Assembly: GCA_015660865.1 (NCBI GenBank)
Contig: JACTUA010000001.1
Span: forward strand, 450,304-514,303
DNA: 64,000 nt
Source of the DNA: Methanomicrobiales archaeon
GTDB taxonomy: Archaea; Halobacteriota; Methanomicrobia; Methanomicrobiales; JACTUA01
Direction: 5' to 3'
Below the pieces are notes generated by a model, which worked only from the letters and a program-made list of their open reading frames with translations, was not told the DNA's origin and ran no database searches. Position numbers and translations under genes: made by a program. Positions 1-64,000 of this stretch are shown piece by piece (position 1 is the first letter of the stretch; every line of letters begins with the position of its first letter).

Positions 1-398
1 TTCTCTGCCGCCTCGTCAATCCTTCCTGATACGCTGATGATGCTGTAGCCCCGTTCAAAGACGGACTTTGAGATACGCTTCTTCTCGATGACCGGAACGG
101 GGACCCCCATGATGTTCTTGCCCGTGATATCGAGCGAGAGGCCCCTCTTTGTCGCAAAGGACGCCGATTTCACCGTGACCGGATCATCTGTTGCCAGGGC
201 GATGAGGAGAGATTGCTGTGCCACGTCCGCCATCGCATCGAGCTCATCCCGTGAACGGGAGACGTTCTGCATGATACGGAAGAATTCCTGGATCAGCGCG
301 TCCATCTTCTCGCGGAGGAGGTCCCGGCCCTGCTCGGCCAGCTTTATCTGGGCGCTCTTCCGGATCAGCTCCATCCGCGTCGGGTTTGCCTGTTCCAT
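1..398 (-). CDS. atpD: A-type ATP synthase subunit D (3' end cut by window)
   Basis: Central-stalk subunit D of the archaeal A1Ao ATP synthase, the rotor shaft inside the A3B3 hexamer. The frame opens with ATG at 398 (MEQANPTRMELIRKSAQI) and stays open to base 1, about 132 residues, so the C-terminal helix lies outside the window. The visible part is a long charged helix (about residues 5-50) followed by a VPVPVIEKK segment, typical of subunit D. It starts 4 nt after the subunit B stop and is the last visible gene of the operon. Confidence 0.93.
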   Translation of the reverse strand, partial: MEQANPTRMELIRKSAQIKLAEQGRDLLREKMDALIQEFFRIMQNVSRSRDELDAMADVAQQSLLIALATDDPVTVKSASFATKRGLSLDITGKNIMGVPVPVIEKKRISKSVFERGYSIISVSGRIDEAAE

Positions 399-402
399 GG
401 CA

Positions 403-1800
403 TCATCCCGTCCTGTGGGCCGGATGGTACTTCTGGATGTACTCCATCTTGATCTTCTTCAGCTCCTCTTCAGGGAACATGGTGAAGAGGTCCCAGGCGA
501 TGGAGAAGGTGTTCTCGATGGAACGGTTCTCGTCCGACTGGGTGATGAACTTCTTCTCGCACTCGTCTGCAAACTTGAGGTACTTCTTGTCCAGCTCGGT
601 GAGTGCCTCCTCTCCGACGATGGCCACAAGCCTGCGGAGGTCCCGGCCATAGGCATACAATGCGTAGAGCTGGTCGGCAACGTTGCGGTGGTCCTCGCGG
701 GTCTTTCCGGGCCCGATCCCCAGGTTCATGAGCCGGGAGAGGCATGGGAGCACGTCGATGGGTGGGTCGGCCCCTCTTCGGTAGAGCTCCCGCGAGAGCA
801 CGATCTGGCCCTCGGTGATGTAGCCGGTGAGGTCCGGCACCGGGTGGGTGATATCGTCATCGGGCATGGTCAGGATCGGGAGCTGGGTGATGGAGCCTTT
901 CTTTCCCTTGATCCTCCCTGCCCTCTCGTAGATGGAGGCAAGGTCAGTGTACATGTAGCCCGGGTAGCCCCTGCGGCCCGGCACCTCCTCCCGGGCAGTG
1001 GAGATCTCCCGGAGGGCCTCGCAATAGTTGATCATGTCGGTGAGGATGACAAGCACCTGCATGTTGTGGGTGAAGGCGAGGTACTCCGCAACGGTGAGCG
1101 CGCATCGGGGCGTCGCGAGCCGCTCGATGGTCGGATCATCGGCAAGGTTCATGAAGAAGACGACGCGATCGAGTGCCCCCGTGCGCTCGAAGTCCCTCAT
1201 GAAGAAGGAGGCATCCCTGTAGGTGATCCCCATCGCAACGAAGACCACGGCAAAGACCTCCTCCTCGCCCAGCACCCGGGCCTGCCGCGCGATCTGGGCG
1301 GCCAGCTTGCTCGCGGGCAGTCCTGCGCCCGAGAAGATGGGGAGTTTCTGGCCCCGCACCAGCGTGTTCAGGGCATCAATAGCGGACATGCCGGTCTGGA
1401 TGAAGTCCGCGGGCTTGTCCCGTGCGTACGGATTGATGGGCATTCCATTGATGTCCAGGGAAGCCTCCGGGATGATATCCGGTCCCCCGTCCCGGGGCTT
1501 CCCCCTGCCATCGAAGATCCTGCCAAGCATATCGATAGAGACATCGATCCGGGCTGCTTCTCCGGTGAACCGCACCCTGGTGAGTTTGTTGTCGATCCCG
1601 CTCGTCCCTTCAAAGACCTGCACCACAGCGAGATCCCGGGAGACATCCAGGACCTGCCCGGTCCTCACCTCGCCGGATGGGAGGATGATCTTTGCGATCT
1701 CACCGAAGGAGACCCCCTTGACGAACCGCACAAAAATAAGGGGACCGGAGACGTAACTCACGGTCCTGCTCTCCTTGATGGCAAGGCTCTTTGGGGTCAT
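403..1800 (-). CDS. atpB: A-type ATP synthase subunit B (non-catalytic/regulatory)
   Basis: Subunit B (465 aa) alternates with subunit A in the A3B3 head and carries the non-catalytic nucleotide site. It shows the expected beta-barrel N-terminus, an [20 protein letters not shown] segment in place of a true P-loop, and the [13 protein letters not shown] and [13 protein letters not shown] blocks of V/A-type B subunits. Length is normal. Its ATG overlaps the subunit A stop (ATGA), which implies coupled translation and matched A:B stoichiometry. Confidence 0.97.
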
Positions 1801-3536
1801 CGCTCCACCTCGAGAGTTGCGACCGCCTTCTCGATTCCGGGAATCAGGCCCTTGATCCGCTCGACCTCTGAGAGTTCCTTCATTCTCCCGATCTCGGCCT
1901 TCACCGGAAGTTTCAGGATCTTGGAGAGGGTGATCCCCTTGGCCATCGCCTCGGTGATGCGATCATAGAAAGCGAGGATCACCCGCAGCATCCAGTACTG
2001 CTTCTCCATGGGGCAGAAAGAGTCGATCTTATCATAGGCACTCTGCTGCAGGAAATCCTCCCGGATCATCCGGGTGACTTCGAGGATCGCCTTCTCGCTC
2101 TCAGGGAGTGCATCGGGACCCACGAGCTGGACGATCTCCTGGAGTTCGACCTCCTTCTGAAGCAGGTACATCGTGCGGTCCCGGAGATCTTTCCAGTCCC
2201 CAAAGCCGCTCTCACTGTACCAGTCCCTGATACTGTCAAGGTACAGGGAGTAGCTCTTGATCCAGTTGACCGACGGAAAGTGACGGCGGTAGGCTAGGCT
2301 CGTATCCAGCGCCCAGAAGGTGCCGGCGATCCGGAGGGTGTTCTGGGTGATAGGCTCGGAGAAGTCCCCGCCCGGGGGGGAGACCGCGCCAACGACCGTG
2401 ATGGAGCCGCTCCTCCCCCCACTTCCCAGGCATACCACCCTCCCCGCCCGTTCATAGAAGGCCGCAAGCCGCGTGGCGAGATACGCCGGATATCCCTCCT
2501 CCCCCGGCATCTCCTCCAGCCGCCCTGATACCTCCCGGAGCGCCTCACCCCACCGCGAGGTCGAGTCCGCCATCAGGGCTACATCATAGCCCATATCCCG
2601 GTAGTACTCGGCAATGGTGATGCCGGTATAGATCGAGGCCTCGCGGGCAGCAACTGGCATGTTCGAGGTGTTCGCGATGAGGATGGTCCGCTCCATCAGG
2701 GGCTTTCCGGTCCTCGGGTCCAGGAGTGCGGGGAACTCGGAGAGCACCTCGGTCATCTCGTTGCCCCGCTCACCGCAACCGATATAGACGATGATATCGG
2801 CATCGGCCCACTTCGCAAGGGTCTGCTCTGCCACCGTCTTCCCTGTCCCGAAACCGCCGGGGATCATGGCCGTGCCCCCCTTGCTCACGGGAAATATTGT
2901 ATCAAAGACCCGCTGCCCGGTGATGAGGGGGAGGGTCGGGTCAAGCTTGTTCTGATACGGCCTTCCCTTCCGCACCGGCCACCGCTGTATCAGCGGAATC
3001 TTCTGTCCGTCCCCGAGGGTGCAGACAGTATCTTCGACTGAAAACGATCCTGCCCGGATCTCCTGTACGGTTCCTGAGATCCCCGGCGGCACCATGATCC
3101 GGTGCTTCATGTTGAACTCGAGGACCGTCCCGATGACGTCCCCTCCACCAACCCGGTCCCCGGATTTGACAGCGGGCTCAAATATCCACTTCTTGCCTCG
3201 GTCAAGGCCAGGCACGGTGATACCCCGGGAGATGAAGCTGCCGCTCTTTTCAACGAGCACGGCAAGGGGCCTCTGGATGCCATCGTAGATGGAGGAGAGA
3301 AGGCCGGGCCCGAGCTCCACGGAGAGTGGGTTCTCTGTGTTCGCCACCGTCTCCCCGATCTTCAAGCCTGATGTATCCTCATACACCTGGACGACCGCTT
3401 CATCGCCATCGAGACGGATGATCTCGCCGTTCAGCTTCTCGTCTCCCACCTTCACCACATCATACATCTTTGACCCCCTCATCCCATGCGCCATCACCAC
3501 GGGGCCAGAGATGCGTGCGACGACTCCCTTTATCAT
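1797..3536 (-). CDS. atpA: A-type ATP synthase catalytic subunit A
   Basis: Catalytic subunit A (579 aa) of the A1 head, where ATP forms from ADP and phosphate. The P-loop GGFGTGKT is at about residues 227-234, and the 'non-homologous region' unique to V/A-type A subunits occupies about 115-190. [11 protein letters not shown] and the [25 protein letters not shown] block are clear. Length is typical and I see no intein. It starts 5 nt downstream of subunit F and overlaps subunit B by ATGA. Confidence 0.98.
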
Positions 3537-3541
3537 GCGCT

Positions 3542-3862
3542 CTACCTCCTCACTACAATGTTGTACCCGATTGCCCTCTGCAGCATCCGTTCGATATAGC
3601 TGGTTCTGTCGATCCTCTTTGCCCGCGAGGGGATGGGAATAATGATGGGCCGGTATGTCTTTTCGATGGTCTCTACCAGCTTCTGATCCAGTGCCGCGAT
3701 GAACTCCTCGTTCACGGCAACGATCCCGGTATCGTCCTTGAAGACGAGAGCATTGATGGCTTTTCTCGCCTCTTCCTGGCTCGCGGCCTCGATCACCTCG
3801 ACACCGGCGAGACGGAAGCCCGGCGCGGTATCGGGATCCGTGACCACGAGGAACTTATACAT
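3542..3862 (-). CDS. atpF: A-type ATP synthase subunit F
   Basis: Small central-stalk regulatory subunit F (106 aa) with the family's CheY-like N-terminal fold ([19 protein letters not shown]) and a mobile C-terminal tail that contacts the A3B3 head in characterised archaeal enzymes. Length is typical. Its start overlaps the end of subunit C by 8 nt, and it stops 5 nt before subunit A. Confidence 0.95.
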
Positions 3863-4916
3863 AGACGAGCTCCTCCCTGATGATCTTCTCGGCTACATCC
3901 GCCATCTTGAGCCGGGAAATGATCCGGATATTCGTTACTTCGGTGAACTTTGCCCACACATAGCCGATGGCTATGGCGATGGAGAGGGGATCTCCGAAGA
4001 ACCAGCCGGTTCCCTTCCGGATCAGGAACCTCTCCAGCTCCTTCTCAAAGACCGAGATCTTCTCCTGCTTGAAGGTCTCCTCAGGTACCTGTCCGAGGAA
4101 TTCATAAGGCGAACCCGCAAGCTGTTTCATGGCATCCTTGATCGTCCCTGCCTTGACGAGCAGTACGAGTCTCTTCTCGTCCAGGACGGCACCACCCGGG
4201 ATCAGGAACTCCTGCGCCTCCTCTATGGGAATCCGGTCCCGGATCATCTTCAGCACCGATCGGATATTCGTTACATCGATCTCGGTCGCGACCATCTCCC
4301 GCATGATACGGTCATCATCGGTATTACCCCGGATTGTGTCGAGAGCAATGGCAAAGTAGAACTTGTCGAGGGCGTACTCCATCACGGCGAGATCCCTCTT
4401 CTCGCTGTACTCCTTGAAATGCTGGGTGAGCGGCAGAGAGTAGATGATCCTCCAGGTGGCCAGGAGATCGATGACGCCCCGGACGTCCGGCTGTTTGACG
4501 AGCTCCACGAGGGTTGCCTCGTCGAGTTGCCCTGCAGGGATGAGACACCCCAGGATCTCCGACGAAGGCTCATGGATGTTCTTCCCGCGAAGGATCGTCT
4601 TGATGTTGTGCACGTCCCAGCGGTTCAGGAGGATCCTCGCGTACTTCTCGTCCATCTCCTTCTTGAAGAGGGAGTAAATCTTGCGGAACGTGCGGGCGAT
4701 ATCCATCCGCAGCGCGACCTCAATGCAGGCAAGCCCCGCATGCTGGACAGCTGCCTTCTCGATCTCCTCCCGATAGGGCGTCTTCCCAAGCTCGGTGATG
4801 ATGGCGTCGGTATCGGGTTTGAGGATAAGGCTCTCGAGGAGCTCTCGCCCGAGAAGACGGCTCTTCATCCCCCTGATCCGGGCGTTGACATATCCGTAAT
4901 TTACGCTAGTCGCCAT
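3855..4916 (-). CDS. atpC: A-type ATP synthase subunit C
   Basis: Subunit C (353 aa), the funnel-shaped adaptor (V-ATPase subunit d homologue) that couples the c-ring to the central stalk. It is an all-helical protein of three similar repeats; the start MATSVNYGYVNARIRGMKSR and the DVTNIRSVLKMIRD segment are typical. It overlaps subunit E upstream by 11 nt and subunit F downstream by 8 nt, consistent with a fixed E-C-F-A-B-D core order. Confidence 0.95.
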   Translation of the reverse strand: MATSVNYGYVNARIRGMKSRLLGRELLESLILKPDTDAIITELGKTPYREEIEKAAVQHAGLACIEVALRMDIARTFRKIYSLFKKEMDEKYARILLNRWDVHNIKTILRGKNIHEPSSEILGCLIPAGQLDEATLVELVKQPDVRGVIDLLATWRIIYSLPLTQHFKEYSEKRDLAVMEYALDKFYFAIALDTIRGNTDDDRIMREMVATEIDVTNIRSVLKMIRDRIPIEEAQEFLIPGGAVLDEKRLVLLVKAGTIKDAMKQLAGSPYEFLGQVPEETFKQEKISVFEKELERFLIRKGTGWFFGDPLSIAIAIGYVWAKFTEVTNIRIISRLKMADVAEKIIREELVYV

Positions 4917-5490
4917 AGAGTGCCGACATAATCTCCGACTTCATCAGTTCCTTTGCCCGTTGTAGCCTCGACTCGATGGTGTTGAAGACCAACAGACGTT
5001 CATCAGCGGTGGTGGCATTCAGCCCCCCCAGGGTGGTGAGATCGGGAACGACCTCACAATTCCGCTGCATCTCTTTGAGGATCTCCCTGCAGAGCTGCTC
5101 GTCACGGGGATCGATATGCAGCCTGACATCTTCCCCCTCGAGCTCTTCCGTCGCCTCGCTTACCATCTTCTTAAACGATGCCCGGTACCCGGGGTTATTC
5201 CTCGCCAACGCCATCTGCTGTGCAGCCCGGGTAAAAACCTGCTGGAAGAGGTCATCCTTCACCCTGGCAAGGGCCATCCTCTTCTCGGCCCCGGCCTTGG
5301 AGATGAGCTTGCTCCTCTCCAGCTTAACACCCCGGGCTGCCTCCTCAAGGTATACCGAGCGGGTGCTCTGTGCCCTCTCCTCTGCATCCTTCCGGATCTT
5401 CTGTGCCTCTGCCTGCGCCCGATCCTGGATCTCCTTGATCCTCTCCTGGGCGCCCGCCTTCACGGCCGAGATTAGGTCCTCATACGGCAT
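4906..5490 (-). CDS. atpE: A-type ATP synthase subunit E (peripheral stalk)
   Basis: Peripheral-stalk subunit E (194 aa), which pairs with subunit H to form the right-handed coiled-coil stator. Residues about 10-100 form an alanine-, glutamate- and arginine-rich helix. The globular C-terminus (VVPDLTTLGGLNATTADERL, then FNTIESRL) is the family hallmark. A GGTGGATCC ribosome binding site lies directly before ATG 5490. The 107-nt gap to atpK is the widest after the K-I gap and may allow separate expression control. Confidence 0.94.
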   Translation of the reverse strand: MPYEDLISAVKAGAQERIKEIQDRAQAEAQKIRKDAEERAQSTRSVYLEEAARGVKLERSKLISKAGAEKRMALARVKDDLFQQVFTRAAQQMALARNNPGYRASFKKMVSEATEELEGEDVRLHIDPRDEQLCREILKEMQRNCEVVPDLTTLGGLNATTADERLLVFNTIESRLQRAKELMKSEIMSALYGD

Positions 5491-5597
5491 GGATCCACCA
5501 ATCTGTTACAGCGATGCTCGTTCCTCCACGGCCAGCTTCCACGCCCTCTGGCACGTGAGAGGTGTGAGAGTCCCGCAACGCGAATGTTCCCGCCCGC

Positions 5598-5816
5598 TCA
5601 TTTCAGCATGATGATCATCATGGCTGAAACCACAAATCCCAGAATGACGAGCGTTTCAGGGATCGCCACAAGGACGACCATGTAGCCGAACGTCTCCGGC
5701 CTCTCCGCAATGGTTCCGGCTCCTGCTGATCCGATCTTGGATTGTGCAAATCCTGTTCCGACCGCACCAAGGCCGAAGGCGATTCCTGCCCCGATGGGTA
5801 TTCCCCAGTCTACCAT
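5598..5816 (-). CDS. atpK: A-type ATP synthase proteolipid (c-ring) subunit K
   Basis: Proteolipid of the membrane rotor: 72 aa with two transmembrane hairpin helices. The ion-binding carboxylate is Glu54 in VAIPETLVILGF, and helix 1 carries a Gln (Q25 in GTGFAQSKIG) at a position that in relatives contributes to ion coordination. Two helices per monomer is the simple form, unlike the fused proteolipids of some methanogens. A strong GGGTGAT ribosome binding site and its own TATA box (see promoter entry) suggest extra expression to satisfy the multi-copy ring. Confidence 0.95.
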   Translation of the reverse strand: MVDWGIPIGAGIAFGLGAVGTGFAQSKIGSAGAGTIAERPETFGYMVVLVAIPETLVILGFVVSAMMIIMLK

Positions 5817-5854
5817 AGTTCACATCACCCACTTTTACTCCGGGATATCGTAAT

Positions 5855-5868
5855 GCTATATATTAAAC
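5855..5868 (-). promoter_or_regulatory. Internal promoter upstream of atpK
   Basis: On the minus strand this reads TTTAATATATAGC, a good archaeal TATA box. It would start transcription about 26 nt downstream, near 5835, leaving a leader of about 20 nt that contains GGGTGATGT immediately before the atpK ATG at 5816. It sits in the 243-nt gap between atpI and atpK, the largest gap in the operon. Confidence 0.5.
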
Positions 5869-5975
5869 TTGCTCAACTTGTTTTATTACGTGCTTCATTC
5901 TTCGTAGGCGCCCTCGTGGCTTCGATGAATCTTGTCCGATCCTCCTCCCAGGAAGGTCATATCACCATCACGACC

Positions 5976-5998
5976 CCCTTTAAGAGAGAGAGAAAGGG
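5976..5998. other. Dyad in the atpI-atpK gap
   Basis: CCCTTT (5976-5981) and AAAGGG (5993-5998) form a 6-bp inverted repeat around a GA-rich loop in the 243-nt spacer between atpI and atpK. It could form an mRNA hairpin that attenuates read-through or marks an RNA-processing site. Otherwise the spacer holds only the atpK promoter, and no ORF is credible there. Confidence 0.3.
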
Positions 5999-6059
5999 CG
6001 ATCCGGACCTCTGGTTGCTATCCTCCCTGCCATCGCGGGTGGGTATGCCGGAGGTGCAC

Positions 6060-7988
6060 CTATTCATTTTTTCCTTCCATGCTCTTCTTGAACGGGGAAT
6101 ACAGGGTGCCGCCACCCTCGAAGAACTTGGAGTGGAACTCCACCGCATGGAGACGGAAGGAATGGAGAAAGGGACTGAACATGGCAAGAATAATGTTCAG
6201 GATGTGTAGCATCGCCGCAATGAGGATCCCGACGATCAGCACATCCATCGAGCCCCCCAGCGTATTTGCGACGAGCGCGAGGACCACGGAGGCCATGCCG
6301 ATGGCCATGATACGGGCGTATGAAAGGATGTTGCCCACCGTTGACATGATCTCGAATACCCCGAAGAATCCGCCCCCATAGACGATGAGGGGGACCCCCA
6401 CGAGGATCAGGACAATCCCCAGGTTCACCAGTATCCCGGGGATGATGCCTGTCATCGCAACGATGGTAACGAGCAGGCCCGTTATGGCGATGATCATCCC
6501 GCACTTGTCGCACACATGGTGCCTGTCTCCCTTCGTCAGTGCATTCAGGACTCCGATGGAGAGGCCGAGGAAGACGTGGAAGACCCCGATGGCGATGGCG
6601 AGGATGAGGAGGGGGATCATTGCGTCGATCCGGTTCCATGTGATCCCCAGGAAGGTCATCGGGTGGATCCAGCCCATCATCTCCCCGAAATTCCCGAAGA
6701 ATTCCCCGAACAGGAAGCCAAAGAAGATGCTCGGAATAGACGAGATGGCCAGGATATTCATCAAGTACTGGAGCCACTCATACATTCTATACTTCCGCTT
6801 CACGACGGTCGCAAAGGCAAGGATGATCAGGCCGTAGGCGATATCGCCCACCATGAGGCCAAAGAAAATGGGAAAGAAGAGGGCGATGAGCGGGCTCGGG
6901 TCCACCTCACGATACTTCGGCGGGCTGATTAGCTGGATCAGGGATTCAAAGGGTTTAACGAACCAGGGGTTATCGTAGAATGTGGGCGCCGCGTTCATCT
7001 TATCGGCCGGCACATCGATCTCGTTCACGATGACCCGCGCCCCGAAGGTATCGGCGAGAGCCTTCTTTGTCTTTTGTACGTACTTCTTCGGGACCCATCC
7101 CATGATCACGAAGGTATACTCCGTTTGCCCGAATTTTGAAAAGACGCTTAATTCCGCGTTCCTGTCCTCTAGAATCCTTTGTAATACAATCAGTTCTTGG
7201 TACCAGGTTGTCGCGAGATTCTGCAGGTGCTCATCGATGGCAGCAATCTCCTTTCCAGCCTCCTTCCTCCGCTCTCCTATGAGCGTCAGGATCTCATGGA
7301 AGGGCTTGCCCATGTACTCAGAGGGCAGGCGCACCTCGTTGACGTTCTGGGAGAAGATAAAGGAATGGACCTGCTCTGAGTATCGTTTGTTGAAGATGAG
7401 TACCGTGGCGAGGGTGGTCGCGTCCACGTCGGCTGAGATGAGCTCGAACTGGTTTTTCGTGATCTCCCTCAATGCGGCCTGGATATACTCGAGCACCTCC
7501 CGGAACTCCTTCTGGACCAGGAGGACGGTGACCTCAAATCCCTCCAGCACAGGAAGCTGGCTCTCCAGCGGCTGGATCTTCTCGATGATCTTCTCGTAGC
7601 GCGAGAGAGATCCGAGGTTTAATTCCAGATCGCTCTTCTTCGTGGCCAAGTCGCGGGTCGTGGACTCGAGCTGGTCAATCAACTGGTTTGCCCTCGAGGT
7701 CAGCTCCTCGGGGTTCTTTCTCTGGAGATCCTCGCCAAGACGCACCTGCTCCCCCGCATCGCCCTTGGTCTTCGGCAATGCGAGGATGATGCCGCCGATC
7801 TTCGCGAGCAATGTGGCTGTCTCGCCCCCCTTCACCATCTCAAGCCGCCTGAGGATCGTGTCGCCGGGAGTGATGGTCTTGGAGATGTCTTCCAGGTGGA
7901 CGGTGCCGGTGTGGTACAGGATATCCACTACCGTCTGCAGGTCCGTCTTCGGCCCAACCACCTGAACTTTGGTCATCTTCTGAAGCAT
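6060..7988 (-). CDS. atpI: A-type ATP synthase membrane subunit I/a
   Basis: Subunit I (a), 642 aa, holds the stator half-channels for ion flow across the membrane. Residues about 1-330 form the cytoplasmic coiled-coil and globular arm that anchors the E/H peripheral stalks. About 360-640 form the multi-helix membrane domain (PIFFGLMVGDIAYG, several hydrophobic segments, then ILSYARIMAIGMASV and LHSFRLHAVEFHSKFFEGGG). It starts 2 nt after the subunit H stop. Confidence 0.96.
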   Translation of the reverse strand: MLQKMTKVQVVGPKTDLQTVVDILYHTGTVHLEDISKTITPGDTILRRLEMVKGGETATLLAKIGGIILALPKTKGDAGEQVRLGEDLQRKNPEELTSRANQLIDQLESTTRDLATKKSDLELNLGSLSRYEKIIEKIQPLESQLPVLEGFEVTVLLVQKEFREVLEYIQAALREITKNQFELISADVDATTLATVLIFNKRYSEQVHSFIFSQNVNEVRLPSEYMGKPFHEILTLIGERRKEAGKEIAAIDEHLQNLATTWYQELIVLQRILEDRNAELSVFSKFGQTEYTFVIMGWVPKKYVQKTKKALADTFGARVIVNEIDVPADKMNAAPTFYDNPWFVKPFESLIQLISPPKYREVDPSPLIALFFPIFFGLMVGDIAYGLIILAFATVVKRKYRMYEWLQYLMNILAISSIPSIFFGFLFGEFFGNFGEMMGWIHPMTFLGITWNRIDAMIPLLILAIAIGVFHVFLGLSIGVLNALTKGDRHHVCDKCGMIIAITGLLVTIVAMTGIIPGILVNLGIVLILVGVPLIVYGGGFFGVFEIMSTVGNILSYARIMAIGMASVVLALVANTLGGSMDVLIVGILIAAMLHILNIILAMFSPFLHSFRLHAVEFHSKFFEGGGTLYSPFKKSMEGKNE

Positions 7989-7990
7989 AC

Positions 7991-8326
7991 CTACTCCAGG
8001 GCAACAACTTTGGTGATCTTTTCTATTGCTTTGGGCAGATTCCGCTCTCCCTTCTCCTTCAGGGTCTTGACCTCGCCACCTGCGGCGGATCTCGCCGCCT
8101 CGATCTCCCTGGTAACGGTTTCCATCTCTCGTTGGGTGAGATCCTGCGCCGCTGCCTTTGCCCCGATCTCCGCGTTCTTCAGGATCCCATCTGCTTCCCT
8201 TCGTGCACGGGCTATGGCTTCCTCGGCTTCTCTCCTCGCCTCGTCCACCTGGACGTTGATCTCCAGTTCCTTCTCCCGAATCTTCTGGAGTAACGACCGC
8301 TCGGTTGTCACTTCATCATCCCTCAC
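7991..8326 (-). CDS. atpH: A-type ATP synthase subunit H (peripheral stalk)
   Basis: Peripheral-stalk subunit H (111 aa), a nearly continuous charged helix rich in Glu, Arg and Ala that pairs with subunit E. The start is GTG at 8326, chosen because it forms a GTGA overlap with the stop of the small ORF upstream. Length is typical for archaeal H subunits. Confidence 0.9.
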   Translation of the reverse strand: MRDDEVTTERSLLQKIREKELEINVQVDEARREAEEAIARARREADGILKNAEIGAKAAAQDLTQREMETVTREIEAARSAAGGEVKTLKEKGERNLPKAIEKITKVVALE

Positions 8327-8499
8327 AGGCCGCGAAGTCGTTTCAATGCATCGGTGAAACCGGGCGGTTCTTTCTGGTTTTCAGTCTCACCGGATCTCTT
8401 GGGACCCCCGCCGAACTGCTTTTTCGCTGTGATAATCCTCTCCCTGCAGCGGTTAACGGCACTCTTCACAAGCTTCTCAATAAGGGGGTCCTGCACCAT
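8323..8499 (-). CDS. Small basic protein leading the ATP synthase operon (unknown)
   Basis: A 58-aa ORF, start ATG 8499 (MVQDPLIEKLVKSAVNRC), ending with TGA that overlaps the GTG start of atpH (GTGA). I do not recognise a family. It has an amphipathic N-terminal helix (about residues 4-30), a Gly/Lys-rich linker (FGGGPKRSG) and a short C-terminal helix ending LKRLRGL; there is one cysteine and no membrane segment. Translational coupling and first position under the operon promoter argue it is a real gene linked to ATP synthase expression or assembly. The role is unknown. Confidence 0.6.
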   Translation of the reverse strand: MVQDPLIEKLVKSAVNRCRERIITAKKQFGGGPKRSGETENQKEPPGFTDALKRLRGL

Positions 8500-8540
8500 G
8501 ATGCCTAGCCCTCATCCCTTCTTTAGGACGTTATTAGCTT

Positions 8541-8566
8541 GTTTTAAATTACGATAAAAGTATCGT
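8541..8566 (-). promoter_or_regulatory. ATP synthase operon promoter with palindrome
   Basis: On the minus strand, AATTTAAAAC (8541-8550) is a TATA-like box about 45 nt before the first ORF. Directly upstream of it lies a perfect 16-bp inverted repeat, ACGATA-N4-TATCGT (8551-8566), at the place where archaeal activators usually bind relative to TATA/BRE. The predicted transcript start is near 8520. Confidence 0.45.
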
Positions 8567-8671
8567 TAATCTGGGGTTTTTCTGAGGTGGAAACATGCTT
8601 CTTCCTATTATATGATGAATTTGTGCCAAGCCGGGATGGTGGTAAAATGAATTTTTGGCGAAATGTACCGG

Positions 8672-9148
8672 CTAATGAGTTATCTCCCTGACCGCGCGCC
8701 CATCCAGGTACCCGATCCTAATCCCCGGAGGAACCCCCTCCAGCTCCACCCCGTCATCAGATCCCCTGAGGGTGATCCCTGCGAGTTCCCCCGACGAGCA
8801 GAGGAGGTGCTGGCCCGGGTGGGTCCCCCGGCGGATGCTGCAGGAGAGCCGAAGGGATTCGGCTACGGACACGACCAGCGAGAGCCTCTCCGACCCCGGA
8901 TGATCCTTCGGGAGGACGAGGAGGGGGAGGTGGTACCGCCGCACGAGTTCGAGGAGCATCCTCGCCGGCTCGATATCTCCCCCCTCGGGCGCTGAGACAA
9001 CCACGAGGTCATCGGGATGCACCTTCTCGCAGGATTCGCCCTCAAAGGTCTCGATGAAGAGGTTGAAATCCGAGAGTGCCCTCCCCGCGAGGAGAAAAGA
9101 GTGATCCCCCTGGACGAGGAGGACCCGGTCGCCGAGGGGGTACCTCAT
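8672..9148 (-). CDS. Conserved-looking protein of unknown function
   Basis: 158 aa (MRYPLGDRVLLVQGDHSFLL), soluble, no membrane segment. The middle alternates beta-type segments and helices (DLVVVSAPEGGDIEPARMLL, then YHLPLLVLPKDH), which suggests a small alpha/beta fold, followed by a beta-rich C-terminus. I do not recognise the family. It overlaps the zinc-ribbon gene upstream by ATGA, so the two are probably co-expressed. Codon use matches the neighbourhood. Confidence 0.7.
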   Translation of the reverse strand: MRYPLGDRVLLVQGDHSFLLAGRALSDFNLFIETFEGESCEKVHPDDLVVVSAPEGGDIEPARMLLELVRRYHLPLLVLPKDHPGSERLSLVVSVAESLRLSCSIRRGTHPGQHLLCSSGELAGITLRGSDDGVELEGVPPGIRIGYLDGRAVREITH

Positions 9149-9297
9149 TCCGCGGCGACGTCGTCAGACTGGCAGCTCGGGCAGATGGGGTGCTTCCCGA
9201 CCCCCTTGAACTTCTCCCCGCAGCTCTTGCACTTGTAGTCCTTCCCCTTCACCCGCTCCTTGTAGTCAACATCCATGGGCCCGCCGACCGAGCACAT
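9145..9297 (-). CDS. Small zinc-ribbon protein
   Basis: 50 aa with one zinc ribbon: CKSC at residues 23-26 and CPSC at 38-41, spaced as in rubredoxin-like and ribbon folds (YKCKSCGEKFKG, then HPICPSCQSDD). Start ATG 9297 is preceded by GAGGTGATGAGAGG, a good ribosome binding site. Its TGA overlaps the ATG of the 158-aa protein (ATGA). Likely a protein- or nucleic-acid-binding accessory; function unknown. Confidence 0.72.
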   Translation of the reverse strand: MCSVGGPMDVDYKERVKGKDYKCKSCGEKFKGVGKHPICPSCQSDDVAAE

Positions 9298-9446
9298 CCT
9301 CTCATCACCTCACTACAAAGTGCCTGTGGAATGACTTAACTGTAGTGGTGGGATATGAAATATCTTCAGGCCGGGCGGCTCCTTTTCCCCGGTGAAATCG
9401 CTTCGGAACCCCCGGAATCAATTCAGGACTCTCCCGTAAAAGAGGT

Positions 9447-11366
9447 TCAGATGATCATATTGAAAACGACGAGGGCGATGATGAGGAGGATGCAGACATG
9501 CTTTACCCCTGCCGTCAGGGACCCCTCTCCCATGTGACCTGCGAGGAGGCCTGAGAAGAGTCCCTGGATGAGGGTTGCGTGATAGATGAGAAGGCGGAAC
9601 GTATCAATACTCAGCATTTGGGTTCCGATCAATCCGCCCCGTGAGCTCATTGTCTGTACTCCCCCTTTCAGGAGGATGGGAAGGAACTGGGTGACGATAA
9701 CCCCGACCACGAAGACGAAGACCACGAAGGCGAGGTAGATGATGGCGAGGTAGATGAGCATGGAGGTTGTGCGTTCGCGCTTCAGGATCTCACCCATCCT
9801 TGCGTCGCTCGCCGCGATCTTGAGGACCTCCCCGATATCCCCGCTCATGTAGCTCGCCTTGGTGATGAGGGTGACGGTCCTCGCGATGGAGGGGGTCCGG
9901 ATCCGGTGCTCGAACCTCATCAGAGCCTCCTCGACATTGGCCCCCCAGTCCATATCCCTCTTGATCCTCTTGATCTCGTACGAGAGGATCCCGAGGTTCG
10001 TTCTCACCATGATGCCGAGCCCCTGGGCGATGGTGAGCCCCACCTCCTGAATTCCGGACATCCGGTCGAGGAACTCGGGGATGGCCGCCTCGATTCCCAT
10101 CACCTTGCGTTTCCAGAGCTGGTAGAAGATAGCAAAGGGGATGAGGACGATGAGACCTGCGATGACAAGGTGGTCATCCAGGACCATCACCTTCATCTGG
10201 AGGTCCAGGTTATAGGGAACCGCGAACAGGGCAAGGACAAAGTAGATGATCGCGATGGGTATGGTGACATAGAAGGTGCGGACGGGGATGAGGATAAAGG
10301 CGTTGAAGGGATTTCTCAGGAAGTCCCTGAACCTTCGGATCCGGTCGTAGAAAGCCAGCTGGGCGAACTGCGCCTCATCACCCACCCTCTTGAGCACCTG
10401 GACATCGAAGAACTCGTGGAGGAGTTTGGACTTCACGTAGCGCTCGATCCCCTCCATCTTCTCTGATATCATGGAGAGGAAGACGATGAAGAGGACGGAG
10501 CCTATGGGAATGACCCCATAGCAGACCACCGAGAGGGCGGTGAGCCCCATCCCCCCGATGAGCCCCATGACCACCATGATGATGATGAGGAAGAGAGGGC
10601 CCGCTACAAAGAGGGTCACGTAGGTCTCGGCCACGAACTCGAGGGTCGTGATAAACTGCTTCAGCTCGAACCGCGCCTCCTCCTGGTACGTGCGAACCCT
10701 GCCCGAGAAGAACTCCCCCATGCCTGCGCCGCTGTCGATGACCGAGAGGAGATCCTGGATGAAGTCGCGGAACTTCTCTGACGGGGTCGTCTCGCCCAGG
10801 TGCTTGAGGGCGGTGATCAGGTCATAGCCGAAATAGTCCACATCCCGGACGAACTGCATGAACTCCACGGCCACCTCCCCGAAGATGCTCGCATTGTCCG
10901 CAAGGGATGCGAAGATTTTGGTGAGCTCTGCGCCCCCCCTCTGCATGGCATACATGTAGGCAACGGCGCTGTGGAGGGTGAGGTTGATCCTGGTGGTCCG
11001 GTGCTTCTTCAGGAGGGCGGGAAAACCCGTCATCACCTTGTAGCCGAGGATCGACCCGGCGACAAAGGCGGTAAGGGTCACTCCGCCCTTGAAGAGGAGG
11101 ATGGGGACGGCCTGCGGGAAGATCCGGTTCGCCCCGAAGACATCGTAGATCCGGGACGAGACCTCGAGGGTTGCGATGAGATCCGCGGTGATGAAACCCG
11201 CAAAGGCACAGAAGATGCCCGAGAGGATGGTGATGACATAGGTCTGGAAGAGGTAGTGCTCGATGGTGACGCCGGACCGCGCCGAGACGAGATCGTTGTG
11301 GAGCCAGGCGTACGTATCCCGCCGCGCCCTGATCCAGTCGGAGACGAACGCCTTTGCGGTCATCAC
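9447..11366 (-). CDS. Archaellum/type IV pilus membrane assembly protein (ArlJ/TadC-like)
   Basis: 639 aa polytopic membrane protein of the T2SF/TadC superfamily, the platform on which the hexameric ATPase drives filament assembly. Two T2SF-like units are separated by membrane helices (about residues 40-130, 250-310, 370-440, 540-630), and the conserved pattern ITALKHLGETTPSEKFRDFIQDLLS is visible. It is somewhat longer than I expect for ArlJ. Start GTG 11366 or ATG 11363 adjoins the ATPase stop (TGATG). No archaellin or pilin genes are in the window, so archaellum versus adhesion pilus stays open. Confidence 0.85.
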   Translation of the reverse strand: MMTAKAFVSDWIRARRDTYAWLHNDLVSARSGVTIEHYLFQTYVITILSGIFCAFAGFITADLIATLEVSSRIYDVFGANRIFPQAVPILLFKGGVTLTAFVAGSILGYKVMTGFPALLKKHRTTRINLTLHSAVAYMYAMQRGGAELTKIFASLADNASIFGEVAVEFMQFVRDVDYFGYDLITALKHLGETTPSEKFRDFIQDLLSVIDSGAGMGEFFSGRVRTYQEEARFELKQFITTLEFVAETYVTLFVAGPLFLIIIMVVMGLIGGMGLTALSVVCYGVIPIGSVLFIVFLSMISEKMEGIERYVKSKLLHEFFDVQVLKRVGDEAQFAQLAFYDRIRRFRDFLRNPFNAFILIPVRTFYVTIPIAIIYFVLALFAVPYNLDLQMKVMVLDDHLVIAGLIVLIPFAIFYQLWKRKVMGIEAAIPEFLDRMSGIQEVGLTIAQGLGIMVRTNLGILSYEIKRIKRDMDWGANVEEALMRFEHRIRTPSIARTVTLITKASYMSGDIGEVLKIAASDARMGEILKRERTTSMLIYLAIIYLAFVVFVFVVGVIVTQFLPILLKGGVQTMSSRGGLIGTQMLSIDTFRLLIYHATLIQGLFSGLLAGHMGEGSLTAGVKHVCILLIIALVVFNMII

Positions 11367-12979
11367 ATCAGCCTGCGGAGATCACCCAGGTTCTCCATGA
11401 CCTCGTCGGGCTTGATGGCGTAGGACTGGAAGATCTGGGAGACGGAGATGTAGTCCTTCACGCCCTGCTCCTTCATGGCAAGGAGGATCTTCCCCCGCTT
11501 CAGGATCTCCTTCTCCAGGTCTTCCGTGTTCCAGCCCCTTGACGCCATGATCTCGTTGTAGACCTGGGACCTCCCCGAGAAGGAGAAGGTATCAGAGACC
11601 GGGTCGTACGAGAAGACGGTGTTCACCTGGATGTTCTGGGTCGCCTGGTCGAGCCCCATGATCTCTACTATTTCCTGACACTTCCTCACCCGCTCCGTCC
11701 CCCGGTAGATGAGGGCCTGGATGGAGACGATGTCCAGGGCCTGGAGCATGGTCCTCGGGACAGAGAGGGGCTCGTTCTCCAGCCGGTGAATGGCGGAATC
11801 CACGTCGGCAGCGTGGAGGGTGGAGAAGGTGGTGTGGCCGGTGTTCATGGCCTGGAAGAGGGTCTGGGCCTCGGGGCCCCTCACCTCGCCCACGATCAGG
11901 TACTCGGGCCGCTGGCGCATGGCAGCCCTCAGGAGGTCGAACATGCTGATGGCTCCGGAGCTTCCGTCGATCACGGCGTCCCGTGTGACCGACGCGATCC
12001 AGTTGTCATGGTTCAGGGTGATCTCCCGGGTATCCTCGATGGAGACTACCTTGGCAAGGGGCGGGATGAAGTGTGATACCGCGTTTAACGAGGTGGTCTT
12101 CCCGGAGGCGGTTCCGCCGATGAAGAGGAGGCTCTTGTTGTTCTCGATGGCAAGCCAGAAGTAGGCCATGGCGTCCACCGGGAAGGTCCCGCGCTCGAGG
12201 AGCTCGATGGGGGTGAAGGGCTCCTCACGGAACTTCCGGATAGAGAAGGAGGTCCCGCGGCTCGTCACCACGGTGGAGAAGGTGAGCTGGAGCCGCGAGC
12301 CGTCCGGGAGGGTTGCGTCAAGGATGGGAGACCCGACAGAGATGTGCTTCCCAGAACGCTGGGCAAGGGTGATGGCAAGGGAGTCCAGGTGATCTTCATC
12401 AAAGACGATATTCGTCTTGATGTTGTGGTACCTCCTGTGGTAGAGGAAGAGGGGGATATTCACCCCGTCGCAGGAGATATCTTCGATCTGGGGGTCCTTC
12501 ATGAGGGCTTCGATCCGCGACCATCCCAGGAAGTTCCTGACGAGGTAATACTGGAGCCGGAAGAGGGACGGGAGATCGATGGCAACCCCGTACTCACCGA
12601 TGAGTTCCTCTACGAGGGAGAGGAGGATCTGTTTTTTGTCCCCGCGGATCTCCTCCTCGTTGAGGAGGAGGACGTCCCGCAGGTCTTCGTAAAGCCGTTC
12701 AAGGAGCTCGTATTCAAAGGGCGAGAGGGGGGGTTCGAAGAGGATGTACTCGTTCTGGTGGTTCTTCTCGTTGAGCGCGATGCAGATGAGGGAGAGCCCC
12801 CGCTCGATCCAGTAGACGTCCACGACCTCGAAGCCTGGCTTCAGGTCGGGCGTCACCAGGATGCCGTGGCGGTCAGGGTCATAGACCTTCTCGCTCTCGC
12901 GCCATACCCCGATTCGCTTGCCAAAGAGACGGTAGGCGTCTTTAAGTCGCAGACGCCTCAAAACCTCTGGAAGCTGCAT
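11363..12979 (-). CDS. Archaellum/type IV pilus assembly ATPase (ArlI/GspE-like)
   Basis: Secretion-superfamily ATPase of about 538 aa. The N-terminal regulatory domain is followed by the ATPase core with P-loop GGTASGKTT (about residues 288-296 from ATG 12979), Walker B region KVVSIEDTREI, and YLIVGEVRGPEAQTLFQAMNTGHTTFSTLHA. A longer frame opens at ATG 13033, but the TATA box TATTTATAG just upstream would place transcription start inside that extension, so the internal ATG 12979 (MQLPEVLRRLRL) is preferred. Operon with the J-like protein downstream. Confidence 0.88.
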   Translation of the reverse strand: MQLPEVLRRLRLKDAYRLFGKRIGVWRESEKVYDPDRHGILVTPDLKPGFEVVDVYWIERGLSLICIALNEKNHQNEYILFEPPLSPFEYELLERLYEDLRDVLLLNEEEIRGDKKQILLSLVEELIGEYGVAIDLPSLFRLQYYLVRNFLGWSRIEALMKDPQIEDISCDGVNIPLFLYHRRYHNIKTNIVFDEDHLDSLAITLAQRSGKHISVGSPILDATLPDGSRLQLTFSTVVTSRGTSFSIRKFREEPFTPIELLERGTFPVDAMAYFWLAIENNKSLLFIGGTASGKTTSLNAVSHFIPPLAKVVSIEDTREITLNHDNWIASVTRDAVIDGSSGAISMFDLLRAAMRQRPEYLIVGEVRGPEAQTLFQAMNTGHTTFSTLHAADVDSAIHRLENEPLSVPRTMLQALDIVSIQALIYRGTERVRKCQEIVEIMGLDQATQNIQVNTVFSYDPVSDTFSFSGRSQVYNEIMASRGWNTEDLEKEILKRGKILLAMKEQGVKDYISVSQIFQSYAIKPDEVMENLGDLRRLM

Positions 12980-13041
12980 GCCGGATCCTGAAACGGGGGG
13001 AAGGAACCCATCTCCCCCGAGACCAATAAACATTTTGTTGA

Positions 13042-13056
13042 TACGCTATAAATATT
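13042..13056 (-). promoter_or_regulatory. Promoter of the arlI-arlJ-like pair
   Basis: The minus strand reads AAATATTTATAGCG, a TATA box. A start about 26 nt downstream lies near 13025, giving a leader of about 45 nt to ATG 12979. The same spacer serves the divergent KaiC-like gene at 13144; TTATATTTTAGC near 13089-13100 on the plus strand is a candidate for that direction. Confidence 0.45.
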
Positions 13057-13143
13057 TTCTCTTTGAGACTTCATTCAACATTGAGTTTGATTATATTTTA
13101 GCACAATCTTTTAATGCTTTGCGGGAAAATACTCTCCTGATCT

Positions 13144-14049
13144 ATGGCAGTACAGATATCCGGGAGGATGCCCACGGGCATCAGCTCCCTTGATCCGGTG
13201 CTCGACGGCGGGATCCCCCCGGGATCGGTCGTCCTCCTCGAAGGGGAGATCGGGGCCGGGAGCCAGGAGTTTGTCTACACTTCCCTCATCTACCTCTCGA
13301 TGCTCAAGCAGAGACAGGATGCTGGCCCGGGAGCCAGGATCCCGGATAACATCAGCTACATAACATTCACCCGGATAAAGGAGGATATCCTCTCTGAGAT
13401 CGGGCTCTCTTTTGCGCCTAACCTGACCCAGCACCTGAACGGCTCTCTCAATTTCTCGGACCTCTCCACCCACTACTTCGACTCGAGTGTGGTCCCGTCT
13501 GACTGGTATTGCCTCGACGGCAGTGAGGAATGCGAGAAGAAGCGGAATGCAGGCCCTGAGAAGGTGCTTGCCGAACTCTCCACCCATATGTCGCACGGAC
13601 GGAAGAATACCCTTCTCCAGCTCCTCTATGTCACCCTTTCCCTCGCCAATCCTAAGAAAGGGAAGAAGGGAGAGGGGACCAGCCTTGTCATCCTGGACTC
13701 CCTCACCGACCTCGCCACCCAGTACTCGGAGCCCGAGCGGTGGAAGGAGCTCACCGCCTTCCTCCGGGGGCTCCAGCGGGTGACAAAGACCTGGAACTCC
13801 ACCATCTACCTCCTTCTCACAAAGGGCGTCCTCGAACCCTCCCGGGAGAAGGAGATCGCCGACTGCGTGGACGCGGTCGTCCTCTTCGGGTGGGAGGAGA
13901 CCGTTGCCCAGCGGCGACAGCGGACCATGTTCTTCCAGAAGTTCCGGGGGGTCATGCCCCACCTCGAGGAGCGGGACCTGGTCAAGTTCGCGGTCCGGAT
14001 CTCCCCGGGGAGCGGCTTTGAGGTCTCCAACATCCGGGTGGTGGTGTGA
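13144..14049 (+). CDS. KaiC/RecA-superfamily ATPase-like protein with degenerate P-loop
   Basis: 301 aa, KaiC/ArlH-like fold: TGISSLDPVLDGGIPPGSVVL leads into the nucleotide site, and TSLVILDSLTDLA resembles Walker B. The Walker A is GEIGAGSQE at 34-42, where the invariant Lys and Thr/Ser are lost. The Glu expected after strand 2 is replaced (TFTRIKED), so ATP hydrolysis is unlikely. The middle (about 105-165) holds an insertion. It overlaps the intact KaiC-like gene downstream by GTGA, suggesting an inactive/active partner pair. Similar proteins are annotated 'HTR-like' in archaea. Confidence 0.8.
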   Translation: MAVQISGRMPTGISSLDPVLDGGIPPGSVVLLEGEIGAGSQEFVYTSLIYLSMLKQRQDAGPGARIPDNISYITFTRIKEDILSEIGLSFAPNLTQHLNGSLNFSDLSTHYFDSSVVPSDWYCLDGSEECEKKRNAGPEKVLAELSTHMSHGRKNTLLQLLYVTLSLANPKKGKKGEGTSLVILDSLTDLATQYSEPERWKELTAFLRGLQRVTKTWNSTIYLLLTKGVLEPSREKEIADCVDAVVLFGWEETVAQRRQRTMFFQKFRGVMPHLEERDLVKFAVRISPGSGFEVSNIRVVV

Positions 14050-14747
14050 GCACCTCCCGGGTGACCATGGGGATCGAGGGGCTCGACGCGATGCTCGAGG
14101 GAGGCCTCATCAATCCCTCCATCTGCGCCCTCATCGGGACCTACGGGACGGGGAAGACCACCCTGGGCATCCAGTTCATCGCCGAGGGTCTCCTCAAGAA
14201 GGAGAAGTGCATCTACATCAGCCTGGACGAACGGGTGGACATGATCCAGGGGATCATGAAGCAGCGGGGCTGGGATGTGGCACCCTACGTGAACAAGTCC
14301 CTCTTCGTGATCAAGCTCGACCCGACGAACTTCAACCTCATGATCAACAGCATCAAGGAGGAGCTCTTCGAGCTGATCGAGAAGACAGGGGCCACCCGGG
14401 TCGTCATCGACCCTATCTCCCTCTTCGAGGGGACCTTCTCGAGCTCCGTGGACCGCCGGCTCGAGCTCATCCGGTTCATCGAGATGATGCGGGACCAGCC
14501 CTGCACCCTCCTCATGACGAGCGAGACCGAGTCGAACAACCCCCTCATGAGCCGCTACGGGCTCATCGAGTACCTGGTCGACACGGTCATCCTTCTCCGC
14601 TATTACCGGCCCGCGGACATGATGACGCCCGTCCACCTTGCCGTTGAGGTGGTGAAGATGCGCCAGTCCAAGCACTCCCGGGAGATCAAGCCCTTTGAGA
14701 TCTTACAGGACCAGATCCTTGTTTACTCTGGGGCCAACGTCTTCTAA
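14046..14747 (+). CDS. KaiC-domain ATPase
   Basis: 233 aa single-domain KaiC/RecA-like ATPase. Walker A GTYGTGKTT at residues 31-39 is intact, SLDER gives the catalytic acidic residue, and ATRVVIDPISLF is Walker B. GTG start overlaps the upstream stop (GTGA). It pairs with the degenerate paralogue and lies divergent from the ArlI/ArlJ-like genes; ArlH of the archaellum motor is the same superfamily, so a role in motor assembly or switching is plausible but unproven. Fragments matching its last 20 codons follow downstream. Confidence 0.85.
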   Translation: MSTSRVTMGIEGLDAMLEGGLINPSICALIGTYGTGKTTLGIQFIAEGLLKKEKCIYISLDERVDMIQGIMKQRGWDVAPYVNKSLFVIKLDPTNFNLMINSIKEELFELIEKTGATRVVIDPISLFEGTFSSSVDRRLELIRFIEMMRDQPCTLLMTSETESNNPLMSRYGLIEYLVDTVILLRYYRPADMMTPVHLAVEVVKMRQSKHSREIKPFEILQDQILVYSGANVF

Positions 14748-14766
14748 TCGTTTTTCCTGCTGGGTG

Positions 14767-14876
14767 AAGGCCTTTGAGATCCTCCAGGACCGGATCCTCG
14801 TCCACTCAGGCGCGAACGTCTTCTGAACAGTGTATCCAATCGGGTGAAGGCCTTCACGAGATCCTCAAGGACCACC
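14767..14876 (+). pseudogene. Remnants of KaiC-type gene 3' ends
   Basis: 14767-14826 translates KAFEILQDRILVHSGANVF-stop, matching the C-terminus of the gene just upstream (KPFEILQDQILVYSGANVF-stop, ending 14747). Most base differences are silent, so the source was probably a diverged coding paralogue. A third, frameshifted piece at 14847-14876 reads KAF...EILKDH. Both pieces follow a GGGTGAAGGCC string. No start or upstream domain is present. The rest of the gap to pmbA holds nothing I recognise. Confidence 0.65.
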
Positions 14877-14939
14877 CTTTTTACATGGGTTGCCCGGCCA
14901 GGGCGAGGACAATAACGAGGATCCCGGATACCATTTCCA

Positions 14940-16220
14940 TCACCCGATGACCTGCATCCCCTTGAACCTTACACAGGGGAGGATGGAGTTCCCCACGATC
15001 CGGGCACCTGCGCCTATCCCCCCGATCCCGCGGAGGGCATCGAAGAGGTTCCCCGAGAGCATGGCCTTTCTCACAGGGTCCTGGAATCCCCCGCCCTCGA
15101 CCCAGATGGGATTCTGGCACTCGACCGAGAAGTCGCCGCTCACCGGGTTTGCGGTGTGGGCGCCCACGACATCGTGGACATAGAGGGCCCGCTCGGATCC
15201 TATCTCCTCTCTGGGCCCGTCCAGAACCAGGTTATGGACCCCGATGGCCGGGCCGCCGGAGAACCCGCCGCGGACCGCAGAGCCCGTCGGCTTTGCACCA
15301 TAGCGGTACGCCGTCTTCAGGTCATAGGCAAACGAGGAGAGCACCCCGGCCTTCACGAAGTCGAGCCGGGAAGCTGGGACTCCCTCGGCATCCCACGCTG
15401 TCGCCCCCATCCCCCTGGCAAAGGGATCGTCACAGAGATCTATCCGCCCGTCCATGCACTTCTGGCCAAGGAGGGGTGCCAGGCGCGAGCGTCCTGCATG
15501 GACTGTCCGGCCTGAGAGGGCCGGTACCAGGATATTCCCCAGGAGCTGGGCAAGGGCGACGGGTGAGAGGAGGATGTCGAAAGGCCCGGTCTCCATAGGC
15601 TGCCCTTTCGAGGAATGTTCTGCAAAGAAAGCCGCCCGCTCCCCCACCCACAGGGGATCGATCTCGAGGAACGGGGAGTGGGCGAACTCGGATCCCGTGG
15701 ACTGGCCGCAGATTGTCTCCAGGCTGCAGCTCACCTCGGTCCTGAGGGCAGTATAGTGGACCCCGTGGGAGTTCGCGATGGTCACCTCGGACCTCGCAAG
15801 GGATCCCGACCCGCTCGTGATCTTCGATTCGGGGTGCTTCCTGGCACCTTCAAGCATGCCCCCGAGGAATCCCTGTGCAGCCGAAGGTTCCGGAACCACC
15901 CGTTCATCATACGAAGGCGCGGACCTGCGGAGATCGGCCGGATCGGGGAGGCCCCGCCACTCCTGGGGGGTGGTAAGACTCATGGAGGATAAGGCAGCCG
16001 CCAGGCACTCCTCCCATTTTGCCGGAGAGGAGGTCGCCGAGGTCCCGATCCGCCCCCTGTCGATTATGCGGATGGAGAGCCCCCATTCCCGGGAACCGGT
16101 GGCCGTGGCCACCGCCTCGCGCTTCAGCTCGGCGGAGACACCCGTCCCTTCCACCAGGTAGACCTCAACTTCCTGTGCTGAACGCCCTCCCGCCGCGAGG
16201 ATCCTCTCAATCAGCTCCAC
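14940..16220 (-). CDS. pmbA: TldE/PmbA-family metalloprotease partner
   Basis: PmbA/TldE (about 426 aa), the inactive half of the TldD/TldE heterodimeric protease, which lacks the HExxxH zinc site. Family features: AAGGRSAQEVEVYLVEGTGVSAELK at the N-terminus, an RIIDRGRIGTSAT segment, and a C-terminal beta-sheet rich half ending CVRFKGMQVIG. It overlaps the tldD end; candidate starts are ATG 16238, GTG 16226 and GTG 16220. I chose 16220 because a GGTGGTGGGTGG stretch sits at ribosome-binding distance. Confidence 0.88.
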   Translation of the reverse strand: MELIERILAAGGRSAQEVEVYLVEGTGVSAELKREAVATATGSREWGLSIRIIDRGRIGTSATSSPAKWEECLAAALSSMSLTTPQEWRGLPDPADLRRSAPSYDERVVPEPSAAQGFLGGMLEGARKHPESKITSGSGSLARSEVTIANSHGVHYTALRTEVSCSLETICGQSTGSEFAHSPFLEIDPLWVGERAAFFAEHSSKGQPMETGPFDILLSPVALAQLLGNILVPALSGRTVHAGRSRLAPLLGQKCMDGRIDLCDDPFARGMGATAWDAEGVPASRLDFVKAGVLSSFAYDLKTAYRYGAKPTGSAVRGGFSGGPAIGVHNLVLDGPREEIGSERALYVHDVVGAHTANPVSGDFSVECQNPIWVEGGGFQDPVRKAMLSGNLFDALRGIGGIGAGARIVGNSILPCVRFKGMQVIG

Positions 16221-17544
16221 TGCCACCCACCACCGCATCTGAGAGGAGTATATGAGGCGAGCCGTCGCTGACGGGGACCGACTGGCCGCCCTTGCCGCAG
16301 AAGCCCTGGTGCATCTCCCGCTCCTTCCCGCATAGGAGGATCCCGTGGAGCGTTGAGAGGATCTCGCCGGAGAGGGAGACGTCCCGGACCATCCGGGCCC
16401 TCTCCCCCTCCTCGATGAGGTAGCCGTACTCGGCGTTGAACTGGAAGACCCCCCTGCCGGGGTCCACCTGCCCGCCCCGGGACCCGACGAGGAGGATGCC
16501 ATCCCTGCACTCGGAGAAGATCTCCTCGAGGGTGGAGTCCCCCTCTTCGATGAAGGTGTTGGACATCCGGACGAGTGGCGGCTCTCCCCCCTCGGCCCTC
16601 CCGTGGCCGGAATCTCCGTTCCCGAGGGCAGCGAGCGTCTCCCGGGTATGGAGGTAGGCGTTCACCCTCCCCCGGCTCACCACCTCGGTTCTCGCGGTCC
16701 GACAACCTTCCGCATCCACGGGCTCGAACCCGAACTCGGGGAGGCTGGGGTCGTCGACAATGGTGAGGATCCCCGGACCTATCTGCTCCCCGATCCTCCC
16801 CGCGAGGACCGAGGACCCCTCCTTCACGAGGTCCCCCTCGCTCGCGTGACCCACCGCCTCGTGGGCAAAGACCCCCGCGAGCTCCGGGTCAAGGACAGCC
16901 CGCATCCTCCCGCCCTTCGCTGCGCCGGCATCGAGGAGGGCGAGGGCGGTCTCCCCGGCCTTCACCCCCATGGGCTCCTGGTGCCGGAGGTTGAAGCCAT
17001 GGATGGTGTGGCGGCTCTCCCTCCCCATCTGGGCGTCCCCGTTCCTCCGTGCAACGGCAAGAACCGAGAAGCCGGAGCGGGTGATGGTGAACCGGTTTTC
17101 GTATCCCGAGCTGTCGGTGTAGAAGACCCCCTCGGACCGCTCGATGTAGGTGGCACGGGTGGATACTATCCCGGGGATCTTTGCGGCTTTCTCGATCCCT
17201 GAAAGGACCCGGGTCTTCTCCTCGAGGCTGAGGGAGAGGGGGTCCTCCTTCGGCGAGGGAACCTTATGTTCTCCCCGGCCGGGTTCGGCGAGGTTCACCG
17301 GATCCTCGGTGATCCCGGCAAGGGCAAGCCCCTCTGCAAGTATTCGATCCATCTCCTTCTTCGAGGATGGATCCAGGTTATTCACCGAGATCATGCCCCA
17401 TCCGCGGGGCCCGAGGACACGCACGAGGGCGGTATCAGAGAAGGAGGTGCCGGCCGATTCGACGACCCCGTTGTCGATATCGATATGGGTGGAGGTTGCC
17501 CGCACACATCGCACGTCGGAGAACCGGATCCCGGGGAGCGACAT
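16207..17544 (-). CDS. tldD: TldD-family zinc metalloprotease
   Basis: TldD, 445 aa, the catalytic subunit of the TldD/TldE protease that degrades unfolded peptides through a hollow heterodimer. The zinc motif HEAVGH is at residues 228-233 in VFAHEAVGHASEGD. A second conserved stretch is RMSNTFIEEGDSTLEEI. Start ATG 17544 shares one base with the lonB stop (TGATG), and the end overlaps pmbA. The set lonB-tldD-pmbA therefore looks like one proteolysis operon. Confidence 0.94.
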   Translation of the reverse strand: MSLPGIRFSDVRCVRATSTHIDIDNGVVESAGTSFSDTALVRVLGPRGWGMISVNNLDPSSKKEMDRILAEGLALAGITEDPVNLAEPGRGEHKVPSPKEDPLSLSLEEKTRVLSGIEKAAKIPGIVSTRATYIERSEGVFYTDSSGYENRFTITRSGFSVLAVARRNGDAQMGRESRHTIHGFNLRHQEPMGVKAGETALALLDAGAAKGGRMRAVLDPELAGVFAHEAVGHASEGDLVKEGSSVLAGRIGEQIGPGILTIVDDPSLPEFGFEPVDAEGCRTARTEVVSRGRVNAYLHTRETLAALGNGDSGHGRAEGGEPPLVRMSNTFIEEGDSTLEEIFSECRDGILLVGSRGGQVDPGRGVFQFNAEYGYLIEEGERARMVRDVSLSGEILSTLHGILLCGKEREMHQGFCGKGGQSVPVSDGSPHILLSDAVVGGSGAD

Positions 17545-19490
17545 CAGACTACAGGGTTCGGGAGGGCAGAGTCCAGGATCTTCGCCGGTGCGGACAGAGC
17601 CATATTCTTGATCCGCGTAAGGAAGCCCTCCCGCTGCTCGGGAACAAAAGCGTGGGTGAAGACCTCGATGATGTTATTGACGGGTACCACTTCAATGATA
17701 TCCCGGTACCTATCTTCTATGAGCACATCATCGATGTTGGCTTTCGGAATCAGCACCTTCCTGATTCCTGCTTTTGCCGCCGCCTCGATCTTGTACGTGA
17801 CCCCTCCCACCGGGAGGACGTCCCCCAGCACCGAGAGGGAACCGGTCATGGCCAAATTCTGTTGGACCGGTATCTTCTCGATGGCCGAGATGACCGCGGT
17901 CGCCACAGAGATGGAGGCGGAGTCCCCCTCCACCCCATAAGTCCCGATGAACTGGATATGGACATCCATGTTTTTAATGTCCTTTCCGGTGAACTTCTTG
18001 ATCAGGGCACTGACATTCTTAATGGACTGCTGAACGATAGACTCCTCATCCTCCCCCCGGAGCCAAGGTTCCTTCCTCTTTTCGAATATGCCGGTGGTGA
18101 TGATCTGGCCGCTTTCTCCCTGGGCCGGGGTCACTACGGCCATGATCTGCTGCACCTGCCCGCTGTCCTCTCCATAGACCGCGAGACCGTTCACCTGGCC
18201 GATGCGAGCACCCTCAATAACGGTCTGGTGGTAATCTCTGCTGCGCCGGATATTCTCATCCGACCACTGCTCCTCGATGGACCGTGCTGTCTCCTTGGCC
18301 TTCAGTACGTGGGCTGCGGTGGTGACCTTCGCATTTTCCTGCCGGGCAAGGTCCCCTGCCACCCGGATCAGCCCCCCGATATCACGGAGCTTCAGGGTGA
18401 GGTGCCCCTTCCGGTTCGACCGCCGCCTCCCCTCGCGGATTACCTCCTCGATGGCAGAGCGGTCGAAGTGGGGGATCTTCCCGTCCTTCTGCACCTCCTG
18501 GGCGATGAACCGGACGAACTTCCTCCTGTTCTCTGGGGTATCCTCCATGGAGTCGCGGAAGAAGATCTCGTACCCGTAGCCCCGGATACGTGACCTGAGG
18601 GCCGGGTTCATGTTCTGAACGGCGTCGACGTTACCTGCGGCCACCATGATGAATTTGCAGGGAACGGGCTCGGTGCGGACCATTGCCCCGCTCGACCGCT
18701 CGGACTGGCCCGTGATGGGGAAGATCCCCTCCTGCAGGGAGGTCAGGAGGTTCTGCTGCGACTGGGGCTCCAGGGAGTTGATCTCGTCGATGAAGAGGAC
18801 CCCGCCATGGGCGCGGTGGATAGCGCCCGCCTCGACCCTGTCGTGGGCGGGGGTCTCGAGCCCGCCGCTCTGGAATGGGTCGTGCCTGACGTCGCCGAGG
18901 AGCGCCCCGGCATGGGACCCCGTGGCATCGATAAAGGGGGCGGTGGCCGTGGCGTCGTTGGAGACCAAGAGCTTCGGCACCATGAGGTCTTCCCGGGGGG
19001 TGGTATACCGCAGGGCCATGAAGACGAAGGCGGCGGCGATGATGCCCATGAGCCACTGGTAGGTGATGAAAGCAAACGCCACGATCCCGAAGATGAAGAG
19101 GAGGATCAGGGTGTTCCGGGTCTGGCTCCTCCGCTTTGCCTCTGCCTTATGGGCGGTGACTATCTGCTTCCCCCTTCCCGCGGCAACCGTGCGTATGATG
19201 GGGTTGTTCGAGTCCTCGGAGTTCGGGTAGACCAGGATGTCCTGGAGCTCTTCCTTGGGGAGGAGCTCGGCCATGGCCTTCGCGAGCATGGACTTTCCCG
19301 TACCGGGGGATCCGATCATCATCACATGGCGTCGCTGGATAGCCGCCTTCCGGATCACCTCGACGGCATGATCCTGCCCGATGACCTGGTCGATGAGCTT
19401 CGGCGGTACCTCGATCTCGGAGGATACCGCAAGCTCCAGGCCTCCAAGCACCTGTTCCTCGTCGTTTTTCGCGTTCTGTGTCGTCTCCAT
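17544..19490 (-). CDS. lonB: Membrane-anchored ATP-dependent protease LonB
   Basis: Archaeal Lon, 648 aa. The AAA+ domain has P-loop GSPGTGKS at 60-67, interrupted after Walker A by two membrane helices (about 127-144 and 147-161) that anchor it to the membrane, the hallmark of LonB. The C-terminal protease domain has the serine in GVEGDSASISVA and the lysine in MTGSLSVLGDVLPVGGVTYKI. It degrades membrane and unfolded proteins. First gene of lonB-tldD-pmbA; its promoter shares the 94-nt spacer with prs. Confidence 0.96.
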   Translation of the reverse strand: METTQNAKNDEEQVLGGLELAVSSEIEVPPKLIDQVIGQDHAVEVIRKAAIQRRHVMMIGSPGTGKSMLAKAMAELLPKEELQDILVYPNSEDSNNPIIRTVAAGRGKQIVTAHKAEAKRRSQTRNTLILLFIFGIVAFAFITYQWLMGIIAAAFVFMALRYTTPREDLMVPKLLVSNDATATAPFIDATGSHAGALLGDVRHDPFQSGGLETPAHDRVEAGAIHRAHGGVLFIDEINSLEPQSQQNLLTSLQEGIFPITGQSERSSGAMVRTEPVPCKFIMVAAGNVDAVQNMNPALRSRIRGYGYEIFFRDSMEDTPENRRKFVRFIAQEVQKDGKIPHFDRSAIEEVIREGRRRSNRKGHLTLKLRDIGGLIRVAGDLARQENAKVTTAAHVLKAKETARSIEEQWSDENIRRSRDYHQTVIEGARIGQVNGLAVYGEDSGQVQQIMAVVTPAQGESGQIITTGIFEKRKEPWLRGEDEESIVQQSIKNVSALIKKFTGKDIKNMDVHIQFIGTYGVEGDSASISVATAVISAIEKIPVQQNLAMTGSLSVLGDVLPVGGVTYKIEAAAKAGIRKVLIPKANIDDVLIEDRYRDIIEVVPVNNIIEVFTHAFVPEQREGFLTRIKNMALSAPAKILDSALPNPVV

Positions 19491-19519
19491 CCCTGGAGTG
19501 CCCCTCTCGGCACGATCAA

Positions 19520-19560
19520 GTAATTAAGTAGTTATAGTTCTGTCCCTGATCGTTTAAGTA
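19520..19560. promoter_or_regulatory. Divergent lonB/prs promoter region
   Basis: For prs (plus strand), TTTAAGTA at 19553-19560 would start transcription near 19582, almost leaderless at ATG 19585. For lonB (minus strand), CTTAATTAC at 19520-19528 would start near 19498, again a very short leader to ATG 19490. Both are inferred from TATA position only. Confidence 0.4.
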
Positions 19561-19584
19561 CTTTCAGCTGATGGTGGTTGACGG

Positions 19585-20430
19585 ATGAAAGTTGCCTGTA
19601 CGGGGCGATCCCGGGCCCTCGGGGCCAGGATTGCCGAGCATCTCGGGACCCGGCTCGTGGAGACGAACCTCTCCCGGTTCCCGGACGGCGAGATCTACCT
19701 CCGGACCGGCCTCCTCGACGAGACAACGGTCGTGGTCGGGAGCCTCCTCGGGAGCGAAACACTCGTGGAGCTCCTCCTCCTCATCGATGCCTGCCACCGC
19801 TCGGAGGTCCTCCTCGTCGTACCCTACCTGGGCTACGCCCGGCAGGACCGTGAGTTCAAGCCGGGCGAGCCCGTTTCCGCCCGGGCCATGGCAAGGGCCC
19901 TCTCCCACGGAGTCTCCCGGGTCGTCACGGTGAACGTCCACAAGGAGAGCGTCCTCTCCCACTTCACCGTGCCCGCATCCCAGGTGAACCTCGCTCCTGA
20001 GGTCGGGGACTTCATCGCGGGCCTCAACCTGGAGAACCCCCTGATCCTCGCGCCCGACAGGGGTGCCGTGCCCTTCGCCACCGCCGTCGCTTCCCGGGGC
20101 GGCTGGGAATTCGACCACCTGGAGAAGACGCGAATCTCGGGGGAGGAGGTGAGGGTTGAACCCGGGAAGAACGGCCCATGGACCGGGGATGTGGTCCTCG
20201 TAGATGACATCATCTCGACTGGCGGAACCCTGGCGGCAGCGGCCCGCATGCTCCACGCCCAGGGGGCAAAAGGGGTCCACGCGGTCTGTGTCCACGGCCT
20301 CTTCGCCGGTACTGCCCTCGGCCTGCTCCATTCCGCCGGAATCAGCCGGATAGCAGCGAGCGATACCATCGAGGGCCCAAACAGCCTCTACTCGGCCGCA
20401 GGACCGCTCGTACAGGCGCTCTCCCGATGA
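19585..20430 (+). CDS. prs: Ribose-phosphate pyrophosphokinase
   Basis: PRPP synthetase (281 aa): ribose 5-phosphate plus ATP gives PRPP and AMP, feeding purine, pyrimidine, histidine and tryptophan synthesis. The N-terminal FPDGEIYLR and YLGYARQDREFKPGEP match the ATP/Mg region, and the PRPP loop VLVDDIISTGGT is at about 204-215. It is shorter than bacterial Prs (about 315 aa), as usual for archaeal class III-like enzymes. It overlaps rtcA by ATGA; the later gene gfcR also has a PRPP loop. Confidence 0.95.
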   Translation: MKVACTGRSRALGARIAEHLGTRLVETNLSRFPDGEIYLRTGLLDETTVVVGSLLGSETLVELLLLIDACHRSEVLLVVPYLGYARQDREFKPGEPVSARAMARALSHGVSRVVTVNVHKESVLSHFTVPASQVNLAPEVGDFIAGLNLENPLILAPDRGAVPFATAVASRGGWEFDHLEKTRISGEEVRVEPGKNGPWTGDVVLVDDIISTGGTLAAAARMLHAQGAKGVHAVCVHGLFAGTALGLLHSAGISRIAASDTIEGPNSLYSAAGPLVQALSR

Positions 20431-21410
20431 TCACCATTGACGGTTCCCAGCTCGAAGGGGGAGGACAGATCCTCCGGGGTGCTGTCGCTCTCTCTGCCCG
20501 CTCCCGCACGCCGGTCGAGGTGGTGCGGATCCGTGCACGGAGGGGCAGGTCGGGCCTTGCACCCCAGCATATCGCGGCCATCAAGGCCGTCGCTGCCGCC
20601 TGTGATGCCAGCTGCGAGGGGCTCCGGCTGGGGAGCGACCGGATCATCTTCCGGCCACAGATACCTGTGGCGAGAGATATAAGGGCTGACGTAGGTACCG
20701 CGGGCTCAGTGGCCCTTGTCCTCCAGGCCTGGCTCCCCGTCGCCCTGACGGTGGGTGGATCCATCACCATTACAGGGGGGACCGAAGTAGACCGGAGCCC
20801 AACCATCGATTACCTGGAGCAGGTCCTCTTCCCGGTCCTTGCCCGGCACGGGGCAAAGATACGCACCGAGATCCTGAAGAGGGGATATTACCCGGAGGGC
20901 GGCGGGGAGGTCCGGGTCTCCGTGGAAGCATCCCGTCTCTCGCCCATCACTTTTCAGGATGAGAAGCCCGGGTCCTGCGGGATCATCTCCTGTTCCTCCA
21001 ACCTCCCCGACCATGTGGCCGAGAGGCAGGCAGCTGCCGCAAAGAGACTCCTCGCCGACAGGCTGGGGATCCCGTGCGAGGTCAGGCTGGACCGGAGGAG
21101 AGGGGCATCGACAGGCTCCTCCTGCACCGTCTGGGCCGGACCCAAGGGCGCAATCGGCCTGGGGAAGCGAGGCCTCCCCGCGGACCGGGTCGGGGAGATT
21201 GCGGCACGGGCGCTCCTTGACGAGGTCACAAGGGGGGGACAGGTGGACAGCCACCTCGCTGACCAGCTCCTCATCTTCATCGCCCTCTTCAGGGGCCGGT
21301 TCACCGCCCCGGCCTGCTCCCTTCACGCTGCCACCATGTGCTGGCTCCTTGAGCGGTTCGGGTACCAGGTACACTCCAGGAGCAATGGCGTCGTGGAGTT
21401 CTCCGCATGA
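20427..21410 (+). CDS. rtcA: RNA 3'-terminal phosphate cyclase
   Basis: RtcA (327 aa) makes 2',3'-cyclic phosphate RNA ends using ATP through a covalent AMP-histidine. The diagnostic start IDGSQLEGGGQILRGAVAL is clear, as are SVALVLQAWLPVAL, KRGYYPEGGGEV, and a DQLLIFIALFRG segment before the C-terminal HAATMCWLLERFG with the candidate adenylated His. Length is typical. It overlaps prs upstream and nob1 downstream by ATGA. Confidence 0.96.
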   Translation: MITIDGSQLEGGGQILRGAVALSARSRTPVEVVRIRARRGRSGLAPQHIAAIKAVAAACDASCEGLRLGSDRIIFRPQIPVARDIRADVGTAGSVALVLQAWLPVALTVGGSITITGGTEVDRSPTIDYLEQVLFPVLARHGAKIRTEILKRGYYPEGGGEVRVSVEASRLSPITFQDEKPGSCGIISCSSNLPDHVAERQAAAAKRLLADRLGIPCEVRLDRRRGASTGSSCTVWAGPKGAIGLGKRGLPADRVGEIAARALLDEVTRGGQVDSHLADQLLIFIALFRGRFTAPACSLHAATMCWLLERFGYQVHSRSNGVVEFSA

Positions 21411-21862
21411 GGTACGCCATCGATGCCTCATTCTTCTTCTCGGAGGCCACCCTGGAGGGGGAGCTCTTCACCCCGCCCTCGGTGGTTGAGGAGATAGTGG
21501 ATGTCCGGTCCCGGTGCCGGCTGGAGGCATTCCTCGCATCCGGCCTCACGGTAGTCACCCCCTCCGCAGAGAGCGTGAGGAGGGTCGCTGCGGCAGCCGG
21601 AGAGACGGGCGATCTGATCCGGCTCTCACCGGCAGATACCGATCTCCTCGCCCTCTCCCTCGACCTCGGGGCTGTCACCGTGACTGATGACTATGCCATC
21701 CAGAACGTTGCCCAGAGGCTCGGTCTGGGGGTGAGGGGAATTCTCCAGGGGAAGGCCCGCCCCAGGAGATGGAAGTTCCGGTGCCCGGGCTGCAACCGGA
21801 GGTATTCCGCGGCCGGCACCTGCCCGGTCTGCGGTTCGCTCCTTTCCCGAAGCCTTAAGTAG
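21407..21862 (+). CDS. nob1: NOB1-like ribosome-maturation endonuclease (PIN + zinc ribbon)
   Basis: 151 aa. PIN domain (about 1-110) with acidic residues D6, D77/D79 and D94/D95, then a C-terminal zinc ribbon CPGC (126-129)...CPVC (139-142). This architecture is that of archaeal NOB1, which cuts the 3' end of 16S rRNA precursor (site D). It overlaps rtcA by ATGA, so the pair couples two RNA-end processing enzymes. Confidence 0.92.
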   Translation: MRYAIDASFFFSEATLEGELFTPPSVVEEIVDVRSRCRLEAFLASGLTVVTPSAESVRRVAAAAGETGDLIRLSPADTDLLALSLDLGAVTVTDDYAIQNVAQRLGLGVRGILQGKARPRRWKFRCPGCNRRYSAAGTCPVCGSLLSRSLK

Positions 21863-21885
21863 GATGCTTTCGTGAATCTCCTCTT

Positions 21886-22494
21886 ATGTCCTCTCTCGAT
21901 GACCTGATCCGGCGGGCGCGGCTGCTGCATGCCGAGGGGCACAGCCAGAGCCAGATCTCCGACGAGTTGAACCTCTCCATGGAGACGGTCACGTACCTCC
22001 TCATGAAGGAGAAGGAGGGGGATGTCCCGAAGGACGTGCTCATTGACTGGACCTCGGTGAGCGGGAGGGCCGACCTCCTCGACGACCTGGCGGCCCTCAT
22101 GATCGGGCAGTCGCGTCCCCCGGGATGCCCTCTTGAGGAGGCGCAGCCCGAGGTCTCGGCGGTGGTCGGTATCGCCCTCTCGAGTGTCCCCCTCGCGACC
22201 CTCATCGCCCTCCAGGAGAACCTGAAGCTCGCGGTCTACTTCCCGTCGAGGCACTCCGTCTCGGACCCGCCGATGGGTTCCCTCTCCGAAAACTTTGCCC
22301 CGGTGAGCGGTGAGGCCTGTGTCATCGTGGACGATGTCATCACCTCCGGGAAGACTCTCAGGGAAGCGGTGGAGTACCTGAGAGGCCATGGGGCGAACCC
22401 TGCCTCCATCTGGGTCATCTTCGACAAGCGGGGCGTGCGGGAGATCGACGGGGTCCCGGTCCAGGCCCTCTTCCGTGTCTCGCGGCTCGACTGA
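21886..22494 (+). CDS. gfcR: GfcR-type PRPP-loop transcriptional regulator
   Basis: 202 aa. N-terminal helix-turn-helix (about residues 8-42: HSQSQISDELNLSMETV) fused to an orotate phosphoribosyltransferase-like domain with PRPP loop VIVDDVITSGKT at 146-157. In haloarchaea the homologue GfcR activates glycolytic and related genes; in this methanogen the target is unknown. The PRPP loop is intact, so sensing or binding of a phosphoribosyl ligand is plausible. Follows nob1 by 23 nt. Confidence 0.88.
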   Translation: MSSLDDLIRRARLLHAEGHSQSQISDELNLSMETVTYLLMKEKEGDVPKDVLIDWTSVSGRADLLDDLAALMIGQSRPPGCPLEEAQPEVSAVVGIALSSVPLATLIALQENLKLAVYFPSRHSVSDPPMGSLSENFAPVSGEACVIVDDVITSGKTLREAVEYLRGHGANPASIWVIFDKRGVREIDGVPVQALFRVSRLD

Positions 22495-22502
22495 TCTTAC
22501 CG

Positions 22503-22521
22503 AACTTCTTATATAGAAGTT
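22503..22521 (+). promoter_or_regulatory. Thermosome promoter: TATA box inside a perfect dyad
   Basis: AACTTC (22503-22508), TTATATA (22509-22515), GAAGTT (22516-22521): a perfect 6-bp inverted repeat centred exactly on the TATA box. Predicted transcript start is near 22538, and GTGAGGT before ATG 22559 is the ribosome binding site. A dimeric repressor on this site would block TBP, as heat-shock repressors do in other archaea (for example HSR1 on CTAAC-N5-GTTAG). Confidence 0.6.
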
Positions 22522-22558
22522 TAAATCCATGAATATTCACGCACAGTGAGGTTACTTT

Positions 22559-24181
22559 ATGCTTTCAGGACAGCCTATCATCATTCTGAAGGATAACGTC
22601 GAGCGGTCGCGGGGCCACGATGCCCAGCGGTCCAATATCATGGCCGCGAAGGCGATTGCCGCCGCGGTCCGCACCACCCTCGGCCCCCGGGGGATGGACA
22701 AGATGATCATCGACTCGACCGGGGACATCGTGATCACGAACGACGGGGCAACCATCCTCCACGAGCTCTCAGTCCAGCACCCCGGCGGGAAGATGGTCGT
22801 GGAGGTCGCAGAGACCCAGGACGACGAGGTGGGGGACGGGACCACCACCGCATGCATCCTCGTAGGGGCCCTCATGGAGGAGGCCGAGCGGATGCTCGAG
22901 CAGGAGATCCACCCGACCGTCATCGCCCAGGGATACCGGATGGGGATGGAGAAGGCTATCGAGATCGTGAATGCCCTGGCCATCACCGTCAAGCCCGATG
23001 ACGTAGAGACCCTGAAGAAGATCGCCGACACCGCGATGACCGGTAAGTCCATCGAGCAGGTGAAGGCGAAGCTCGACGGGATCGTCGTGGATGCCGTCCG
23101 GGCCGTGGTCCAGACCGTCGACGGGAAGCTCATGGTGGACGAGGATGACGTGAAGATCAAGAAGCACGTCGGCGAGACCATCGACGATGCCGAGTTCATC
23201 CGGGGCATTATCATCGAGAAGAAGCGCGTTTCCGAGGAGATGCCGAAGAGTGTCAAAAAGGCGAAGATCGCCCTCATCGCGACCCCCCTCGAGATCACAA
23301 AGACCCAGGTGAAGTCCAAGATCAAGATCACCTCCCCCGACCAGCTCATGGCGTTCGATACCCAGGAGAAGGGGGCACTCCGCCAGATGGCCGACAAGGT
23401 CATCGAGACCGGCGCGAACGTCCTCCTCTGCCAGAAGGGGATCGCCGACTCGGTCCAGTACTACCTGGCCAAGGAAGGCATCATGGCCATCGAGGATGTC
23501 CCCGAGAAGGATATGCTCTTTGCCGCCCGGGCCCTGAACGGATCCATCGCAAACAAGCCCCATGACCTCACCGCGAAGATGCTCGGGCAGGCCGAGCTCG
23601 CAGAGGAGATGGAGGGGGTGGACCTGGTGAAGATCTCCGGCTGCAGGAACCCGAGGGCAGTGACCATCCTCGTCCGCGGCTCCACCCAGGTACTCATCGA
23701 CGAGATGGAGCGGGCAGTCTACGACGGCATCCGCGTGGTGATGGACGCCATCGAGGACCAGAAGTATGTGGTCGGGGGCGGGGCAGTGGAGACCGAGGTG
23801 ATGCTCCGGGTCAGGGAGTATGCCGCGTCCGTGGGCGGGAGGATCCAGCTCGCCATCGAGGGCTTTGCCAATGCCTTCGAGAGCATCCCGAGGACCCTTG
23901 CCGAGAACTCGGGCTTCAACCCCATCGACAAGCTCGTGGAGCTGAAGACCGCCCATGCCAAGGGGAAGAAGCGGGCCGGGCTGAACGTATACACGGGGAA
24001 GATCGTGGACATGTTCGACGAGAACGTCTTCGAGCCGATGCGGGTGAAGATCCAGGCCATCAAGTCGGCGGCCGAGGCCTCGAGCCTCCTCATCCGGGTG
24101 GACGACATGATGATCACCCAGAAGAAGGAGCTCCCCCCTGGCATGGGCATGCCACCGGGCGGTATGCCCCCCATGGGTTAA
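22559..24181 (+). CDS. Thermosome subunit (group II chaperonin)
   Basis: 540 aa group II chaperonin, ATP-driven folding cage. Features in order: equatorial domain with NIMAAKAIAAAVRTTLGPRG and NDGATIL, ATP-binding GDGTTT, apical domain in the middle, VVGGGAVETEVMLR near the second equatorial part, and the Gly/Met-rich C-terminal tail (GMGMPPGGMPPMG) that lines the cavity. Length is typical. Monocistronic by context, with its own dyad-containing promoter and a T-rich stretch downstream. Confidence 0.97.
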   Translation: MLSGQPIIILKDNVERSRGHDAQRSNIMAAKAIAAAVRTTLGPRGMDKMIIDSTGDIVITNDGATILHELSVQHPGGKMVVEVAETQDDEVGDGTTTACILVGALMEEAERMLEQEIHPTVIAQGYRMGMEKAIEIVNALAITVKPDDVETLKKIADTAMTGKSIEQVKAKLDGIVVDAVRAVVQTVDGKLMVDEDDVKIKKHVGETIDDAEFIRGIIIEKKRVSEEMPKSVKKAKIALIATPLEITKTQVKSKIKITSPDQLMAFDTQEKGALRQMADKVIETGANVLLCQKGIADSVQYYLAKEGIMAIEDVPEKDMLFAARALNGSIANKPHDLTAKMLGQAELAEEMEGVDLVKISGCRNPRAVTILVRGSTQVLIDEMERAVYDGIRVVMDAIEDQKYVVGGGAVETEVMLRVREYAASVGGRIQLAIEGFANAFESIPRTLAENSGFNPIDKLVELKTAHAKGKKRAGLNVYTGKIVDMFDENVFEPMRVKIQAIKSAAEASSLLIRVDDMMITQKKELPPGMGMPPGGMPPMG

Positions 24182-24213
24182 TCCCGCGGCTTCGACGAAA
24201 CACCCGAATCTCA

Positions 24214-24229
24214 CCCTTTTCATTTTTTC
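24214..24229 (+). terminator. T-rich terminator after the thermosome gene
   Basis: CCCTTTTCATTTTTTC lies about 35 nt after the thermosome stop. Pyrimidine/T-rich runs of this kind end transcription in archaea. No stable hairpin is evident. Confidence 0.4.
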
Positions 24230-24316
24230 TCGGTGGGAGTCCCGTGATCCTGAGAGCACGGCTTCCTCAACTCCGATAAAATTATGGCTGTTGGGGCGAA
24301 ACGCTTCTCCTCTCCT

Positions 24317-24401
24317 GCCGGGGTAGTCTAGCTCGGTAAGGCGGTGGCCTCGAAAGCCGCTGTTGCTTGGCAACTCGGGAGTTCAAATCTCCCCCCCGGC
24401 G
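24317..24401 (+). tRNA. tRNA-Ser (CGA anticodon)
   Basis: An 85-nt cloverleaf. Acceptor GCCGGGG pairs with CCCCGGC, followed by discriminator G at 24401. The anticodon stem GTGGC/GCCGC holds loop CTCGAAA (anticodon CGA). A long class II variable arm (TGTTGCTTGGCAACTC) fits serine. T-arm GGGAG-TTCAAAT-CTCCC. CCA is not encoded. No intron. An upstream AT-rich box (AAAATTATG, about 24278-24286) is a likely promoter. Confidence 0.93.
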
Positions 24402-24498
24402 TGTTTTCTTCTCCCGGGCAGGTCTGCATTCAGAAAACCATTATATTGCTACTTCACCCACCATCTCTTTAACCGCATGGAACGGCCTGCGTGAGTCC

Positions 24499-25344
24499 AT
24501 GTTCGAGCAGGATGTGGTGGAGCCTGGATATATCTTCGGTTACATCCTCTCGCTCCTCGCCCTGTCCTGGGGGCTCCTGATCCTATCAGCATTCGGTTTT
24601 CTGCCATCGGTCGCCCTCGGTATCATCCCCTTCATCCCGGGCATCCTTGCCCTCCTCTTCCTCTCCCTGGAGGGGCATCCCGTAGAGGTTCATGCCTGGC
24701 CCCTCCTGCGCCCTGTTACGATTCCTGCCACCATCTTCGCGGTTGTCTACCCGTTCATCCTTATCGGGCTCGCAGCGTTCGTGGCCCTCGGGACAGGCCT
24801 CGGGTATCTGAACAGCGGCGCCGGGACGGGGATCCTCGCAGGGGCGATCCTCGCCGTATCTGCGTTCATCTACGCAATCCCGGCATCCCTCGGGCAGGAG
24901 TACGGGTACAGGGGATACCTCCTCCCGGCCCTCACCTACTGGCAGGGACGGGTTGCCGCTACCGTCTCGGTCGGGATCGTCTGGGGCCTTGCCATGGCCC
25001 CCGTGTCTTACCTTATCCTCCAGGCACAGGGAACGGGGGACCCTTTCTCGATCGCGATCCTCGCGTTCCTCTTCACCGTTGCGATCTCCTTCGCCTTCTC
25101 CTGCTGCTACTACCTCTCCGAGAACATCCTCCCCGTCGTCCTCATGAACATCCTCCTCCTCCTGGCCATCCCGGCCTTCTTCTCCAGCTCCTGGAACCCT
25201 GCGGGAACAGGGTCCGGTGGCCTCATCGGAGTGACCTGGCCCTCTCCTCTGCCCCTCCTCCTCCTCCTGGCCATGGCATTTGTCCCGATCTTCTCCTGGC
25301 TCTTCGTGGTGATGAACGGCGAAGTCGACGGGGATGCCCTCTGA
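24499..25344 (+). CDS. CPBP-like membrane protein with degenerate active site
   Basis: About 281 aa with roughly eight hydrophobic helices. The motif QEYGYRG at 133-139 matches the EExxxR signature of CPBP/Abi intramembrane proteases except that the first Glu is Gln. The later WGLAMAP and SENILPVVLMN segments lack the usual catalytic histidines, so it may be a non-peptidase member. Start ATG 24499 was chosen because the frame upstream runs into the tRNA. It ends 58 nt before the ABC exporter, so a functional link is possible. Confidence 0.7.
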   Translation: MFEQDVVEPGYIFGYILSLLALSWGLLILSAFGFLPSVALGIIPFIPGILALLFLSLEGHPVEVHAWPLLRPVTIPATIFAVVYPFILIGLAAFVALGTGLGYLNSGAGTGILAGAILAVSAFIYAIPASLGQEYGYRGYLLPALTYWQGRVAATVSVGIVWGLAMAPVSYLILQAQGTGDPFSIAILAFLFTVAISFAFSCCYYLSENILPVVLMNILLLLAIPAFFSSSWNPAGTGSGGLIGVTWPSPLPLLLLLAMAFVPIFSWLFVVMNGEVDGDAL

Positions 25345-25376
25345 CCTGGTGCGATGGGATGGGTCCAGCACCGGCT

Positions 25377-25384
25377 TTTATATA
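25377..25384 (+). promoter_or_regulatory. TATA box of the ABC exporter, probably leaderless transcript
   Basis: TTTATATA centred at 25380 lies 23 nt before ATG 25403. The expected transcript start therefore falls at or within a few nt of the start codon, and no ribosome binding site precedes it. Confidence 0.55.
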
Positions 25385-25402
25385 ACAACGGGCCACCTCT
25401 CT

Positions 25403-26353
25403 ATGGAGTCTCTCTTGAGCGAGCCGATCATCGAGGTGCGGGACCTCTCCCACTCCTTCGGGGATGTGGTGGCAGTCGATTCAATCTCATTCACCGTCAT
25501 GCGAGGAGAGATCTTCTCGTTCCTCGGGCCGAACGGTGCAGGGAAGAGCACGACCATCAACGTGCTCACCACGCTCCTCCCGATCCAGAAGGGCGAGGTG
25601 CGCATCGCGGGCCATGATGTTGCCACCGAACCGGCCCTCGTACGGAAGGCCATCGGGATCGTCTTCCAGGAGGAGACGCTCGACCGGGACCTGACGGTCT
25701 GGGAGATCCTGGAGTTCCATGGCCGGCTCTACTCGATGCCCCGCGACGAGCGGCGGGCGAGGATCGACGAGATGATCCGGCTCGTCGAGCTCGAGAAGAA
25801 GAGGGACGTGCTCATCAAGCACCTCTCGGGCGGGATGAAGCGGAGGCTGGAGATCGCCCGGGGGCTGATGACGAGGCCCGAGGTCCTGTACCTGGACGAA
25901 CCGACCCTAGGGCTCGATCCCCAGAGCCGGCTCCGCGTCTGGGATTATATCAGGCAGGTAAACAGGGAGGGGACCACCATCTTCCTCACCACCCATTACA
26001 TGGACGAGGCCGACAGCCTCTCTGACCGGATCAACATTATCGATCATGGAAAGATCATCGCGTCGGGGACGAGTGACGAGCTGAAGAACGCGCTGGGCGA
26101 GGATATGATCTACCTGGAGACCGACGATGATGCAAAGACAACGGGGATCCTCCGGAGCCTGCCAGAGGTGAAGGACGTGAAGCCCTCCTTCAAGGGCCTT
26201 TCGGTCACCCTCAACAAGGAGGGGACAAAGACCCTGCCTGTCATCCTCGACAGGCTGAAGGAGGGCGGTATCGCCATCCGGTCCGCGAACCTGAAGAAGC
26301 CGACCCTCGACGATGTCTTTGTCCATTTCACCGGGCGGGAGATCCGGGGATGA
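25403..26353 (+). CDS. ABC transporter ATP-binding protein (ABC-2/DrrA type)
   Basis: About 316 aa. Walker A GPNGAGKSTT, signature LSGGMKRRLEIARGLM, Walker B VLYLDEPTLGLD, followed by a C-terminal DrrA-like regulatory domain (DDVFVHFTGREIRG). It powers the adjacent permease; drug- or lipid-type export is the usual role of this subfamily, but the substrate is not visible. Start ATG 25403 (MESLLSEPIIEVRDL) is preferred over an upstream in-frame ATG because it sits at the predicted transcript start. Confidence 0.93.
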   Translation: MESLLSEPIIEVRDLSHSFGDVVAVDSISFTVMRGEIFSFLGPNGAGKSTTINVLTTLLPIQKGEVRIAGHDVATEPALVRKAIGIVFQEETLDRDLTVWEILEFHGRLYSMPRDERRARIDEMIRLVELEKKRDVLIKHLSGGMKRRLEIARGLMTRPEVLYLDEPTLGLDPQSRLRVWDYIRQVNREGTTIFLTTHYMDEADSLSDRINIIDHGKIIASGTSDELKNALGEDMIYLETDDDAKTTGILRSLPEVKDVKPSFKGLSVTLNKEGTKTLPVILDRLKEGGIAIRSANLKKPTLDDVFVHFTGREIRG

Positions 26354-26366
26354 GGGAGGTGATCCT

Positions 26367-27203
26367 GTGGCACTGGAATTTCTGACGGTCTACTGGCGCG
26401 ACATGCTCCGGTTCTTCCGGTTCAGGGCGCTCCTCTTCTCCTCCCTCGTCCAGCCCGCCCTCTGGATGGCATTCTTCGGCGTGGCCTTCACGGGGACTAT
26501 TTCCCAGCTCGGGGCACCCGCGTCTGCGCCCCCGGGAGCCCTCTATGTCCCTTACCTCACCTTCATGGCGGCGGGCATCATGGCCCTCACGACCCTCTTC
26601 ACGAGCCTCTTCGGGGGGATCAGCCTCCTCTTCGACAAGCTCTGGGGGCTCATGCGGGAGATCCTCGCGAGCCCGATGCCGAGGACGCACATCCTGATCG
26701 GCATCAGCCTCTCGGGGATGACCAAGTCCTTCATCCAGGTGATGATCATCATGCTCTTCGGGATCGTCATCGGGGTCAGGTTCTTTGTCGGTGCCTCCCT
26801 GCTCCACCTGGCCGTCTCCATCCTCGGGATCCTCCTCTTCGTCGGGGTCTTCTCCCTCGGCTTCCTTTTCATGTCTGCCACCATCTCGATGCGGATGGAG
26901 AGCCCGGAGAGTCTCCAGGCGGTTATCACGCTCCTCTCCCTGCCGCTCTTCTTTGTCTCGAACGCCCTCTACCCGGCCGAGGCGTTCCCGCCCTTCCTCC
27001 GGGTGGCGACAGCCGCAAACCCCCTTACCTACGTCGTCACCGGCATCCGGTACTTTGCCATCGGGCCTGATTTCTACGCGCTGGGCGGCCACTATATCTA
27101 TTCTCTCATGGATGTGGGATCCGCTCTTCTGGCCCTCGTGATCTTTGCCCTCGTCATGTTTGTTGTCGCATACTGGACCTTCGAGAAAGCGGTGGTGACC
27201 TGA
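26367..27203 (+). CDS. ABC-2 type transporter permease
   Basis: About 278 aa with six hydrophobic helices and the ABC-2 membrane pattern (REILASPMPRTHILIG; LSLPLFFVSNALYPAEAFPPFLR). GTG 26367 follows a near-perfect GGAGGTGAT ribosome binding site; it lies 13 nt after the ATPase stop. Forms a DrrA/DrrB-like exporter with the upstream ATPase. Confidence 0.93.
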   Translation: MALEFLTVYWRDMLRFFRFRALLFSSLVQPALWMAFFGVAFTGTISQLGAPASAPPGALYVPYLTFMAAGIMALTTLFTSLFGGISLLFDKLWGLMREILASPMPRTHILIGISLSGMTKSFIQVMIIMLFGIVIGVRFFVGASLLHLAVSILGILLFVGVFSLGFLFMSATISMRMESPESLQAVITLLSLPLFFVSNALYPAEAFPPFLRVATAANPLTYVVTGIRYFAIGPDFYALGGHYIYSLMDVGSALLALVIFALVMFVVAYWTFEKAVVT

Positions 27204-27329
27204 GGTGGACTGGTGAAGGGAGATCATCCCGGAGAGACGGGCAGGCAGCAGTCGCTGACTATTTTGTCATTCCGGCTGATATGCAGAAAGGTTTTAACAA
27301 TTCGTCGATATATAAATTCTTGAAGCGCC

Positions 27330-27875
27330 ATGGCAACGATAAATCAATCGCAACACCAATCTCAGGTGGCCTTAACGGGGAAAGATTTTCAAAACGATAT
27401 TTATAATTGGCTCATTGAAAATATTCATCATGATAATGTGTCAATCCTGCAACCGAAAAGATTAAACCCTGTACTCCCTAACAAAAGAAGGCCGCCTCAC
27501 CAGTTCTTCTGTTTGCAACTGCATACACCCATCGGATCCATTATCGGTGACACCGATATTGTAGTCTTCGACAAGGCAGGCAAGAAACCGATAATCATCA
27601 TCAGTTGTAAAAAATCGATAAGGGAGCGATTGACCGAATCTCTCTATTATAAGGGATTATATGAACGGATGTACGGTATTCGGCTGCCGTTATTTGTCGT
27701 CACAGATGACCCGAATCTAGAATTTGGAACCGAAAAGAAGCCACGGAAGGCAAGAATACTTGCAACCTTCGAGAATGCCTTCGTTTACTCAACGAATCCT
27801 AAAACAGAGGTCTCTGGATGTGTGAAATATATCGATTCTCTCATCAATGACGTTCGCAGGGTTGCTGCCATATGA
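27330..27875 (+). CDS. Type II restriction endonuclease (PD-(D/E)XK-like)
   Basis: 181 aa. A nuclease-like core is visible: GDTDIVVFD (D74/D76) then IIISCKKSIRER (S92-x-K94), matching a D...(E/S)xK active site with a following RER helix seen in some type II enzymes such as the BsaWI group. The exact family is not certain. The end overlaps the methyltransferase start by ATGA, the usual arrangement of an R-M pair. Base composition is AT-rich relative to flanking genes, suggesting horizontal transfer. Confidence 0.72.
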   Translation: MATINQSQHQSQVALTGKDFQNDIYNWLIENIHHDNVSILQPKRLNPVLPNKRRPPHQFFCLQLHTPIGSIIGDTDIVVFDKAGKKPIIIISCKKSIRERLTESLYYKGLYERMYGIRLPLFVVTDDPNLEFGTEKKPRKARILATFENAFVYSTNPKTEVSGCVKYIDSLINDVRRVAAI

Positions 27876-28741
27876 AGTATATCAACGGGGAGTTCATCAC
27901 AGACGATATTCTAACCGCCCCGCTGGACGATGATAGTATCCATCTTATCGTGACTTCGCCGCCATATAACGTGGGGATCGATTACGACCTGCACGAGGAC
28001 AATCAGCCCTATGAAGAATACATTGATTGGCTATCCGACGTATTCCTGATGTTAAAAGACAAGTTGGTGGATGGTGGGCGAGTCTGCATTAATATCGCTC
28101 CCACCGGGATTAAAAACTTCAAGCCCATCCATCACGACCTTATTACGAATCTAAGGAAAGGTGGGTATCATTTTCTCACCGAGATCCTATGGTATAAACA
28201 AAACATAAAGAAAAGAACGGCATGGGGAAGCTTCAGATCACCACGTAGGCCGTATATCCTCCCATCATGGGAATATGTATACGTCATGCAAAAAGGGGAA
28301 TGTCTTGAAAAGGATTCAGAGGCCGTGAAACCCGACATCACAGCGGACGAATTTGTCAGGTTTTCAGATGGATTCTGGCAGATATTACCAGAGAAAGAGA
28401 AGAATGGACACCCAGTCCCCTTCCCATGGGAGCTGGTATATCGCCTGGTGAAATTCTATACCTATCCTGGAAACACGGTTCTCGACCCCTTCGGCGGTAG
28501 TGGAACTGTTGCAGCCGTCTGTGCAGATACCGGGCGAGATTTCATTTACGTAGATATTTCAGAGGATTACACGAGGCTTGCCAAGGCAAAAGTGGGAGAG
28601 ATCATGAATAATTCGAACTCCCTCTTTAGAGAGAATGCCCATTCTGCAAGAGCAGGAAAAATAGCAATTTTACCTATCAAAGATATCAATGCCATAGGCG
28701 TGGAGGATGGTTCACCGAACGTATTGATAAAGGAGCCTTAA
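27872..28741 (+). CDS. DNA methyltransferase of type II R-M system (beta class, likely m4C)
   Basis: 289 aa. Catalytic motif IV TSPPYN at 28-33 comes first and the SAM-binding motif DPFGGSGT at 205-212 comes last, the beta-class order. The TSPPY form is typical of N4-cytosine methylases, though N6-adenine cannot be excluded. Target-recognition region lies about 100-190. It protects against the endonuclease encoded just upstream. AT-rich like its partner. Confidence 0.88.
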   Translation: MKYINGEFITDDILTAPLDDDSIHLIVTSPPYNVGIDYDLHEDNQPYEEYIDWLSDVFLMLKDKLVDGGRVCINIAPTGIKNFKPIHHDLITNLRKGGYHFLTEILWYKQNIKKRTAWGSFRSPRRPYILPSWEYVYVMQKGECLEKDSEAVKPDITADEFVRFSDGFWQILPEKEKNGHPVPFPWELVYRLVKFYTYPGNTVLDPFGGSGTVAAVCADTGRDFIYVDISEDYTRLAKAKVGEIMNNSNSLFRENAHSARAGKIAILPIKDINAIGVEDGSPNVLIKEP

Positions 28742-28799
28742 CTCACGGCCCATTCGGCAGCATGCACGACTTCATCCGAAGGCCTGTGTACGGAATCTC

Positions 28800-28845
28800 C
28801 TTTAACTTCTTCTTGAAGGCCTTCACCCACTCCCGGAGACTCCTT
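28800..28845 (-). other. Fragment resembling the rubrerythrin 3' end
   Basis: On the minus strand this stretch translates WVKAFKKKLKEIP, close to the rubrerythrin C-terminus CKAFKKKFKEIQ that lies just to the right. The DNA aligns over roughly 36 bases with a few mismatches. The frame continues without an apparent start to a TGA at 28746-28748. It lies in the gap between the R-M pair and rubrerythrin, at the island edge. Confidence 0.4.
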
Positions 28846-28859
28846 ACCGCCGGCGTTAT

Positions 28860-29363
28860 TCACTGGATCTCCTTAAATTTCTTCTTAAATGCCTTGCAGA
28901 TCGGGCACTGGTCCGGCACAGCATCGAGGAAGATGTTCCCGCAGACCGGGCAGAGGAAGATCTTGTTCGCCGTGATATCCCTCTTCCCCTGGACCGCCTC
29001 GAGGGCCTTCTGGTAGTGGCCTGCATGGACCTCCTCGGCCTTCATGGCGTAGGTGAATGCGATCTCCGCCTCGCCCTGCCCACCCTCGGCCTTCGCGGCG
29101 CCTATGAAGCCGGGGTACATCGAGGTGTACTCATGGGTCTCCCCCTCGATGCCCTTCTTCAGGTTCTCGTCGGTGGTCCCGATGGCCCCGAGCGTCCGGA
29201 GGAGCCTCCGGGCATGGATGGCCTCGGCCTCTGAGGCGGCCCTGAAGAGCTTTGCCACGTTCCTGAACCCCTTCTCGTCGGCCTCCTCCGAGAAGCCGGC
29301 GTACTTCCTGTTCGCCTGGGACTCTCCGGCAAAGGCCGCCATCATGTTCTCGCGGGTCGTCAT
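28860..29363 (-). CDS. Rubrerythrin
   Basis: 167 aa non-haem di-iron peroxidase that reduces hydrogen peroxide in anaerobes. The ferritin-like domain carries ExxH pairs (EAEAIHARR and EEVHAGHY); the C-terminal rubredoxin-like centre has CPVC...CPIC (about 137-161). Length is typical. It anchors an oxidative-stress neighbourhood (rubredoxin-like, desulforedoxins, peroxiredoxin within 3.5 kb). Confidence 0.95.
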   Translation of the reverse strand: MTTRENMMAAFAGESQANRKYAGFSEEADEKGFRNVAKLFRAASEAEAIHARRLLRTLGAIGTTDENLKKGIEGETHEYTSMYPGFIGAAKAEGGQGEAEIAFTYAMKAEEVHAGHYQKALEAVQGKRDITANKIFLCPVCGNIFLDAVPDQCPICKAFKKKFKEIQ

Positions 29364-29459
29364 ACCATGGTAGTAGCGACCCCTTTTGTTATAAGGATTG
29401 TTTGTCGGCCCTCCCTCGGTTGAGAAGAAATATAAACAACCAGGGACGAGGAGACATGT

Positions 29460-30026
29460 ATGAACGCCAGATTCCAGAAAATCCTGATATTAACCCTTTG
29501 CGGGGCCCTCCTATTCATCGCCGGCTGCGCGACCACGGCCCCTTCCGGGGGAGCAGTTCCGACCCCCGCCGGAGGGACGACAAACCAGGTGTCAACGACG
29601 AACCCCGACATGGGGACCATCGTCTCCCTCCTCCGGACGATAAACGATCAGGTCACTCTCGTCGCCGAGAACACCCACCCGCAGGCAACGGGGAAGATAA
29701 CCGGAAATATCGTCCTCTTCGACACCATGGGGAATACGGCCAATGCCATCAAGAGCGGAACATCCATTGTAGCCCTGCCCCAGGGGAGCTGCGACATCGC
29801 AATCTTCGCCCAATCGGTGCCATTGTATGTTACGGTAGAGGAGGAGAAAGATCTCTCAGCGCAGATCAGCGGGAGGTATTACCGCAACCGTCAGAACTGT
29901 TTCGACGACCCCATGTGCAGGGAAACCGTTTCACTGGATGACGATTTCTCGTACCTCTATATTGAATACAAGCCGTACAACCCCGGCGATTCACTGAATC
30001 AGGTCACCCTCTCCTACCGGTGTTAG
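29460..30026 (+). CDS. Predicted lipoprotein of unknown function
   Basis: 188 aa. Signal peptide with lipobox-like LLFIAGC (about residues 17-23), then a Pro/Gly/Thr linker and a beta-rich domain (about 55-188) with a CFDDPMC pair. The domain resembles no family I can name; its pattern (TGKITGNIVLFDTMGN) suggests an immunoglobulin-like beta sandwich. Probably membrane-anchored, outward-facing. Monocistronic. Confidence 0.75.
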   Translation: MNARFQKILILTLCGALLFIAGCATTAPSGGAVPTPAGGTTNQVSTTNPDMGTIVSLLRTINDQVTLVAENTHPQATGKITGNIVLFDTMGNTANAIKSGTSIVALPQGSCDIAIFAQSVPLYVTVEEEKDLSAQISGRYYRNRQNCFDDPMCRETVSLDDDFSYLYIEYKPYNPGDSLNQVTLSYRC

Positions 30027-30045
30027 TCATCCGGGAGGAGACCTC

Positions 30046-30660
30046 TCATTTTTCAGGAGGGGGAGCCTGCCTTGAGAGAGCCGACCCGAGTTCGAGACCC
30101 TTCCTGTACGCGAGCTCCAGGAGCTCGGGCCTGGTATGGATGTCCCTGATCGTATCCATATCAGGAACCAGGAGCTCGCCGATGAGCCTGCAGTCAATGA
30201 TATCGCAGAACGCAGCCACGGTCGCCCTGGCACCGTCGAATACCCCGGGGATCTTCATCCCGGAGATGGCGATGAAGAGGGCGAGGCGCGAGTTCCGTTT
30301 CTCCTTCGGGACGAGCGGCTCCCTCCTCATGTACTTGGCCATAAAGAAGACCTGGAAACGGTCCATCAGGGATTTCAGCTTCCCCGGGATTCCCATGGTC
30401 ATGATGGGGGTGGCGATGATGAGGCCATCCAGCTCCCGGAACTTCGGGTACAGGGGAGTGAGATCATCCTCCATCTGGCAGGTCTCGTGATCCTTGCAGA
30501 AGAGGATCTCCATGCAGGGCTCGAAGTCCAGGAGGGGGACCACGATCTTCTCCACCGTGCAGCCGGCATCCTCCGCCCCCTTCAGTGCCTGGTCCAGGAG
30601 GGCCGCGGTGTTCCCCTTGGGGAGGGGGCTCCCGAGGAGGCCGATGACCTTCTTTCCCAT
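30046..30660 (-). CDS. NADPH-dependent FMN reductase/flavodoxin-fold protein
   Basis: About 204 aa. Flavodoxin-like fold with FMN loop GSPLPKGNTAAL near the start, ATPIMTMGIPGKLKSLMDRF for the second flavin-binding loop. Cysteines C-x5-C-x5-C (EPCMEILFCKDHETC) replace the standard ISF cluster motif, so an FeS cluster is doubtful. Start ATG 30660 was chosen because a TTTAAA box about 28 nt upstream would give a leaderless message; ATG 30705 or 30672 are alternatives. Confidence 0.8.
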   Translation of the reverse strand: MGKKVIGLLGSPLPKGNTAALLDQALKGAEDAGCTVEKIVVPLLDFEPCMEILFCKDHETCQMEDDLTPLYPKFRELDGLIIATPIMTMGIPGKLKSLMDRFQVFFMAKYMRREPLVPKEKRNSRLALFIAISGMKIPGVFDGARATVAAFCDIIDCRLIGELLVPDMDTIRDIHTRPELLELAYRKGLELGSALSRQAPPPEK

Positions 30661-30809
30661 ACCCTGATTCATTCCCCCCATACTCTTTAAACTCTCTCCT
30701 TTCATCCTGAGAAGGACCCGAAAATAGGTTCATTGGGAGCATCGTACCCTCGTGGTCTCCCTTAGAAACCGATAAATAAGATACGCATCAAGAGAGAGAA
30801 GGTAAGCCT

Positions 30810-31046
30810 ATGGCGAAAGAGAACATCAAGGCGGTGAAGGCCGGAACAAAGGGAGAGGCGGGCAAATATGTCTGCATCGACTGCGGGTACGAGTTCGAGC
30901 TGAAGGGGTCGGAGAAGGACCTGAAGAAGTGCCCCATGTGCGCCTGCGAGGAGTTCAACTGCTTCCCCATGACCGCAATGCGCCCTGACATCAAGACCCC
31001 CGAGGATGTGAAGAACCCGCCCAGGAAGCGGGATTACATGAAGTAA
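30810..31046 (+). CDS. Rubredoxin-like zinc-ribbon protein
   Basis: 78 aa. CIDC at 22-25 and CPMC at 41-44 with extra Cys 46 and 51; basic at both ends. It resembles rubredoxin-type zinc ribbons found next to peroxide-defence genes in methanogens. Whether it binds iron or zinc is not visible. TATA-like GATAAATAAG lies about 40 nt upstream. Confidence 0.8.
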
Positions 31047-31051
31047 TCACC

Positions 31052-31060
31052 TTTTTATAG
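31052..31060 (+). promoter_or_regulatory. TATA box of the desulforedoxin-peroxiredoxin run
   Basis: TTTTTATAG, with a predicted start near 31082 and a leader of about 32 nt containing GGAGGT ahead of TTG 31114. The four genes that follow (two mini-desulforedoxins, CMD protein, peroxiredoxin) are closely spaced and may share it. Confidence 0.5.
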
Positions 31061-31113
31061 CCTCCTGCCCGTACTCTCCACTGGTGAGCGGACGCTCAAG
31101 GAGGTTCGTCATC

Positions 31114-31239
31114 TTGGTAAACGTCAGGGAAACGGGAGAGGTATACATCTGCCCGATCTGCGGGAACGTGGTCGTTGTCCGGGAGGCCGGAGGCGGCGAG
31201 CTCGTCTGTCATGGCGAACCCATGGTGCTGAAGAGATGA
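31114..31239 (+). CDS. Desulforedoxin-like mini-protein, copy 1
   Basis: 41 aa: CPIC...then CH in place of the usual CC (VCHGEPMVL). This is the desulforedoxin / desulfoferrodoxin N-terminal fold that binds one iron. Start TTG 31114 lies 8 nt after GGAGGT; the next codon is GTA, so no other start fits, and the paralogue downstream has the same arrangement. One iron ligand (Cys) is replaced by His, so the site may differ from copy 2. Confidence 0.75.
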
Positions 31240-31288
31240 TGGACAGACAGATCGGTGGGGAAAGGATACCTGAAGGAGGTTCGTTCTT

Positions 31289-31414
31289 TTGGTGAATGTC
31301 TCGGCGGTTGGGCAGATCTACGAGTGCATGATCTGCGGGAACGTGGTCGAGGTCAGGGAAGTCGGCGGCGGAGAACTCGTCTGCTGCGGTGAGCCCATGG
31401 TGCTCAGGAAGTGA
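31289..31414 (+). CDS. Desulforedoxin-like mini-protein, copy 2
   Basis: 41 aa with the full desulforedoxin cysteine set CMIC...CCGEPMVL, which in the family binds a single Fe(S-Cys)4 and moves electrons to peroxide- or superoxide-reducing enzymes. TTG 31289 is 8 nt after GGAGGT, exactly as in copy 1; GTG 31292 is an alternative. It is followed 4 nt later by the CMD-family gene. Confidence 0.8.
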
Positions 31415-31418
31415 TGAT

Positions 31419-31820
31419 ATGGCAGTGAAGAAAACGACAAGGATTGGTACAGGAAAAGCGGAGAACACCCAGAACTCGAAGGGAATGAAGGAGCTCGAGA
31501 AGAAGATAGGGAAGGTCCCGGTCTTCTTCAAGGAACTGATGAAGACCCAGCCGGATATGCACGGGGCGATCCTCGCCTTTGACCAGCACATCTGGGACGA
31601 CGGCGCTCTCTCCCGGAAGACGAAGAAGATCCTCGCGATCTCCATCGCGGCAGCCCTCCGTGACCAGCACGCCGTGAAGGCGCAGCTCGCAGGGGCAAAG
31701 AAGCTCGGGGTAAGGAAGGACGAGATCGAGGAGGCGCTCAGGGTCACCTTCCTCCTCTCGGGGATGCCCGCCTATGTCTACGGCCGGGCGGCGATGGAAG
31801 AGATCATGGGAAAGGACTGA
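31419..31820 (+). CDS. Carboxymuconolactone decarboxylase (CMD)/AhpD-like protein lacking the CxxC
   Basis: 133 aa. All-helical CMD fold: KILAISIAAALRDQHAVKAQLAGAKKLGVRKDEIEEAL. AhpD-type members have a CxxC in the helix where this protein reads RDQHAVKAQ, so the disulfide reductase centre is absent although the His is kept. The N-terminus is Lys/Thr-rich. Placed between a desulforedoxin and a peroxiredoxin, a role in peroxide handling is inferred from context only. Confidence 0.82.
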   Translation: MAVKKTTRIGTGKAENTQNSKGMKELEKKIGKVPVFFKELMKTQPDMHGAILAFDQHIWDDGALSRKTKKILAISIAAALRDQHAVKAQLAGAKKLGVRKDEIEEALRVTFLLSGMPAYVYGRAAMEEIMGKD

Positions 31821-31826
31821 GGGCCC

Positions 31827-32468
31827 ATGTCCGAGGAACCCGTTTCCTTCCCCGTCATAGGGGAACCCGCGCCTGATTTCGAGGCAGACACGACCCAGGG
31901 CCCCATCACCCTCTCGTCCCTCAGGGGAAAGTGGGTGGTGCTCTTCTCCCATCCCGCGGACTTCACGCCGGTCTGCACTACGGAGTTCCTCGCGTTTACC
32001 AAGATCTACGACGAGCTGAAGGCCCTGAACGTCCAGCTCATCGGCCTCTCCGTCGACAGCGTCTCGGCACATCTGGCATGGGTGCATGACATCAAGGAGA
32101 AGATGGGGGTCACGATCCCATTCCCCATCATCGCCGATCTCACGATGAAGGTCGCAAAGAGGTACGGCATGATCCACCCGGGCCAGTCCTCGACGGCGGC
32201 CGTCCGCTGTGTCTTCTTCATCGACGACAAGGGGATCATGCGGGCGATGATATACTACCCGCTCCAGAACGGGAGGTACATGCCCGAGATCCTCCGGCTC
32301 GTGAAGGCCCTCCAGACCACGGACAAGTTCAAGGTCTCCACCCCTGCCAACTGGCAGCCGGGCGACAAGGTGGTTGTCCCGCCGCCGAAGACGGCAGCGG
32401 AGATGGAGAAGCGCCCCACCGAGGGCTACGAGTGCAAGGACTGGTACCTCTGCTTCAAGCAGGTATAA
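31827..32468 (+). CDS. Peroxiredoxin (Prx6-type, archaeal)
   Basis: 213 aa thiol peroxidase reducing peroxides. Peroxidatic Cys50 in PADFTPVCTTE, plus the C-terminal Cys203/Cys209 pair (YECKDWYLC) seen in archaeal Prx6-type enzymes, where they resolve the sulfenic acid. Length is typical. It is last in a run with desulforedoxins and the CMD protein (6-nt gap), giving a compact peroxide-defence module. Confidence 0.94.
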   Translation: MSEEPVSFPVIGEPAPDFEADTTQGPITLSSLRGKWVVLFSHPADFTPVCTTEFLAFTKIYDELKALNVQLIGLSVDSVSAHLAWVHDIKEKMGVTIPFPIIADLTMKVAKRYGMIHPGQSSTAAVRCVFFIDDKGIMRAMIYYPLQNGRYMPEILRLVKALQTTDKFKVSTPANWQPGDKVVVPPPKTAAEMEKRPTEGYECKDWYLCFKQV

Positions 32469-32476
32469 TCCGGTAA

Positions 32477-32490
32477 TCCTTTTTTTCCTA
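32477..32490 (+). terminator. T-rich terminator after the peroxiredoxin
   Basis: A seven-T run (CCTTTTTTTCC) lies just after the peroxiredoxin stop, in the 60-nt gap facing the convergent HEAT gene. Likely the end of the oxidative-stress transcript. Confidence 0.4.
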
Positions 32491-32528
32491 TTCGGTATTC
32501 GAGTGAGAGAGATCTGTTGTTCCCCTTC

Positions 32529-32861
32529 TCACCCCGCCCTCTTCCGGTTGATCTCCTGCATCGCCTCCTCGATCATCTCCTTCACCGCGTCCATCTCGTT
32601 CAGCATCGCCCTCCGGAGCGGGATGATCGCCTGGGGATCCCCGAGGATCCCCAGCGCCCAGGCCGCCTTCCTCCGCACCCTCCAGTCCTCGTCCTGGAGT
32701 GCCGATATGAGCGCGCCGAGCCCCCGCAGGTCCCCCAGACGGGCAAGCCCCTCGGCCGCCTTCCATCGCCGGGATGGCTCCTCGTCCCCAAGCATCGAGA
32801 GGTAGTGGGCGAGAATGGCATCATCGCCGGATGGCGGTGGAGGCGAACTCTCCTCTTCCAT
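32529..32861 (-). CDS. HEAT-repeat protein
   Basis: 110 aa with about two HEAT/PBS-lyase-type helical repeats (RRWKAAEGLARLGDLRGLGAL; WRVRRKAAWALGILGDPQAI) and a final charged helix. Such repeats bind proteins. It starts with an acidic Pro-rich leader. No partner is evident from the neighbours; probably monocistronic. Confidence 0.82.
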   Translation of the reverse strand: MEEESSPPPPSGDDAILAHYLSMLGDEEPSRRWKAAEGLARLGDLRGLGALISALQDEDWRVRRKAAWALGILGDPQAIIPLRRAMLNEMDAVKEMIEEAMQEINRKRAG

Positions 32862-32897
32862 GATAAAGCTGATATGCCTCTTCTGCAGGTGAAATTT

Positions 32898-32985
32898 TCC
32901 CCCCGGGCCTGATCCAATTATCCCTCCCGGGCCCTGATCCTATCCTCCCCCCGGGCCTGATCCAATCTTCCTCCCCGGATCCAGG
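32898..32985. repeat. Short tandem repeat, about 24-bp unit
   Basis: Three copies of roughly CCTCCCGGGCCTGATCCAAT at 24-25-bp spacing (GGGCC(C)TGATCC at 32905, 32929 and 32953), with a partial fourth (CCTCCCCGGATCC). It occupies the 200-nt gap between the HEAT gene and the flavoprotein at 33062. No ORF uses it. Confidence 0.65.
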
Positions 32986-33061
32986 CCCCCTGGACCACGT
33001 CCCGGGTTCAGCCGATCTCAAGATAGAGCTTTTTTACTCTCTCACATCCAAGCATGAAAGC

Positions 33062-33673
33062 ATGCCCTACAAGGTCCTCGCCTTTGCCACGAGCCCCCGG
33101 AGGCACGGGAACTCCGAGACCCTCCTCGACTGGGTCCTCGCCTCCATGGCCGAGGAGCCCGACGTAGCCATCGAGAAGGTAGCACTTGACGAGGTCACGG
33201 TCAACCCCTGCCGGGGCTGCAATGCCTGCGAGATCCTGAACAAATGCGTCCAGCGCGACGACATGGACATCCTCCATGACAAGATCGTCGAGGCCGACTG
33301 CATCATCTTCGCCTCGCCCATCTACTGCCTGGGGATCTGCGCCGAGGGGAAGGCACTCGTAGATAGGGCGCAGGTCTTCCGCTCCCGAAAGTATGTACTC
33401 AAGCTCCCCGTGGTCCCCCCCGAACGGGTCGGGAAGCGCCTGGGCATCTTCATCTCGACAGCTGGGCAGAACTGGGATATCGTCTTCGACGGCGCGAAGA
33501 TGTCCATCAAGTGCTTCTTCCATGTCACCGAGATCAAGGACAGGGATATCCTCTACCTTCTCGTGCGGGGAGTGGACAGGGCAGGCGAGGTGGAGGCCCA
33601 TCCCACGGCCAGGGACGAAGCCCGGGCAACGGGGAAAGCAGCCGTCGGGCGCCTGCGCGAAATGAACCGGTGA
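33062..33673 (+). CDS. Iron-sulfur flavoprotein, copy A
   Basis: 203 aa, flavodoxin-like fold with FMN loop ATSPRRHGNSETL and the compact cluster motif C50-x2-C53-x2-C56-x5-C62 (CRGCNACEILNKC) of archaeal iron-sulfur flavoproteins (ISF), which bind 4Fe-4S plus FMN and can reduce oxygen or peroxide in methanogens. Overlaps the second ISF gene by GTGA; tandem duplicates. Confidence 0.9.
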   Translation: MPYKVLAFATSPRRHGNSETLLDWVLASMAEEPDVAIEKVALDEVTVNPCRGCNACEILNKCVQRDDMDILHDKIVEADCIIFASPIYCLGICAEGKALVDRAQVFRSRKYVLKLPVVPPERVGKRLGIFISTAGQNWDIVFDGAKMSIKCFFHVTEIKDRDILYLLVRGVDRAGEVEAHPTARDEARATGKAAVGRLREMNR

Positions 33674-34326
33674 ACCAGATGGATCCCGTTGTTTCGGTCC
33701 TGGGCATCTCGGGGAGCCCCCGCCGGCACGGGAACACCGAGACCCTCCTCGATGCATTTCTCGACGGGGCCCGGGAAGCGGGAGGGGAGGTCGACAAAGT
33801 GGTGCTCAAGACCATGGAGTACGCACCGTGCCAGGGCTGCAACGCCTGCCACAAGGACGGCGTGTGCATCATCGAGGACGCCCTCATCCCCCTCTTTGAC
33901 CGGATCCTCTCCATGGACGCCATTGCCCTCGCGTCCCCCATCTACACCATGGGGATCACCGCCGAGATGAAGGGCTTCCTGGACCGTGCCCAGTATCTCT
34001 GGGCACGAAAGTACATCCTGAAGACGCAGTACTTCACACGCGAGCATATCCGGCGGCACAAGGGGGTCTTTATCTCAACCGCAGGCACGGGCTGGGAGAA
34101 CGTCTTCTCTGGGGCCTTCCCCATCATGACCGCGTTCTTCGATATCATGGGCTTTGAGTACTATGACAACATCATCGCAAACGATATGGACCGGTACAAA
34201 GGGATTCGGAACCACCCGACAGCCCTCGCCGGGGCAAGGGAGAAGGGCGAAACGGTCGTGAGGATCCTATCCGAATTGAAAGGGAAGGAGGAGGGAACTC
34301 AGGAGAGCGGGAGCGGGGCGATATAA
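33670..34326 (+). CDS. Iron-sulfur flavoprotein, copy B
   Basis: About 218 aa. FMN loop ISGSPRRHGNTETL and cluster Cys C-x2-C-x2-C-x5-C (APCQGCNACHKDGVC). Clearly a paralogue of the gene upstream (shared SPRRHGN(S/T)ETLL and GxFISTAG). Start GTG 33670 overlaps the preceding stop (GTGA); ATG 33679 is possible. Its last 28 nt overlap the convergent M50 protease gene. Confidence 0.9.
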   Translation: MNQMDPVVSVLGISGSPRRHGNTETLLDAFLDGAREAGGEVDKVVLKTMEYAPCQGCNACHKDGVCIIEDALIPLFDRILSMDAIALASPIYTMGITAEMKGFLDRAQYLWARKYILKTQYFTREHIRRHKGVFISTAGTGWENVFSGAFPIMTAFFDIMGFEYYDNIIANDMDRYKGIRNHPTALAGAREKGETVVRILSELKGKEEGTQESGSGAI

Positions 34327-34928
34327 GAGAGGACGAGAACCCCGAAAGCGACCCCGATCAGGAGGAGGAAGACCCCCGGGCTCCAGGCAAGGACCTTTTT
34401 CCCGTCGAGGGGGCCAACGGGGAGCATGTTGAAGGAAGCGAGCATGCCATTCACCTTCCACCCCATGACACCGATCACTGAGAGGAGGCCTCCGCCAAGG
34501 AAGGCAAGTGCCACGAAGGGGATGGCGAGGAGGAGATTCGTGATCGCGCCCGAGGCCGAGATCCACCCGTTCTCTCTCTTTGAGAGGTTCGACCCGTAGA
34601 TCACCGTCGCCCCGGGGGCAGCAAAGACAAAACCGACAAGGGCTGCCATCGCCACTGCCACGAGGAGCATGATGTTGTCCTTCTTGAACTCGGCCCAGTA
34701 GCCATAGTGCATCGCGGTGAACTTGTGGGCCAGTTCATGGAGGATGAAACCGACCCCGACCGTTACCGAGGATATGGCGAAGACGAGGATGAAACTCTCA
34801 ATGGAGGCTCCACTCCCAAGAAAAATCAATGTGAAGGCCAGGGTGATAGCGAACCAGGCGACGCCGAGATCGCGCCATTCCCGGGGGGGAATCCGTTCCA
34901 GCATCCGTAATAGGATAGACCTTCTCAC
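34299..34928 (-). CDS. Site-2-protease-like M50 membrane metalloprotease
   Basis: 209 aa with about five or six membrane helices. Zinc motif HELAH at 64-68 and the distal NMLPVGPLDGKKV segment that supplies the Asp ligand. Such proteases cut transmembrane substrates. The gene converges on and overlaps the ISF copy B end. No partner can be named from context. Confidence 0.9.
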   Translation of the reverse strand: MRRSILLRMLERIPPREWRDLGVAWFAITLAFTLIFLGSGASIESFILVFAISSVTVGVGFILHELAHKFTAMHYGYWAEFKKDNIMLLVAVAMAALVGFVFAAPGATVIYGSNLSKRENGWISASGAITNLLLAIPFVALAFLGGGLLSVIGVMGWKVNGMLASFNMLPVGPLDGKKVLAWSPGVFLLLIGVAFGVLVLSYIAPLPLS

Positions 34929-34936
34929 GGATATTC

Positions 34937-34998
34937 CCTTCCCTCAGGAAGCCCTTCCCTCAAGAAGGCCTTCCTTGCAGAAGCCCTTCCCTCCAAAG
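34937..34998. repeat. 16-bp tandem repeat upstream of chorismate mutase
   Basis: Four units in perfect 16-bp register: CCTTCCCTCAGGAAGC, CCTTCCCTCAAGAAGG, CCTTCCTTGCAGAAGC, CCTTCCCTCCAAAG. Each unit can fold as CCTTC...GAAGG, a 5-bp stem. Sits between the M50 protease start and aroQ, just before the TATA-like ATGTATATC near 35000. Confidence 0.7.
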
Positions 34999-35029
34999 AT
35001 GTATATCTCCCTCGCCCCATGATCCCTGT

Positions 35030-35314
35030 ATGAGTCTTGCGTCCGTGAGGGAGAAGATCGACGACATCGATGCCCGGTTCATCAAGCTCATCGCAGAGAG
35101 GCAGCGCCTCGCAGGAGAGATGGCCCACCTGAAGTTCCGGGAGGGGATCCCCATCAGGGATTCGGGGCAGCGGGAGCGGGTTCTCGAGCGGGCCTTTGAC
35201 CGGGCCGTGGAGTCCAAGGTCGATCCCGTCTCGGTCCAGAAGGTCTTCGACATCCTCGTCCAGATGAGCGAGGATCGGCAGCAGGAGTGCATGGGAGACG
35301 GGAACCTGCCGTAA
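35030..35314 (+). CDS. aroQ: Chorismate mutase (AroQ class)
   Basis: 94 aa monofunctional AroQ-fold enzyme: chorismate to prephenate, for Phe and Tyr synthesis. Start SLASVREKIDDIDARFIKLIAERQRLAGEMAHLK carries the typical Arg, Asp and Lys pattern of helix 1 (R7, D11/D14, R25, K35). Length fits stand-alone archaeal chorismate mutase. Not clustered with other aromatic genes; trpB2 is 7 kb away. Confidence 0.93.
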   Translation: MSLASVREKIDDIDARFIKLIAERQRLAGEMAHLKFREGIPIRDSGQRERVLERAFDRAVESKVDPVSVQKVFDILVQMSEDRQQECMGDGNLP

Positions 35315-35346
35315 GGGATGGACGGGAATGCCTGAGAAAAATGGGA

Positions 35347-37164
35347 TTATCTCCCGCCGGCCCCGCCGCCTCCGAAGCCTCCGCCGCCTCCAAACCCCCC
35401 TCCGCCGTGGAACCCTCCCCCGCCCATCCCGCCCCGCGAGGGCGGGGCGAAGCCCATGATGGGGACGAAGCCCAGGTAGAGCGCCGGTACAATATACATC
35501 TCCGGGATCCGGACATTCAGCTCCTTCATCGCCTTTGCCACGTTATCCCCGACGCCAAGAGCGGTCCCGTAGACGAGCCACTCCCCCCACATCGCGAGGT
35601 CCTGGGGGGCGTACTCCTTGATCCGTGCAAGGTCGGAGAGGAAGGCCCGGAAGGCATCCCATTCGAGCTTCTCCTTGTAGGCATCGCCCTTCCACTGCCC
35701 GAAGAGGACCGAGGGGAAGGCCCAGGCGATCACCACCTGGATGACCGCGATGGACCCGAGGGCGGCGGCCGGGAGGAGGAGCCCTGCCGCCTGGGAGCCC
35801 ACGACGAGGATGAGGATGGCGATGCCCGCAAGGATGGCCGAGCCGAGGAGGGCGGGCACGAGGTGGGGACGGCCGTCAATGACGAACCGGTTCGCCACCG
35901 TTGGATCCACCTCTGTCGTGATCCCGCGGAGCGTGGTCTGGATCTTCATCACCCGGAGCTCGGTCGAGCTGTCGACCCGTGCATGCTCGGTGAGCCCTTT
36001 TAACGCGTCCGTGTCCACGACATCTCCCACCCCCAGGTTCCGGAGGAAGTTAAGGACCCGCTGCTCGTAGGGGTCAGGCGAGGTTCCCTGGAGGACATGG
36101 ATGGTGATCCCCGAGTCCGGTGCTTCGCCCTTGGGCCTGATCTCGAGGAACTTCTGCCGTGCCAGGTCGAGCACCGTGGCATAGAAGCCGTTCTCGTCGA
36201 AGGTGAGGGCCTCGTCCTTGAAGACGAGGTTCACGACCCAGGGCTTCAGGTTCCGGTCCGGCACAAAGGAGAGGTACTCGGGGACGACGAAGTCCTTCTC
36301 CCGGCCGTACCGATTGTATATCAGGTACAGGAGCACCGGCATGATGAGGACGAGGATGCCCGCTATCGCGAGGAGAAGGGCGCCTGAGTAATAGGGAAGG
36401 CTGTACCAGAAGGACCCGGACTGGGCCATCCCGCTCACATCGCCTACGGCATTCGGGAAACCGGCCCAGTTCGTCGTGTAATCACGGGTGGCGACGACCT
36501 CGATCCCGACGATCTCGTTTGCTGACGAACTGCCGGTGATGGTCGTCGTACCTCCCGCCGTCCCGACCAAGAGAAAAGGCGGGTAAGGATACAACCCTGC
36601 AACCCCTGCCGATGGGATGGTGATCTGGAGGGAGTGGTAGGGGACGTGCTGATCGGCCAGCTGGATGTTGAGGTGGCTGTACTGGGTGTCGTATTCGATG
36701 GGCGGATGGATGCGGAAGGTATAGTCTGCACTGTAGGTCCCTGCAGGGAAATAGCCAGAGTTGTAGAATCCTATCTCGTTATTCTGGACGAGGGAACGTA
36801 TGGTGGCCCTGTCCTGGTCGGTGGTCATGCCATAGACGGTCACCCGCCCCTGGTAGTCCCGGTAATACCCTATGGTCCCTGCCGGGACACGCATCCCGAT
36901 GACCTCGACCGACGGCTGGGTGAGAGCGGTGCCCGCGAGGGGGACCTCCCAGGTGCGAAAGAGCATCCGGTAGGTGCCGGGGGTCTTCACGATGTAGGTG
37001 TAGTGCTCGGTCAGGGTGCCGTCCGCCGAGATGGCTGCATTGTAGCTGTCGATGGCGAGGTTCCCCTCCAGGGCATGGGGGAGGGAGAGGGCAAGGGCAA
37101 GGGCGACCACCCCGAGGATGAGGGTGATCGCCATGAGGGTGGCAATCTGCCGGGTCTCGGTCAT
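35347..37164 (-). CDS. DUF2207 membrane protein
   Basis: 605 aa. N-terminal hydrophobic helix (8-27), a large outward beta domain (about 30-270), further membrane helices near 275-300 and 440-490, and a final Gly/Phe tail (GGGGFHGGGGFGGGGG), the hallmark of DUF2207/YciQ-type proteins. It lies 21 nt downstream of lemA; DUF2207 or TPM proteins and LemA are commonly linked, and a cell-envelope role is presumed but unproven. Confidence 0.9.
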   Translation of the reverse strand: MTETRQIATLMAITLILGVVALALALSLPHALEGNLAIDSYNAAISADGTLTEHYTYIVKTPGTYRMLFRTWEVPLAGTALTQPSVEVIGMRVPAGTIGYYRDYQGRVTVYGMTTDQDRATIRSLVQNNEIGFYNSGYFPAGTYSADYTFRIHPPIEYDTQYSHLNIQLADQHVPYHSLQITIPSAGVAGLYPYPPFLLVGTAGGTTTITGSSSANEIVGIEVVATRDYTTNWAGFPNAVGDVSGMAQSGSFWYSLPYYSGALLLAIAGILVLIMPVLLYLIYNRYGREKDFVVPEYLSFVPDRNLKPWVVNLVFKDEALTFDENGFYATVLDLARQKFLEIRPKGEAPDSGITIHVLQGTSPDPYEQRVLNFLRNLGVGDVVDTDALKGLTEHARVDSSTELRVMKIQTTLRGITTEVDPTVANRFVIDGRPHLVPALLGSAILAGIAILILVVGSQAAGLLLPAAALGSIAVIQVVIAWAFPSVLFGQWKGDAYKEKLEWDAFRAFLSDLARIKEYAPQDLAMWGEWLVYGTALGVGDNVAKAMKELNVRIPEMYIVPALYLGFVPIMGFAPPSRGGMGGGGFHGGGGFGGGGGFGGGGAGGR

Positions 37165-37185
37165 ATATCCCAGCCTCTCACTGCC

Positions 37186-37758
37186 CTAGAACTCGATCTT
37201 CGGGGGCTGTGCAATGGCCTCCTCGAACTGGAGGTAGTCGAGCTTGAGGAGCCCCATCATCCCCCCGATCATCCGTGACGGGAGGGTGTCGAGCATGGTA
37301 TTGAACTGCTGCACGATGTTGTTGTAGGTGTATCGCTGCCGGGCGATCTCCTCCTCGATCCCCTTCACCGAGTCCATGAGGGAGGTGACCGTTGTCGAGG
37401 TCTTGAGATCAGGGTAGGCCTCGGCCGTGGCGATCAGAGTCCCGAGGAGGGCACGGGACTCCCGCTCCACGGTGGAGAGCTCGCTTGGGGTCCCCTTCAG
37501 CACGCTGGCCCGCATCTCGGTGATCTTCGTGAGGGTCTCCTTCTCGAACTTCGCGTAGCTCTTCACGGCTCCCAGGAGCTGCTCGATCATGTCGAGGCGC
37601 TTCTTCATGGCCACCCGGATCTGCCCGAGGGTGGCGTCAGCGGCGTTTCTGTACCTGTAGAACTGGTTGTAGATGCCCACGAACCAGAAGACAAGGGCGA
37701 GGATGACGATGACGACGATGACAAGGATGATGATCGAAAAGATATCCAGAACAATCAC
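37186..37758 (-). CDS. LemA family protein
   Basis: 190 aa with one N-terminal membrane helix (about 5-28) and a long helical cytoplasmic body: [28 protein letters not shown] and [20 protein letters not shown] are LemA signatures. Its biochemical role is not known. Pairs with DUF2207 downstream, as in many prokaryotes. Confidence 0.93.
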
Positions 37759-37848
37759 CCGATTTGAGTATTTGCTCTCTCCCTATTAAAGGGAAGTGGC
37801 CCACCCGCTACCAGCAGCTGAGCCGAGGGGAATGAGGGGGATTCCTCC

Positions 37849-38718
37849 CTACCGGGAGATCATGGTTCCGACGCCTGCGTCGGTGAAAAGTTCGAGGAGG
37901 AGGTTATGCGCCTGGTTCCCGTTGAGGATGTGGGCCTGATCCACACCGTTCTTCACCGCCTGGAGGGAGGAGGTGATCTTCGGGATCATGCCTCCGCTCA
38001 CGGTCCCGTTCTCGATGAGTTTCTCCATCTCAGCCGCGGTGAGCCTCCGGAAGATCTGGGTCCTTTCGGCGTCCATCACCCCGTCCACATCGGTAAGGTT
38101 GATGAGCTTGGAGGCTTTGAGCGCAACGGCGATCTCACCGGCCGCGGTATCTGCATTGATATTCAGGCTCGTTCCCTCCCGGTCGATGGCGATGGGGGCG
38201 ATGACCGGGATGTAGCCGTTGTCAAGGAGGGTGTGAAGGACCGCGGGGTCCACGGTCTCGATCTCCCCGACATACCCGAGATCCACTTTCTTGACCCGGT
38301 TCCCCTCCTTCACCCTCTGGGGATCCAGCTTCCGGGCGATCATCAGGTTCCCGTCGTTCCCCGAGAGCCCTACCCCCCGGGCCCCGCCCCGGGCGATGAG
38401 GGAGACGATCCCGTCGTTGATCTTCCCCACGAGGACCATCTGGGCGATCTCCAGGGTCTCGGCATCGGTGATCCGGAGGCCCCCGACGAATTTCGGCTCC
38501 TTCCCCATGGCCTGCATCTTCTCGGTGATCTCGGGTCCCCCGCCGTGGACGATGACCACCTTCATGCCCACGTACTGGAGGAGGACCGCGTCCCGGATCG
38601 CCATCTCCAGGATCTCCTGGTCCACCATGGCATGGCCACCCAGCTTGATGACGATGGTCTTCCCGTGGAAGCGCTGGATGTAGGGGAGTGCCTCCATGAG
38701 CACCTCTTCGCGTTTCAT
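37849..38718 (-). CDS. argB: Acetylglutamate kinase
   Basis: About 289 aa amino acid kinase catalysing the second step of arginine synthesis. [24 protein letters not shown] and [14 protein letters not shown] are clear. ATG 38718 is the start: it overlaps the argJ stop as ATGA (a longer frame upstream would run into argJ). Last gene of argC-CBS-argJ-argB. Confidence 0.96.
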
Positions 38719-39866
38719 GTTGTATACCTCCCGTTGATCTCGATATACTTCTCGGTGAGGTCGCAGCCCCAAGCCGTGGCCTCCTCCTTCCCCTGTCCCA
38801 GGTCGAGCTCGAACCGGACCTCTTTTCCTTTCATGGCGGCCTTGGCCCTGGCGAGGTCGGCGACGATCTTCCCCTTCTCGAGGAGAGGGGTTCGTTCCTC
38901 TCCTGCCCCGATGAAGAGGGAGACGTGGTCAGGGTCGAACTCCACGCCCGCCCGTCCGGCCGCGGCGAGCACCCGTCCCCAGTTGGGATCCTCGCCATAG
39001 ACCGCAGTCTTGAGGAGCGGCGATTCTACCACGGTCCGGGCGATCTCGGATGCCCCCTTCTCGGTCCGTGCCCGGCGGACCACCATCTCGATGAGCTTCG
39101 TTGCCCCCTCGCCGTCCCGTGCAATCTGGATCGCAAGGGAGCGGGCGCACTCCTCCAGGGCTGCCCTGAATGCCGCCGCCGCGACCTTCCCTGCCTTACC
39201 CGTTGCGGTGCAGATGGCGATGTCGTTCGTGGACATGTCCCCGTCCACCACGACGCGGTTGAAGGAGCGGCGGGTTGCCAGCCTGAGTGCCCGCTGGAGC
39301 CCGCCAGCGGTGACCTCGGCATCGGTGTAGAGGAGCGCGATCACGGTCCCCATGTTCGGGGCGATCATCCCGCTCCCCTTGCAGATCCCCCCGACCGAGA
39401 AGCCGTCCCCCCTCACCAGGGCATGCTTCTCGACGAGGTCCGTGGTCATGATGGCCCGGGCCGCCTCCACCTCGGCGGCGGGATCCCTTCTTACCCGGGG
39501 CGCGACCTGCCTTGCCTGCTTCCCGATGAGGTCGAGGTCCAGGTAGCGCCCTATGATACCCGTCGACGCGACTCCGACCCTCTCTGGATCGGTCCTGAAG
39601 GCATCTGCCCCGATCCCGCTCATCAGGGCTGCATCCTGTATCCCCTTCTCCCCGGTATAAGCATTGGCGCACCCGCTGTTCACGATGATCCCGTCGAGTT
39701 CGCCCAGGGCGATCCGCTCCTTCATGAGGATCAGGGGGGCTGCCTTGACCCGGTTGGAGGTGAAGACCGCGGCTGATGTCCCGCTCGCGGCGACGAGGGC
39801 AAGGCCGTACCTTCCCTCTTTCATCCCGGCCGCGGTGACTCCTTCCACGCCGCAGATGCTCTTCAC
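38715..39866 (-). CDS. argJ: Arginine biosynthesis protein ArgJ
   Basis: 383 aa ornithine acetyltransferase that recycles the acetyl group from acetylornithine to glutamate. The precursor self-cleaves before a nucleophilic Thr in MIAPNMGT, here Gly173-Thr174 where most homologues have Ala-Thr. [14 protein letters not shown] is canonical. Coupled to the CBS gene upstream and argB downstream by ATGA overlaps. Confidence 0.95.
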
Positions 39867-40363
39867 GATGCCCCCTCGCCTCCCTCTCCGGATACGTATG
39901 ACTCGCCGAGGCCCCTCACGATATCCGCCCGTGCGACAATGCCCACGAGCATCCGGCCCCGGACGACGGGGAGCCTTCCGATCCTCTTCTCCACCATGAG
40001 GGCGGCTGCCGCATCCATGTCTTCATCCTCGCCGATGGTGATGGCAGGGGATGACATCACCGACCGCACGGGCTGGTCGCCGATATGCGACAGGGCCTTC
40101 TGGGTATGTGCCCAGTTGATTGCTTCCCTTATGGGGACCTCGATGATCTCGAGGGGCGAGGGGAGCCAGAGATCCTCGGATATCCCCGGGGTCTTCAGGA
40201 GTTTGAGGATATCCGACTCGGTGATCATTCCCACGAGCTTCTCCCCGTCCATAACCGGGAGGCCCCCGATCCGGTGCCTTCGGAGGAGCCCGGCCACTTC
40301 TCGTACCGTCGCACCGGCAGATACCACGACAGGATCCGCTGTCATCACGTCTTTCACTTTCAT
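39863..40363 (-). CDS. CBS-domain protein in the arginine operon
   Basis: 166 aa, essentially two CBS domains (about 1-60 and 95-160; VKDVMTADPVVVSAGATVREVAGLLRRHRIGGLPV). CBS pairs bind adenosyl nucleotides. It sits between argC (9-nt gap) and argJ (ATGA overlap), so it is likely co-expressed with arginine synthesis and may sense energy or SAM status. No catalytic domain is fused. Confidence 0.9.
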   Translation of the reverse strand: MKVKDVMTADPVVVSAGATVREVAGLLRRHRIGGLPVMDGEKLVGMITESDILKLLKTPGISEDLWLPSPLEIIEVPIREAINWAHTQKALSHIGDQPVRSVMSSPAITIGEDEDMDAAAALMVEKRIGRLPVVRGRMLVGIVARADIVRGLGESYVSGEGGEGAS

Positions 40364-40372
40364 AATCCACCC

Positions 40373-41359
40373 TCAGGGCAGGACCCCGGCCCCCCTGAGA
40401 CCTTCCTGCTCGGGGAAGCCGCACATGAGGTTCATGTTCTGGATCGCCTGGCCGCTCGCTCCCTTCACCAGGTTATCGATGGCAGAGGCGACCACGACAC
40501 GCTCTCCTTCGCTCTCCACCGCGATGTCGCAGAAATTCGTCCCCCGGACCGCCGCGAGGATCGGTGGCTGGAGCCGGACGAAGAACTCCTTCTCATAGGC
40601 CTTCCGGTACAGGGCCTCTACCTCCTTCTGTTCCATGGGCTCGGAGAGGAGGATATGTGCTGTGGTGAGGATGCCCCGGTTGACAGGCACCAGGTGGGGG
40701 GTGAAGTAGACCCCTGCCTTTGACCCGAGGCGTGCGATCTCCTGCTTCATCTCCGCGAGGTGGCGGTGCCGGGTCCACTTGTAGGGGTTGATGTTGTCCG
40801 CGACCGTCGGGTAATGGGTGACCGCCGAGGGGGAGTTCCCCGCCCCCGAGACCCCCGTCTTTGAGTCGAAGATCACGGCCTTCGCCTTTGTCGCAAGGGG
40901 TGCCGCAGCGAGGACCGCACCGGTCGGGAAGCAGCCCGGGTTCGCGACGAAGGAAGCGGACCTGACCTCGTCCCTGTGGAGCTCGGTGAGCCCGTAGGGG
41001 GCGGGGAAATAATCGGTGTGGGGAACCCCGTAGGTCTCCTCGAAGACCTCCTTCGGGAGCCGGTAGTCGGCCGAGAGGTCCACCACCTTCATCCCCCGCT
41101 CGAGGAGCCCCCGCACGTGGGTCATTCCTGCCGTGTGGGGGACCGCGAGGAGGGCGACATCGGCATCCATCCGGTCCACCGGGGGGTTCTGGAAGACGAG
41201 GTCGGTGAGGCCCTTCAGGTGGGGGTGGACCGAGTCGACCCGCTTCCCCACGAGCTTCCGGGAGGTGGCGATGACCACCTCGGCAGAGGAGTGGGTGAGG
41301 AGGAGCCGGATCAGGTCGCCACCGGTGTAGCCGGAGGCCCCGATAATCGCGATTTTCAT
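40373..41359 (-). CDS. argC: N-acetyl-gamma-glutamyl-phosphate reductase
   Basis: 328 aa NADPH-dependent enzyme, third step of arginine synthesis. [14 protein letters not shown] is the nucleotide-binding start and Cys143 in [14 protein letters not shown] is the catalytic thiol. First gene of argC-CBS-argJ-argB; promoter upstream of 41359. Confidence 0.96.
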
Positions 41360-41425
41360 GGGAAAAGATATTCGGCGGTGACGATTTAAGGGTTATTCCT
41401 TGGGCGGGATCCCGGGGAAGATAGA

Positions 41426-42343
41426 TCACTTTATCGTCGGGATATCGGTCGAGACTTCAAGGAGCCGTGCCGCGATTGCCTCGATCCGGGCATGGTCCTC
41501 GAGCCCCTCGACAAGGTGGGCGGGGAGGATGGTCATCCCGTGCTTCGCCCCCAGGTAGGCCCCGCAGATGAGCCCGATGGTGTCGGTGTTTCCTCCAACA
41601 TGCCCGACCATGGAGAGGAGGTCGGCGGCGCCCGCATACCTCGCCATCAGGAAGAAGGCGAGGGGGATGGTCTGGTAGACCGAGAGATCGTTTCCGATGA
41701 GCCGGATCGCATGCTCGAGCGCGATCCCCTCCTTCTCCAGACGCAGGGCGTGGCGTATCTTCTGGCCCAGGAGAGGGTCCTCCCTGCCGACCTCCATGCA
41801 GGCGAGGGTGAGGTCATCCGGGGCACCCGCCAGGGTGTGGTGGATGAGCATGGCGACACCGGTGCATCCTGCGATGGCGGCCGGGTTCGTGTGGGTCACG
41901 CTGCATGCCCGGGCCACCGTCTCCCGGATGTCCACGGGGTCCTGGTACGCGAGGGCGAAGGGGATCCCTGCCGGGATGCAGCCCGCGGTCGTCGAGTTCA
42001 CCCCGCTCTTCTCGGGCGACGAACCGTCGAGAAGGTGGATGCAGGCCGTGACAACGGATCCGTCAGGGAACCGGAACACCCCGGATCGGTAGAGGGTCTT
42101 GAGCTTCTCGGCGTAACTCTCGAGGGAGAAAAACCCCCCAGCCAGGAGCTCTGCGGTGAGGAGCATGAGCTGGGTGTCGTCGGTGTACTGCCCGGGGGAG
42201 AGGGTCTCGTTCGGGTGTCCCCGGTAGGCGCGGCGGAAGGAGCACTCGGCCCTCCAGAGGTCTGCGGGGGTCCCCTCGCCGGCCATGCCCATGGCGTCCC
42301 CGATGGCGGCCCCGATGAGGCATCCCTTATACCGGAGGAGCAT
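41426..42343 (-). CDS. ADP-ribosylglycohydrolase family protein
   Basis: About 305 aa, mostly helical. Conserved acidic metal-ligand blocks: GAAIGDAMGMAGEG near the start, SPGQYTDDTQLMLLTAELL, and VGHVGGNTDTIGLICGAYLGAKHG near the end. These bind two Mg ions in ADP-ribosyl hydrolases that remove ADP-ribose from proteins or related substrates. Start ATG 42343 (MLLRYKGCLIGAAIG) was chosen over a longer frame that would run into trpB2. No toxin partner is nearby. Confidence 0.9.
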   Translation of the reverse strand: MLLRYKGCLIGAAIGDAMGMAGEGTPADLWRAECSFRRAYRGHPNETLSPGQYTDDTQLMLLTAELLAGGFFSLESYAEKLKTLYRSGVFRFPDGSVVTACIHLLDGSSPEKSGVNSTTAGCIPAGIPFALAYQDPVDIRETVARACSVTHTNPAAIAGCTGVAMLIHHTLAGAPDDLTLACMEVGREDPLLGQKIRHALRLEKEGIALEHAIRLIGNDLSVYQTIPLAFFLMARYAGAADLLSMVGHVGGNTDTIGLICGAYLGAKHGMTILPAHLVEGLEDHARIEAIAARLLEVSTDIPTIK

Positions 42344-42414
42344 TGAAAGAATGTGGTGGGGGGAATGAATTAACCCTTTGTCCCGGGATTGGGGGAAAAA
42401 GAATGAGGAAGGGC

Positions 42415-43779
42415 TTACCCAATCTTCGGGAGGGTTTTGAGGGACTCTTTGATCTTGCTGTCCGGGTACTCGAAGTCCGAGAGCTTCCCCTCGAAGTAGT
42501 CGTCGTACGCGCCCAGGTCGAGGTTCCCGTGCCCCGAGAGGTTGAAGAGGATGACCTTCTCCTCCTGGGTCTCCCTGCACCGGAGGGCCTCGTCAATGAC
42601 CGTCTTCACTGCGTGGGCTGTCTCCGGGGCCATGATGATGCCCTCGGTCCTGGCGAAGGTGACCGCTGCCTGGAAGACCTCGGTCTGGTGGACAGCCACC
42701 GCCTCCATCACCTTCTCATGAACAAGCCGGGAGAGGATGGGGGAGTCGCCGTGATACCGGAGCCCGCCGGCGTGGATAGCGGGCGGGACAAAGTCATGGC
42801 CAAGGGTGTACATCTTGGCGATGGGGCCGATCCCGGCTGTATCCCCGTAGTCATAGGCATATATCCCTTTCGTGAGGGTCGGGCATGACGAGGGCTCCAC
42901 GGCAATGGCCCGGATATCCGGCCGCTTTCCCTTGATCTTCTCCCCCAGGTAGGGGAAGGAGAGACCCGCGAAGTTGGACCCGCCGCCAACGCATCCGATC
43001 AGGATATCCGGTTCATCCCCTGCCTGTTTGAGCTGCTCCATGGCCTCGAGCCCGATGATGGTCTGGTGCATGCAGACGTGGTTCAACACCGAGCCGAGGG
43101 AGTAGTTGGTATCCTTGTGGGTCGCCGCGTCCTCTACCGCCTCGGAGATGGCGATGCCCAGGGACCCCGGGGTCTCCGGGTCCCGAGCGAGCATCGCCTT
43201 CCCAGTCTGGGTCCGTTCCGACGGGCTGGGGATGCACTCCGCCCCCCATGTTTGCATCATGGACTTCCGGTAGGGCTTCTGGTAGAAGCTGGACCGGACC
43301 ATGTACACCGTGCACTTCATGCCAAAGAGGCAGGTGGCGAAGGCGAGGGCCGATCCCCACTGGCCGGCGCCCGTCTCCGTGGCGATCCGCTTGATCCCCT
43401 CCTTCATGTTGTAGTACGCCTGGGGCACCGCGGTGTTGGGTTTGTGGCTTCCCGGCGGTGAGACCCCCTCGTACTTGAAGTAGATCTTCGCCGGGGTCTT
43501 CAGGTGGGCCTCCAGCCGGTGCGCCCTGTATAGGGGGCTCGGCCTGTAGAGCCGGAAGATCTCCCGGACCTCCTCCGGGATGTCGATGTACCGCTCCTGC
43601 GAGACCTCCTGCCCGATGAGGGCCATCGGGAAAATCTGATGGAGTTCCTCCGGGGTGGCCGGTTTCTTCGTCTGCGGGCTGTAGTAGGGATCCATCGGCG
43701 ACGGCAGGTCGGCCTGGATGTTGTACCACCGCTTCGGGATCATATCCTCGTCAAGCTGGAACTTGGTCTGCATACTCAT
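42415..43779 (-). CDS. Tryptophan synthase beta chain, TrpB2 type
   Basis: 454 aa, longer than the main TrpB1 (about 390-400). PLP lysine K113 in [19 protein letters not shown], and CVGGGSNF are TrpB signatures. The extended N-terminus and the absence of a trpA neighbour match TrpB2, which may act without an alpha subunit to make Trp from free indole. Monocistronic here. Confidence 0.93.
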
Positions 43780-43866
43780 CAGGTTGGCCCCGGGTTAATA
43801 TATACATTGTGGTATCTTCATGTCATATAATGTATAAAAAAGAACATCAAAAAAGGGAGGGGGGCC

Positions 43867-45033
43867 TCACTCGAACCTCAGTGCCTCGGCGGGGTTCATC
43901 ATCGCGGCCTTCCAGGCGGGGTACATCCCGGATATGAGCGAGACACCGATACCGAAGGCCACCCCGTACAGGATGGAGACGAGAGTGGTCGCTGCAGAGA
44001 GGTACTTCGAGGACTGGAACATGGCATTGAGGGCCAGGTACCCTCCCGCGAGGGAGAGGACCCCCCCGATGGCGCTCCCCAGGAGCCCGAGGATGAGGGC
44101 CTCGGCGAGGAAGATCCTCACTACCTCCCCCCTCTTAACCCCGAGAGAGCGGATGATCCCGATCTCCTTCGTCCGCTCGGTCACCGACATGAGCATCACG
44201 TTCAGGATGGAGATGCCTGCTACCGCGAGGGAGATGCCTCCGATGGCCAGGATGTAGGCAGAGACCTGGTTGAAGGTATCGACGATGGTCCTGAGCACCT
44301 TCCGGGTATCGAGGACATCCACCACCCGCTCCCTCCGGTTGAGCATATCATCGACCGCTGCCTTCACCCCGTCGATATCCTCCGGATTCGTGACCCTGAT
44401 GACGACCTCATCGTAGTCCCTCTGCCCGTACCGGGAGGTGAACCATGTATCTGAGACGATGACGGCATAGTCAGGGCTGATATCAATGCCGACCCCCCGT
44501 TCCTTCAGGATCCCCGTGATCCTCAGCCGTTCCTCACCGGACCCGATGCCCAGCGACTCCCCCACCACCAGGTTATTCTCCACGGCGAGCCTCTCTCCCA
44601 CCATCACGCCGGGACTGGAGCGGAGGTAACTTCCGCTCTCCTTCTCCAGGAGAACCGGAATATCGGCAGGGTCCATGGCATAGAGTGCCACGGTCTTCGC
44701 CTGGCCTCCTCCCATGATGCGATCGACCCCGGTCCGGATGGGTACAACGGCGTTCGATCCCGCGGCGCTGCGGATCCCCTCGAGCTCGTGTCCCGTTATT
44801 CTAAGGTTCAATCCGCCCCCCGCGGGGATTCCGATGGCGTCGCTGATGTGGGGGAAGATGACGATGGTGTTCCCGACGGAGGTCAGGTTGTCCGGGATGG
44901 AGAGGGCCAGGCTGTTCCCGAGTATCCCCATCGCGGAGATGGCGGTGACCCCGATGACGATCCCCACCACGGCGAAGGAGGAACGCACCCAGTGGAGCCG
45001 GAGGTCCCGTCCCGCGAGATCGAGGAGGATCAT
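43867..45033 (-). CDS. ABC transporter permease, MacB/FtsX type
   Basis: 388 aa with an N-terminal helix (about 15-40), a large external domain (about 45-250), and three C-terminal helices (about 260-380), the MacB/FtsX plan. TERTKEIGIIRSLGVKRGEVVRIFLAEALILGLLG is the standard motif. Last gene of a four-gene operon; ATG overlaps the ATPase stop (ATGA). Confidence 0.92.
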   Translation of the reverse strand: MILLDLAGRDLRLHWVRSSFAVVGIVIGVTAISAMGILGNSLALSIPDNLTSVGNTIVIFPHISDAIGIPAGGGLNLRITGHELEGIRSAAGSNAVVPIRTGVDRIMGGGQAKTVALYAMDPADIPVLLEKESGSYLRSSPGVMVGERLAVENNLVVGESLGIGSGEERLRITGILKERGVGIDISPDYAVIVSDTWFTSRYGQRDYDEVVIRVTNPEDIDGVKAAVDDMLNRRERVVDVLDTRKVLRTIVDTFNQVSAYILAIGGISLAVAGISILNVMLMSVTERTKEIGIIRSLGVKRGEVVRIFLAEALILGLLGSAIGGVLSLAGGYLALNAMFQSSKYLSAATTLVSILYGVAFGIGVSLISGMYPAWKAAMMNPAEALRFE

Positions 45034-45719
45034 GCGATCCTCCCGTCGGTCATCCGGACGGTTCGCCCGGCGAACGCGGCCATCCGCGGGTCATGGGTGG
45101 CAAGGAGGATGGTCCTCCCCTCCCTGTTGAGGTCCGTGAGGAGCCCCATGATGGCTTCGCCCGTTTTTGAATCCAGGTTCCCCGTGGGCTCGTCGCAGAG
45201 GAGGATCTCGGGGTCATTCACGAGGGCTCTCGCTATGGCGGCACGCTGCTGCTCTCCCCCCGAGAGGTCTCCCGGTCTCCTTGTGGAGAGGTCGGGAGGG
45301 AGGCCGGCTGCGACGAGCACCTCGAGGCACCGCTCCCGGGTCCGGCGTATCCGCCTCTGAAAGGCGAGGGGGAACTCCACGTTCTCAAGGACACTGAGCC
45401 GGGGGAGGAGGTTCCCTTGCCGGAAGACGAACCCGATATGGTCCCGCCGCAGATTGGTGCGGGCATCATCGGAGAGGGCCTTCACCGAGAGCCCGTTGAT
45501 CTGAATGTCTCCCGCCGTCGGGACATCCAGGCACCCGATGAGGTTGAGGAGGGTGGATTTCCCTGAGCCGGAGGGGCCCATAAAGGCGATGAACTCTCCC
45601 AGGTGAACGTCCATGGAGAGGCGGTCGAGGGCCCGGATTTCCCCCGCCGGCATCGGATAGACCTTGGTCACCCCGTCCAGCCGGATGATGGGATACGTGT
45701 CGGTCAATCCAGGTCTCAA
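45030..45719 (-). CDS. ABC transporter ATP-binding protein (MacB/LolD type)
   Basis: 229 aa. Walker A MGPSGSGKSTLLNLIG, signature LSGGEQQRAAIARAL, Walker B ILLCDEPTGNLDSKTG. The TTG at 45719 overlaps the upstream stop (TTGA); TTG 45707 is another option. Energises the permease downstream in a MacB-like mechanotransmission system; substrate unknown. Confidence 0.93.
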   Translation of the reverse strand: MRPGLTDTYPIIRLDGVTKVYPMPAGEIRALDRLSMDVHLGEFIAFMGPSGSGKSTLLNLIGCLDVPTAGDIQINGLSVKALSDDARTNLRRDHIGFVFRQGNLLPRLSVLENVEFPLAFQRRIRRTRERCLEVLVAAGLPPDLSTRRPGDLSGGEQQRAAIARALVNDPEILLCDEPTGNLDSKTGEAIMGLLTDLNREGRTILLATHDPRMAAFAGRTVRMTDGRIA

Positions 45720-46849
45720 CCCCGCCGCCAGAAGTAGATGAAGACGGCCGCGATCAGGATGACGAACATCCAGATGAGCAGGTTCGTGAACCGTGAGGGT
45801 TCGCTCGTCTGGTCGGAGAGAGCCTGGCTGCTGATCTCGACGTTCGAGGTCGTGGTAATGATGTTTCCGGCACCGTCCTTGTAGGTCACGAGCACCGGGA
45901 CCACCCCGACCGTTGCCTTTGCGCGGAAGGTCACCTGGAAGGAGGCGATATCGTCCGGTTCCAGGGACCCGACGACATAGACCTTGTAGGGATCGACAGG
46001 CGTCACCTCGCCCTGTGTCGTAACGGTCACCGATCGGGCGGTCTCGAGGCCGACGTTGGTGATATCACCGGAGACCTGGATCGCCCCCTGCTCCGCGCTC
46101 ACGTGGATGTTCGTGAGGACCGGGTCTGCCTGCTGCTTGTTCTCAACCGTGGACAGGGGAATGGTTAACGTGGAGGTGTGGGGGTTGATCCCGTTCTTGA
46201 AGTTCGCCCGGAACCTGATGAAGGTCTGCCGCAGCGGGGTCACGTTGAAGGTCACGACCGACGATCCATCGGGCTCAAGGGTCCCCAGGAAGACCCCGGA
46301 TGGGGTGACGAGGAAGCCATCCCCTTCCGGTGTCACGGTCACCGCGTTCACGGCATCCGGCCTCGGGTTCCCGATCATGACCTTATAGTCCCCCTTCACC
46401 CCCTGGATAATGGGATCCGGTACCTCCAGGATGGAGAGCGTGAGGGCCGAGGACTCCACCTCGACGGGGATGCTGAAGGAGGAACTCCCCCCTTCCCTGA
46501 AGTCGAGGATGAACCTGAGATAGTAGACGCCGTCCGATCCCTCGGCCCTGATCTTGTAGACGTACGTGACGACGCTCCCGGGGACGATCCCGCCCTGGGT
46601 CTGGTCCGGTGACTGGATCACCGAGACCTCGGCCCCCCCCGAGAGGCGTGCGGAGTTGATATACACACCGTCGGACCCCGAGTTCAGGACATTCACCGTG
46701 ACAATGCCGGTGTCGCCCTTGAGGAGGACCGGGGGATCCACCCGGTAGGAGGAGACCGCGACCTGCGGGCCGATGTCAACGCCGAGGGCAGGAACCACGA
46801 GGAGGAGGAAGAGGAGGGCCGCTGCCGGGAGGATGAGCCTGCGTTTCAT
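45716..46849 (-). CDS. Exported protein with CARDB/NEW3-like domains, ABC-linked
   Basis: About 377 aa. Signal peptide (1-24, KRRLILPAAALLFLLLVVPALG), several immunoglobulin-like repeats (GDTGIVTVNVLNSGSDGVY; AVTVTPEGDG; ITNVGLETARSVTV), then a C-terminal membrane helix (about 355-375) and RRG. This is the architecture of archaeal S-layer-like/COG1361 proteins often next to MacB systems. Likely surface-exposed partner of the transporter. Confidence 0.85.
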   Translation of the reverse strand: MKRRLILPAAALLFLLLVVPALGVDIGPQVAVSSYRVDPPVLLKGDTGIVTVNVLNSGSDGVYINSARLSGGAEVSVIQSPDQTQGGIVPGSVVTYVYKIRAEGSDGVYYLRFILDFREGGSSSFSIPVEVESSALTLSILEVPDPIIQGVKGDYKVMIGNPRPDAVNAVTVTPEGDGFLVTPSGVFLGTLEPDGSSVVTFNVTPLRQTFIRFRANFKNGINPHTSTLTIPLSTVENKQQADPVLTNIHVSAEQGAIQVSGDITNVGLETARSVTVTTQGEVTPVDPYKVYVVGSLEPDDIASFQVTFRAKATVGVVPVLVTYKDGAGNIITTTSNVEISSQALSDQTSEPSRFTNLLIWMFVILIAAVFIYFWRRG

Positions 46850-47040
46850 GAGAAGACACCCTGCATCCCCTCGGGGAAGGTACCGGAGAGGACCCGGCTG
46901 ACGAGGTATCCGGTGATGAGGCTGAGGGTCCCCATGATCGGCATGCTGGCATCCGGTATCTTCAGGTCGCTCCAATCCTTCGGGTCGCGCCGGAAGAAAC
47001 CGTCAGGATCGATGCACAGGAGGAGAAATGAACTCACCAT
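46846..47040 (-). CDS. Small protein leading the MacB-like operon (unknown)
   Basis: 64 aa (MVSSFLLLCIDPDGFFRRD), stop overlapping the ATG of the exported protein (ATGA). Contains a predicted hydrophobic stretch near 36-51 (MGTLSLITGYLVSRVL). I recognise no family; it is short enough to be a fragment, but the tight coupling argues for translation. No clear ribosome binding site precedes its ATG. Confidence 0.5.
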   Translation of the reverse strand: MVSSFLLLCIDPDGFFRRDPKDWSDLKIPDASMPIMGTLSLITGYLVSRVLSGTFPEGMQGVFS

Positions 47041-47073
47041 GGGTGGTCACATAGGATTTGGCCGTTTCACCTT

Positions 47074-47556
47074 TTACGTCTTTTGGAGATCCGGAGTGGC
47101 TGTGGGAGACGAGGGGTCCGTCTTCCCCCGTGATCCCCCCGGTCCGAACTGCTCCGTGATCCAGGACGCTATTCTGTCACGGACATCCCGGTAGGCTTCA
47201 AGAATCTCTTCCTCATCCCCCCGGAAGTTCTCGGGGTCAGGGAATTCCGTATGGAGATACTCGTCCCCGGGCGGAAGGAGGGATCGGGGGATGCATGCAG
47301 CCTCGCCGCAGAGGCTGACCACGAGATCAAAATGGGTTCCCTCGTACTCGCTCACGGGTTTCGACCGGTGGGCGGAGATATCGATACCGGCCTCCTTCAT
47401 CACACGGATAGCGGTACGGCTCACCCTGAAGGACCGGAGGCCGGCGCTCGCAGCCTCACAGGTATCCCCGTTGAGCGCCCGGAGGAATCCCTCTGCCATC
47501 TGGGATCGTGCCGCGTTCCGGCTGCAGATGAAGATGACCTTTCTCTTCCTCTCCAT
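47074..47556 (-). CDS. Low-molecular-weight phosphatase/arsenate reductase-like protein
   Basis: About 160 aa. ICSRNAARSQMAEGFLRAL is the P-loop-like CxxNxxRS of the LMW-PTP/ArsC fold, and VSLCGEAACIP has the candidate redox cysteines of thioredoxin-type arsenate reductases. Start ATG 47556 follows GGGAGATCTCA; a longer frame to 47589 exists. Context (between transporter and lipoprotein) does not show an ars operon. Confidence 0.88.
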   Translation of the reverse strand: MERKRKVIFICSRNAARSQMAEGFLRALNGDTCEAASAGLRSFRVSRTAIRVMKEAGIDISAHRSKPVSEYEGTHFDLVVSLCGEAACIPRSLLPPGDEYLHTEFPDPENFRGDEEEILEAYRDVRDRIASWITEQFGPGGSRGKTDPSSPTATPDLQKT

Positions 47557-47596
47557 TGAGATCTCCCTCGTGATGAGGGGATACGGCAAGCTGTAC

Positions 47597-48196
47597 CTAG
47601 GACTGGAGGGTCGCGCCTTCCGTGGAGGTCAGCCCCGGGCTCACCGAGACGACGATCCTGTAATCCTTCCAGCCTACAAGGGAGAGTCGGAGTTCATAGG
47701 ATCCCGGGGTAAGATTCGGTATCAGCTGGGGGGTGATCCCGTACCCTTTCCCGGCCAGGTAGATGGTGGCCCCTGAGGGGAAAGAGGTGATATAAAGTGC
47801 CCCCAGGGGGATCGGTGTCTCAGGGAGTTCGGTGGGTTTCACGGTCGGGCCCTGCGGCGTCTCGGGAGTAGGCAGAGGGATCGGCGTCACCGGAGTTGGC
47901 GTCGGAACAGGGGGGTAATCTGCCGAGACGTGCAGCCCCTGGCCTGCATTCACGGTGACAAGCTCGACCCGCTCCGCGTAACCCGAGGATCGGAGCTGCA
48001 GAAGGTGGGAGCCTGCCGAGAGGTTGGCCAGAACGAGCGGGGTTACTCCCTGGAAATTCCCGTCAAGGATGACCTGCACCTCCAGGCCGGAAGGTGTCGA
48101 GGTGACATCCAGGGATCCCGTCTGGGGGGCTTCCGTTGTGCACCCCGCAGCGAGGATGATGGCAACAAGGATCACGAATACGGGGATCCTTCGCAT
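47597..48196 (-). CDS. Lipoprotein with two PEGA domains
   Basis: 199 aa. Signal peptide with lipobox IILAAGC (13-19), PEGA domain 1 (about 27-95, GSLDVTSTPSGLEVQVILDGNFQG), a Pro/Thr linker, PEGA domain 2 (about 130-195, ALYITSFPSGATIYLAGKGYG). PEGA domains are surface beta-sandwich modules. Divergent from the DUF4349 lipoprotein with a 160-nt spacer. Confidence 0.88.
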   Translation of the reverse strand: MRRIPVFVILVAIILAAGCTTEAPQTGSLDVTSTPSGLEVQVILDGNFQGVTPLVLANLSAGSHLLQLRSSGYAERVELVTVNAGQGLHVSADYPPVPTPTPVTPIPLPTPETPQGPTVKPTELPETPIPLGALYITSFPSGATIYLAGKGYGITPQLIPNLTPGSYELRLSLVGWKDYRIVVSVSPGLTSTEGATLQS

Positions 48197-48298
48197 AGTA
48201 CCAAATCCGGGGGGAGAGAGTTTAAAGGTATGGATTCCGAACGAGCCGTGGGGCCAGAACCCGGGAGGATGATCATTTCAGCCTCCTCCTGCCAAGGC

Positions 48299-48314
48299 TA
48301 CGAATAATTTCGTA
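48299..48314. promoter_or_regulatory. Perfect palindrome in lipoprotein divergent spacer
   Basis: TACGAA-TAAT-TTCGTA, 16 bp, perfect arms, 43 nt before the DUF4349 lipoprotein ATG at 48357, in the spacer shared with the divergent PEGA lipoprotein. It could be an operator. A candidate TATA for the right-hand gene is TTCTTTATTT near 48325-48335. Confidence 0.45.
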
Positions 48315-48356
48315 ATCTACAGAGATTCTTTATTTCCCAAGGGCTCACTCTCTTCC

Positions 48357-49265
48357 ATGCTCAGTTTGAAGAGTATTGCAGCGGTCCTCATCGTCTCAGC
48401 CGCGATAATTGCCGCCGGGTGCCTCAGCCTCGGCCAGTCCCAGCAGTCATCCACGGAGACGGTCTCGAGGGGCTCGGGGGGCCTCTCGTACGCGGTACCC
48501 TCACCGGCGTTTGCCCCGGCAACGAAGATTGCCAGTGACCAATCAGCGGCGGGCAGCAATGCAGACCAGGGAGTGGAGACCAAGATCATCAAGACCGGCC
48601 AGATCACCATCGAGGTCCCCGATGTTCCCGCAGCCATCGACCGGATCGGTGTTATCGCCGTCTCAAACGGGGGGTACCTCTCCACATCCAGCATCGATAC
48701 CTCCCAGAACGACCGGAAGACGGGATATGTCATGATCCGGATCCCGGCCGAGAATTTCGACACGGTCATGCAAGCCCTCTCGCCCCTCGGGAAGGTCCTC
48801 TCCAGCTCCGAGCAGAGGAGCGATGTCACGGCACAGTACATTGACCTCTCGATACAGAACGCCTCCCTCCACAACCAGCTCGACGGCTTTAACCGTATCA
48901 TGGCCAAGGCCACGAACGTGGAGGATATCATCAAGATCCAGGTCGAGATCGACCGTGTCACGATGACGCTGAACCAGATCGAAGGGCAGCTCAGGTACCT
49001 GTCCAGCCAGATCGACCTCTCCACCATTACGGTGACCCTCCAGGAGCCCGAACCCGTGGGTGGCGAGACCGGTTATAACATCGTCACTGCGATCAACGAC
49101 GGTATCGCAGGCTTCTTCGGGATGATCTCAGCCCTCATCGTCTTCATCTTCTCTGTCATCCCCCTGATCATCCTCGGCCTCATCGCTTACGCGGTCTACC
49201 GCTGGCACCAGAAGAGGAAGGGGGCAGGCACCCCACCGCCGGCTGAAGTGAAGAAAGAAGGGTAA
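48357..49265 (+). CDS. DUF4349 lipoprotein
   Basis: 302 aa. Signal peptide with lipobox AIIAAGC (16-22); external domain (about 70-230) matching DUF4349 with KIIKTGQITIEVPDVPAAIDRI, ENFDTVMQAL, then a coiled-coil-like SIQNASLHNQLDGFNRIM; C-terminal membrane helix (about 252-280) and basic cytoplasmic tail. Function unknown; envelope-located. Confidence 0.9.
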   Translation: MLSLKSIAAVLIVSAAIIAAGCLSLGQSQQSSTETVSRGSGGLSYAVPSPAFAPATKIASDQSAAGSNADQGVETKIIKTGQITIEVPDVPAAIDRIGVIAVSNGGYLSTSSIDTSQNDRKTGYVMIRIPAENFDTVMQALSPLGKVLSSSEQRSDVTAQYIDLSIQNASLHNQLDGFNRIMAKATNVEDIIKIQVEIDRVTMTLNQIEGQLRYLSSQIDLSTITVTLQEPEPVGGETGYNIVTAINDGIAGFFGMISALIVFIFSVIPLIILGLIAYAVYRWHQKRKGAGTPPPAEVKKEG

Positions 49266-49290
49266 AAACTCGATCTTCTTTAGTTTAATC

Positions 49291-49298
49291 TTTTTTTC
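49291..49298 (+). terminator. T-run after the DUF4349 gene
   Basis: TTTTTTTC a few bases after the DUF4349 stop and before the AT-rich OLD gene; a likely transcription end and the left edge of the AT-rich island. Confidence 0.35.
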
Positions 49299-49359
49299 AA
49301 CGAATATATGATATAATCAATAATACAAGATATACACAAAATTACCAACGAGTGAAAAT

Positions 49360-51120
49360 ATGATAACACAATTAAATCTTAAAAATTTTCGATGTTTTAA
49401 TGAATATGAAATATTATTCGATCAATTCAACGTCATTGTTGGAAAAAATAATACAGGAAAATCAACTATAATCGATGCATTAAAGTTGATATCCAATATT
49501 CGTCGATATGCTTCATATAGAAAATATTTTTCGATTGAACTGCCAGAATATTTACCTTATGGTGTAGTTGATGCTTGTTATATAGAGAACAGGGATATTC
49601 CATTTTCTCAGATAAACGTAAGATTTAATTATTCGCATGATGATGCGATAATTTCTTCAAAATTCGCTGATAATTCGGAAATATATGCCGTATTTCCCGA
49701 TGATGGAAGACCGTATGCTTTTTTAGTAAAAGATGGCATGAGTGTTTCAAATAAACAACAAATGAAGGAATATTTTGGTCATTCTATAGGGATTATCCCT
49801 CCAGTAAGTACTTTTGAGGAAATTGAACCAATCGGTAATAGAAAATATACCGGCGAAGTTATGGTATCTCATCTAACTGGAAGGCATTTTAGGAATATAT
49901 GGCATTACTTCCCCGAAAATTTTGAAGAATTTAAAACCATCATTGAAACTACATGGCCTGGACACACTATTGAATTGCCTGAAAGAGATTTATCAATAAA
50001 TCAGGTTTTAATGTTTTTTAGGGAGAATAACATTACTAGAGAGATTTATTGGGCGGGACATGGTTTTCAAGTATGGCTGCAATTAATGACGGCTTTAGTA
50101 AAGCTGGGCCATATGGACACTTTAATTCTTGATGAACCAGATATTTATCTTCATTCTGATCTTCAAAAAAAGTTGATAAACTTATGCAAATCTCAATCCA
50201 ATCAAGTTATTATAGCAACTCATGCAGTTGATATCATTGAAGAAAGTGATCCCGAAGATATTATTTCAATCGATAAAAATACTTCTAAGGCATACAGACT
50301 TTCAAATGTTGATGAAGTTCAAACCTGCATTTCTCAGCTAGGCTCCTATCAAAATTTAAAATTAATTCATTTTATCAAAGGGAAATCATGTTTATTTGTT
50401 GAAGGAAATGATTTTTATTTATTGAAATTGTTCGCTAAAAAATTGAAAAATCAAACCATTATTAAAGAAGATGGTTTTTCAGTTATTCCATTAGAAGGCT
50501 TTTCCAATTGGGATAGATTATTACATATTTCATGGATTTTTAAAAACGCATTTGGTGAGAGAGTAAAATGTTACGTAATTTTAGACAGAGATTATTATTC
50601 CGAACAAGAAATTCAAGAAATGGAAAATGATCTGGACAGGAAAGGAGTTAAAGTCCATGTGTGGAATAAAAAAGAAATTGAGAATTATATGATCAATGTT
50701 GATGTTTTATATCGAATCTTTTCAGAAAAATTTTATCAAAAATATAGCCGCAAAAAACCTCTTATCCAAAAAAATGAGTTTAAAAATGACATGATGTCGC
50801 TCTTTGATGAGTTTAAAAATCACGTTGCATCCCAGATAATCGCTCATCGAATAAAGAATAAAATCGATAGATCAATCGACGATTCAACAATTATTTCAAA
50901 GATTTTGAAGGATTTTAATGAGAATTGGAAGGATTTTGAATATCGAGAGAAAATTATTCCTGGAAAAGATTTCTTCGCTAAAATGAATAATTGGCTAGCT
51001 GAGAGATATCAATTCACAATTTCAAAGTCAATATTGATTAATTCATTCGAACCAGAGGAAATTAATCCGGAAGTAAAATTAGTTTTAAGCGAATTTACTG
51101 AACTAGTTCATTCAAATTAA
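49360..51120 (+). CDS. OLD-family ATP-dependent endonuclease (class 1-like), probable defence gene
   Basis: 586 aa. Walker A GKNNTGKS at 28-35, a WAGHGFQVWLQ signature-like region (231-241), Walker B LILDEPDIYLHS (255-266), then a TOPRIM nuclease domain with Glu348 (LFVEGN) and D409/D411 (ILDRDYY). This is the OLD layout of SMC-like ATPase plus nuclease; the Gabija nuclease GajA is related, but no UvrD-like partner is present. Strongly AT-rich versus flanks, so likely acquired. Its weak ribosome site is CGAGTGA. Confidence 0.88.
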   Translation: MITQLNLKNFRCFNEYEILFDQFNVIVGKNNTGKSTIIDALKLISNIRRYASYRKYFSIELPEYLPYGVVDACYIENRDIPFSQINVRFNYSHDDAIISSKFADNSEIYAVFPDDGRPYAFLVKDGMSVSNKQQMKEYFGHSIGIIPPVSTFEEIEPIGNRKYTGEVMVSHLTGRHFRNIWHYFPENFEEFKTIIETTWPGHTIELPERDLSINQVLMFFRENNITREIYWAGHGFQVWLQLMTALVKLGHMDTLILDEPDIYLHSDLQKKLINLCKSQSNQVIIATHAVDIIEESDPEDIISIDKNTSKAYRLSNVDEVQTCISQLGSYQNLKLIHFIKGKSCLFVEGNDFYLLKLFAKKLKNQTIIKEDGFSVIPLEGFSNWDRLLHISWIFKNAFGERVKCYVILDRDYYSEQEIQEMENDLDRKGVKVHVWNKKEIENYMINVDVLYRIFSEKFYQKYSRKKPLIQKNEFKNDMMSLFDEFKNHVASQIIAHRIKNKIDRSIDDSTIISKILKDFNENWKDFEYREKIIPGKDFFAKMNNWLAERYQFTISKSILINSFEPEEINPEVKLVLSEFTELVHSN

Positions 51121-51190
51121 CATAGATTACATTTTTACTAAATACAAAGGGCCCTCGAATAAATCGCCTAGTATCTCAGAGGATCTTCCT

Positions 51191-51493
51191 TCATTCTCTG
51201 TGGCGGCGTTTTTCTCCGGGAACAAGCATCCGGTACTCCCGCAGGAGAGCTTCGCGGTACTCGGACATCTTCCTCCCGGGGATGTAATTAAACTGCCGGA
51301 CGCGTCTGATGATCTCATCCATTATTTTTTCATCGTCTGCAAGGTGCAGGCTGAGCACATCCTGAAGGATCCAGTCCAGTCGGTCGATCCCGGTCTCCTT
51401 GCCGTCGATTGGTATCTTCCTGATCTTTATCTGGTCCGGAGGGATCCCCCCGCATATCGTGCAGTAGTAGCCCTCCTTCTCATCGCCTGCCAT
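51191..51493 (-). CDS. Unknown protein with CxxC
   Basis: 100 aa (MAGDEKEGYYCTICGG), with one CxxC (CTIC) near the N-terminus and a mostly helical basic remainder (EYREALLREYRMLVPGEKRRHRE). No family recognised. It starts 3 nt after the SnoaL-like gene stop, so the two are co-transcribed. GC-rich like the core genome, unlike the OLD gene beside it. Confidence 0.7.
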   Translation of the reverse strand: MAGDEKEGYYCTICGGIPPDQIKIRKIPIDGKETGIDRLDWILQDVLSLHLADDEKIMDEIIRRVRQFNYIPGRKMSEYREALLREYRMLVPGEKRRHRE

Positions 51494-51496
51494 CGG

Positions 51497-51937
51497 TTAT
51501 TCCTTGGGAGATCCGGGTAATATACCGAGCTGCTGCATGAGGCCCATGAGGTTTGCCTCGCCCCAGAGCTCTGCTATCCTGCCGTCACGCAGACGGAAGA
51601 TCTCGATACCGGTCATCTCGATCCCTTTCCCTGTCGGCGGGAGGCCCATAAACTCGCCGTTATGGACCCCGCGGGCGGTGAAGCGGCAGGTGACACGGTC
51701 GCCATCTGCCATCATGTCTTCAATAGTAACCTGAAGGCCATGAAACGCAGCCCGGCAGGTGGTGATCACGTTGTTCATCGCCTCGATGCCCGGGCCCGGG
51801 GTTGGCAGGGGCGTATGAAGCGAGAACTCCGGGGCGAGGAGCGCATCCGCAGCCTGAAGGTCACCCTTTGAGGGGCCGACCTCGAAGAACCGGCGGACGA
51901 CCTGCATGTTGGCGTCTTTTGAGAATGTTTTTACCAT
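51497..51937 (-). CDS. SnoaL-like polyketide cyclase-fold (ester cyclase) protein
   Basis: 146 aa NTF2/SnoaL-fold protein: FFEVGPSKGDLQAADALLAPEFSLHTPLPTPGPGIEAM, then MADGDRVTCRFTARGVHNGEFMGLPPTGKGIEMTGIEIFRLRDGRIAELWGE. This is the 'ester cyclase' subgroup pattern, small-molecule binding or isomerising, substrate unknown. Divergent from the TrmB gene (54-nt spacer). Confidence 0.88.
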   Translation of the reverse strand: MVKTFSKDANMQVVRRFFEVGPSKGDLQAADALLAPEFSLHTPLPTPGPGIEAMNNVITTCRAAFHGLQVTIEDMMADGDRVTCRFTARGVHNGEFMGLPPTGKGIEMTGIEIFRLRDGRIAELWGEANLMGLMQQLGILPGSPKE

Positions 51938-51991
51938 ACGGATCCATCGATGGATATCTATTTAATATTGTTGTCCCTTATAGAGTAACAG

Positions 51992-52858
51992 ATGGATTCT
52001 GCTGCCGCTCACCTCATCCGGCTGGGGTTGAAGGAGTACGAAGCGAAGATCTACGTCGCCCTCGTCGGCCTCGGCGATGCGAACGCCCGCAGGATCCACG
52101 AGGCGAGCGGGGTCCCCCGCCCGCGGGTCTACGATGTCCTGGACGGCCTCGCCGCACGGGGGATCATCGATGTCCGGGAGGGAAGCCCGCTCACCTACAG
52201 CGCGGTCAGCCCCGAGATGGTGATCTCCCACCTGAAAAGGGATTTTGAGACTGCTGCGCACGAGAGCATGAAGTCGCTCGAGAGCCTCTCCCTCGACGCA
52301 CAGCGGGACTCCTCCCCGATATGGTACGTCCGGACCGACTGGACGATCCGGCGGTACCTCGAAAGGGTGGTCGAGGGGGTCGAACGGGAGCTTGTCGTCC
52401 TCTGCTTCGATAAGGGGACCCTGAAAGGGTTCCTGGGCCCCATCAACCGGATCGCCCGGGACCGCACCGTGAAGATCCTCTTCCCCCGGGGGCTGGCCGC
52501 AGGGATCACCCCGGGCGAAGGTGTTTCATGCTACGAAGCGGGGACACTCCGGAACTTCTTTGGCCTGAACATCTTCGAGAAGGTCTTCTCGGCGCCAATC
52601 AGCCGCGAAGGGGCAGTCTTCAGGCTCGAGTGCATCCTCCTTGCCGACGACAGGGAATCCATGCTCATCTATACCCTGGACGGGAACAGGATGGCTGTGA
52701 TCATCACGCTCCCGTTCATCACCTCGGTCCAGAGCCAGCTCTTCGGCCAGATGATCGCCCGGGCGCGGGAGGTAAAACCCGGCAGCAAGAGTGAAGAGCT
52801 GGGACGGAGTATTCGGAGAAATGCAGAATCGAGGAGATCAAAGAAAATAAAGGGATGA
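51992..52858 (+). CDS. TrmB-family transcriptional regulator
   Basis: 288 aa. N-terminal winged HTH (about 5-75: LIRLGLKEYEAKIYVALVGLGDANARRIHEASGVPRPRVYDVLDGLAARG) followed by a C-terminal domain resembling the TrmB ligand domain. TrmB proteins are usually sugar-responsive, but here it heads a siroheme/4Fe-4S-type protein and a cupin, so another ligand is likely. Six nt separate it from the Dsr-like gene. Confidence 0.92.
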   Translation: MDSAAAHLIRLGLKEYEAKIYVALVGLGDANARRIHEASGVPRPRVYDVLDGLAARGIIDVREGSPLTYSAVSPEMVISHLKRDFETAAHESMKSLESLSLDAQRDSSPIWYVRTDWTIRRYLERVVEGVERELVVLCFDKGTLKGFLGPINRIARDRTVKILFPRGLAAGITPGEGVSCYEAGTLRNFFGLNIFEKVFSAPISREGAVFRLECILLADDRESMLIYTLDGNRMAVIITLPFITSVQSQLFGQMIARAREVKPGSKSEELGRSIRRNAESRRSKKIKG

Positions 52859-52864
52859 CGGGTT

Positions 52865-53554
52865 ATGAAAGGGCCTGAGCATGGTGCAATCCTCCAGCGT
52901 GACGGGAAGACCTATGGGATCAGCACGAGGACAGCTGCGGGGATCATCACCCCGGATCACCTCGAACGGGTGGCCGGTGTCGCTCGGAAGTACGGCGTTC
53001 CTCTCGTTAAAATAACCTCGGGGCAACGGATCGGTCTTTTCGGGATACCGGAAGGGGATCTGCCCGGGATATTCAGGGACCTGGGGGTGGACGCAGACAG
53101 GACAGGGGGGCCATGCCTCCACTATGTCCAGGCATGCCTGGGAACCGAGACCTGCAAGTACGGGAACCAGGACTCCCTCGGCCTCGCAAGATCCGCCGAG
53201 GCACGGTTCAGGGACCGGATCTACCCTGCGAAGCTGAAAATGGGGATCTCCGGCTGCCCGCGCTGCTGCGGCGAGAGCCATACCCGGGACATCGGGATCA
53301 TGGGGACCTCCAGGGGATGGACGGTCATCTTCGGCGGGAACAGCGGGACCCGCCCCAGGATCGGCGATATCATCGCAAGAAACCTATCCGGAGAAGAGGC
53401 CCTCGACCTCGCGGAGCGCCTCCTCGAGTTCTACCGGAATCATGCAAAGCCGAAGGAACGGACGGCCCGGTTCATGGAACGCACCGGGATGGATACCCTT
53501 CGATCCGAGCTGCTGTCCCTCATCCCGTATATCCCTCTTGAGAAGGTGAACTGA
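52865..53554 (+). CDS. Dissimilatory sulfite reductase-like protein (siroheme/4Fe-4S)
   Basis: 229 aa. Single sulfite/nitrite-reductase repeat: ferredoxin-like N-terminus (ISTRTAAGIITPDHLERV, KITSGQRIGLFGI), then C91-x5-C97 (ACLGTETC) and C131-x3-C135 (GCPRCC), the canonical C-x5-C...C-x3-C set that ligates 4Fe-4S and siroheme iron. This size matches archaeal Dsr-like proteins without a ferredoxin insert. Reaction unknown; sulfite or sulfur chemistry is the family theme. Confidence 0.9.
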   Translation: MKGPEHGAILQRDGKTYGISTRTAAGIITPDHLERVAGVARKYGVPLVKITSGQRIGLFGIPEGDLPGIFRDLGVDADRTGGPCLHYVQACLGTETCKYGNQDSLGLARSAEARFRDRIYPAKLKMGISGCPRCCGESHTRDIGIMGTSRGWTVIFGGNSGTRPRIGDIIARNLSGEEALDLAERLLEFYRNHAKPKERTARFMERTGMDTLRSELLSLIPYIPLEKVN

Positions 53555-53556
53555 TC

Positions 53557-53895
53557 ATGAAGATTACCGATGTAGCAAAGGTTGTTTCAGGCCCGAACCC
53601 GCACCATGTGGATGCACGGAAGGTCTACGACTCGCCCCATGCGATGGCAGTCGTCATCACACTCAAGCCCGGTGAATCACTGAAGAGACACATGACACCA
53701 GTGGATGTCTTCTTTTATGTCTTGGAAGGCGAGGGCGTCGTGGAGATCGGCGATGAACGGAAGGTGGCCGGTAAGGATATGGTGGTCGAGAGCCCCGCCC
53801 GGATTCCGCACCGGTGGATCAACGAGAGCAGGGCGGTATTCCGCGTCCTTGTCGTGAAGGTGCCAAAACCGACGGAAGAGACAAAGCTGCTGTGA
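53557..53895 (+). CDS. Cupin-domain protein
   Basis: 112 aa single cupin: GESLKRHMTPVDVFFYVLEGEGVVEIG (metal-ligand motif 1 with H53-type His) and PARIPHRWINES (motif 2 His). Follows the Dsr-like gene by 2 nt. Metal binding is likely; activity unknown. Likely a partner in the TrmB-led operon. Confidence 0.88.
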   Translation: MKITDVAKVVSGPNPHHVDARKVYDSPHAMAVVITLKPGESLKRHMTPVDVFFYVLEGEGVVEIGDERKVAGKDMVVESPARIPHRWINESRAVFRVLVVKVPKPTEETKLL

Positions 53896-53997
53896 GGGGT
53901 TACGGGAAGTTCACCCTTCCCCATCACTCACGTATCCTGCATCCATCCAAATCCTCATCCTCTCCAAGGGCAATCCAGAGAGTGAGGAAGACTGGCC

Positions 53998-54774
53998 ATG
54001 ACACTCACCATCCCCCAGATCGGGGCAAGGCTCGCCGAGGCTGGAAGGCTCACGAGCCGGCCTCTCTGCATCGCGGGTTCGGACACCATTCCCCGTGGTG
54101 CTGTTCCCGCCCCGTCCATCGACCGCTGCCTGGCGAAGGCCATCGTCGCCGCCGCGTTCAACCCCGACACCCCGCCCCTGTATCTCGGCCATGGTGCCCT
54201 GGAGGGCTGCTGCCCGTCCGGGATCGCCTATACGGGGTTCGGCGAGTCCAGCAAGGAATCAAGATTCTTCATATCCACGGGATCGCCGGGAGTCGCCGGC
54301 GGGATGGCCCTCAACCTGAAGGCAGACCCCGAGCTCGTGGATGCGAGCCGGCTCGCGGTGGGGGAGATCCGGCCGATCTGGGAGTACCTGGTTGTCCGCC
54401 CGGCGGAGAATTACCCCGCTGACGCGCACGAACCCAGATCGATCCTCCTCTTCGCCCATGCAGAGCCAGCCCGGGTCCTCTGCTCCCTCGCCCACTTCGG
54501 GACCGCCGACGTATTCGGGGCGGTGCTCGCCCCGTGGGGCGCTGCCTGTACAACTTTTGTCACGTACCCGGCAGGGCTTGCCGAGAAAGCTCCCAGGAAC
54601 GCGGTCTTCCTGGGTCCCACGGACGCCTCAGTGAACCTCTGGTTCCCGAGGGAGGTGATTGCCCTCGGGATCCCGATGGATATCGCACGGAAGATGGCCG
54701 AGGAGGTGCCGGCCTCCTTCATCGGGAAGCGGCCCGGGATGGCATACCCGGAGAGACGGGTCTACCTGAAGTGA
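53998..54774 (+). CDS. DUF169 family protein
   Basis: 258 aa. RPLCIAGSDTIPRGAVPAPSIDRCLAKAI, LYLGHGALEGCCPSGIAYTGFGE and ENYPADAHEPRSILLFAHAEPARVLCSLAHF are the DUF169 pattern, with several conserved Cys (C124-type CCP). Function unknown. About 100 nt after the cupin, same strand; it may still belong to the TrmB cluster. Confidence 0.88.
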   Translation: MTLTIPQIGARLAEAGRLTSRPLCIAGSDTIPRGAVPAPSIDRCLAKAIVAAAFNPDTPPLYLGHGALEGCCPSGIAYTGFGESSKESRFFISTGSPGVAGGMALNLKADPELVDASRLAVGEIRPIWEYLVVRPAENYPADAHEPRSILLFAHAEPARVLCSLAHFGTADVFGAVLAPWGAACTTFVTYPAGLAEKAPRNAVFLGPTDASVNLWFPREVIALGIPMDIARKMAEEVPASFIGKRPGMAYPERRVYLK

Positions 54775-54835
54775 GAATCCGTTAAAAAAGAGCATGGGAT
54801 TGGGACCGGGAGGTGAGTTAGAGCCCCCCCGACCC

Positions 54836-55993
54836 TCACCTCTTCCGGTCCGGCGCCTCGTTCCAGACCGACCGGATCCTTGCCATGGCTTCCCTGATCC
54901 GGGGCATGGCCGTGGCATAGGAGATCCGGATCCATCCAGGGGCATTGAAGGCCGATCCCGGGGTCACCGCGACCCGGGCCTTGTTCAGCCAGAACTCGGC
55001 GACATCCACATCGTCGCCCCGGGCGTTGATGAAGGCATAGAATGCTCCGTCAGCAGGGGCAGCCTGGACCTTCATCTCCGAGAACTCGTCCATGAGGAAC
55101 ATCCTCCGGCTCTCGAACTCCTTCTTCATCATCCCCACGCAGGCCTGGTCCCCGGAGATCGCCGCGACCCCGCCCCACATGACAAAGGTCGTCGGGTGGG
55201 TGACCCCGTGCTGCTGGATCTTGGTCATCTGCCGGATGATCTCGACAGGAGCCACCGCGTAGCCGAGCCGCCAGCCGGTCATCGCATAGGCCTTGGAGAA
55301 GCCGTTGATCGTGATGGTCTTCCCTGCCATATCACCGATGGAGGCGATGGAGATATGCTCCTTGCCGTAGATGAGCTTCTCGTAGATCTCGTCCGACATG
55401 GCCAGGAGCTCGTAATCGGTGCAGATATCGGCGATGAGCTTGAGGGCCTTCCTGTCGAAGACCGCGCCCGTCGGGTTCGACGGGGAGTTCACCACGATCA
55501 TCTTGGTCTTGCCGGTGATCCGGTCCAGGAGCCTGTCGTCGGGCAGGAAGGTCTTCTCGCTCATCCTGTGGTGGACGACCCTTCCACCGGCGAGCTGGAC
55601 GCAGGGCTCGTACGAGACCCAGGCCGGGTCAAGGAGGATCACCTCGTCGCCCGGGTTCAGGCATGCCTCCATGGCCATGGCGATGGCATGCTTTGCCCCT
55701 GCCGTGGCGATGACCTGTTCTGTTGAGCAGGCGAAGCCGTTCTCGGCCTGGATCTTACCTGTGATGGCCTGGAGGAGCTCGGGAATGCCCCGGCTCGGGG
55801 CATAGTGCGTGTCCCCGCGGCGGAGGGAATCGCAGCACGCCTCCCGGATGTGGGTTGGGGTGTCGAAGTCGGGTTCCCCGATCGAGAGGCTGATGACGTC
55901 GATGCCCTGCCGGACCATCGCCTTCGCACGGTCGGCGATGTCCAGGGTGGCCGACGAGGCGATCCCCGAGACCTTCTCTGAGAGCGCCTTCAT
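54836..55993 (-). CDS. Pyridoxal-phosphate aminotransferase class I/II (aspartate-type)
   Basis: 385 aa. [39 protein letters not shown], and the PLP lysine in [18 protein letters not shown] identify an aspartate aminotransferase-like enzyme. Substrate is not fixed by sequence. It is the last gene of the operon class V aminotransferase-ribC-ribH-this, coupled to ribH by ATGA. Confidence 0.94.
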
Positions 55994-56430
55994 CCCAATC
56001 GCTGGACGAGCTTCACCGCTGACTCGACGGCCCGCTTCGCGTAGTCGATCCGTTCCTGGGCCTCGAGCCGGGTCATCCCGGGCCCGGAGATCCCGAGGGT
56101 GACCGGCTTCCCGAACTCGAGGGCGAGGTCCATGATCTTCCGGGCGGCATGCTGGATGACGACCTCGTCATGCTGCGTGGCACCCTCGATGACCGCCCCG
56201 AGGGTCACCACCGCGTCGACCCTTCCCGCCGCAAGCATCTTCTTCACGGCGAAGGGGACGTCGAAGGTCCCGGGGACATAGAGGGTCTCTGCCACCTCGG
56301 CCCCCAGGAACTTCGCATGCTCTCTCCCCTCGACCTCCATCATGTAGGTGATGTCGCGGTTGAACTCTCCCACGACGAATCCCAGCTTCACTGCCATGGT
56401 ATCCCGCATCTGATCTCGTTTCGTTGCCAT
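55990..56430 (-). CDS. ribH: 6,7-dimethyl-8-ribityllumazine synthase
   Basis: 146 aa. Joins 5-amino-6-ribitylaminouracil and dihydroxybutanone phosphate. [29 protein letters not shown] and [25 protein letters not shown] are the family blocks; His in the ATQHDE segment is catalytic. GGTGGATTCAT precedes ATG 56430. Follows ribC in the operon, which makes riboflavin for FMN and FAD; its substrate 5-amino-6-ribitylaminouracil is also the F420 precursor used by CofH. Confidence 0.95.
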
Positions 56431-56449
56431 ATGAATCCACCCTTTTTTA

Positions 56450-58038
<1,589 letters not shown>

Positions 58039-58085
58039 GGCGATCAGCCATAGTATATGTATGGAGAGAGATAAGTAAGCTCTGG

Positions 58086-58490
58086 ATGCCTCCCCGGGTG
58101 GACGTCGCCATCATCTCCGGCTCGACCTCCGATGCCCACATCGTCGAGAAAGTTATCAAGGTGCTCGAAGACCACAAGGTCCTGTATGAACACAAGGTCA
58201 TTTCGGCCCACCGAAACCCCGAGATGCTCGACATGTATCTGAAAGAGGATCCGGCCAGGATCTACATCGCCATTGCCGGGATGTCGGCCGCCCTTCCCGG
58301 GGTCATCGCCTCGAAGACCGATAAGCCGGTGATCGGGGTGCCGGTGAGCGGGAAGCTCGGCGGGATGGACGCCCTTCTCTCCATCTCCCAGATGCCGAAG
58401 GGCGTGCCGGTGGCCTGTGTCGCGGTGGACGGCGGGGAGAACGCGGCCTTACTCGCTATCCGGATACTGAAACTCCGGGATCTCCCCTGA
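58086..58490 (+). CDS. purE: PurE (N5-CAIR mutase/AIR carboxylase)
   Basis: 134 aa. [50 protein letters not shown] and the [18 protein letters not shown] loop define PurE, the purine step placing the carboxyl group on the imidazole ring. Divergent from the aminotransferase-rib operon across a 47-nt spacer. Confidence 0.95.
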
Positions 58491-58540
58491 ATCCCTTTTA
58501 TTCAGCCGATACCGCGGGTTTTCCAGGCCAAGAAAGGGTG

Positions 58541-58714
58541 TTATCCCCTCACGTTCTTCAGGCTGCTCATCCTTCGTTCAACCAGCTCCAGCTGAAACTG
58601 CAGGTGCTGGCGCATCACTTCCATCTTCCTGATCTCCTCGTCAACCGTAAGGATCTCGCCACAGCCGCAGGAGGCCCTGCAGTCACAGGGGTGGCTCTGA
58701 AACGGTGCACACAT
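58541..58714 (-). CDS. Small Cys-rich protein
   Basis: 57 aa: Cys-rich head with C2, C10, C12, C16, C18 (CDCRASCGCG) then a charged helix (about 25-57, IRKMEVMRQHLQFQLELVERR). Start ATG 58714 lies 9 nt after GGAGGTG; the in-frame GTG further up is inside that site. Likely metal- or redox-binding; no family named. Divergent from the HxlR regulator. Confidence 0.72.
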   Translation of the reverse strand: MCAPFQSHPCDCRASCGCGEILTVDEEIRKMEVMRQHLQFQLELVERRMSSLKNVRG

Positions 58715-58768
58715 TCTGATGTTCACCTCCTTTAAATTATTTTCAGAATTACATCACTTTGGAAAGTA

Positions 58769-58781
58769 TTAATAATATTAA
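58769..58781. promoter_or_regulatory. Shared divergent TATA/palindrome (Cys-rich protein and HxlR)
   Basis: TTAAT-AAT-ATTAA: a palindromic AT core that can act as TATA box in both directions. For HxlR it predicts a start near 58800 (leaderless at ATG 58803); for the Cys-rich gene, a start near 58750 with a leader of about 36 nt holding the ribosome site. Auto-regulation by HxlR here is an inference. Confidence 0.5.
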
Positions 58782-58802
58782 GTTTATAGTAACGAAGTGA
58801 CT

Positions 58803-59195
58803 ATGGATGAAGAGAGTGGCCAGATCTGCCTGTGCCCCCTTGAAGGTGTAATTGATACCATCTCCAAGAAATGGGCCCTCCTGATCATAAACGTCCTTGG
58901 AAATTACCGGCGTCTCCGATTCAACGAGCTTATGCTACAGCTGGAAGGTATCAGCCCCAAGACCCTCACCGACACCCTTCGCCTCCTGCAGGCAGAAGGA
59001 TTGATCAACCGGGATGCTTTCGCTGAAATACCTCCGCGGGTTGAATATTCCCTGACCGAGAGCGGCGATGAGCTCCTTACGGCGATTCGTCCTCTTCTTC
59101 AGTGGGCTGCGAAGAGGGAGAATTATTCAGCCGGCTGCTGCACGCCCGGCTGCAGGAAGAAGCCGGGGCATCACAGCCGTAGAAAGCGTCCCTGA
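58803..59195 (+). CDS. HxlR-family transcriptional regulator with C-terminal cysteines
   Basis: About 130 aa. Winged HTH: CPLEGVIDTISKKWALLIINVLGNYRRLRFNELMLQLEGISPKTLTDTLRLLQAEGLI. It has CLC near the N-terminus and CCTPGC near the end, beyond the usual single Cys, followed by a basic His-rich tail. Start ATG 58803 matches the predicted transcript start; GTG 58797 is possible. HxlR proteins sense small electrophiles or redox state; the Cys content suggests that here. Confidence 0.9.
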   Translation: MDEESGQICLCPLEGVIDTISKKWALLIINVLGNYRRLRFNELMLQLEGISPKTLTDTLRLLQAEGLINRDAFAEIPPRVEYSLTESGDELLTAIRPLLQWAAKRENYSAGCCTPGCRKKPGHHSRRKRP

Positions 59196-59297
59196 TCCCT
59201 TGCTAACGGGAGGAGACATTCCCTGCATCGGGCTATCACCTGATTTACCATCGGGGCTCGGGCTTCCTTGGGGAATTCCCGAAGGCAAAAATAGATG

Positions 59298-60584
59298 TTA
59301 TTTTTTCTTATCTTCTTTAGCGAGCAGGTCCTTCACCATCTTCACGGCACACAGGTCCCCGCACATGGAGCAGGTCTCCATGTCCCCGTCCCTCTCGTGG
59401 ATCCGTTTCGCCACGTCCCCGTAGAGGGCTGTCTCGAACTGCCTTTCCCAGTCGAGGTCCTTCCGGGCCATTGCCATCGCGAGCTCCCGATCTGACCGGT
59501 CTTTACCGGTCTTCCGCACGGTATCGCCGATGTGGGCCGCGATCCGGCAGACGCGGGTCCCTTCCACGATCTCCTCCACATTGGGGAGAGCCAGGTGCTC
59601 GCTCGGGGAGACCATGCAGAGGAAGTCCGCCCCGTCCATGCATGCCACCGCCCCGCCGATTGCGGCGGCGACATGGTCGTAACCGGACGCGATGTCAGTG
59701 ACGAGCGGGCCGAGGAGGTAGAGGGGGGCGTTCCCGGTGAGCTCCTTGATCATCCGGATGTTGTGGCTCACCTGGCCGAGGGGGATGTGCCCGGGCCCCT
59801 CGATCATCCGCTGGACCCCGAGCTCAAGGGCCCGCTTCGCCTGCATCCCCAGCGTGAGATACTCCGTGGTCTTGGCGAGCCTTTCGGCATCATGGTGGCA
59901 GCCGGGGCGCATCCCGTCCCCCAAGCTCGCGACCACCTCCTCTTCGAGGAGGATCTCCATCAGGTAGTCAAACTCGGCGAAGAGAGGGTTCTCCTCGCCG
60001 GTATTGACCATCCGTGCGATGTGGAAGACCCCACCCCGGGAGACGACCCCCATGATCCGCGGGTCCTTCCGCAGGGCATCGAGAGCCGCCAGGTTCACCC
60101 CCGTGTGAAGGGTAAGGAAGTCCACCCCCTGCCGGCAGTGCTCCCGGATGACCGAGAAGAGGCGGTCTGCATCCAGGTCCACGGCGCTCCCCGCCCTTCT
60201 GACAGCCTCGTAGACAGGCACCGTCCCGACGGGGGTGTCCAGGGAGAGGATCCTCTCCCTGATACCCTTCAGGTCGCCGGCTGTCGAGAGGTCCATGAGG
60301 GTATCAGCACCGTTCGCGAGGGCTGCCCGGGCCTTCTCCAGCTCCAGTTCGGTGTCGCACCGGACCCCGGAGGTGCCAATGTTCACGTTCACCTTCACCC
60401 GGCAGCATGCACCGATGGCCGAGATCCGGTGCTTCCTCCGGGGATTGGCAGGGATGACCGCCCATCCCCTCGCTATAACCCGGGCAAGGTCTTCGGCAGG
60501 GATACCCTCCTCTCCGGCTGCCGAGATAACCAGGTCCGGCGCCCCGTTCCGGCATGCAGCAGGGAGGGAATGCATAACACACAT
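59298..60584 (-). CDS. thiC: Phosphomethylpyrimidine synthase ThiC
   Basis: 428 aa radical SAM enzyme making the thiamine pyrimidine from AIR. NVNIGTSG, GVDFLTLHTGVN, SRGGVFHIARMV, EGPGHIPL and the C-terminal cluster motif CSMCGDLC identify ThiC. The cysteines are C-x2-C-x3-C, one residue shorter than the bacterial C-x2-C-x4-C. Start ATG 60584 or 60575. No thiamine riboswitch is visible; only 26 nt separate it from the divergent MBL gene. Confidence 0.95.
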   Translation of the reverse strand: MCVMHSLPAACRNGAPDLVISAAGEEGIPAEDLARVIARGWAVIPANPRRKHRISAIGACCRVKVNVNIGTSGVRCDTELELEKARAALANGADTLMDLSTAGDLKGIRERILSLDTPVGTVPVYEAVRRAGSAVDLDADRLFSVIREHCRQGVDFLTLHTGVNLAALDALRKDPRIMGVVSRGGVFHIARMVNTGEENPLFAEFDYLMEILLEEEVVASLGDGMRPGCHHDAERLAKTTEYLTLGMQAKRALELGVQRMIEGPGHIPLGQVSHNIRMIKELTGNAPLYLLGPLVTDIASGYDHVAAAIGGAVACMDGADFLCMVSPSEHLALPNVEEIVEGTRVCRIAAHIGDTVRKTGKDRSDRELAMAMARKDLDWERQFETALYGDVAKRIHERDGDMETCSMCGDLCAVKMVKDLLAKEDKKK

Positions 60585-60610
60585 CTAGTCGCACGAGCTT
60601 ATTATTTTAC

Positions 60611-61213
60611 ATGCCTGTCACGTGGATCCCGGGCAGCGGGTTCTGGGCAAACTCCTACCTCGTTGGCAGCGTTCTCGTGGACTGCGGTGTCCTCCCCATG
60701 CAGATCGCCCCCTACCGTGACAGGATCAAGGAGATCGTCCTCACCCACTGCCACTATGATCACACCGCCCATATCACGGAGATCCGGGCCATGACCGGTG
60801 GAAGGGTCTCCATCCACCGGCTGGACGGGCTGAACCTGGGGAACGATCTCCTCTCGTCAGCCATGCTCTTCGGCGAGAAGGCGTCCCCCGTCTCAGTCGA
60901 CCGGCTTCTCGATGACGGGGAACGGGTGGGGGATCTCATCGTAATTCACACGCCCGGCCACACACCGGGGTCCATCTGCCTGTACCACGAAGGGGAAGAG
61001 GTTCTCATCTCGGGAGACACCGTCTTCACCCACGGGTCCTTCGGGAGGTACGATCTGCCAGGAGGGAACCTTTCGGCCCTGAAGGCCTCCCTCCAGAAGC
61101 TCTCGGGATATGGCATCCGCGGGGTCTATGCGGGCCACGGGGATCCGGTGCGGGAGGGGGGGAACCGGCACATCGCCGCCGCGCTGAAGGTTATCAGGGA
61201 GATCCATGGATAG
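60611..61213 (+). CDS. Metallo-beta-lactamase-fold hydrolase
   Basis: 200 aa. HxHxDH zinc motif THCHYDHTAH, second His set HTPGHTPGSICLY, Asp in ISGDTVF and last His in YAGHGDP. Glyoxalase II-like layout; substrate unknown. Overlaps the DUF123 gene downstream by 8 nt. Confidence 0.92.
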   Translation: MPVTWIPGSGFWANSYLVGSVLVDCGVLPMQIAPYRDRIKEIVLTHCHYDHTAHITEIRAMTGGRVSIHRLDGLNLGNDLLSSAMLFGEKASPVSVDRLLDDGERVGDLIVIHTPGHTPGSICLYHEGEEVLISGDTVFTHGSFGRYDLPGGNLSALKASLQKLSGYGIRGVYAGHGDPVREGGNRHIAAALKVIREIHG

Positions 61214-61643
61214 GGGCGTCTACGCCCTCCTCTTCAGGAACCGCTCATGCTCCCTCCCGGTCGGGAGCCTCGGGGAGATCCGCTTCAGGAGAGGGTGGCA
61301 TATCTATGTCGGGTCTGCGAGAGGGCCGGGCGGGTTCGCCCGGGTAGCCCGGCACCGCCGCCTCGCCCTCTCCAGGGACCGGCCAGCCACCTGGCATGTG
61401 GATCACCTCCTCCTCTCACCCCCCTTCATCCTCCGGCATGTCGTATGCGGGTCCACCGGAGAAGACCTTGAATGCGCCCTTGCCAGGTTGCTGGGGAGTG
61501 GGGCGATCCCTTCCTTCGGGTCGAGTGATTGCACCTGCGGGAGCCACCTCTTTCACCGGCCGTCCGACCCACTGGGAGAGGTGATTGAAGTCATGGCTTC
61601 TCTCGGCCTTACTCCCTTAAGCACAACCATCAAGCATGAGTAA
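61206..61643 (+). CDS. DUF123/GIY-YIG-like nuclease-fold protein
   Basis: 145 aa. GVYALLF and HIYVGSARG stand for the GIY-YIG motifs; RHRRLALSRDRPATWHVDHLLLSP and CTCGSHLFH are DUF123 blocks with conserved Cys and His. Function untested in this group; nuclease activity is predicted from the fold. Starts 8 nt before the MBL gene end. Confidence 0.9.
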   Translation: MDRGVYALLFRNRSCSLPVGSLGEIRFRRGWHIYVGSARGPGGFARVARHRRLALSRDRPATWHVDHLLLSPPFILRHVVCGSTGEDLECALARLLGSGAIPSFGSSDCTCGSHLFHRPSDPLGEVIEVMASLGLTPLSTTIKHE

Positions 61644-61657
61644 GGAGAGGAAGGGGT

Positions 61658-62209
61658 ATGCAAGTGGTGGGAATCTCCGGGTCCATGCGCAAGGAGGGGA
61701 ATACCGCCCGGCTCGTCCGGCGTATCCTCGACCAGGTGAAGGCAGCCGGGATCAAAGCTGAATATATTACACTCGCCGACAAGGTGATCAAACCGTGCCT
61801 CGGGTGCGAGAACTGCAAGGAAGAGCGGTCCTGCACCATCCAGAATGACGACTGGTACGGGATCATCAAAAAGGTCCTTGCCTGCGAAGTCCTGGTTCTT
61901 GGGTCGCCCACGTATTATTACGACGTCAACGGGCAGACAAAGAACTTCATCGACAGGACCTATTCCCTGTACCACGACAGGCAGCTTGCGGGTAGGAGGG
62001 CGGTGGGGGTGGCTGTCTGCGCCGATAAGGGCGGGAAGAGAGCCCTCCAGACCATGGAGGGATTCTTCAATTCCCACGAGTTCTCGTACCTCGGCCATGT
62101 CCTCGGGAAGGGATACCTTGCAGGCGAGGTGCTCGAGAACAGGGCAGCGGTTCAGGCCGCCGACCGGATCGGGCAGAAGATCGTGCGTCTCATGCGCCCG
62201 CAGGATTAG
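61658..62209 (+). CDS. Iron-sulfur flavoprotein, copy C
   Basis: 183 aa. FMN loop GISGSMRKEGNTARLV and C47-x2-C50-x2-C53-x5-C59 (CLGCENCKEERSC), the ISF cluster, then SPTYYYDVNGQTKNFIDR. Third ISF-type gene in the window, divergent in sequence from copies A and B. Its end overlaps the convergent cofH stop by 4 nt. Confidence 0.88.
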   Translation: MQVVGISGSMRKEGNTARLVRRILDQVKAAGIKAEYITLADKVIKPCLGCENCKEERSCTIQNDDWYGIIKKVLACEVLVLGSPTYYYDVNGQTKNFIDRTYSLYHDRQLAGRRAVGVAVCADKGGKRALQTMEGFFNSHEFSYLGHVLGKGYLAGEVLENRAAVQAADRIGQKIVRLMRPQD

Positions 62210-63306
62210 GGAGAGACCAGATCGTAAAGAGTCGTCCTCTGCCTGAGATTCCTCCCCAGGTCTTCTGCCATCCTCTCCATCTCTTTGGGGTCCAGGTACT
62301 CGGTATCCTTCGCCCCGGCCCCCCGTGAGATGGACTCCTCGTACACAGTCCCCCCCAGGTCATCGGCCCCTGCGATGAGGCCGAGCTGGGCGAGCTTCCT
62401 CCCGAGCTTCACCCATGACGACTGGATGTGGAGTATGTTGTCCAGGAAGAGTCGCGAGACCGCGATCATGAGAATGTCCTCCCGTCCCGTCGCCCCGTCC
62501 CTCGCGAGGCCCTTCCTGTAAAGGGGTGTCTCCATGTGGATGAAGGAGAGGGGCACGAACTCCGTGAACCCCCTGGTATCATCCTGGATGGAGCGCAGGA
62601 TGGCGAGGTGCCGGATCCTGTCGGCGATGCTCTCGCAATGGCCGTACATGATGGTCGCCGTGGTTGGGATACCCAGCCCATGGACCTCGCGGATGATCCG
62701 TTCCCAGGTGGCCGAGTCCACCTTCCCGGGGCAGATAACCGACCTGACCTGGTCCACCAGGATCTCGGCCGCGGTCCCGCACATGGACCCGAGCCCCGCA
62801 TCCTTCAGCCGCCCTGCCATCTCCGCCGTAGAGATGCCACTCTTCCTCGCCCCGTAGGCCACCTCCATGGGATTCGAGGCGTGGAGGTGGATGCCGGGCG
62901 CTGCTTCCCGGATCCAGGTGAGAATATCCACGTAGGAATCGGCGGTGAAGTCCGGGTGGAGGCCGCTCACCGTGCAGATCTCGGTCACCCTGCGTTCGCG
63001 TGCCTTGGCGGCCTTCCCCTGGACGACAGCCTTATCAAAGAAGTAGGCATCGGGATCCCCCCGCTTCCGGGAGAACCCGCAGAACCCGCAGGCGTTCACG
63101 CAGATGTTCGTCACGTTGATGTTCTGGTTCCGGACATAGGTGACGATATGCCCGACCCGCTCCTCCCGCACCTGGTCGGCACAGCCCGCTACCGCCAGGA
63201 CGTCACGGCCGGTCGCTCCCATGAGGCGCCCGGCCTCCTCCTCGGTGAGTCGGTGGCCCGCTGCCACGTCCCGGAGGAGGGCCCGGATCCCGGCCAGGAA
63301 CCTCAC
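62206..63306 (-). CDS. cofH: CofH: 5-amino-6-ribitylaminouracil-tyrosine hydroxyphenyl transferase (F420 synthesis)
   Basis: 366 aa radical SAM enzyme: makes the Fo precursor of coenzyme F420 from tyrosine and aminoribityluracil, working with CofG. Cluster C-x3-C-x2-C in CVNACGFCGF. NVTNICVNACGFCGFSR, TVSGLHPDFTADSYVDIL, GTAAEILVDQVRSVICPGKVDS and TIMYGHCES are CofH family blocks. F420 is the hydride carrier of methanogenesis. Overlaps the signal peptidase gene by 4 nt (ATGA). Confidence 0.93.
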   Translation of the reverse strand: MRFLAGIRALLRDVAAGHRLTEEEAGRLMGATGRDVLAVAGCADQVREERVGHIVTYVRNQNINVTNICVNACGFCGFSRKRGDPDAYFFDKAVVQGKAAKARERRVTEICTVSGLHPDFTADSYVDILTWIREAAPGIHLHASNPMEVAYGARKSGISTAEMAGRLKDAGLGSMCGTAAEILVDQVRSVICPGKVDSATWERIIREVHGLGIPTTATIMYGHCESIADRIRHLAILRSIQDDTRGFTEFVPLSFIHMETPLYRKGLARDGATGREDILMIAVSRLFLDNILHIQSSWVKLGRKLAQLGLIAGADDLGGTVYEESISRGAGAKDTEYLDPKEMERMAEDLGRNLRQRTTLYDLVSP

Positions 63307-64000
63307 CTCCTCCCTTTCTTCTTCTCCTTCTTCTCCTTCTTCTCCTTCTTCTCCTCTTCCTCGCTCCGGGAGACGTAGACCTCATGGATGATGAGGAGAA
63401 TGATGACAACGGCGGCGAACTCGGGGTAGTGGAGAGTGGGGTAGCCGAGAAGCGGGACCGAGAAGAGCGCCTTCCCTACGATCCACTCGGGGTTCACCGG
63501 CTGGATGGGTCCGAGGCCGTTGATGGAGGATTGCTGGTCGGGGGCCTGGTTGTTGTCCCCTTTTGTCAGGTAACCACCATGAGAGAATTCTATCCCGTAA
63601 TTCGCCGCGAACCAGGGGGCATCATGATATGCAATGGCACGATGGATAATGGGGTGGATATTCGAGGCCCCGTTCGGCCGGTAGATGATGACATCCCCGT
63701 AGTTCCCGAATTTCATGTACCCCGAGTTTCCACCGGTCTCATAGGTCTGGAGCTGCCCGAACCGGTCCTGCTGCACCACAAAGACCAGGTCGTTCACATG
63801 CATGTTGGGGAGCATGCTCTCGGATTCCACGGCCACCACCGCGGGCCATGTCCCGCAGACCAGGAAGAGGAGGAGGGCGATCCCTCCCACCACTGCCACG
63901 ACCCAGAGGATCTCCCGCCCGAACGCGATGACAGGATGATCGCTCTCCCTGAAGCCCTTCAGGGCCCCTTTTACCCGGCCGATGATCGTCTCTCCCGCCA
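63303..64000 (-). CDS. Signal peptidase I (archaeal, ER-like), 5' end at window edge
   Basis: At least 232 codons visible. Ser in VESESMLPNM, the candidate His in PIIHRAIAY, and Asp in YLTKGDNNQAPD, fit the Ser-His-Asp type of archaeal/ER signal peptidases. A membrane helix precedes the Ser and one follows (about 30 residues from the end), ending in a Glu/Lys-rich tail (KKEKKEKKEKKKGRR). The frame stays open to base 64000, which reads TGGCGGGAG on the minus strand, one base short of a possible ATG. Confidence 0.88.
   Translation of the reverse strand, partial: AGETIIGRVKGALKGFRESDHPVIAFGREILWVVAVVGGIALLLFLVCGTWPAVVAVESESMLPNMHVNDLVFVVQQDRFGQLQTYETGGNSGYMKFGNYGDVIIYRPNGASNIHPIIHRAIAYHDAPWFAANYGIEFSHGGYLTKGDNNQAPDQQSSINGLGPIQPVNPEWIVGKALFSVPLLGYPTLHYPEFAAVVIILLIIHEVYVSRSEEEEKKEKKEKKEKKKGRR

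Follow-up and report, generated by a model that had tools for sequence, protein, structure and literature searches.

A conserved pair of KaiC-like proteins, one with an inactivated ATP site, associated with a type IV pilus motor in Methanomicrobiales

Several described systems bear on the locus presented here. FlaH (ArlH) of the archaellum does not hydrolyse ATP, yet it stimulates FlaI about twofold at a 1:1 ratio (PMC6011876), and Elp456 is a RecA-fold hetero-hexamer without consensus P-loops (PMC11050213). Inactivated KaiC homologues (iKaiC) were proposed in archaeal signalling by Makarova, Galperin and Koonin in 2017, as represented by the citation in PMC5847659, and the portions of Makarova et al. 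2016 concerned with type IV pilus loci describe KaiC ATPases, arCOG01172 and arCOG01173, in Methanomicrobia (PMC4858521). In Haloferax, the published position of cirB is beside an ATP-NAD kinase gene, and cirB is reported to affect light-dependent expression of other cir genes (PMC3941300). Both the association of KaiC with type IV pili and the existence of inactivated KaiC homologues are already published.

The window analysed here is a stretch of 64,000 nucleotides from a Methanomicrobiales archaeon with a genome of 1.94 Mb; the locus lies on contig C6. Two KaiC-like genes, here called KaiX and KaiC2, and their neighbours have the following features, given as positions in the window:

8672-9148, minus strand: uncharacterised ORF of 158 aa downstream of the motor genes, matched in most Methanomicrobiales loci
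9447-11366, minus strand: T2SSF/TadC platform membrane protein (ArlJ-like), PF00482 at 102.7 bits
11363-13033, minus strand: T2SSE/VirB11-family secretion ATPase (type IV pilus motor, ArlI-like), PF00437 at 125.7 bits
13034-13143, no strand: divergent intergenic region of 110 bp between the motor operon and the pair, with AT-rich TATA-like tracts
13144-14049, plus strand: KaiX, 301 aa, KaiC fold with inactivated ATP site, PF06745 at 35.3 bits (cut-off 26.6)
13243-13269, plus strand: degenerate P-loop GEIGAGSQE of KaiX (residues 34-42), with Lys replaced by Ser and an acid at 42
13360-13374, plus strand: ITFTR of KaiX following beta-2, in place of the ISLDE of KaiC2; the catalytic acidic pair is lost
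13609-13680, plus strand: 24-residue insert of KaiX (156-179), TLLQLLYVTLSLANPKKGKKGEGT, immediately ahead of the Walker B strand, from an alignment of 32 orthologues
13684-13701, plus strand: retained Walker B LVILDS of KaiX (D185-S186), both residues in 73/73
13915-13947, plus strand: retained trans-acting finger region of KaiX, R258-Q-R260...K266-F-R268, by profile alignment to KaiC 8zn5
14046-14747, plus strand: KaiC2, 233 aa, single-domain KaiC ATPase of the KaiC_arch_3 family (NCBIfam TIGR03880)
14136-14162, plus strand: intact P-loop GTYGTGKTT of KaiC2, K37 in 66/70 sequences and R in four, of genus g18
14226-14231, plus strand: acidic pair D61-E62 of KaiC2, E62 in 59/70
14655-14663, plus strand: K-M-R motif of KaiC2 (K204, R206), both in 68/68 sequences covering that site

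The original prediction had described an intact KaiC2 coupled by GTGA to its partner, the two lying divergent from motor genes, and this arrangement is borne out: the ORFs share those four nucleotides (GTG start of KaiC2 at 14046, TGA stop of KaiX at 14047-14049), and the T2SSE and T2SSF genes run on the opposite strand. The 4-bp overlap recurs in most orthologous loci of the order, and the gene order around the pair is kept in loci from other families of Methanomicrobiales; the usual neighbourhood, in most loci examined outside genus g18, is the motor operon, KaiX-KaiC2 and PmbA-TldD-LonB. The intergenic region at 13034-13143 has a putative promoter function, and a scan for sigma-70 promoters and terminators, with models ill-suited to archaea, returned nothing. 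The ORF at 8672-9148 has no family in Pfam, NCBIfam or PHROGs and is a candidate additional component. Past the KaiC2 stop, the 3' end of the gene (14688-14745) is repeated as a 58-nt copy at 14767-14824 with 83% identity, which still reads KAFEILQDRILVHSGANVF followed by a stop, and a third, shorter fragment lies at 14858-14873; these repeats are perhaps the remnant of a tandem duplication.

In KaiX, GEIGAGSQE occupies the place of GTYGTGKTT in KaiC2, and the loss of the catalytic acid that had been read from the sequence is confirmed by ITFTR against ISLDE. The dead site is a trait of the whole family: the Walker A lysine is missing in all 73 KaiX sequences sampled across Halobacteriota, so that the orthologue check suggested at the outset found it restored in 0/73, with no lysine-bearing copy in the order or in the phylum. 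A recent loss of the lysine or a sequencing error is thereby ruled out. Together with the conserved gene order, this puts the pattern well outside anything expected by chance. Position 42, two past the lysine site, is E or D in 72 of the 73 sequences; every sequence carries T, S, K or I at position 76, followed mostly by R or K and in four by D. By sequence, KaiX lacks the Walker A GxxxxGK(T/S) of a functional ATPase and is thus a KaiC homologue, not a functional KaiC ATPase; it scores above the cut-off of no NCBIfam family and, at 19.9 bits, is not a member of TIGR03880. The Walker B aspartate is present in both KaiX and KaiC2, and G37, G39, D185, S186, W250 and R260 are invariant in KaiX (n = 73). 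It could be argued from the invariance of D185, G37 and G39 that KaiX still binds or hydrolyses nucleotide through a non-canonical loop, but with the lysine in 0/73, the loop acid in 72/73 and the catalytic acidic pair missing, we consider this very improbable.

KaiX forms a single clade across Halobacteriota (SH-aLRT 99), and because it does so, its inactivation is ancestral to that clade. The clade has a long stem, and the RadA outgroup and a probably misread ArlH row (H_L193) sit on long branches, so the tree leaves an origin from ArlH or from KaiC2 undecided. Between close pairs the dN/dS of KaiX is 0.05-0.24, resembling that of KaiC2 and of the motor ATPase; KaiX is under purifying selection. 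Phylum-wide conservation together with low dN/dS rules out a decaying pseudogene, and its sequence indicates that KaiX is kept for something besides ATP hydrolysis. AlphaFold, run from a two-sequence alignment, gave pLDDT values of 39.9 for KaiX, a poor model, and 60.8 for KaiC2. Two local peculiarities were seen: KaiX of genome G045 has an in-frame TGA, and the insert TLLQLLYVTLSLANPKKGKKGEGT occurs only in the KaiX of the window among the aligned orthologues, the sole contig of the same genus stopping before that point.

KaiX has the KaiC fold and has lost ATP-site residues, as the iKaiC proteins have, insofar as these are described in the source citing them; it differs in that it makes up a single, defined clade whose live partner is constant throughout the phylum. 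The iKaiC set of Makarova 2017 may include the KaiX family. Elongator Elp4/5/6 (PAXNEB) is similar as a RecA-fold hetero-hexamer with degenerate P-loops, and KaiX matches PAXNEB at 21.7 bits, below the cut-off; Elongator, however, serves eukaryotic tRNA modification and has no live KaiC partner of the KaiC2 type.

KaiC2 scores 161.7 bits with PF06745 (cut-off 26.6) and 294.5 bits with TIGR03880 (cut-off 249.45), and is therefore a member of KaiC_arch_3, which we take to be the AF_0351 family. The cut-off of TIGR03880 is also passed by haloarchaeal, f9 and other KaiC2 orthologues, and in 1 of 14 control genomes. This family covers one live protein, without a constant dead partner.

Such a partner is what the genomes contain. 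Orthologues of KaiX are present in 43 of 61 relatives, and among 393 Halobacteriota genomes KaiX was found in 191 (E <= 1e-10) and KaiC2 in 177 (E <= 1e-50), with both in 177; KaiC2 without KaiX was found in 0 of the 393. Co-occurrence counts such as those given here are not phylogenetically independent, and the Fisher test on the phylum counts, which ignores phylogeny, is not to be read as a probability. KaiX alone was scored in 14 genomes, nine of them of genus g18. Five g18 genomes were examined, and each has, adjoining KaiX, a diverged KaiC2 whose P-loop reads GTGRT; the one scanned still clears the TIGR03880 cut-off. In g18, of family f6 (L064-L068), KaiC2 has GTGRT for GTGKT and no acidic pair, so that by sequence both members of the pair look degenerate there; these genomes are also without ArlH. 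The phylum-wide co-occurrence and the 4-bp gene overlap support an obligate partnership of KaiX with KaiC2.

In Halobacteria the two genes are far apart and unlinked to the motor too, yet they still co-occur. In haloarchaea the gene for KaiC2 stands divergent to one for an ATP-NAD kinase. Haloferax cirB has been published with this very synteny, which makes it probable that KaiC2 represents the CirB family; CirB itself would probably fall in TIGR03880, its identity resting on the same synteny. Haloarchaeal KaiX adjoins GHMP kinase/beta-RFAP synthase-like, unassigned coiled-coil-like and TFIIS zinc-ribbon genes (L123-L136). The separation of the genes in Halobacteria, together with ArlH profile matches of 35 to 47 bits (weak, against a cut-off of 215), might suggest that KaiX acts alone, for instance as a homo-oligomer on the motor, and shares no more than its regulation with KaiC2. 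Considering that every genome with KaiC2 has KaiX, and that most loci of the order have the genes side by side, overlapping by 4 bp, this seems improbable.

A motor ATPase scoring at the level of orthologues (554 bits or more) occurs in 43/43 KaiX-positive and 0/18 KaiX-negative genomes among the 61 Methanomicrobiales relatives, some of the 18 being incomplete. Pair and motor have been lost repeatedly, in several families and genera, so that the problem of relatedness is smaller but still there. In three g18 genomes the motor is located elsewhere, and in the tree its ATPase falls together with those of the linked loci (99 to 100). Several further families, outside the order, again have the pair divergent from a motor operon (L103-L108, L110, L112, L113, L119). 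Close motor homologues are widespread without KaiX across the phylum, for example in family f8, and close paralogues score as high as the orthologues (303/393 genomes at E 1e-193), which makes a motor test at the phylum level uninformative. The proposed link to a filament motor is supported within Methanomicrobiales, and adjacency to the motor does not extend to Halobacteria or family f9. In some f9 genomes, two extra genes lie beside KaiX and KaiC2 (L148:4943-5503 and L148:5478-6368, both on the minus strand), one coding for a divergent KaiC ATPase and the other for a degenerate protein of DUF835/DUF7504 type; together they may be another live/dead pair. In the window's own family, f1 (G002, G004-G010), most members are without pair and motor, including the near-complete G005 and G006; both are kept in the window's genome and two others, and several other genomes of the family are incomplete. 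Because the pair is retained across the phylum, usually beside the pilus motor in methanogens, KaiX is, on this comparative evidence, probably functional as a regulatory subunit, and its gene is probably not in decay. The arCOG01172/01173 ATPases are possibly these very genes; the parts of the source that treat them mention neither a dead P-loop nor an obligate pair, and here the genes are divergent from the motor, not in one operon with it.

The motor concerned is not that of the archaellum. The label ArlI/ArlJ-like, given to the neighbouring genes at the start, is sound as a statement of homology and fails as one of archaellum identity: the ArlI model NF058587 gives the motor ATPase 390.8 bits against a cut-off of 550, which places it as a T2SSE/type IV pilus ATPase and not ArlI, and PilB3_C (PF23989) gives 21.8 bits against 27, a likeness only. 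The real archaellum operon (ArlH, ArlI, ArlJ) is on a separate contig, C9 (locus L069), with an intact ArlH whose P-loop is GEHDSGKS. ArlH resembles our pair as a KaiC-family protein beside an ArlI-type ATPase, which binds ATP without hydrolysing it; it differs in having the P-loop lysine and being a single gene, and its model NF052589 (cut-off 215) is passed by neither KaiX (35 bits) nor KaiC2 (30.7 bits); both genes also lie outside the archaellum operon. Membership of the KaiC family and the adjoining ArlI/ArlJ homologues had suggested that the pair regulates the archaellum motor, by comparison with ArlH. This reading is hardly credible and, as an archaellum-specific switch, is rejected in view of the separate operon with its own ArlH and by the distribution of ArlH, which is missing in six near-complete pair-positive genomes (G030, G032, G035, G045, G050, G055) and found in 16 of the 18 pair-negative ones.

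In KaiC, ATP sits between subunits and is contacted by basic residues of the neighbour (K-x-R motif). The KaiX profile rRqRvmyiekFrg aligned to RRRTIEILKFRG of KaiC 8zn5, and among the finger residues R260 is kept in 73/73, K266 in 56/73 and R268 in 58/73, with the K266 or R268 position basic in 73/73. Most methanogens have KFR; Halobacteria have (Q/E)FR, with the K lost, and family f9 has K without R. Since KaiX retains this finger region and KaiC2 has K204 and R206, we propose that the two may assemble as a hetero-oligomeric KaiC/RecA-type ring, in which ATP would be bound and hydrolysed in KaiC2 alone. KaiX, whose scaffold, Walker B aspartate and basic finger residues (R260, K266/R268) are kept, would probably complete or gate the KaiC2 active site in trans through its fingers. 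In methanogens, by analogy with the ArlH ring on ArlI, the ring would have as its target the PilB/ArlI-type ATPase of the neighbouring type IV pilus motor and might set the timing at which this motor runs. This is our best explanation, for which FlaH on FlaI and Elp456 offer precedents, and we hold it tentatively; the K-x-R finger is incomplete in Halobacteria and f9, the adjacency of pair and motor is missing there, KaiX and KaiC2 are unlinked to each other in Halobacteria, and close motor homologues are common without KaiX in the phylum, all of which count against it.

A second possibility is that the pair serves as a signalling switch of general use, of the type proposed for archaeal KaiC hubs, with KaiX as an inactive adaptor of KaiC2 and the motor as just one among several outputs or just part of a shared regulatory neighbourhood. 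It would account for KaiX and KaiC2 without a neighbouring motor in f9 and Halobacteria, and for the haloarchaeal KaiC2 beside the ATP-NAD kinase gene, as in Haloferax cirB (PMC3941300); and a role of inactivated KaiC homologues in signalling is an established proposal, at least as cited in PMC5847659. However, in Methanomicrobiales pair and motor are lost and retained exactly together, the unlinked cases included, and the divergent adjacency is repeated in other families; both points speak against this possibility, and we regard it as possible but somewhat doubtful. The ring that we favour can also be put in a broader form: a phylum-wide, ArlH-like ring independent of the archaellum, in which live and dead KaiC alternate, the dead one gives the fingers in trans, type IV pilus motors are switched, and CirB is the live half in haloarchaea. 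In this full form it is rather unlikely.

Our literature search found no description of the fixed live/dead pairing, its spread across the phylum, its independence of the archaellum or its exact co-retention with one motor, and these may be in Makarova 2017; we therefore rate the novelty of the fixed pairing as moderate. KaiC-like proteins are proposed to be the main signalling hubs of archaea, and partners have been assigned to few of them. A fixed live/dead pair would be a defined complex for purification, and it ties a type IV pilus motor distinct from the archaellum to KaiC signalling. It also indicates a second partner gene for the haloarchaeal CirB, one open to deletion in an organism amenable to genetics. 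If the broader form is true, CirB has so far been studied without its dead partner.
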